IMG/VR virus record: IMGVR_UViG_3300046003_001103
Coordinates: 1 to 23,938 of that record
DNA from: a virus
Length of the DNA stretch: 23,938 nucleotides
Direction: 5' to 3' (one strand)
Shown here: in pieces, positions 1-23,938 of the stretch
Layout: each line of letters starts with the position of its first letter
How positions within the stretch are numbered: position 1 is the first letter of the stretch
Position numbers and translations under genes: made by a program
The notes under the pieces: generated by a model
What the model saw: the letters and a program-made list of their open reading frames with translations, nothing else
Databases searched by the model: none
What the model was told of the DNA's origin: nothing

Positions 1-111
1 ATAGACTTACACATCGGAAACATAATGATTCGCCCGACTAAGTTTGGACCACAGCTTGTATTGTCTGATCCGTTATATAACGGCGGCGAACACCTAAGAA
101 CATCATCATGA
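1..111 (+). CDS. Kinase-fold protein, C-terminal fragment (5' end outside window)
   Basis: The frame is open from base 1 and stops at TGA 109-111. The 36 visible residues contain IDLHIGNIMIR and then LVLSDP. This is nearly the same as the C-terminus of the next gene (IDLHSGNIMIR, LVITDP). In kinase-fold phosphotransferases (APH, RIO and protein kinases) such a pair would be the catalytic loop D-x-x-x-x-N and the metal-binding Asp of the DFG-like motif. The stop overlaps the start of the next gene as ATGA, so the two are translationally coupled tandem paralogues. The N-terminal part, which could hold a P-loop domain or a capsid leader, lies outside the window. Confidence 0.8.
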   Translation: MDLHIGNIMIRPTKFGPQLVLSDPLYNGGEHLRTSS

Positions 112-1289
112 ATCTAAATCAAATCAGACCACAATTTGTTATCGTGATAGGAGGCGCGGGATCAGGCAAAAATTACTTTATTTCAAATGATCCTACCTAC
201 TCAAAGTTTTTACTCGTTGATGTAGATGCTATAAAAGGCGAGCTCGGTGTTGGCCCAGCTATTTCCGCAATTAAGCCAATGCTCGAAAAAGCCTTTGCCG
301 AAAAGAAGAACGTAGCTCACCCAACAACTGGCACGAACCTAAAGGCACAGCAGAACAAGTTAGCTCTCGCACAAAGGAACGGATACTCAACGACCATAGT
401 ATTAGTTGATACTCCAATTGACCAAGCAATAGCGCAAGTGCGGAAACGCTACAGAGAAGGCGGACACGACGTCGCGCTTGACAAGATTGTTAGTTCAAAC
501 AAGTTAGCCCGAGAGAACTTCGAAGCTCTTAAAGGGTTAGCTGATAACGCAATTGTAACAGGTAACGAGACTAACGAAGCTGCTCTTCCGTATGCTGACC
601 CGGCAGAGCAGGCCAAATACCAACGGGTGTGGCATGCCGACCGAATTTCGGACCCAGCTGATTTTTCATCCTCTTACTACAATAAATCTAATCCGTTTCT
701 GACTCCGGCGCACAGAAAGATTCACGACGACGGATACGAGCTACTAGGGTCGGGGGTAGAAGCAGTAGTTGTTCGCAAACCAGGTGACAACTCGGTTGTT
801 AAGATATTCGGAACGGAGAAAGCAATTAGAGACTGCGCAGCTATGCAATACCTTTTACTGAGCCGAAAATACTCTAACGTTAATCCTTACTTCCCTAAGA
901 TAACTTCAGTTCAACAAGTCAAAGCACCTGCAGCAGGTAACATAATGTTCGCTATTCATATGGAACATCTGACAGAGTCAATGAGTGCAAACGGGTTTGA
1001 TATAGAGGTAATTTTTAAAACAATCTTTACAGACCAATACTTAGAGCGATTTACAGGCGTTGCTTCTAAGGGTATCGCAACTCAATTAGCGTATGCTGTT
1101 AGTTCAGCTGTAGACGGGACCATACATCCTACTAAAATAAAAGACCGGAATTTCCTTAATGCTGCTGCGCTAATCAACAAAGTTTATAGAAAGAGTGACG
1201 CCGGAATCGACTTACACAGTGGTAACATTATGATTCGTTACTCTGACGTTGGTCCGCAGTTGGTAATTACCGATCCAGTAATTGATTAG
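108..1289 (+). CDS. P-loop kinase / protein-kinase-fold fusion protein
   Basis: A 393-residue protein with two apparent phosphotransferase modules. Residues 10-160 look like a zeta-toxin/AAA_33-type P-loop kinase: Walker A GGAGSGKN at 15-22, then LVDVDAIK around 37-43. Residues about 205-393 look like a degenerate protein-kinase/APH fold: a glycine-loop-like ELLGSGVEAVVV followed by VVKIFG (likely beta-3 lysine), a catalytic loop DLHSGN at 368-373, and the metal-site-like ITDP with D389. The substrate is unknown. The start overlaps the stop of the preceding paralogue (ATGA), and no strong Shine-Dalgarno is visible. The stop TAG at 1287-1289 overlaps the stop of the convergent gene. Unlike the late-operon genes it has no (I/L)xE leader. 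A toxin or a host-modifying kinase are both possible; the fold assignment is firmer than the role. Confidence 0.75.
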   Translation: MNLNQIRPQFVIVIGGAGSGKNYFISNDPTYSKFLLVDVDAIKGELGVGPAISAIKPMLEKAFAEKKNVAHPTTGTNLKAQQNKLALAQRNGYSTTIVLVDTPIDQAIAQVRKRYREGGHDVALDKIVSSNKLARENFEALKGLADNAIVTGNETNEAALPYADPAEQAKYQRVWHADRISDPADFSSSYYNKSNPFLTPAHRKIHDDGYELLGSGVEAVVVRKPGDNSVVKIFGTEKAIRDCAAMQYLLLSRKYSNVNPYFPKITSVQQVKAPAAGNIMFAIHMEHLTESMSANGFDIEVIFKTIFTDQYLERFTGVASKGIATQLAYAVSSAVDGTIHPTKIKDRNFLNAAALINKVYRKSDAGIDLHSGNIMIRYSDVGPQLVITDPVID

Positions 1290-1513
1290 TGAATGGTGTG
1301 TTCGTAGATTTGGTTTGGGTGTTCGATACCAAACACCTTACAAATCTCTTTTACGGATTCCGGAAGTTCCATACAATGTTCAGGCATAAAGACGGACTTT
1401 AAGTTTCCGTCTGCGTCAAGAATGAACCCGTAGTCCTCAGAAGTAATCTCATCATCGTCTATTAGGTCTGCGTCGACTTCTTCAAACTCTACTGTTGCTG
1501 ATTTGTTGGACAT
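1286..1513 (-). CDS. Small acidic conserved phage protein
   Basis: 75 residues with a very acidic N-terminal half (DADLIDDDEITSED) followed by YGFILDADGNLKSVFMPE and a helical C-terminal part. From memory this arrangement resembles a small conserved hypothetical protein common in marine T4-like phages, but no function is known to me. The start at 1513 is supported by AAGGAG six bases upstream. It overlaps the end of the metallopeptidase gene by 32 bases, so it is the last gene of that transcription unit. At its 3' end it overlaps the convergent kinase gene by 4 bases, with no terminator hairpin evident between them. Confidence 0.7.
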   Translation of the reverse strand: MSNKSATVEFEEVDADLIDDDEITSEDYGFILDADGNLKSVFMPEHCMELPESVKEICKVFGIEHPNQIYEHTIH

Positions 1514-2156
1514 TGACTACTCCTTCGATAGTGATGAACCGCTTATAGTACTTTAGGACGTTCTCAAGAAGGTGCCTAACTACTATGTGATTTGCTCCGA
1601 ACGCTTCTACGTAAGACTTGTATAAAGCGGTCTTTACTACATTCTTTCCGGATATCTTCTCCGGACATTCCTTTAAGAAAATCTCTGCTGCGATGCTGTA
1701 TCCGTATGCTTCTATTTCGTCTGTGCTACCTAAATACTCTTGATTCTCGCGCAAGGCTTTGTCTTCTTTAGCACTAACAAAAAAGGTAGGTCCAAGATCA
1801 AAGTCTCTTGCCCTGTACTGCTCTTGGTGTACTAGTTCGTGTCCGATACATTCAACTACGCAAAGAGAAATAGACGGCCAGTCAATATCTTGGAATCGAA
1901 TAGTTTTTTGTTTAGGTGAATATGTTACATAGATGCTAACTGATGGCAAACCTGCTTGATCCTCAAACGGATCATACAATCCGCCTATTACAATATCGTT
2001 CTTATCTACTTTGCTATCTCGTTTAGTAAACAAACGAATCTCGTCGGTGCCTACTACTTTGCGCATCTTTTTTGTTAACTCAGTGACAGCCATCCTGCTC
2101 GTCGTTAACGAACCTAATTCCAACATCTTAGCGTAGCTGTCACGAATTGGTATCAC
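1482..2156 (-). CDS. Zinc metallopeptidase-like protein (HExxH)
   Basis: 224 residues with GHELVHQEQ, a zincin HExxH motif (H106, E107, H110), preceded by a hydrophobic helix. About 50 residues later STDEIEAYGYSIA could supply the third, glutamate zinc ligand, a layout seen in small phage and gluzincin-type peptidases. The target is unknown; a structural precursor or a host protein are both possible. The start is GTG at 2154-2156, nine bases after the endolysin stop. An ATG one frame over is followed at once by TGA, and the next in-frame ATG (residue 11) has no ribosome site. The gene follows the endolysin gene and precedes the acidic 75-residue gene in the same operon. Confidence 0.65.
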   Translation of the reverse strand: MIPIRDSYAKMLELGSLTTSRMAVTELTKKMRKVVGTDEIRLFTKRDSKVDKNDIVIGGLYDPFEDQAGLPSVSIYVTYSPKQKTIRFQDIDWPSISLCVVECIGHELVHQEQYRARDFDLGPTFFVSAKEDKALRENQEYLGSTDEIEAYGYSIAAEIFLKECPEKISGKNVVKTALYKSYVEAFGANHIVVRHLLENVLKYYKRFITIEGVVNVQQISNSRV

Positions 2157-2164
2157 ATAATTAC

Positions 2165-2800
2165 TTATCTCTTTCTGTAAAAGATGTGGTCGTCAATTTG
2201 CGTAACGAAATGAAGTTGCTTACCCCAGGACGGAGAGACGTACGATGCGTGATAATTAGTAGCACCTTCAGTGATATCTACTATCATTTCTTTCTTAGAA
2301 AGAAGTTCGGTTGCTGCTTTCACGCTTTGCGTCCAGGTAACGCTGTTCTTGTCAATACCTTTTCTGTTATCTTCGCAGAGCCACGAGAACTGGCACACAG
2401 TCGTCTTCAGACTGTTTACCCCTTCATAAATAACACCACAGACGGTATTTGGGTAACCAGGTGCTTTCGCCCGGTTTAAGACTACTTGGCCTACTGCCAG
2501 TTTCCCGACATAGCTTTGATTACCTGCCTCGTAGTAAATGTTCTCAGACATACACTTCAAGTCATCTTTCGGAACTTCGATTACTTTCGGCTTGTTATCT
2601 GAAAACTGCTTTGTTACTGAGTCAATTTTGCTCTGTAACGATACTGATTCTAATAGTCGATTAAACGAGTAGCTAGTGCTTTGCGTAGTAGTCTCGATAT
2701 AAGTTTTAATAGTGGCCTGCTTAGCCGACATCGAGAAAAATACAACTAACCAAACGAGTATTGCAAACGACAACTTTCCTTGGAATATACTTCGTTCCAT
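2165..2800 (-). CDS. SleB/CwlJ-type cell wall hydrolase (endolysin) with N-terminal membrane anchor
   Basis: 211 residues. Residues about 75-211 match the Hydrolase_2 (SleB/CwlJ) family: MSENIYYEAGNQSYVGKLAVG with the expected catalytic Glu in YYEAG, AVGQVVLNR, and later CQFSWLCED and ATNYHASYVSPSW. Members cut peptidoglycan glycan strands. Residues 10-26 form a single weakly hydrophobic segment after a short charged N-terminus, and no signal-peptidase site is obvious. This suggests a signal-anchor (SAR-like) endolysin or a membrane-tethered enzyme exported by the host Sec system. The start is well supported by AAAAAGGAGA seven bases upstream. A leader of about 70-80 bases separates it from the PAAR gene. 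Confidence 0.85.
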   Translation of the reverse strand: MERSIFQGKLSFAILVWLVVFFSMSAKQATIKTYIETTTQSTSYSFNRLLESVSLQSKIDSVTKQFSDNKPKVIEVPKDDLKCMSENIYYEAGNQSYVGKLAVGQVVLNRAKAPGYPNTVCGVIYEGVNSLKTTVCQFSWLCEDNRKGIDKNSVTWTQSVKAATELLSKKEMIVDITEGATNYHASYVSPSWGKQLHFVTQIDDHIFYRKR

Positions 2801-2849
2801 GTTGGGTCTCCTTTTTGCGCTTCGTTTCAGGTATTTTAACCTGTTTGTT

Positions 2850-2857
2850 ATTTACTT
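2850..2857 (-). promoter_or_regulatory. Possible late promoter, AGTAAATA
   Basis: On the minus strand AGTAAATA differs from the cyanophage/T4 late box NATAAATA at one position. It lies 49 bases upstream of the endolysin start. Slightly upstream, TATAAT at 2872-2877 is an alternative -10, but its -35 region is poor. A small hairpin (CAGGT/ACCTG, 2828-2843) lies in the leader before the ribosome site. Confidence 0.35.
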
Positions 2858-2895
2858 CATACAATCATATATTATAGTAGCACATAACTACTAAA

Positions 2896-2919
2896 TTACC
2901 TAGTATTTTGGCTAGGTAA
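2896..2919 (-). terminator. Hairpin directly after the PAAR-peptidase stop codon
   Basis: A perfect 8-bp stem (TTACCTAG / CTAGGTAA) with an 8-base loop begins at the base after the TAG stop of the PAAR gene. Only TTTAG follows, so it is a weak intrinsic terminator or an mRNA 3'-end stabiliser. Its position supports separating the tail gene from the endolysin unit. Confidence 0.5.
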
Positions 2920-3867
2920 CTACGACAACAACGGTGGTAAATTCTCTCCGTTTGCACCTCCGTGGCTATAAGGCGGGCCACCTGTGTAGGTCCACATTGT
3001 TTTCGCCCCACCTCTTGGCGCAGTTTTGTAAGATACGTGTACCCAGCCTACTCCGGATGATCCTGACCGTTCGTAAATTACTTGCGTAAATGGCAATCCG
3101 GAATCTACTATCCATTTGAACATTTCGATTGTTCCGTTTACGCTTCCTGCTACTTGTATATCGGCAGCAAGCCCAAGTCCGTGGTCGGTATTGCCTTTTC
3201 CTCCAGACACTGGTCGCCAGCCACTTGTGATCGAAAACTTATGTGCGGTGTATATCGGGTCTAATATCGCTGTGCACAACGATGCCCAATTACAACAAAT
3301 CTGCTTGGCTGTTAAACCGCGTTGAGCTACTGGAATACCTTTACAGTCAGCTAGTTTAAAATACTTACTAACCGGTATCCTTGTTTCCTGAGCAGTAATA
3401 ACATCTGGAAACTGTTCGCACCCTACAGGGTCAGGAACAGGAGCAACTGGTGCGCCTGCTTGCGGTTCGGTACTCATCGCCGGTGATGCTACTTCTTCAG
3501 CGGCCGAAGCTTTAACTTGCGCTTCTGGCGTGTTATCGTACACGGTGGCCCCTCCTACTAGGTAAACTCCTGGTTCTACTACTGCGAATACTGGAAATGG
3601 ACTGTCTCCAACAAACACATTAGGTGAACCAGTAGTTGGGTGACCACAAGTTGCTACGTCACCCAATCGACTAGTTGGAATGCCATTTGTTATGACCACC
3701 GGAGATCCAGTAGCCATAACTGGAGATTGATGTTTTCCTTTTCCGTGCGGAGCAACTGGGTCTCCGATGCGAGCCTGCTGGGCTCCATTAGTGGTAACGT
3801 TCGACGATCCAACTAGGATTACACCACCAGCAACATCTATTCCTCTACGCGCAGCTCCTCTTGACAT
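2920..3867 (-). CDS. PAAR-repeat tail-tip protein fused to M15-type peptidase
   Basis: 315 residues from the ATG at 3865-3867. An in-frame TTG two codons upstream (3871-3873) overlaps the previous stop but is less likely. Residues 1-95 are PAAR-like, with repeated short glycine-rich strands (ARIGDPVAPHG, SPVVITNGIPTSRLGD, SPNVFVGD); such domains cap the spike of myovirus baseplates. After an Ala/Pro/Glu-rich linker (about 115-160), residues 165-315 resemble Peptidase_M15 (D-Ala-D-Ala carboxypeptidase or L-Ala-D-Glu endopeptidase): SGWRPVSGG, then TDHGLGLAADIQV with zinc ligands H229 and D236, and GWVHVSY with H277. This is probably the membrane-puncturing tip carrying its own peptidoglycan peptidase. 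It follows the repeat-bearing 207-residue gene with a short overlap. Confidence 0.82.
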   Translation of the reverse strand: MSRGAARRGIDVAGGVILVGSSNVTTNGAQQARIGDPVAPHGKGKHQSPVMATGSPVVITNGIPTSRLGDVATCGHPTTGSPNVFVGDSPFPVFAVVEPGVYLVGGATVYDNTPEAQVKASAAEEVASPAMSTEPQAGAPVAPVPDPVGCEQFPDVITAQETRIPVSKYFKLADCKGIPVAQRGLTAKQICCNWASLCTAILDPIYTAHKFSITSGWRPVSGGKGNTDHGLGLAADIQVAGSVNGTIEMFKWIVDSGLPFTQVIYERSGSSGVGWVHVSYKTAPRGGAKTMWTYTGGPPYSHGGANGENLPPLLS

Positions 3868-3869
3868 GA

Positions 3870-4493
3870 TCAAGAGTAATCGTCGTAACTACTAACAGTC
3901 CCGCCGCTACTTACAATGTTTCCAATGTTACTATAATGTGAAGAGTCATATGGGAGAGGAGTAGGATCTGTCATTTCTGCCTCTACATCTGCTAGCTCTC
4001 CGGACTTTCGTAGTGCGTTTATCGTAGCAGCACGATCAAGAGCATAGATGTCACTGTTACTGCTTACTGTAACAATTCCATAATCTTCGTTTGACGCTCT
4101 GTCTCGTATATCTTGTATATCTTTGCTTATCACTATTTGAGTACCGTGGATCAATGCTACGTTACTATTAAGCGACACAAAATCACTGTGGATCAATGCT
4201 ACGTTACTATTGAGTTGGGCGTCGGATAGTTCTTTAATTTTAGCAGACACTGACGCCGCAGCATTTTGATACGAAATAGCATATTCAAACTCACTACTAA
4301 TAGAAGAACTAACTTCGCCAACATTGCCAATGTTAGCAAGGTTCCCTGTTACGTTAGCTAAAAACTGAAATTCGGATGAAAACGTGTCCGGACCTATAAC
4401 TGAGAAGGACGACGGGTTTCTGGCTATAGTGAATGTGCCAAACTCTGAAGTTATCGTTGCTATGTTTCCAAACTCGATATTTACTAACGGCAT
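3870..4493 (-). CDS. Repeat-bearing virion structural protein (putative tail/baseplate)
   Basis: 207 residues, rich in Ser, Asn, Ala, Ile and Val, with no recognised domain. Short motifs recur: NIATITSEFGTF, NLANIGNVGEV and HYSNIGNIVSS, and LNSNVALIH occurs twice 14 residues apart. The style is that of extended fibrous or baseplate proteins. A late promoter, TATAAATA, sits 22 bases upstream, and GAGGA gives a good ribosome site before the ATG at 4491-4493. The next gene downstream is the PAAR tip, so a tail role is inferred from context and composition only. The partial gene at the right edge of the window uses the same NIGNV phrase. Confidence 0.65.
   Translation of the reverse strand: MPLVNIEFGNIATITSEFGTFTIARNPSSFSVIGPDTFSSEFQFLANVTGNLANIGNVGEVSSSISSEFEYAISYQNAAASVSAKIKELSDAQLNSNVALIHSDFVSLNSNVALIHGTQIVISKDIQDIRDRASNEDYGIVTVSSNSDIYALDRAATINALRKSGELADVEAEMTDPTPLPYDSSHYSNIGNIVSSGGTVSSYDDYS
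4146..4211 (-). repeat. 24-bp perfect direct repeat, period 42 bp, inside the structural gene
   Basis: Identical 24-base copies lie at 4146-4169 and 4188-4211 and encode LNSNVALIH plus part of a codon in the same frame. The spacer encodes only SDFVS. The exact DNA identity suggests a recent in-frame duplication. Confidence 0.9.
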
Positions 4494-4515
4494 TAATAGA
4501 TTCCTCTAGACACTA

Positions 4516-4523
4516 TATTTATA
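4516..4523 (-). promoter_or_regulatory. T4-type late promoter TATAAATA
   Basis: Exact match to the T4 late promoter -10 octamer on the minus strand. It lies 22 bases upstream of the ATG at 4493, with a GAGGA ribosome site in between. It overlaps the TAA stop codon of the Sm-like gene. Confidence 0.75.
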
Positions 4524-4833
4524 CGATAATGCCTGGCTTACGAACCGTTTGAATACCAGTTGTCTTCTCACGGTAATGGTCAGCTAACTGATCAACTGTT
4601 TCGCCGTGGAGCATAACATGCTTCTTGTCAAGACGAATGTTTTTTCCTGCCTCAACTGAGAACAAGGCCGGCATTAAAACTATTCCGTTCTGTGACGGAA
4701 CAATAGCTAACGGTGTAGTGATGGTAAAGCTATCCTCGTCGTCGCTAACCACCCTGGCTACAATCTCGTCTCCGTTTAAAATTTTAAATGAGACTATCTT
4801 CTCTGCTTCATACTTTTGTTTTTCTACTAACAT
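4519..4833 (-). CDS. Small Sm-like beta-barrel conserved phage protein
   Basis: 104 residues. VSFKILNGDEIVARVVSDDED then FTITTPLAIV has the strand-turn-strand pattern of an Sm/LSm fold, followed by VLMPALFSVEAGKNIRLDKKHVML and a helical tail ending TTGIQTV. Similar small proteins are, to my recollection, conserved in marine T4-like phages without an assigned function; RNA binding is a guess from the fold. AAAGGA upstream of the ATG at 4831-4833 is a good ribosome site. The start overlaps the stop of the GNAT-like gene by 7 bases, so the two are coupled. Confidence 0.6.
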   Translation of the reverse strand: MLVEKQKYEAEKIVSFKILNGDEIVARVVSDDEDSFTITTPLAIVPSQNGIVLMPALFSVEAGKNIRLDKKHVMLHGETVDQLADHYREKTTGIQTVRKPGIIV

Positions 4834-5429
4834 GGTTTTCCTTTATTTGGGTTATACCATAAGCCGGTATATGGCATTAAAAGTGAATCTTCATTCATTA
4901 AGTTCTGCGACGGATAATGATCATGTCTTTCTAGTATCCACATATATCTGTACAAGCTCGGGTCAGATTCATCTTCAGGGTACATATCGACCCGAGTGAC
5001 TGCTGGGTCAATGATACGTTCTGTCTTAGTATCAAACACCATTGGTTTCATGCCTAAGGCGGGCAACGTCTTAGTCCATAATACTCGACCTGCCCAAGAT
5101 TGTTCGTTGTCACTTTGAATTGATTTAACGAATTTTTCCTTTACGTGCTTGTACAATTTTCCTGCCAGTTGCAATCCTTTATACGGGGAATAAGAAGCTA
5201 CGTTCTTTGCCTGCCATACTTTACCGTTAATATGGGTAACAAAGGTCGCAATCGCAGCAATCTTCTTTTCGTCGTCAACTAAGATCAACGTTCTAACATT
5301 ACCTTGTTCAGCATAGTACAAGATAAACTGTTCAAAGGATCCACGAGGAGAAGAGACAGCAAGACGCTTTTCAGCTTCGCTGTACGGAAATTCTAGATCT
5401 CCTACCATCTCTATCTCGTCGATCTTCAT
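4827..5429 (-). CDS. GNAT-like N-acetyltransferase fold protein
   Basis: 200 residues starting MKIDEIEM at the ATG 5427-5429, two bases after the ribonucleotide reductase stop. A start 11 codons further up would overlap the reductase gene by 31 bases and is less likely. TLILVDDEKKIAAIATFV (48-65) followed by AKNVASYSPYKGLQLAGKLYKHVKEKF (74-100) resembles GNAT strand beta-4, then motif A (R/Q-x-x-G-x-G/A) where acetyl-CoA pyrophosphate binds. Here the loop reads YKGLQLAG, somewhat degenerate. The substrate is unknown. The N-terminus resembles the MK-x-x-E-I leader of the late operon, but no clear (I/L)xE site follows, so packaging is doubtful. Confidence 0.6.
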   Translation of the reverse strand: MKIDEIEMVGDLEFPYSEAEKRLAVSSPRGSFEQFILYYAEQGNVRTLILVDDEKKIAAIATFVTHINGKVWQAKNVASYSPYKGLQLAGKLYKHVKEKFVKSIQSDNEQSWAGRVLWTKTLPALGMKPMVFDTKTERIIDPAVTRVDMYPEDESDPSLYRYMWILERHDHYPSQNLMNEDSLLMPYTGLWYNPNKGKPC

Positions 5430-5431
5430 TG

Positions 5432-7315
5432 TTAACCTATCTCGCAGATCCCAGACGTACATGCGAGCATCTGAGCACCTTCGACGTTATCTGTTGCTTC
5501 GAGAAATGCGTCCCAAACAATGTTTGGCATCTTAGCAGCCATTTCGTTGTATTGTTCTTCGTTGATCTCTTGGTACGGTGCTTGACGGTAGCTGTGATCA
5601 GAATGTGGTAGGAAGCTAACTCCGCCGATATCGTTAAAATTCTCGTAAACCCAGCTACCAACTTCTAACCATTCTGTTTCACGCACATATACAGTGATAG
5701 ACGGGTTATGCTCGCACCAGTGTTTCTTGAAGACCAAATAGTGCTCTAACTGCTCGATTGCGGTCATATCATTGCGGAAAACGGCGTGATCTGGAGCCTT
5801 TTGTGGGAAAGAAAAGACCCAAGTAGAATCTGGCTTGGTCACATCATCTTCACACGGAACACCTGCGTCTTTTAGAAATTGTCCAAGCGGATCCTTCTTG
5901 TCTTGACGAACTGTGCGAACATAGTATTGTGAATAGCGGGTGTGGATTCCTGACGACGAATCAACTAATTGCGAGACTGTGCCGCTTGGTTTGATAGTTG
6001 TGATTGCTGCTGATTGATTAATGCTTAGCTTTTCTGCCCATTCTTTATTTGTGTCGATTGCTGTTTGACGTAAAATATCACACCATTCAGCTAATAGCTC
6101 AGAACCTTTGCGCCCAGACATAATCTGGTGATCCATAATACCAGTAAGCGACACGCCCAACAATCTTTCTTCTTCGCAATTTTTTTTCCAGATGTTGCGT
6201 ATATATTTGAAATCTACTAGAGTAGCTTGGAATGTGCCAAGGATTGTAGCATAGCGGACTTTGTCAATTAGACGCTCTAATGTATCGCCGTCGCGAATGA
6301 TAACTTCGCTTAGATTACAGAACTCGTTTGGCCGAAGTAAGATCTCACCACAAGGATTAGTACCAAACTCAATGCCGTCTGTTTCGCGCCGGCCTGTTGC
6401 TTTTGCTTGCTTGTTAGCAGACACACGATTAAAGATACCGCGTTCGCCGGACTTGCTGTCGTAAAGTGACAGCCATTCCTTCATAAACACGCCGATCTCT
6501 GGTTTCTCTGTATAGGCTACGCTGTTGTTCGCAAGAGCGCGGTGTTGGTAATCAACCCACCACTGTCCGTTCTTAGCGTTCTGCATACGTGTGTCGGAGA
6601 GATTTGAGAGGGAGATGAGAGCAGAACGACGGACGCCGCCTACGACAACTATCTCTCCGACTTTACACATTAGGTCGTGACACTCTAACGAGTTTAGCTT
6701 ACGACCTGCTGCATTCTTAAATGTTGCTACTGTAAATTCTAATAGCTCGTTAAGCGGTGCTGGGCCTGAACTACGACCACCAAATGTCTTCAAACGTGCG
6801 CCAGCTGGACGAAGCTTAGTAAGATCCCACTTAGGAACCTTGCCTTGATACAGCAAAGTAATCAGTTCGTGTAAGCACGTTGCCCAACCGAGCTTGCTGT
6901 CTTTGACGAAGATTGTTGTGTCTGTGTCGTAGAACTCGTCACTAATAACAGGTAGCTGATTAACATACTGTCGCTCAACGCTGAACCCCAACCCTGTGCC
7001 GTTCATGAGAATGTATAGTGCTTCACTGAACGACTTGATGTTATCTACTGCGATGTATGAGCAGTTATATCCTGAGATGTTATCGCGCTCTAACGCTGGA
7101 CCTGCTGTCATCAATGATCGCATTGATGGCATTACTTCCATGTCTAAAATGTGTGATCTAATTCCGTTGTTTAAAACTGCTGCGTATTCTGGAAACTTGC
7201 CTGTGTAAAAATCTATTAACCTCTGTACTGTTTCGTCCCAATTTTCTCTGCGACTCTTGTCATCTATAAATCGTGCGTACCTACTCTTGTGAATGTAAAG
7301 CCGATAGTTATCCAT
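5432..7315 (-). CDS. nrdJ: Monomeric adenosylcobalamin-dependent (class II) ribonucleotide reductase
   Basis: 627 residues, resembling Lactobacillus leichmannii ribonucleoside-triphosphate reductase over the full length. It makes deoxyribonucleotides for phage DNA using B12. Landmarks in order: SRRENWDETVQRL near the N-terminus; C85 in GYNCSYIAV (first active-site cysteine); GGVRRSALISL; TNPCGEI with catalytic C322 and E324; C333 in EFCNLSEV, with the same 11-residue spacing as C408/C419 of the Lactobacillus enzyme; TTIKPSGTVSQL; and a C-terminal redox pair C619/C624 in ACTSGICEIG. It is about 110 residues shorter than the 739-residue Lactobacillus enzyme, so some surface or allosteric segments are probably missing. 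GAGAG precedes the ATG at 7313-7315. The GNAT-like gene follows 2 bases after the stop. Confidence 0.93.
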   Translation of the reverse strand: MDNYRLYIHKSRYARFIDDKSRRENWDETVQRLIDFYTGKFPEYAAVLNNGIRSHILDMEVMPSMRSLMTAGPALERDNISGYNCSYIAVDNIKSFSEALYILMNGTGLGFSVERQYVNQLPVISDEFYDTDTTIFVKDSKLGWATCLHELITLLYQGKVPKWDLTKLRPAGARLKTFGGRSSGPAPLNELLEFTVATFKNAAGRKLNSLECHDLMCKVGEIVVVGGVRRSALISLSNLSDTRMQNAKNGQWWVDYQHRALANNSVAYTEKPEIGVFMKEWLSLYDSKSGERGIFNRVSANKQAKATGRRETDGIEFGTNPCGEILLRPNEFCNLSEVIIRDGDTLERLIDKVRYATILGTFQATLVDFKYIRNIWKKNCEEERLLGVSLTGIMDHQIMSGRKGSELLAEWCDILRQTAIDTNKEWAEKLSINQSAAITTIKPSGTVSQLVDSSSGIHTRYSQYYVRTVRQDKKDPLGQFLKDAGVPCEDDVTKPDSTWVFSFPQKAPDHAVFRNDMTAIEQLEHYLVFKKHWCEHNPSITVYVRETEWLEVGSWVYENFNDIGGVSFLPHSDHSYRQAPYQEINEEQYNEMAAKMPNIVWDAFLEATDNVEGAQMLACTSGICEIG

Positions 7316-7386
7316 TTTTCTCTCTTATAAAAACGTTGTTTAGTATTTACTGCTGGTACGGATCCGACAACGAATTCTCCGCCCAT
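7264..7386 (-). CDS. Possible 40-residue small ORF overlapping the reductase start
   Basis: An ATG at 7384-7386 follows GAGAGG by five bases and opens a 40-codon frame (MGGEFVVGSVPA to THDL) ending in TAG 7264-7266. It overlaps the first 52 bases of the reductase gene in another frame. The good ribosome site and position suggest either a real micro-protein or a translation-coupling leader; there is no homology support. Otherwise the 156-base gap 7316-7471 shows no clear signal apart from a late-box-like AGTAAATA at 7343-7350. Confidence 0.25.
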   Translation of the reverse strand: MGGEFVVGSVPAVNTKQRFYKREKWITIGFTFTRVGTHDL

Positions 7387-7471
7387 TACTGCCTCTCTTT
7401 TTGTGTTTGCTTCTTACTTATGACTTAGCGATGAAGGTAATACTGAATATATAATACCCCGATGAAATGGA

Positions 7472-9121
7472 CTAAATTAGTGTCCGCGTTGTGACTTTAA
7501 ACGTTGCTGAGTTGCCGCCTAAAGTTGATGCGTTAGTATCGTAAGTGAGGATAACGTTGGCTCCTGACACTGACGGAACCATGCTAATACCAAAGTCAGT
7601 GGTTTCAACGTACTCATCTTCGTATGTTACATCAACACCATCTGTGGTTATCTTCATTATTCCGGTTCTCTTATCATTGACGGACGCAATTGCGTAATCA
7701 AGGATAATAGGCGCATATCCAACACCGATAACTACTGTGTCGGTCTGATTGTCCAACAATGAAACAAAATCTAAATTGCTAGTTATCTGCCCACCAAGCT
7801 GTAGGCCACCGTTACTTAATGTCGCAAAGCCCAAGTTGTTATTAAAGTTAATAAGAATTGCATCGGTTAGTAATCTTTCTTCAAATGTGTCTCCGATACT
7901 ATAGCTATTTTTACCATTGTAGTCAATGACTGAATAGACTGCCGACCCAGGAGCAGGGCTTCCCTGACGGCCAACGTTTATGTAGCTATTGAATGCGCTA
8001 ACAATGTTGACCGCGCCAGCGGTAATAGTATCTAGTTGTGTACCTGAACTAGTTGATCTGATACCTTGTCTAAACACTTCGTTGAATGTCGAATGCGTGA
8101 TTCTAACTCCCGACGGCGGAACTGTGCCGCCTACGTCATTGTCTCCTACTTCGGCGCCTTGATACAACTTATGGAAGTAGCTATTAGTTATGCTTACATC
8201 TCGTACTCCATTTATACTGTTTGTAATGTACAGACCGTACGTCGTAGCGACGAAGTCACATTGGTTAAACACTAATCTATTAGATTGCTGGGCGCCACTA
8301 ACTGACGCATCTAACCTAACTCCGGCAGTACCAGACCCTACTACAACCGGCATTGTTGACCAGTCTGTAGTGAAGTGCGAATTCTGCAGAGTCCAAGTCG
8401 TATACTGAAAGCGGACTCTCGAAAAATAACCATCTTGCACGCCGTCAAACTTAACGATATCTCTAGTATTAGAAGTATGCGCGATAGTTAAATCTTCAAT
8501 TTCTATATTGCCTCGCGTAATACCTGGGACCTCAACTGCTACTAATGCGCTTGTTTCGGCAGCATCGGTTTGAATAATAAACGTAGAATTTTTTCCGTCA
8601 CCTTTTAACTTTACGTAAGGTAGCATTCTGATTACATCACCAGTTAAAACGTATGTACCTGCTGGAATATGTAACGTGCGACGAAGTCTTGGATTTGCTA
8701 CTAAACTATTTGATAATCCAGCTTCCATATGAAGCTCAGTTATTGCGCGATTAAACGCATCTACATCGTTTGTATCCCCATCTCCCACTCCGCCAAAATC
8801 TCTAAAATTAACTATGTCATCGAATTTGTTTTGCATCGAGCGCTCTGCCGGAGCAAGAGCACTGGGACCAGTCTGTACTGCATACCCGCCAGCTTCCTCA
8901 CCGCGAAATGTGTACCCGCTTTCGAAGTCTAGGATATTGCTTTCAGTGGTTAAAATTTCAGTATTGCCGATTTGTGGAGCACCTTCTGTCGTGTCACCGT
9001 TGCCAATGAAAAGCTGACGCGTATCTAAGCACCAGCCAAGTTCTGCGCTTGCTAGTGGTCGTGGAAGGTCGTTGTAAAGTCCTCTACGGGACTGAATACG
9101 GGAGATTTGAAGAATAGCCAA
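7472..9121 (-). CDS. Tail spike / tail fibre with pectate-lyase-like beta-helix
   Basis: 549 residues. The N-terminus (ISRIQSRRGLYNDLP, ASAELGWCLDTRQLFIGNG) is the attachment-type module common at the start of marine phage tail-fibre proteins. Residues about 105-130, FRDFGGVGDGDTNDVDAFNRAI, are the classic opening of a Pectate_lyase_3 right-handed beta-helix. Repeated short strands continue to about 430, with a beta-rich C-terminal domain after that. It likely sits on the virion and binds or degrades host surface polysaccharide; a lyase or hydrolase activity cannot be assigned by eye. The start is TTG at 9119-9121, with AAGGA about nine bases upstream and a CATAAATA late promoter 26 bases upstream. 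Tail spikes often recombine, so host range may vary here. Confidence 0.82.
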   Translation of the reverse strand: MAILQISRIQSRRGLYNDLPRPLASAELGWCLDTRQLFIGNGDTTEGAPQIGNTEILTTESNILDFESGYTFRGEEAGGYAVQTGPSALAPAERSMQNKFDDIVNFRDFGGVGDGDTNDVDAFNRAITELHMEAGLSNSLVANPRLRRTLHIPAGTYVLTGDVIRMLPYVKLKGDGKNSTFIIQTDAAETSALVAVEVPGITRGNIEIEDLTIAHTSNTRDIVKFDGVQDGYFSRVRFQYTTWTLQNSHFTTDWSTMPVVVGSGTAGVRLDASVSGAQQSNRLVFNQCDFVATTYGLYITNSINGVRDVSITNSYFHKLYQGAEVGDNDVGGTVPPSGVRITHSTFNEVFRQGIRSTSSGTQLDTITAGAVNIVSAFNSYINVGRQGSPAPGSAVYSVIDYNGKNSYSIGDTFEERLLTDAILINFNNNLGFATLSNGGLQLGGQITSNLDFVSLLDNQTDTVVIGVGYAPIILDYAIASVNDKRTGIMKITTDGVDVTYEDEYVETTDFGISMVPSVSGANVILTYDTNASTLGGNSATFKVTTRTLI

Positions 9122-9147
9122 TTTAGTTAATCCTTAGTTCTATTAAC

Positions 9148-9155
9148 TATTTATG
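9148..9155 (-). promoter_or_regulatory. Late promoter CATAAATA before tail spike
   Basis: Matches the NATAAATA late box on the minus strand. It lies 26 bases upstream of the TTG start, with AAGGA in between, and overlaps the 3' end of the nuclease gene. The distance is typical for a late promoter with a short leader. Confidence 0.65.
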
Positions 9156-9837
9156 CTTGCGTAAAGTATTTTTCTAAACGGTCCCACCATATAGTCTCGT
9201 ATTTGTCCCACTCTGCACCTTCAAGTACGAATTCTTGGTACTCGCAGGCTCTACTGCACATTAGAACCACGCCCTGGCGAATGTTAGTGCCAAACATGTG
9301 GTTGTGCGCTAATCCGTAAGCCACTAATTGTGCAAAATAGTCGTCAATCCACTCTCGTTTCTTGGGCTTATTTGTTTGTTTAAAATCGATAATCGACTCT
9401 TGCTGCTTCCACACACCAGCTAAGTCTGTAGATCCAGCATACAGTCCAGAGTAGAAGAGAGAAAGCTCATTACCCCAACATTCATCTAAATGGACTAGCC
9501 CTTTCTGAATGATCTCTTGTGCCATTGGGTGCGCAATCTGTTGCACTTTGTTTGTACCGGGCAACTTCGGAGTACCGCGACAATAATTTTCTAACATAGA
9601 ATGCATGACAGTTCCGGTACCGGCGGCCTCAGTAGTGATGGTTTGAGCTTGTTGGTGGCCTACTCGTTTTCGCCAATTTTGTAATGCGGCCTTAGATTCT
9701 TCAGACTTGGTTTTATCGAGCACCGTTGTAACCGAGGGGACTTTATTTCCGTCTGGTAAGCAATAGTGACGCTTGCCGTCAACTGTTTCTCTTTTTAGTG
9801 GTTGGTAGTTAAATTTGGGTGTTTGTTGTGTAATCAT
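9151..9837 (-). CDS. PD-(D/E)XK nuclease, RecB/MGME1-like exonuclease
   Basis: 228 residues from the ATG at 9835-9837 (MITQQTPKF). The frame is open further up to an ATG at 9846 and a TTG at 9867, but no ribosome site supports either. RecB-family motifs appear in order: GTGTVMHSMLENY (motif I His), AGSTDLAGVW (Asp), IIDFKQT (D-x-K core) and QLVAY (Q-x3-Y). They match Cas4/RecB/MGME1-type exonucleases, which phages use for recombination or for degrading host DNA. The N-terminal VPSVTTVLD segment is typical of this subgroup. A TATAAT box sits 7 bases upstream of the chosen start, so the gene may be expressed earlier than the late genes around it, possibly from a leaderless transcript. Confidence 0.8.
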   Translation of the reverse strand: MITQQTPKFNYQPLKRETVDGKRHYCLPDGNKVPSVTTVLDKTKSEESKAALQNWRKRVGHQQAQTITTEAAGTGTVMHSMLENYCRGTPKLPGTNKVQQIAHPMAQEIIQKGLVHLDECWGNELSLFYSGLYAGSTDLAGVWKQQESIIDFKQTNKPKKREWIDDYFAQLVAYGLAHNHMFGTNIRQGVVLMCSRACEYQEFVLEGAEWDKYETIWWDRLEKYFTQA

Positions 9838-9844
9838 ATAGATC

Positions 9845-9850
9845 ATTATA
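9845..9850 (-). promoter_or_regulatory. -10 element TATAAT before the nuclease gene
   Basis: Consensus TATAAT on the minus strand, 7 bases before the ATG at 9837. The -35 region (TTGCTC at 18-base spacing) is weak. It has the same placement as the TATAAT in front of the primase gene. Confidence 0.4.
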
Positions 9851-9879
9851 CATAATCTATTATGCAAAGAGCAATACTT

Positions 9880-10284
9880 TTATGCTCGATTATCAGACGC
9901 AGAATGTGCCATAGATTTAACGACTTCGGTTGGGTCTTGCTCGTGTCCGCCGGTTTCTTCTTCGTCGTCTCCAAATTCTTCGTCGTCGAGTTCAGATTCG
10001 GACTTAAATTCTACTGTATCGCGGTTAAAGTTCTTGATCAAAGCTTTTACTGCTTCGTCGTTTTCGTATGCGTCAACTAGCGTTTCGTAAGTGAAGGTAT
10101 TGTCACCGGCATTTTGAACAAGCTGGATTAAGCTGTTAGTGCGCAACTTAGTTGGGACTTCTTTATCGTCACCGCGCTTCTTCAGGTACATTAGCACAGG
10201 AAGAAGGTTTGTTGAAAGAGATCCTTCTCCGGCTAGTTGTTCTTCTGGGCTTACGTCTTCTCGGATGATTTCGTTGATTTTCAA
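9880..10284 (-). CDS. Head-packaged candidate protein with capsid-targeting-like leader (acidic)
   Basis: 134 residues starting at TTG 10282-10284, one base after the stop of the preceding gene. This start gives MKINEIIRED, almost the same N-terminus as the gene just upstream; the longer reading overlaps that gene by 44 bases. The body is helical, with a strongly acidic tail (ELDDEEFGDDEEE). Residues around TLVDAYENDEAVKALIKNF then VEFK align without gaps to the upstream protein (DLIAINKKSPEIRSMIDSI then IKFK), so the two are diverged tandem paralogues. The acidic composition suits a scaffold/core or internal head protein. Function is otherwise unknown. Confidence 0.65.
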   Translation of the reverse strand: MKINEIIREDVSPEEQLAGEGSLSTNLLPVLMYLKKRGDDKEVPTKLRTNSLIQLVQNAGDNTFTYETLVDAYENDEAVKALIKNFNRDTVEFKSESELDDEEFGDDEEETGGHEQDPTEVVKSMAHSASDNRA

Positions 10285-10285
10285 T

Positions 10286-10744
10286 TTATATCCCGCGATC
10301 GCGGCTGGCAGCACGACCAGCCATGCCACCTACAGTAGCATCCTTCTCTTTAGCTTGCTTGTTTGGATCTTCATTCTTGACTGACATGTTCTTAAACTTG
10401 ATTTTCTTGTCGTCAATGCTGTCGATCATGCTGCGGATTTCCGGTGACTTCTTGTTGATAGCGATTAGATCAGCTAGATTAACTGGCTTCTTAGCAAGCT
10501 CAATTACTTTAGATATAAAAGGTAGGATTTCAACTTGTGCGTGGCCTTGACCTTTGTATTCGTCACATACCCGCTTAACAGCATTGATCATCTTCGTGTC
10601 AGCGTTAGACGAAAGTTCCATTTCTGGCTCATTGAAATTGTCTAGACCAGGATCTTCTAAATCTACAGACGGTTCCGGAAAATCGTCATCTGCCCAGTTA
10701 ATGTCGGCATCTAAACCTTCGACAATAATTTCGTTAATCTTCAT
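10286..10744 (-). CDS. Head-packaged candidate protein with MKINEIIVE leader
   Basis: 152 residues. The N-terminus MKINEIIVE-G fits a T4-type capsid-targeting sequence with an (I/L)xE cleavage site after E9. An acidic stretch follows (DADINWADDDFPEP to DLEDPGLDNFNEPEME), then a helical region related to the next gene, then a basic Lys-rich C-terminus. The start ATG at 10742-10744 lies 2 bases after the upstream stop. No enzyme motif is seen. It lies between a head-core-like gene and its own paralogue, which favours a role inside the prohead. Confidence 0.68.
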   Translation of the reverse strand: MKINEIIVEGLDADINWADDDFPEPSVDLEDPGLDNFNEPEMELSSNADTKMINAVKRVCDEYKGQGHAQVEILPFISKVIELAKKPVNLADLIAINKKSPEIRSMIDSIDDKKIKFKNMSVKNEDPNKQAKEKDATVGGMAGRAASRDRGI

Positions 10745-10746
10745 GC

Positions 10747-11475
10747 TTAACGTCTTTCTCGCCCTAATTCTTCTGGGCCGCCTGCTGCTGCATCCATTGC
10801 ATCAAACCCGTCGCCTTCTGCCGGTGGCTCTTCCATGCCCATATCGTCGCCTGCCATTGGGTCTGCCCCCATCGTCGGGTCTGCTCCCATGCCGCCTGCC
10901 ATTGGATCAGCTGGCATACCCATTGGAGCTGCTGCGCCTTCGCCTGTTAGTGCACGAGCTGCGCCATCTAGCTGCTCGCGTGTTTGTCCTAGTGTGCCAG
11001 ACAACGTTGTTAGGACCTGCCCGACTGATGCCTTAAACGCTTCTGCTTGCTCCATACCAATTTGATCACGGATGGAATCGATTAGTGCCGGTAGCTGCTC
11101 GTTCTGCATCTTACCAACTTTCTCGATCATGTCTTGTGCTGTGTCGACCATGTCTTTAGCAGCAAGAATGGCTTCTGCTTGACCGAGCTCACCTTCTTTA
11201 AGCTTACGGCGTTGCTGCTGGCCTTTATACGCATCGATCCAGCGTGATAGCCCTTCGTAAACGATAAGCATCTCTAGGTACTGCGGATTCTTCTCGGCAG
11301 TATGGATAGCACTTGATTTGCGAATAGAGTTTACTGTCTCCATAATCTTATTGCGCATAGCTTGTGCTTTTGGCAATGTGATGGAGTCATAATCTAGCTT
11401 AAACCCGAATCTCGACTCGGTAACTTTGTTTAATTTCTTCATCGAAGGCTTGTTTGTCATGTCAGTTAGTTTCAT
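10747..11475 (-). CDS. Putative prohead core / virion structural protein, helical with Gly-Met-Pro-rich tail
   Basis: 242 residues. Residues 20-175 are predicted largely helical and coiled-coil-like, with many Gln, Lys, Glu and Ala (LGQAEAILAAKDMVDTAQDM and neighbours). Residues 185-235 form a low-complexity tail of repeated PMG/DPMAGG/GADP units ending in acidic residues. The shape resembles scaffolding or prohead-core proteins, but no specific family is recognised. A possible protease site KVTE-S lies near residue 22. AGGA sits 8 bases before the ATG at 11473-11475. The two leader-bearing acidic genes follow 2 bases downstream, which supports a head-assembly context. Confidence 0.55.
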   Translation of the reverse strand: MKLTDMTNKPSMKKLNKVTESRFGFKLDYDSITLPKAQAMRNKIMETVNSIRKSSAIHTAEKNPQYLEMLIVYEGLSRWIDAYKGQQQRRKLKEGELGQAEAILAAKDMVDTAQDMIEKVGKMQNEQLPALIDSIRDQIGMEQAEAFKASVGQVLTTLSGTLGQTREQLDGAARALTGEGAAAPMGMPADPMAGGMGADPTMGADPMAGDDMGMEEPPAEGDGFDAMDAAAGGPEELGRERR

Positions 11476-11492
11476 TTTAGAATTCCTAAGTC

Positions 11493-11990
11493 CTATATTA
11501 TGTATTTAGCCTTAACAAGAATTTTTTCTAATTCTTGTTTGGCCTTCGTTAACCTATCCTTTGCGTCTGCGTATCTACTACTAAACAAATCGATCTTAAA
11601 GCTGTCGTGGCAAAAGTGAGCATTGTCTAGCTTTACTCTAAATGTTGCTTTTTCTACATCTAACTTCCCTACAAAGCTGTCTAACTCATGTAGCTCTTTT
11701 GCTTCGGAGATCCTTAATACATGAACTAACGCACAATAAACAATGGCACTTCTTTTATCTACAAACTCCAAGTCTCCAACCTTCCAACATACTTGCGAGA
11801 CTTTTGTTACCTTCTTTGTTCCTACCGTGTAGTCTCCGTTTGCTAGTTCTACTGCTACTGGGTACCTACTTGTTTGCTGTAATTCAGCTAAAGCTTTTGC
11901 TGTCCAGCTTGCTACCCGCTGATAGCCATAATCTACTATCGGCGTCGTGTTATCTAATTTTTTTGGAGTATGTGATTTTGCCTTCAACAT
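11493..11990 (-). CDS. Hypothetical protein with C-terminal coiled coil
   Basis: 165 residues, not recognised. The N-terminus is basic (MLKAKSHTPKKL). The middle contains VELANGDYTVGTKKVTKVSQVCWKVGD, a probable beta-rich module. The last 40 residues (SRYADAKDRLTKAKQELEKI) look like a coiled coil. It overlaps the upstream 70-residue gene by 41 bases in another frame, so the start could be internal, but no in-frame ATG with a better ribosome site is seen nearby. Position before the head-core-like gene suggests a late, possibly structural role. Confidence 0.6.
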   Translation of the reverse strand: MLKAKSHTPKKLDNTTPIVDYGYQRVASWTAKALAELQQTSRYPVAVELANGDYTVGTKKVTKVSQVCWKVGDLEFVDKRSAIVYCALVHVLRISEAKELHELDSFVGKLDVEKATFRVKLDNAHFCHDSFKIDLFSSRYADAKDRLTKAKQELEKILVKAKYII

Positions 11991-12162
11991 TCTTTTTCCT
12001 GGTTAGTACCTCTTTGGATACAAGTTGGTTTGCTAAGAGCTGTTCTCTTGGTTCTAGGTCTGACTTTAGTATAGTAGCATCTTCGTTAAACTTACTCAAT
12101 ACTTCGGCTTCCTCGTTGTTTAAGGGCAAATTCAATCCGGTTAAAAGTTCGACTATTTTCAT
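11950..12162 (-). CDS. Small winged-helix-like protein
   Basis: 70 residues: MKIVELLTGLNLPLNNEEAEVLSKF, then LEPREQLLANQLVSKEVLTRK and a short strand pair (GKITYSKKI). The helix-helix-strand-strand pattern, with RE-x-x-LA-x-QLV-x-K-x-V-L-x-R, recalls a winged helix-turn-helix; DNA binding is inferred only. The N-terminus MKIVELL resembles the packaged-protein leader, but no (I/L)xE site is present. The ATG at 12160-12162 is only 4 bases from a CATAAATA box and lacks a ribosome site, so translation may be leaderless. Confidence 0.6.
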   Translation of the reverse strand: MKIVELLTGLNLPLNNEEAEVLSKFNEDATILKSDLEPREQLLANQLVSKEVLTRKKNVEGKITYSKKIR

Positions 12163-12166
12163 TCAG

Positions 12167-12174
12167 TATTTATG
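12167..12174 (-). promoter_or_regulatory. Late box CATAAATA, 4 bases before a start codon
   Basis: Exact NATAAATA match on the minus strand in the 15-base gap between two genes. Transcription would begin at or near the ATG at 12162, giving an mRNA with essentially no leader. Confidence 0.5.
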
Positions 12175-12177
12175 CTG

Positions 12178-12612
12178 CTAGATTGAAAACGGTTCAAAGT
12201 ATATATTGGTATTTGGACCAGATACTATAAAGGTCGGCACCGGTATTGCTACCGTTTCGTCTAGCCCTGTAATAACTGGAACATTAACAAAGTCTGCTTC
12301 TAGTGTTCCATATGGTCTGGATGACCCCTTAAACACATCTTCCTGCTCTGTGCTAAACTTAAATGTCCAAACGCTCTGAACTCCTGCGTAGTTACTTCCG
12401 AAACTAGACCCTGTTACATCTAAGCTAACAATTTGTGGATCACTAAGCGTTAATAGTTGCGTTCTTAAGGAGAGAACTTGAACTAAGGTCTCAAAATTTC
12501 TTTGCTGATTTCTTTCTTTTGTCTGGACCGAGGCGACTATGTTTGTTTGGGTAATATCAACTAACGAGTAGCCGATGTTCATTCTTAAAAGTATTGCGTC
12601 GGAACTTAACAT
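12178..12612 (-). CDS. Hypothetical virion-type protein
   Basis: 144 residues, not recognised. The N-terminal part is helical (LVDITQTNIVASVQTKERNQ, TLVQVLSLRTQLLTL). The C-terminal half is beta-rich, with FKFSTEQEDVFKG, VPVITGLDETVAIPVP and TNIYFEPFSI. Composition and position among late genes suggest a small structural protein. The ATG at 12610-12612 has no Shine-Dalgarno and lies 7 bases from a CATAAATA late box, just past the terminator of the preceding unit, so the gene starts a new transcription unit. An internal ATG at residue 11 (MNIGYSL) is an alternative start. Confidence 0.6.
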   Translation of the reverse strand: MLSSDAILLRMNIGYSLVDITQTNIVASVQTKERNQQRNFETLVQVLSLRTQLLTLSDPQIVSLDVTGSSFGSNYAGVQSVWTFKFSTEQEDVFKGSSRPYGTLEADFVNVPVITGLDETVAIPVPTFIVSGPNTNIYFEPFSI

Positions 12613-12619
12613 TGTGTAC

Positions 12620-12627
12620 TATTTATG
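12620..12627 (-). promoter_or_regulatory. Late promoter CATAAATA after a terminator
   Basis: Exact NATAAATA match on the minus strand, 7 bases upstream of the ATG at 12612. It directly follows the hairpin terminator at 12634-12661, which is good evidence of a transcription-unit boundary. Confidence 0.6.
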
Positions 12628-12633
12628 GGCCGT

Positions 12634-12661
12634 AAAAATAGGGACTTAGAAAAGTCCCTAT
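12634..12661 (-). terminator. Rho-independent terminator
   Basis: On the minus strand a perfect 10-bp stem (ATAGGGACTT / AAGTCCCTAT) with a 4-base loop is followed by TTTT. It lies 20 bases after the stop of the 126-residue virion gene. It is the strongest terminator in the window. Confidence 0.85.
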
Positions 12662-12680
12662 CTTTAGTTTGTTACTTGGA

Positions 12681-13061
12681 TTAAGCTAGTTTGAATGCTG
12701 CTGTAGCTGCTGTAGTAGCGCCTAAGACAACACCATTAACAGTTCCAAGACCTTGGATTGCTGTTTGTAGGTCACCGTCTGTCCAACCAGTTGCGTCAAC
12801 TGCTACGCTTAGAATCAAACCACCTGTTGCTAAACAATATGCAACTGTAGATGCCTTAACTTGGATTGTACGTAGAATTGCTTCGATTGTTCCACCTGTT
12901 CCAAACTGTGCTGTGTTGTCTGCTGCAAGTGTAACCTTGTAGAATGTTAGACCACGACCGACTACTGAGATTGTTTGATTAATGGAAGCTGCGCCTGTTT
13001 CAGCGATATCAACGTTTGATACACCAGCTGCGGTTCCATGTACACGAGTAACTTCTGCCAT
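12681..13061 (-). CDS. Small abundant virion protein candidate (head decoration-like)
   Basis: 126 residues, Ala/Thr/Gly/Val-rich and almost free of charge, with strand-like segments (INQTISVVGRGLTFYKVTLAAD, AILRTIQVKASTVAYCL, GLILSVAVDATGW). Such composition is typical of small capsid decoration or tail-tube-associated proteins; the family is not recognised. Expression signals are unusually good: a late-type box, a structured 5' leader, AGGAGA 7 bases before the ATG at 13059-13061, and a strong terminator right after the gene. The single-gene unit suggests a protein made in large amounts. Confidence 0.65.
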   Translation of the reverse strand: MAEVTRVHGTAAGVSNVDIAETGAASINQTISVVGRGLTFYKVTLAADNTAQFGTGGTIEAILRTIQVKASTVAYCLATGGLILSVAVDATGWTDGDLQTAIQGLGTVNGVVLGATTAATAAFKLA

Positions 13062-13078
13062 TTTATTTCTCCTAATTT

Positions 13079-13106
13079 AAAGTACAGCTCAAATGCTGCA
13101 TACTTT
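13079..13106 (-). promoter_or_regulatory. 5'-leader stem-loop before the virion gene
   Basis: On the minus strand AAAGTA pairs with TACTTT and, after a 2-base bulge, CAGC pairs with GCTG around a 6-base loop. The hairpin ends just before the AGGAGA ribosome site and may protect the 5' end of the message. Confidence 0.5.
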
Positions 13107-13114
13107 TATTTAGT
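13107..13114 (-). promoter_or_regulatory. Probable late promoter ACTAAATA
   Basis: One mismatch from NATAAATA on the minus strand, 45 bases before the ATG at 13061. It sits between the hairpin ending the previous operon and the leader stem-loop. The gene downstream has every other sign of strong late expression. Confidence 0.45.
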
Positions 13115-13121
13115 CCAGATT

Positions 13122-13141
13122 ACGAAAATCACCGTTTTCGT
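13122..13141 (-). terminator. Hairpin at the end of the packaged-protein operon
   Basis: A 7-bp stem (ACGAAAA / TTTTCGT) with loop CGGTGA lies 2 bases after the TAA of the 635-residue gene. There is no T-run outside the stem, so termination efficiency is doubtful; it may instead stabilise the 3' end. Confidence 0.4.
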
Positions 13142-13143
13142 GG

Positions 13144-15051
13144 TTAGAATTCGTCGGATCCTAACACGGCCGGCCCATACCATTCTGTTACCCTGTGTTT
13201 ATTCTGTCTGTTAATACGTGTTATCATTTCGTTTATTGATTCTTTAACGGCTTTTGGCGTAGCTAAACACACTAAGTCGTCGTGTTGATTAAACACCTCC
13301 GATGGTGTTATATTAGGTAATACTTCGTTACTAATTAGATTATATCCACATACTGTGTATCGACCATGCCTGTATAGTTTTTCCCAAAGCCCTTTACTAC
13401 CGCCTAGACCACCCTCAGTTAAATTTGTGTCTGACAAAACTGATAATCCGTCATTCATTATAGCATAGTCATACAAGTAAGTTCCGAATCCTTGCGACTT
13501 ATACTTTTCTTCAATTTGTACTAATCTAACCTGCCACAAAGAACTATTATATTTTTCTAATTGTAAAAGACCAACTAACGTATTACGTATCGGAGATTGA
13601 GGATCAAATAACCCGTAGTATAGCTCGTCCCCTTTTGTAATCTTTTTTAACTCTAATCCGTGAACTTCGTGAATAACAGGTGTACCTAGTGGAAAATATG
13701 TAGATTTGTATGAGATATCGTTGTCCCTAATAGGGCTCGTAATTGCTTCCAATGTTAGGTCTTCGTCTTCCTTGTTTCTTTCATAGTCACGAAGCTTATC
13801 GAAGTATCCGTTGTTCCTTATTGTCTTAAAGGCCAGGTTCTCAACGCTAAACTCGCCTTCGCGCTCTAGTCCCGCCCTACGCATTCTGCGGATGTGTTCC
13901 CACAGGTCGTCAATTTCTTGTTGGTCAGTCTCAGAGGCATCACTGATAAGCAAGTCTATCTGCTGCATAATGCCTTCTGCTTTAGCTTGGACGTTGCTGT
14001 CGTCATACGTCGGTTTCTCGTATGTTGGTTTCTTAATCCATTCGTCGTGATACAACGAGTAGATACCGTTTGCTACGAGTTGATTTTCTTTCGCATTGAC
14101 GTCTTCCGCATAGAGCTCAACGTTGAACCCTTTAACTGTGATTTCGTGTCCGGAGTTCCAGAGGGACTTTTTAGCCCGTAGGAAGGGTTCGGTGAGAGGG
14201 TTTTCTTCTCCCAGCTTTCGCGCATCAACCAATACGTGTAAATCCAGATCGGACTGGCTAGTGTAATTGTATCCGCAATTGCTTCCCGTAATAATGTAAT
14301 CGACGATTCTGATTTGTTCGACATCAATGAACTCCGAAAACTTGTTTGCTATTTTAGCTAGTGCGTCTTTAACGTCTGACTTTAGTTCTTCACCATCCCA
14401 TAGTGCTGGGTTAAGGGTATCGCTGTATGCTAGTTTAGTATCAACAAACTCGCGTATTGGTTGTCGTGTAGGTTCAACGCTCTCTACCTTGTAGGATTGT
14501 TTGAACCACAAGTAAATATCAACGTTGCCTGCTCGCTTATCAAATTCGCGACGTAAGATCTGAGTAAGTTGTACTTTGTTAGAATAAGTAAGATTATCCC
14601 AGTTACCGACGTCGCGGCGCAGTTGCCTAAACAGGGCATTGCTTTGTATGCGCAAGTATTCCTCAAGCTTCCAAAAGAACGTTGCGTCGTCGCTGTTGCT
14701 TTTCTGCCTTGACCTAATGTTTTGTAGATAGCGATTGATCTGGAACAACGGAATAGACACCCTGTCGTTTACTTTGATATAGTGCTTGAACGTGTCCTGG
14801 TTGTTCAGAATTGCTAATAGGTTACCTAAGTCGGTTCCGGCGTAGTGTGTGTTGTCGTATGTGTTATAGACTAGCGTTTGATCAGCGTACCTAGACATAA
14901 GGTCTCTGTCAGATATACGATACACTTCGATCATCATAAAAATCAGGTAAATGATGCCTGCGATTTCCTCAGCAGACTTACCTTTAACGTTATCCGGGCC
15001 AAAGAACATGCGTGCTTCATATAAATATTCAATAAAAGGAAGTTTTAACAT
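13144..15051 (-). CDS. Nucleotidyltransferase-GNAT fusion with capsid-targeting-like leader
   Basis: 635 residues. The N-terminus MLKLPFIEYLYE-A fits an (I/L)xE leader. Residues 20-200 are mostly helical with no known domain. Residues 240-340 carry a Pol-beta-type nucleotidyltransferase core: TGSNCGYNYTSQSDLDLHV, with G256-S257 and metal-binding D268 and D270, and a third acidic site E312 in FNVELYAED. Residues 450-600 look like a GNAT acetyltransferase: TLVGLLQL, WQVRLVQIEEKY and SQGFGTYLYDYAI, the Q/R-x-x-G-x-G acetyl-CoA loop, followed by GLWEKLYRHG. The combination is unusual. Targets are unknown; tRNA or host-protein modification is speculation. The start overlaps the endonuclease stop as TAATG. 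It is the last gene of the operon. Confidence 0.72.
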   Translation of the reverse strand: MLKLPFIEYLYEARMFFGPDNVKGKSAEEIAGIIYLIFMMIEVYRISDRDLMSRYADQTLVYNTYDNTHYAGTDLGNLLAILNNQDTFKHYIKVNDRVSIPLFQINRYLQNIRSRQKSNSDDATFFWKLEEYLRIQSNALFRQLRRDVGNWDNLTYSNKVQLTQILRREFDKRAGNVDIYLWFKQSYKVESVEPTRQPIREFVDTKLAYSDTLNPALWDGEELKSDVKDALAKIANKFSEFIDVEQIRIVDYIITGSNCGYNYTSQSDLDLHVLVDARKLGEENPLTEPFLRAKKSLWNSGHEITVKGFNVELYAEDVNAKENQLVANGIYSLYHDEWIKKPTYEKPTYDDSNVQAKAEGIMQQIDLLISDASETDQQEIDDLWEHIRRMRRAGLEREGEFSVENLAFKTIRNNGYFDKLRDYERNKEDEDLTLEAITSPIRDNDISYKSTYFPLGTPVIHEVHGLELKKITKGDELYYGLFDPQSPIRNTLVGLLQLEKYNSSLWQVRLVQIEEKYKSQGFGTYLYDYAIMNDGLSVLSDTNLTEGGLGGSKGLWEKLYRHGRYTVCGYNLISNEVLPNITPSEVFNQHDDLVCLATPKAVKESINEMITRINRQNKHRVTEWYGPAVLGSDEF

Positions 15052-15659
15052 TAGATACCTTTATGCATTGCGATAACATGCTTATTTAATTGTGGCCAGG
15101 AAAATTCTTTCCTACAATATAAACAACTGCATTTTTCAAATCTACGACCAATATTCGGGTCAACGTATCCTTCTTGTGCGTTTCTTATCTTAATAGTTGC
15201 TTTTCGGCGAGCAATGACTTCCTCAGATAACGGTTGTCCTTTATTGATTGGTGCTCTGCCAGTTTTAATTCCTTTTCGTCCACTTGGTTTACCCCTAATA
15301 GGTGATATCCTTCCTTTTAAGCTGCCGCCACCTAATCCGTTTTCAACTACTATATTAGCCCAAATCGGGGAGTCAACAATATTTTCTCGAATTGAAAAAC
15401 TAACTGCAAATTCTTTTAAATCCACCTTATCATAGAATAAGCAATACCAGAGGGTAATCACATGCTCTGCTCCAAATTCGTTAAGGTGCTTGAGCCATTC
15501 GGTGCCCGACCCTAAATATTTTTCAACATTAGTATCGGTCCTATAGGTTTTGCCGAAATATAACTTACCAGTTATTGTATGCTGCTTTATAAATAGATAG
15601 GTTGGTCTCAAAGTTTGTTGTTGGCGAAGCGGGCTCGAATAAATACCTTTGCTGGACAT
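15051..15659 (-). CDS. GIY-YIG homing endonuclease with C-terminal zinc finger
   Basis: 202 residues from the ATG at 15657-15659, preceded by AGGGAG at good spacing. The frame is open up to 15794, which would add a capsid-leader-like N-terminus (separate entry). TYLFIKQHTITGKLYFGKTY holds the GIY (YLF, 21-23) and YIG (YFG, 34-36) equivalents, followed by KYLGSGTEWLKHL, LKEFAVSFSIREN and PIWANIVVENGLGGG, the usual layout of phage Seg-like GIY-YIG enzymes. A basic linker (KGRISPIRGKPSGRKG) leads to a C2H2 finger (C179, C182, H194, H199) for DNA recognition. It cuts DNA lacking the element and so spreads itself. It fits seamlessly into the operon: its stop overlaps the next start. Confidence 0.85.
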   Translation of the reverse strand: MSSKGIYSSPLRQQQTLRPTYLFIKQHTITGKLYFGKTYRTDTNVEKYLGSGTEWLKHLNEFGAEHVITLWYCLFYDKVDLKEFAVSFSIRENIVDSPIWANIVVENGLGGGSLKGRISPIRGKPSGRKGIKTGRAPINKGQPLSEEVIARRKATIKIRNAQEGYVDPNIGRRFEKCSCLYCRKEFSWPQLNKHVIAMHKGI

Positions 15660-15692
15660 ACTAATCTCCCTGATTAAATAATTATGTCTAGA

Positions 15693-15722
15693 GCAAGCAG
15701 ATGTTGATGCATCGTGGCTTGC
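15693..15722 (-). promoter_or_regulatory. Stem-loop in the homing endonuclease leader
   Basis: GCAAGC pairs with GCTTGC, with an inner GATG/CATC stem, on the minus strand between the GATAAATA box and the AGGGAG ribosome site. T4 homing endonuclease messages often carry such structures. Confidence 0.4.
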
Positions 15723-15730
15723 ACTAATCG

Positions 15731-15738
15731 TATTTATC
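15731..15738 (-). promoter_or_regulatory. Late promoter GATAAATA for the homing endonuclease
   Basis: NATAAATA match on the minus strand, 71 bases upstream of the endonuclease ATG and inside the leader-like open frame. It would give the endonuclease its own late transcript. Confidence 0.45.
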
Positions 15739-15793
15739 CAAGGTAGTATCCGTGCCTCTGTTAACTCTTCTTTAATGAACGGTAGCAGAGACA

Positions 15794-16933
15794 TCAATGA
15801 TTTCCGAAGTTAGCTGCGCTAAAGTGTAAGCGATTGACGAGCTTGATGTAACCGCCTTCATCGAACAATACATATCCCTCGCCTCCACGCTCGCCATTGA
15901 TATGAGCATAGACGCCGTTGTTGTTATTGTCGAGCTGGCCAATGATATCGTGTTTTAAGCTAGTAACTGCGTCAAATACGTTAAAGATAGCCTTCAGTCC
16001 TGCTGGGTTTGCTTTAATGTACTCTTGAACCTTGGCAACCATTGGTTTAGACAGCTTAGGATTTTGTTGGACCCAGGTTCCAAACTTTGATGCCAGGTTA
16101 TCCAGGTCGCGGATCTTAGTTTGCTGGTTAACAAATGTATAAAGCATATCAGGTAACCCAGACATCTTGTTAGCTTGAAGCGTTTCTGTGTTTAAGAACC
16201 CGTCAATTGCCTTGGCGTTCTTCCTGACATAATCAGTTGTCTCTTTAAACTTACGCTTGTCCATCTGTACATCGCCTTGTACCTTAATCTCCGGGCCTAA
16301 TACGCAGAGCTGGCTGTTAATGTTAAGTCCTGCTGTTGTTTTTAGCGGCTCAGGCACCTTATCTTCTGTTGTTTTACAGTAGCCGTGCACTGCGAAGCCA
16401 GCTTGCCCTTGTCCAACACGATGACCAAGCTCTGTTGTCTTATCGATCTCGTATTTTGTAGTACCTTCGCCAAACACAAACGACTTACCGTTGTCCTGTA
16501 AGTTACCAGGCCACCACATTACGTCGCCTTTGACAAATCCTTTGTAACCCGGCGGAAACGCTGATTCCATAATTGGCCACAATGCTGCTATCTTGCTTAG
16601 GAATTCTTCGTTTCCGCCCTTGCTGCGCTTCTGGGCCAAGAAGTCTTTCACAGAAGTGTACAGCCCGTTGTATCCTTTAGCTGTCCATCCTGCCATATCT
16701 GTCATAATAAACGTACCACTAACGTCGCGGCCTGCGAACAAAGCAACTTGTCCATCCCACTTAATAGTAAGGGCAGTATCTCTTGTTTTAGGCAGATGCT
16801 TGAAGCTGTTAATCACACGTAATGCTCCAGCACTACCTTCGTAGAAGATGATGTCTTCAGCGTGGGCCATTCCTACTTCGTTTAGTTTGAAGGTAGGCTT
16901 CCTGTTTTCTACAATAATTTCACTTATTTTCAT
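15794..16933 (-). CDS. Nucleic-acid-ligase-fold protein with capsid-targeting-like leader
   Basis: 379 residues. MKISEIIVE-N at the N-terminus fits a head-packaging leader cleaved after E9. Residues 50-370 show the order of motifs of the covalent nucleotidyltransferase (DNA/RNA ligase, capping enzyme) superfamily: LTIKWDGQVAL with K58 of KxDG (motif I, adenylated lysine), GFVKGDVMWW at 132-141 (motif III-like), EGYVLF at 352-357 (motif IV) and IKLVNR at 363-368 (motif V, K364). An ATP-dependent DNA or RNA ligase acting on injected DNA or on host RNA would fit; a degenerate, non-catalytic member is also possible. The start overlaps the end of the ART-like gene by 14 bases. The stop overlaps the next ATG. 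Confidence 0.7.
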   Translation of the reverse strand: MKISEIIVENRKPTFKLNEVGMAHAEDIIFYEGSAGALRVINSFKHLPKTRDTALTIKWDGQVALFAGRDVSGTFIMTDMAGWTAKGYNGLYTSVKDFLAQKRSKGGNEEFLSKIAALWPIMESAFPPGYKGFVKGDVMWWPGNLQDNGKSFVFGEGTTKYEIDKTTELGHRVGQGQAGFAVHGYCKTTEDKVPEPLKTTAGLNINSQLCVLGPEIKVQGDVQMDKRKFKETTDYVRKNAKAIDGFLNTETLQANKMSGLPDMLYTFVNQQTKIRDLDNLASKFGTWVQQNPKLSKPMVAKVQEYIKANPAGLKAIFNVFDAVTSLKHDIIGQLDNNNNGVYAHINGERGGEGYVLFDEGGYIKLVNRLHFSAANFGNH

Positions 16934-17615
16934 TATAAGAAATTTCCGTCATGTAAGCACTAACATCATCGTAATACCCAGGCCTGTCGTCGTCATCGTC
17001 TACGTTAGACTTAACTAAGTAGTATCCGTCGGGCGCATGTATCATTACTTCGTTCTTGCTTTTAATTGCTTCTTGTAACCCATCAGTTCTGTATCCGCTA
17101 TCTTCAAGAACAGCTATTACGTCTTCAGCATAGGCTTCTTTGTTAAATTCCTGAGTAGGAAAACTGTTGGGGTATAGAGGATCGGCAACTGTCATATAAT
17201 AGTAGGACATCTCAAGATGTCCTACTTTGCTATATGTTAAATCAGATACGTCTGGTGACCAGCATATCGTAAATTCTCCGATCGGAAACAATATGTGGGC
17301 AGCACCGTACTCTGTAGATTGAATCGCATCGTTGCAAGCAAATGTAGCATTTGACCTAAATCGGATTCCAAACTTCTTTAAGAAATAGTCGTCGCATATC
17401 TGATGTAACTCAAGAGGAGTATCTAACGGCGTACGGTTAACTGGCAACGGTTGAAACGAAAAATTCGGTAGTCTTTTACGAACTCCGCGATATAACTTAT
17501 TATAGGAAGGATCCCCAAGCTGAGACAGATACGGATTACAATCGGTTAAGATTTTAATCGCAGCATCTTTAGCTTTTACTCCAACTGCTTCGAGGATAAT
17601 TTCGGCTACTTTCAT
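16920..17615 (-). CDS. ADP-ribosyltransferase-like protein A, leader-bearing
   Basis: 231 residues from the ATG at 17613-17615 (MKVAEIILE-A). The frame extends 24 codons further, but that would overlap the paralogue upstream and bury the leader. It aligns with the next entry throughout: NPYLSQ, LYRG (R43), PLDTP, KKFGIRFRSNATF, YGAAHILFPIGEFTICWSPDVSDL and NEVMIHAPDGYYLV (E189). An RG motif, a Ser/Thr strand, and E-V-(L/M)-(I/F) before a Y-x-V strand are the R-S-E landmarks of ADP-ribosyltransferases, so I infer this fold with moderate confidence. T4 Alt is a head-packaged enzyme of this class. The C-terminus is acidic (a run of five Asp). A GATAAATA box lies 7 bases before the start. Confidence 0.6.
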   Translation of the reverse strand: MKVAEIILEAVGVKAKDAAIKILTDCNPYLSQLGDPSYNKLYRGVRKRLPNFSFQPLPVNRTPLDTPLELHQICDDYFLKKFGIRFRSNATFACNDAIQSTEYGAAHILFPIGEFTICWSPDVSDLTYSKVGHLEMSYYYMTVADPLYPNSFPTQEFNKEAYAEDVIAVLEDSGYRTDGLQEAIKSKNEVMIHAPDGYYLVKSNVDDDDDRPGYYDDVSAYMTEISYNENK

Positions 17616-17622
17616 GGTATCG

Positions 17623-17630
17623 TATTTATC
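17623..17630 (-). promoter_or_regulatory. Internal late box GATAAATA, 7 bases before a start codon
   Basis: NATAAATA match on the minus strand in the 16-base gap between the two ART-like genes. Transcription from it would begin next to the ATG at 17615. AAGG overlaps the box but is too far from the ATG for normal ribosome binding. Confidence 0.5.
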
Positions 17631-17631
17631 C

Positions 17632-18276
17632 TTACTGGACTGGCCAAGGTCCGCCAAGAAACAGGGCCTTGTACATCTTTCTTCCATCAGCGTACCATCC
17701 TTGGTCGCGCATTAGCGCATACATGTCGAGTATGTAATACGACTTACAGTAGATCATAATCTCTTTGTATGAAAACACCGCAGTAGTTAAGTCTTCGTTA
17801 AGCTTGTATTCAGCACGGTCCATTGAATCATACACCTCTTCAGCAATCTCTCTTGCTGAGAGCTTTTGCCCGGTTAGATGATGAAATTGATCGGTCAAAT
17901 CACGAACTTTGTGCGACCAGCAGTAATCGAATTGTCCTATCGGAAACACCATAAAAGGCGTACCAAACGACGAAGCCGATCCTTCCGACCCTGTTGTGAA
18001 TATAGTATGCTGCTGTCTGAACGGGATCTTAAACTTCTTATTCAAGTAAGACATCATGTATGTGTTAATGATAGCCGGAGTATCGCGAGGACTACGAAAT
18101 TGTTCAGTCGCCACTGTGGAAAAGATAGTACCTGCGTTTCGAGCATGAGATAATCCACGCCACATTGGTTCTTCACATTGTGATAAGAAAGGTTGGCAGC
18201 TTCGTTTAATTTGCGAAACTACTCCATCTGCATCAACGCTTCCTAATGCTTCTGTTAATACCTCACAGACTTTCAT
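17632..18276 (-). CDS. ADP-ribosyltransferase-like protein B, leader-bearing
   Basis: 214 residues. The ATG at 18274-18276 overlaps the stop of the upstream gene (ATGA) and gives MKVCEVLTE-A, an (I/L)xE leader; a start 11 codons upstream would overlap that gene by 37 bases. Shared with protein A: QPFLSQ, MWRG (R40), SPRDTP, KKFKIPFRQQHTIF, FGTPFMVFPIGQFDYCWSHKVRDL and KEIMIYCKSYYIL (E172). The same R-S-E reading applies. It differs from A in the C-terminal region (GRKMYKALFLGGPW) and lacks the Asp run. Divergence between the two suggests different targets. The fold call rests on motif order only. Confidence 0.6.
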   Translation of the reverse strand: MKVCEVLTEALGSVDADGVVSQIKRSCQPFLSQCEEPMWRGLSHARNAGTIFSTVATEQFRSPRDTPAIINTYMMSYLNKKFKIPFRQQHTIFTTGSEGSASSFGTPFMVFPIGQFDYCWSHKVRDLTDQFHHLTGQKLSAREIAEEVYDSMDRAEYKLNEDLTTAVFSYKEIMIYCKSYYILDMYALMRDQGWYADGRKMYKALFLGGPWPVQ

Positions 18277-19028
18277 CTGACTAAAATGTTCTGTATCTGC
18301 CTGAACCAACTCGGCGACCCTGCCGGAGCAGACTCAGGTAAGCGGAGTAGGTTCTTTTTAGCAGCTTCTCTTGCTTGTGCTAGCTTCTCTTCTTTTCGTG
18401 GATCGTTTGCTAATGCTTTCAGTATCGTCTTCACTGACGCAAGGTCAGCTCCAGTAGCATTAGGGTTTAACAAGATCTTCGCTACTGCGTCCTTGTCATT
18501 GGCAACTACTTCATTCGTCGTACGATCTACTAACTTTCCTTCAAACGGACTAAACTTTAGGCCTAAAGCTTTTGCTATAGATGAATACAGAATAAACAGC
18601 TCTCCACCCTTAAACTCTGGGTCGTTGTATTGTCCTGATAGTCCGTGCTGGTGAAACGGTGCTACTCGGCTTGCGTCTGGAATGACCATTACATCAACTT
18701 GAACAAAGGATCCATCAGGGACTGGCATACGAACGTGAACGTTGCGACCAGAAAGCGCACATTGAAACCCTTTAGCTTCGATAAACTTACGCAATGCTAC
18801 CTTAGCTTGCTTTTCGTCTTTAGCGTTAAAGAACTGCTGTATTTCAGCAGCATCTACGAACACATCCATGTCACCAGATTCTACCTTATAGCCGGCTGAG
18901 CCAATGTGAGGTATGATCTTAATACCGTCCGGCATCAGACCTTGTATGTCATTGATGATCTTTGGAACGTATTCCTTCTTAATCGCAGTTACATCATCAA
19001 ATACGTTACCACCTTCTGTTAAAATCAT
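18273..19028 (-). CDS. Nucleotidyltransferase-fold protein
   Basis: 251 residues. IIPHIGSAGYKVESGDMDVFVDA (39-60) is a Pol-beta-type nucleotidyltransferase signature: G43-S44, then metal-binding D53 and D55. The third Asp is D112 in VQVDVMVI. The C-terminal half is helical and basic (EEKLAQAREAAKKNLLRL). This is the same core as in the 635-residue fusion protein, so the phage carries two such enzymes in one operon. Possible substrates are tRNA 3' ends, antibiotics-like small molecules or proteins (AMPylation); none can be chosen from sequence. The N-terminus MILTE-G ends in an LTE site but is shorter than the other leaders. It is coupled by ATGA overlaps at both ends. Confidence 0.72.
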   Translation of the reverse strand: MILTEGGNVFDDVTAIKKEYVPKIINDIQGLMPDGIKIIPHIGSAGYKVESGDMDVFVDAAEIQQFFNAKDEKQAKVALRKFIEAKGFQCALSGRNVHVRMPVPDGSFVQVDVMVIPDASRVAPFHQHGLSGQYNDPEFKGGELFILYSSIAKALGLKFSPFEGKLVDRTTNEVVANDKDAVAKILLNPNATGADLASVKTILKALANDPRKEEKLAQAREAAKKNLLRLPESAPAGSPSWFRQIQNILVR

Positions 19029-20050
19029 TTCTTAGGCTTCCTTACACTCCACGGCACTCCACCGGCCGATTCGGCAGTAGCGGGTTCTCTAGTTTTCTGT
19101 CTAGCAGGATTATAAGCCGACGGTGCAGGAGCTGGCGCAAAAGTAGGCATAGGGGCAGGATTGCGTGTGTTTGTTTTTACTGTTGGCGCATTAGCTTTCC
19201 ATCCAGTATTATAGCTCGGAGCAGGTGCAGCAGCAGGCACAGGCGGAGGAACTGAAGCGGCAGGAGCAGCAACTACTTCGGGCTCAGCGTAATCAGGATT
19301 GTTGTACTTGTTCCATGTGTTTAACTGTTGCTGGTATCTCTTCTTGTATTCTTTTACTTCGCGTGGATTTGCTCCGGCCGGGATTTCTAGCTTAGGCTTT
19401 GTTGATGTGGATGCAGTATTTTGAGCCAACATCTGATTAGCTATTGTTTCATAGGACGGATCCCCCGGTTTTAACGGTTTCTGCCCTTTTCCTACTACAA
19501 TCGGGTCACCGTGCTTAAATGTAGCAGGAATCGCAGCAGGAATCGCAGCAGGAGTCGCAGGTGTGTATTCGATGTCTGGCAACTCTCTTTTTCCAGTGGT
19601 TGCCGCTGGTTCAGCTGCAGGAGCAGGAGCAGGTTCAGCTGCAGGAGCAACAGGTTCAGCTGCAGGAGCAGTGGCCTTTTTAGCTCTTGCTTGTACCGGA
19701 GTGCCTAATCGCTCTAAGTTTGCTGCATTGAGAATATACTGAAGAACATTATTTGGATCGTTTGCTCCAACTAACTTACCTTTTGTGTATTTGCCACCCA
19801 GGTACTTCTCTAGGTACCTGTCCAGGTGACCTTTAATTTGATTATCCGTAGAGTTAGCTGGAATAGAAGGAGCAATTTCAGTTTGCCACCTTTTTAGAAT
19901 ATCGTTTGCCCAGTCATTAATGTTTCCTTTTGCCATACCAGTCCTAAAGTTGGCTGCTCCTTTACCGGACGGCATACCTGCAATGCCGGCGCCAACTGCT
20001 TTTACAGTATCCCAGAATCCCTCGTTTATCACTATCTCGTTAACCTTCAT
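19025..20050 (-). CDS. Pro/Ala-rich internal head protein candidate with capsid-targeting-like leader
   Basis: 341 residues. MKVNEIVINE-G fits the packaging leader. Residues 11-125 include a Gly-rich helix (FWDTVKAVGAGIAGMPSGKG) and a folded segment (DWANDILKRWQTEIAPSI, LDRYLEKYLGGKY). Residues 125-341 are low complexity, with repeated PAAEP/APA and AIPA units and many Lys and Arg, overall basic. That composition suits a DNA-binding, unfolded internal head protein that can pass through the tail, but no family is recognised. ATGA overlaps couple it to its neighbours on both sides. Confidence 0.62.
   Translation of the reverse strand: MKVNEIVINEGFWDTVKAVGAGIAGMPSGKGAANFRTGMAKGNINDWANDILKRWQTEIAPSIPANSTDNQIKGHLDRYLEKYLGGKYTKGKLVGANDPNNVLQYILNAANLERLGTPVQARAKKATAPAAEPVAPAAEPAPAPAAEPAATTGKRELPDIEYTPATPAAIPAAIPATFKHGDPIVVGKGQKPLKPGDPSYETIANQMLAQNTASTSTKPKLEIPAGANPREVKEYKKRYQQQLNTWNKYNNPDYAEPEVVAAPAASVPPPVPAAAPAPSYNTGWKANAPTVKTNTRNPAPMPTFAPAPAPSAYNPARQKTREPATAESAGGVPWSVRKPKK
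19528..19670 (-). repeat. Tandem-type repeats coding for PAAEP / AIPA units
   Basis: Three identical 18-base copies start at 19608, 19632 and 19653 (GGTTCAGCTGCAGGAGCA on the plus strand). A second array of 12-base GGAATCGCAGCA-type units starts at 19528. All lengths are multiples of three, so copy number can change without a frameshift. Confidence 0.85.
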
Positions 20051-20289
20051 TCTTTAAGTCTCCTAACCCCACGGGAGAACTTTGCAGAGTCTTGTCCTTT
20101 AATGCTGTTGATTAGCCTGCGCTCAAGATCCGCAGCAACATCCTCGGGATAAGACTCGCGAATCAAGTTTATCAGATTAATAGCACCTTGGATAATGTTG
20201 TTCGCTCTACTTTCGATGAGATTTTCCTTGTCGCGTAGATTTACTAAGTTATCTAACTCTTCGAGGATTGATCTCGTTCTCTTTTGCAA
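20047..20289 (-). CDS. Small conserved T4-like phage protein
   Basis: 80 residues, helical and charged: TRSILEELDNLVNLRDKENLIESRANNIIQGAINLI and a C-terminal QDSAKFSRGVRRLKE. From memory similar proteins are conserved in cyanophages without a known function. The start is TTG at 20287-20289; it is well supported by AAGGAG seven bases upstream and by the late promoter GATAAATA 19 bases upstream. It is the first gene of the long late operon, whose following genes are all joined by stop/start overlaps or very short gaps. Confidence 0.7.
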   Translation of the reverse strand: MQKRTRSILEELDNLVNLRDKENLIESRANNIIQGAINLINLIRESYPEDVAADLERRLINSIKGQDSAKFSRGVRRLKE

Positions 20290-20308
20290 AATTTAGCTCC
20301 TTATGAAC

Positions 20309-20316
20309 TATTTATC
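20309..20316 (-). promoter_or_regulatory. Late promoter GATAAATA of the packaged-protein operon
   Basis: NATAAATA match on the minus strand, followed by AAGGAG and the TTG start at 20289. It lies in the short gap after the helicase stop and probably drives 20289 to 13144. Confidence 0.65.
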
Positions 20317-20324
20317 TGATTCAG

Positions 20325-21761
20325 TTAATTGTTCTGTCGGAGATTAGCTAACATGCTCTTCAGTTTAGTAGCCTGAACTTCTGCCACCGGAGACTTAGTT
20401 ATTTCACCTGTTTCGGGATCTATTGTCTCTTTAACGGCAGCATTTGTAACTGACTTACCTTTAATCTTACCTAATATGTTGCTTGCTGCGTTAGGGTTCG
20501 GTGCAGAGCTCTCTTCGCCCGCATCTACAATGCGCAACGACTCTACGTTAAAGTCAAGATCGACCTTCATGCCAACACCGCTTGAGCTACGTGTTTTAAG
20601 TAGCTGTAACTGATACTTGCCGCGCTCACGCATTGCCCTACTTGTAAAAATACCAAACACGTTGTCTGCTGTGTTGATCTTACTGATACCACCGCTAATG
20701 TGGCTGTGGTCAAACTCTACTTCATCAACTGCGGATCTGTTTAGCTGCGATGCTGTAATAAACAGAACATTTAATTCCTTAGCTAGGTTGCGCAACTCTT
20801 CAGACACATACTTGTCCTTAACGAACAGGTCATTTGGGCTTACCTTAGCAGTTACTGGCATAAGCAAGTCTAAGTAGTCTACCATTAGGAAATCTACCTT
20901 CGTACCAGTTTGAACTTGGAATTCCTTAATGTAGCTGCGAATGTCGTTAACTGTGCTCTGTGCCGGCATATACTTGACTTGGAACGCGCCAGACTTCTTA
21001 CCTGCCATCGCTACCTTCAGCTCTACATCATCTAAGTTCTTGAAAATCTCTTTAGTGCTTACGTTTGCTACCATGCTGTCGATACGCATAGAGCATAAGC
21101 CCTCGCTTAGTTCTAGTGTTAGGTAAATACCGTTCAGTCCTGCCGTAAACCAGTTTACGCTAATGTTCTGCATGAACAACGATTTTCCACTACCAGAGCC
21201 GCCCGCGAAGATGTTTAGCTCGCCCCTGTTCATACCACCAAACAATGCCCTGTCGAGTGCCGGCCATCCTGTGCTAACTTGTCCATTACCTGCTTTGATT
21301 GCCATCAGTCTTTCGCGCGGATTTTTAAAGTAATCTGTGCCGATGTCTTTAACAAGTCCGATCTGCACCGCATCCTTGATAAGCTTCTCAACGGGAGAAA
21401 ACTCTCCCTTCTCAATCAAATCTGCCGACTTTAGAATTGCCCGTTCAAGTTCTTTCCTGCGGCTAAAATTCTCAAACTCTTCTAAGAACCATCCCTGATG
21501 CTCATCACCTAATCCAGTAGTTGCTTTAAGCTCGATTCCTGTAACAGCATTTACCTGGGCAACTGTTGGCATTGCCTTGTGCTTATCTACATGCTCTTTT
21601 AGAAACCGTGCAGTATCTTTAAGGGATCTATCAAAGTTATCTGCGTTGTAGATATTCTGAACCCGGACGTAAGACTCTGGATTGTCGATCATCATCTCTA
21701 AGAACAACTTCTGCAAATCAGCAGAATAGTTTTTTACATTTGTTGGTTGTTTTTCGTTCAT
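20325..21761 (-). CDS. 41: Replicative DNA helicase, T4 gp41 / DnaB family
   Basis: 478 residues, close to the 475 of T4 gp41. The N-terminal domain (1-140) is helical. The RecA-like core has STGWPALDRALFGGMNRGEL, Walker A AGGSGSGKS (186-194), the catalytic Glu region LTLELSE, Walker B FLMVDYLDLL (D295) and a C-terminal arginine-finger/sensor region with ITASQLNRSAVDE and ISGGISKINTADNVFGI. It unwinds DNA ahead of the replication fork as a hexamer and works with the primase encoded two genes upstream. AAGGA lies 6 bases before the ATG at 21759-21761. The gene ends 9 bases before the late promoter of the next operon. Confidence 0.93.
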   Translation of the reverse strand: MNEKQPTNVKNYSADLQKLFLEMMIDNPESYVRVQNIYNADNFDRSLKDTARFLKEHVDKHKAMPTVAQVNAVTGIELKATTGLGDEHQGWFLEEFENFSRRKELERAILKSADLIEKGEFSPVEKLIKDAVQIGLVKDIGTDYFKNPRERLMAIKAGNGQVSTGWPALDRALFGGMNRGELNIFAGGSGSGKSLFMQNISVNWFTAGLNGIYLTLELSEGLCSMRIDSMVANVSTKEIFKNLDDVELKVAMAGKKSGAFQVKYMPAQSTVNDIRSYIKEFQVQTGTKVDFLMVDYLDLLMPVTAKVSPNDLFVKDKYVSEELRNLAKELNVLFITASQLNRSAVDEVEFDHSHISGGISKINTADNVFGIFTSRAMRERGKYQLQLLKTRSSSGVGMKVDLDFNVESLRIVDAGEESSAPNPNAASNILGKIKGKSVTNAAVKETIDPETGEITKSPVAEVQATKLKSMLANLRQNN

Positions 21762-21770
21762 ATTTTTCCT

Positions 21771-22646
21771 TTACTTAGTGCAGCAAAACTTACATGCTGG
21801 CAATTTTTGTTCTTCTAACTTATCTAAAAATGTTCGGTACTTGGATCCGTCAGCTAAGTGGTAAGAGAGGGGCGAATTCCTTATGTGAAACTCTGGATTG
21901 AGTTCAAACTGTGTTCCTCTAACCAGTCTGTAATCTGCTGCATAACAACAAGGATAAAAATATCCAGCAGCTGATACGAAATGAGCATTAAGAGTCTGTT
22001 TGCACTCTGGAGCAAATATTTGTGTAGTTCCCGGTCTTGGTCTCGACCAACCTACACTCGGTTTTAAGTAATCGTTTTCTATCCATCTACCAGACGTAAC
22101 AATACGAAACTCGTCTACTCCCAAGGTCAGTGCGTCTGCTCGAGCATCGTGAATTGTATCTTCGTTAAAGCTAAACGGAATGTACTTCCACATAACCTTA
22201 GCAGGAGAATTGACCATTGCTCGTATTCCTATTTCAATGGTCTTCCAGTCTGCATTTATTCTGTACTTCGTAAAATTATATGGAGTACCGTCGATCGAAA
22301 AAATAATCGTATCCTCTGGTCGCACTATCTGAGCAAATTTGCTCCACCATTCAGAAGACTTATAACTGCCGTTAGTCATAACTTCAATTCGGGCTGCGCC
22401 TCGATCCGTAAAGCCTTTGTATATTTCCAAAAACTCACTGTGGTAAATAGGATCACCTAAGTTACCGCTCAGTAACACTAAACAGCTCGATAAATCTACA
22501 TCAAGGAACTTAAACAAGTCGGTTGGGTTTATGTCCTCTTTCTTAATCGTCCCGTACTCATTGATTACGTCGGTCCGAGCACATCGAGGACACTTAAGGG
22601 GACATCGGGTAGTTATTTCTAAGTGAAGACTTGTTAGTAGAGTCAT
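21771..22646 (-). CDS. Radical SAM enzyme with SPASM-like cysteine-rich C-terminus
   Basis: 291 residues. HLEITTRCPLKCPRCAR contains CxxxCxxC (C15, C19, C22), which binds the 4Fe-4S cluster that cleaves S-adenosylmethionine. LLSGNLGDPIYH, VMTNGSY and IIFSIDGT follow as barrel strands. Further cysteines (PECKQT, YPCCYA) and the terminal CKFCC (285-289) suggest an auxiliary cluster of the SPASM/Twitch type, found in peptide- and nucleoside-modifying enzymes. The substrate is unknown. It sits between primase and helicase, joined to the primase by ATGA overlap with GAAGGA before its ATG, so it is made with replication proteins. Confidence 0.85.
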   Translation of the reverse strand: MTLLTSLHLEITTRCPLKCPRCARTDVINEYGTIKKEDINPTDLFKFLDVDLSSCLVLLSGNLGDPIYHSEFLEIYKGFTDRGAARIEVMTNGSYKSSEWWSKFAQIVRPEDTIIFSIDGTPYNFTKYRINADWKTIEIGIRAMVNSPAKVMWKYIPFSFNEDTIHDARADALTLGVDEFRIVTSGRWIENDYLKPSVGWSRPRPGTTQIFAPECKQTLNAHFVSAAGYFYPCCYAADYRLVRGTQFELNPEFHIRNSPLSYHLADGSKYRTFLDKLEEQKLPACKFCCTK

Positions 22647-23683
22647 GCAAATTTCCTTCTCATCAACTTAATCTTTAGCTCGCTTGTTTCAACAGAATCG
22701 ACGATGGTTTTTAACACGAACAATTTTCCGTATTTTATAACAGCATCGTTTATATCGCTACACGTTTCTGACCACACAGGAAACGATACCGACCATCCAT
22801 GTGCTAACGCTATATCGACTAAGTTCTGTCCGGTCTTGTTCCAATCCGGTACTACTATAATTTCTCTGTCTAAGTTCTCAATGATATCTACTTGTTGCTT
22901 CGTTACTTCGGCCTTCATTACTGCCACTGCATCAATACTTAGCGCATCAAACACACCTTCACAAACAATCACAAACTTCTGATTCTTTAACTGCTTATCT
23001 ACGTTAAACACGTATCCAGAGTCAAACTGGTTGTAGTATTTTGGTGTTATTCCATCGATTGTTGCGCGAGCAGTATAACCTATTATCTCGTTGTTCCAAG
23101 TGAAAGGAACGATGACTCGTTTGTTTAGTTTGTGCTCTGTTATGTCAGTTACGTAAAAGTCGTATTTCTGCATGTTGATGCTTCGGCAATTTACGTAAGT
23201 AATAGCTCTTGTAAAGTCTGCCGGCCATATATGGCTGTTATCTTTAAGCTCGTAAAATTCTACCATCCCTAAGAAGCTGACAGATTCTTCTGGCAAAGGA
23301 ACCTTCTTAAATTCGACCTTTAGGTCTTCTTTTTTTTCGACAGGTTTAACTAAGCCTAATGCTTCTTGTCGTTGCGCTTCGCGCAATGCTTCGAGCTTTA
23401 ACCTGTAAATCTCAAGGTCATCAACTCCTAACCATTTAAGTAACTTCTGAAACTTAAACGGTAGAGCATAGCCTGGAACGTAAGATGCCTTAAACTGACA
23501 GTTGAAGCAATGAAAGCTGACCGTCCCGTCGCCGTTTATGATCAGGCCGCCGCGACCTCTTGTGTCCTGGGATTCACCGTTATGAGGACAGCAAACAGCA
23601 TTGCCTGTTATCCACCCCTTAGAGGCGGTGCGTGTTTTTCGCCCAGTCTTCCAAGCGGCAAGAACTGTATCTTGAATAATCAT
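22643..23683 (-). CDS. 61: DNA primase, T4 gp61 family (CHC2 zinc finger plus TOPRIM)
   Basis: 346 residues, close to T4 gp61 (342). The N-terminal zinc module has C31 and H34 (VCCPHNGES) and C59/C62 (FHCFNCQF). The TOPRIM core has FVIVCEGVFDALS (E242) and REIIVVPDWNKTG (D280). It makes RNA primers for lagging-strand synthesis together with the gp41 helicase encoded downstream. The ATG at 23681-23683 has no ribosome site and lies 6 bases from a TATAAT box, so the message may be leaderless. The gene is the first of the replication operon. Confidence 0.9.
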   Translation of the reverse strand: MIIQDTVLAAWKTGRKTRTASKGWITGNAVCCPHNGESQDTRGRGGLIINGDGTVSFHCFNCQFKASYVPGYALPFKFQKLLKWLGVDDLEIYRLKLEALREAQRQEALGLVKPVEKKEDLKVEFKKVPLPEESVSFLGMVEFYELKDNSHIWPADFTRAITYVNCRSINMQKYDFYVTDITEHKLNKRVIVPFTWNNEIIGYTARATIDGITPKYYNQFDSGYVFNVDKQLKNQKFVIVCEGVFDALSIDAVAVMKAEVTKQQVDIIENLDREIIVVPDWNKTGQNLVDIALAHGWSVSFPVWSETCSDINDAVIKYGKLFVLKTIVDSVETSELKIKLMRRKFA

Positions 23684-23689
23684 ACAATA

Positions 23690-23719
23690 ATTATACGCAA
23701 CTGGAGGTCAGGATGTCAA
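23690..23719 (-). promoter_or_regulatory. Sigma70-type promoter of the replication operon
   Basis: On the minus strand a consensus TTGACA (23714-23719) and a consensus TATAAT (23690-23695) are separated by 18 bases, in the short gap upstream of the primase gene. It would use host RNA polymerase early in infection. The predicted start of transcription is at or next to the primase ATG. Confidence 0.7.
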
Positions 23720-23721
23720 AT

Positions 23722-23938
23722 TTATGCGCGGTATAATATCTTCGAAACTTCGCCCGAATCGGCTGTTATTTCGAATCTAACAGCAGTATAAACTCCGTTA
23801 AAATTGTAGAAGGTTGGAACCACTTGATCTACAAACGGTAAGGTAGAAACCGTTGCCCAATTTAGCGTAACGTTACCAATGTTGCCAACTGTAGGCAGCG
23901 TGTCTAACGTGCTTTGGACAGCCACGTTTCCAGTAAAG
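23722..23938 (-). CDS. Virion-type protein, C-terminal part (5' end outside window)
   Basis: The frame is open to the right edge and stops at 23722-23724. A GTG at 23923-23925 could be a start, but FTGN is encoded before it without a stop, so a longer protein is likely. The visible 72 residues include TLPTVGNIGNVTLNW, VPTFYNFNGVYTAVRFEITADSGEVSKILY, and end in a strand-rich module. The GNIGNV phrase also occurs in the structural protein at 3870-4493. It is probably a structural protein; it lies upstream of the replication promoter. Confidence 0.6.
   Translation of the reverse strand, partial: FTGNVAVQSTLDTLPTVGNIGNVTLNWATVSTLPFVDQVVPTFYNFNGVYTAVRFEITADSGEVSKILYRA

What the first reader, a model, noticed from the sequence alone, without database searches (positions are those of the whole stretch)
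13144..20050. Family of unrelated proteins sharing a T4-type capsid-targeting leader: a predicted injected-effector operon
Seen: MKVNEIVINE-G (20050), MILTE-G (19028), MKVCEVLTE-A (18276), MKVAEIILE-A (17615), MKISEIIVE-N (16933), MSLLPFIKEELTE-A (15794) and MLKLPFIEYLYE-A (15051) head proteins with different folds. MKINEIIVE-G (10744) and MKINEIIRE-D (10284) occur further on. All end in (I/L)xE near residue 5-14. Known: T4 internal proteins and Alt carry a short N-terminal sequence cut by the gp21 prohead protease at (I/L)xE and are packaged and injected. Inference: one late operon encodes a packaged set of enzymes (ligase-fold, two ART-like, nucleotidyltransferase, nucleotidyltransferase-GNAT, Pro/Ala-rich DNA-binding-like protein). 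This cargo is much richer in enzymes than that of T4.
Basis: partly seen in the sequence, partly recalled or inferred. Interest (0 to 1): 0.9.

Follow-up and report, generated by a model that had tools for sequence, protein, structure and literature searches.

The report
Jumbo phage with many capsid-packaged enzymes
A large aquatic virus of bacteria appears to mark twenty or so mostly unrelated proteins, several of them enzymes, with a short address tag like the one phage T4 uses to pack proteins into its head and deliver them with its DNA; in a cultured relative, proteins with such a tag are indeed found in the virus particle.

Summary
Five of 29 window genes match a strict T4-type leader at their start codon (P about 2e-7 against internal methionines). 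The window lies, 100% identical, inside a 155-kb contig where 17 of 231 genes match (1.1 expected). Aligned leaders show [I/L]xE followed mostly by G or A. Orthologues swap or resize the leader but keep [I/L]xE just before a conserved body.

Three sibling jumbo contigs encode the gp21-type protease and gp23; the window's own contig is incomplete and lacks both. Best experimental support: in cultured cyanophage S-CREM2, all five annotated genes with a T4-spaced leader are among its 52 mass-spectrometry-detected virion proteins. So are homologues of the window's 15051 nucleotidyltransferase domain and of a sibling leader gene.

Corrections: the 15794 ORF is a homing endonuclease insertion carrying a duplicate leader. 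The 19028 (polymerase-X-like) and 16933 (ligase-motif DUF6267) proteins are two halves of one enzyme, fused in sibling phages. The ADP-ribosyltransferase reading rests on motifs only. "Late operon" and "injected" are inferred.

Verdict: a known mechanism (T4 capsid-targeting sequence) with an unusually large, enzyme-rich cargo.

The parts
19025..20050 (-). Pro/Ala-rich protein, 341 aa, leader MKVNEIVINE|GFWD (leader codons 20021-20050)
   Evidence: orthologues MKVNDIIVDE|GFWD and MKINEIVSNQVNE|GFWD, so leader length varies while the point before GFWD is kept; no Pfam, PHROG or NCBIfam match
18273..19028 (-). Polymerase-X-like nucleotidyltransferase, 251 aa, short leader MILTE|GGN (19014-19028)
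   Evidence: homologous to the N-terminal half of a ~640-aa fused protein in sibling jumbo phages; model of the fused protein matches family X DNA polymerases (Foldseek prob 1.00, best E 1.4e-3); N-termini of 31 homologues all end [L/I]xE|GGN
17632..18276 (-). ART-like protein, 214 aa, leader MKVCEVLTE|A (18250-18276)
   Evidence: paralogue of 17615 and G001_93280; phrog_11975 5.3e-26; R-G ... F-x-T-G ... E-I-M motif pattern
16920..17615 (-). ART-like protein, 231 aa, leader MKVAEIILE|A (17589-17615)
   Evidence: phrog_11975 5.8e-33; homologues among Atu_ph07 gp54-gp63; AF2 pLDDT 82 with leader residues 1-7 below 50; PDB fold search not significant
15794..16933 (-). DUF6267 protein with ligase-superfamily motifs (KWDG, EGxV, K), 379 aa, leader MKISEIIVE|N (16907-16933)
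   Evidence: PF19782 1.8e-27; orthologue leaders MKISEIITE|S, MRASEFITE|S, MRAKEFIIE|N; fused behind the polymerase-X-like domain in G007-G009
15051..15794 (-). GIY-YIG-type homing endonuclease ORF with a displaced copy of the 15051 leader, MSLLPFIKEELTE|AR (15756-15794)
   Evidence: phrog_314 homing endonuclease (1e-3, weak); paralogues in G001 and G002; absent at this junction in eight related contigs where the 15051 gene follows DUF6267 directly
13144..15051 (-). Nucleotidyltransferase protein, 635 aa, with an acetyltransferase-like C-terminal part (not tested separately), leader MLKLPFIEYLYE|AR (15016-15051)
   Evidence: phrog_36119 9.3e-57; orthologue leaders FIQELVE|AR, FIEHLTE|AR, FLEELAE|AR; the nucleotidyltransferase domain is homologous to S-CREM2 ORF156 (phmmer 8.5e-49), detected in virions
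10747..11475 (-). Head-and-packaging-type protein next to two leader genes; not a leader gene itself
   Evidence: phrog_14154 'virion structural protein' 5.1e-10; N-terminal 79 residues conserved in G007-G009
10286..10744 (-). 152-aa protein, leader MKINEIIVE|G (10718-10744)
   Evidence: orthologues MKIKEVISE|G and MRVKDVIFE|A
9880..10284 (-). 134-aa protein, TTG start, leader (M)KINEIIRE|D (10258-10284)
   Evidence: orthologues MRVNEIIRE|D and MKISEIICE|D

Best explanation
The shared N-termini are T4-type capsid-targeting propeptides. During head assembly each leader draws its protein into the prohead core. A gp21-type (peptidase S77) prohead protease, encoded in a part of the genome missing from this contig, then cuts after the glutamate of [I/L]xE. 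The mature proteins stay in the head with the DNA and most likely enter the next host with it. The window encodes eight such proteins. They include a polymerase-X-like nucleotidyltransferase and a ligase-like DUF6267 protein (two halves of one enzyme in sibling phages), two ART-like paralogues, and a second nucleotidyltransferase protein. The likely use is a ready-made kit at infection: mending gaps or nicks in the incoming DNA (or cleaved RNA) and modifying host targets before phage genes are expressed. Shown: the leaders, their statistics, leader exchange, gp21/gp23 in siblings, and virion detection of homologues and of leader-bearing proteins in a cultured relative. Inferred: cleavage, packaging in this phage, injection, and all enzyme activities.
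For: Strong N-terminal enrichment. Cleavage-site profile in 20 leaders: P1 E 20/20, P3 I/L 18/20, P1' G 8, A 6; compare T4 IPII/IPIII MKTYQEFIAE|A, Alt MELITELFDE|D, gp24 MAKINELLRE|S. Leader exchange on one body: MKISEIIVE, MRASEFITE, MRAKEFIIE on DUF6267; different leaders on ART-like paralogues. Starts of 4-9 residues before an invariant GGN always end [L/I]xE in 31 homologues. Fused in siblings, split here with a leader on each half. gp21 (E 6e-25 to 9e-24) and gp23 (E 8e-98 to 1e-100) in all three ~300-kb siblings, in a gp20-gp21-gp22-gp23 type operon. S-CREM2: all five annotated genes with the T4-spaced leader are mass-spectrometry-detected virion proteins (5/5 against 47/214, Fisher p 6.5e-4). 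Its ORF156 (homologue of the 15051 nucleotidyltransferase domain) and ORF160 (homologue of leader gene G007_80772) are also detected. Atu_ph07 has a homologous operon, gp53-gp66, with leaders M[KR]WxQLxE, inside a CDS 31-76 block of which 29 were found in virions.
Against: No gp21 or full gp23 gene was found on the window's own contig or on G002; both are fragments. No mature N-terminus has been seen for any of these proteins. The S-CREM2 pattern was set to T4 spacing after its N-termini had been looked at. S-CREM2 ORF156 itself has no clear leader, and its authors say co-purification is possible. Which Atu_ph07 operon proteins were detected could not be checked, because the supplement was out of reach. 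The 19028 leader is only 5 residues, shorter than the T4 ones quoted here. S-WAM1's DUF6267 protein has no leader. In the siblings the leader set is small (4, 6 and 6 genes; G007 not significant).
Confidence: 0.82

Rival explanations
1. The leaders are protease-cut, but the proteins are prohead core or structural parts of the head, not effectors delivered to the host.
For: T4 gp22, gp67, gp68, gp23 and gp24 are cut by the same protease (PMC5694885); a head-and-packaging family gene sits beside 10744/10284; the 20050, 10744 and 10284 proteins have no enzyme signature.
Against: Several bodies are recognisable enzymes; the ART-like family varies in copy number, as expected of effectors; in S-CREM2 the leader-bearing virion proteins include a SAM hydrolase, a kinase and a cytidylyltransferase.
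Confidence: 0.12
2. The N-terminal similarity comes from duplication of gene starts with their translation signals and has no targeting role.
For: Leaders recur as near copies (MRAKEF, MRANEF, MKINEI), and the homing endonuclease insertion duplicated one leader.
Against: Conservation is at the protein level ([I/L] at P3 and E at P1, variable P2 and length); GGN or GFWD starts right after the glutamate across divergent orthologues; the leader predicts virion proteins in S-CREM2.
Confidence: 0.05
3. The polymerase-X-like and ligase-like proteins act late, on RNA or DNA inside the producing cell, and are only trapped in heads.
For: Cyanophage S-WAM1 has DUF6267 without a leader, next to replication genes.
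Against: In this clade both halves carry their own leader, and in siblings the fused protein keeps one [L/I]xE|GGN start.
Confidence: 0.15

Closest known systems
T4 internal proteins IPI-IPIII and Alt with the capsid-targeting sequence (PMC3012670, PMC12373910)
   Same: Short N-terminal leader ending in a gp21-type site (hydrophobic-x-E) on otherwise unrelated proteins; sibling phages encode gp21 and gp23.
   Different: T4 has three internal proteins plus Alt; at least ten are reported across related phages. Here about 20 leader genes lie on a 155-kb fragment, the spacing is one residue shorter, and the bodies include nucleotidyltransferase- and ligase-type enzymes.
Virion-associated enzymes of cyanophage S-CREM2 (PMC10665884)
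   Same: Cytidylyltransferase, kinase and nucleotidyltransferase-family proteins in the virion; several carry a T4-spaced leader.
   Different: The paper, in the parts read, discusses carriage in the virion but not the shared leader; it has fewer leader genes.
Atu_ph07 gp53-gp66 operon (PMC6102473, NC_042013)
   Same: Same neighbourhood next to the primase/helicase: ligase-like, nucleotidyltransferase and ART-like paralogues, with leaders M[KR]WxQLxE.
   Different: Leader sequence differs from MKxxEIIxE; many more ART-like copies in a row.
Inner-body and ejection proteins of phiKZ-like giant phages (PMC5694885, PMC13282480)
   Same: Many proteins packaged in the head, several processed by a prohead protease.
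   Different: Their propeptides are mostly over 100 residues; here the leaders are 5-13 residues.

Membership tests
T4-type capsid-targeting cargo | Short N-terminal leader ending in a gp21-type [I/L]xE site | tested here: met
T4-type capsid-targeting cargo | Same leader on unrelated bodies and exchangeable between them | tested here: met
T4-type capsid-targeting cargo | gp21-type (S77) protease in the same genome | tested here: inconclusive
   present in three ~300-kb siblings; not on the incomplete contigs G001 and G002
T4-type capsid-targeting cargo | Protein present in the virion | tested here: inconclusive
   homologues and leader-bearing proteins detected in S-CREM2 virions; nothing for this phage itself
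T4-type capsid-targeting cargo | Mature N-terminus directly after the glutamate; entry into the host | not testable with these tools
   needs mass spectrometry and infection experiments
Family X DNA polymerase (19028) | Polymerase beta-type palm with Asp triad | tested here: met
   conserved GS.G....SGD.D...D and QTDFM; Foldseek prob 1.00 to pol mu/beta/lambda for the fused homologue, best E 1.4e-3, low TM-scores, so remote
ATP-dependent ligase superfamily (16933) | KxDG and later nucleotidyltransferase motifs; ligase fold | tested here: inconclusive
   KWDG, EGxV and K conserved; Atu_ph07 'RNA ligase' prob 0.93 in BFVD; only prob 0.25 to a PDB RNA ligase; Pfam gives DUF6267 only
ADP-ribosyltransferase (17615, 18276) | R, S/T and E motifs in the ART fold | tested here: inconclusive
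   R43-G44, R87 and E189 nearly invariant; no significant PDB fold match, Arr rank 7 with prob 0.11
GIY-YIG homing endonuclease (15794) | Family match and presence/absence at an otherwise intact junction | tested here: met
   phrog_314 1e-3, weak; paralogues; absent at the same junction in related contigs

The most novel reading that the evidence does not exclude
T4-type capsid-targeting leaders form a general addressing system across jumbo T4-superfamily phages and cyanophages. Through it dozens of unrelated enzymes are packed per virion, including a polymerase-X plus ligase repair pair and tandem ART-like effectors, so that the delivered proteome of uncultured phages can be read from sequence.
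Probability: 0.55. Interest if true: 0.88.

Novelty: new variant of a known kind. Interest (0 to 1): 0.74.

Why it matters
If true, a short N-terminal rule predicts which proteins a T4-related phage carries in its head, including for phages never cultured. It would explain why enzymes such as a SAM hydrolase, a kinase and a cytidylyltransferase turn up in cyanophage virions. It would also point to many candidate early-acting host-takeover or counter-defence proteins, and to a possible delivered DNA or RNA repair pair not described for T4.

Tried and rejected
PF03420 and PF07068 in the window's record and in G001/G002: no gp21; gp23 gave only a 30-residue match. Phage sheath family PF04984: none in G001-G006. 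T4 head proteins by tblastn/phmmer against G001/G002: no convincing match. PDB by sequence for 16933, 15051, A3 and A4: nothing useful. Pfam for ten leader-cluster proteins of the second G001 cluster: no match. Search for the missing head genes of the window's phage through gp23: 80 loci, and no listed contig came from the sample of G001. G001_36464 rejected as a leader gene, since relatives lack the leader. The strict pattern R1 and a relaxed R2 gave no enrichment among S-CREM2 virion proteins; only T4 spacing did, so that test is partly post hoc. TATAAATA late promoters: 3 against 1.5 expected, not significant. One alignment (A1) contained a bad row and was replaced by A2. One Pfam call failed on wrong coordinates, so the acetyltransferase part of 15051 was not tested separately. 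One fold search used an invalid ticket.
Full report
What the window is. The window is a complete IMG/VR record of 23,938 bases. It is 100% identical to positions 120619-144556 of a 155-kb contig, G001. The G001 DNA polymerase is about 65% identical to that of contigs of 342, 300 and 320 kb (G007, G008, G009) and 42-49% identical to that of Phosso, Atu_ph07, BF and 121Q. G001 is therefore a fragment of a jumbo T4-superfamily phage. G002 (166 kb) is a closer relative.

The observation. All nine N-termini are present. With one strict pattern, 5 of 29 window genes match; the rate at internal methionines of five genomes is 0.46%, giving P = 2.1e-7. In G001 17 of 231 match and in G002 11 of 229, with about one expected in each; the siblings G007, G008 and G009 have 4, 6 and 6 (P 0.11, 0.005, 0.005). 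A shuffled-N-terminus control gave means of 1.3-1.8 per genome. The DNA form of the pattern gave 11 and 12 sites in G001 and G002 and none for the reversed control pattern. A second, larger cluster lies at G001:85333-93972, outside the window.

Cleavage-site signature. Twenty leaders from G001 aligned on the glutamate give P1 E 20/20, P3 I/L 18/20, P5 E 18/20, a variable P2, and P1' mostly G or A. The list was curated by eye from genes already chosen for the pattern, so P1, P3 and P5 are partly built in; the P1' preference was not part of the pattern. The T4 leaders read from the T4 record are MKTYQEFIAE|A (IPII, IPIII), MELITELFDE|D (Alt) and MAKINELLRE|S (gp24).

Orthologues. The DUF6267 body carries MKISEIIVE|N in the window, and MKISEIITE|S, MRASEFITE|S or MRAKEFIIE|N in relatives. 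The 20050 body always starts GFWD after leaders of 10-13 residues. The 15051 leaders end in LxE|AR or a close variant. In 31 homologues of the fused enzyme, 4-9 residues precede GGN and they end LLE, LKE, LNE, LSE, LYE, LIE, LQE or ILE. The ART-like family carries MKVAEIILE, MKVCEVLTE, MKSSEFITE, MRANEFLAE and MKSAEFIKE.

The 15794 ORF. Its body matches homing endonucleases (phrog_314, 1e-3, weak) and has paralogues elsewhere in G001 and G002. In eight related contigs the 15051 gene directly follows DUF6267 with no such insert. The ORF starts with a copy of the 15051 leader, so it is best read as an insertion that left a duplicate leader.

What the bodies are. In G007, G008 and G009 the 19028 and 16933 proteins are one polypeptide of about 640 residues, and 408 stretches in IMG/VR encode a relative of it. 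Its AlphaFold model (pLDDT 76, pTM 0.51) matches family X DNA polymerases in one domain (Foldseek prob 1.00, best E 1.4e-3). The DUF6267 half has KWDG, EGxV and K motifs, a 0.93 match to an Atu_ph07 protein annotated RNA ligase, but only 0.25 to a solved RNA ligase. The ART-like family has nearly invariant R43-G44, R87 and E189; its model is good (pLDDT 82) but found no significant fold match. The reading as an R-S-E ADP-ribosyltransferase comes from general knowledge of that family, so it is a lead only.

The protease. gp21 (PF03420, E 6e-25 to 9e-24) and gp23 (PF07068) occur in all three ~300-kb siblings, in a T4-type head operon. Neither is on G001 or G002 beyond a 30-residue gp23-like stretch. 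The PF03420 control set rang nowhere over its cut-off, but the sibling hits show that the search works on such phages.

Experimental links through relatives. The virion proteome of cyanophage S-CREM2 lists 52 of 219 proteins (PMC10665884 Table 3). The T4-spaced pattern ^M.{5}F[ILVFMT].E hits exactly five annotated gene starts (ORF6, 13, 14, 136, 154) and all five are on the list (Fisher p 6.5e-4). I settled on this spacing after seeing the N-termini; the earlier patterns gave no enrichment. ORF156, homologous to the nucleotidyltransferase domain of 15051 (phmmer 8.5e-49), and ORF160, homologous to the leader gene G007_80772 (3.2e-19), are also on the list. The authors note that co-purification is possible. 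In Atu_ph07 a homologous operon, gp53-gp66, with leaders M[KR]WxQLxE lies in the CDS 31-76 block of which 29 proteins were found in virions; which of gp53-gp66 were found could not be checked.

Mechanism and limits. The simplest reading is T4-type targeting into the prohead core, gp21 cleavage after the glutamate, retention with the DNA, and delivery at infection. T4 internal proteins act this way and block type IV restriction enzymes (PMC12373910, PMC3012670). Packaging and cleavage in this phage, injection, and the enzyme activities are inferred. The repair-kit reading rests on the polymerase-X-like and ligase-like assignments, the second of which is at motif level.

Late expression. ATAAATA occurs 11 times in the window against 5.35 expected, with none of 100 shuffles reaching 11, and some sites lie just upstream of genes. 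TATAAATA itself is not enriched. 'Late operon' is plausible but unproven.

Verdict. The finding holds with corrections: a known mechanism with an unusually large, enzyme-rich set, and new support from an isolated relative. In the open-access library searched I found no paper that links this leader with cyanophages or with this jumbo group beyond reviews of T4; that library misses most subscription journals.

Noticed in passing
window 15051-15794; the same junction in L003-L009 and L018-L023: Homing endonuclease ORF inserted between DUF6267 and the 15051 gene, starting with a duplicate of the 15051 leader.
   Followed up: yes
G001:68363-68452 (L027, L044): Small open frame carrying a 30-residue match to the start of the gp23 family; reads as a ~100-aa protein, not a full capsid gene.
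   Followed up: partly
window 108-1289 and G001:119956-120729: The window gene shares its C-terminal part (1.3e-22) with the neighbouring leader gene MRANEFIIE|G. Its end, DLHSGNIMIR...ITDP, looks kinase-like; this was not tested.
   Followed up: no
G001:87832-89868, 11932-13149, 28199-29779: Alt-like leaders MFLTELF, MFVTELF and MFVYDLFE; 28199 is an NMN-adenylyltransferase-like protein (TIGR00125 5e-6).
   Followed up: partly
L275 and L276: Tandem runs of ART-like paralogues starting MKINEI, MKIYEI or MKLYEL.
   Followed up: partly
S-CREM2 ORF12 (L281:7704-10313): The virion-detected Cas9-like nuclease starts MTSRWSNWSTGSDKKPLRFASFMAE|A, a possible leader behind an N-terminal extension.
   Followed up: no
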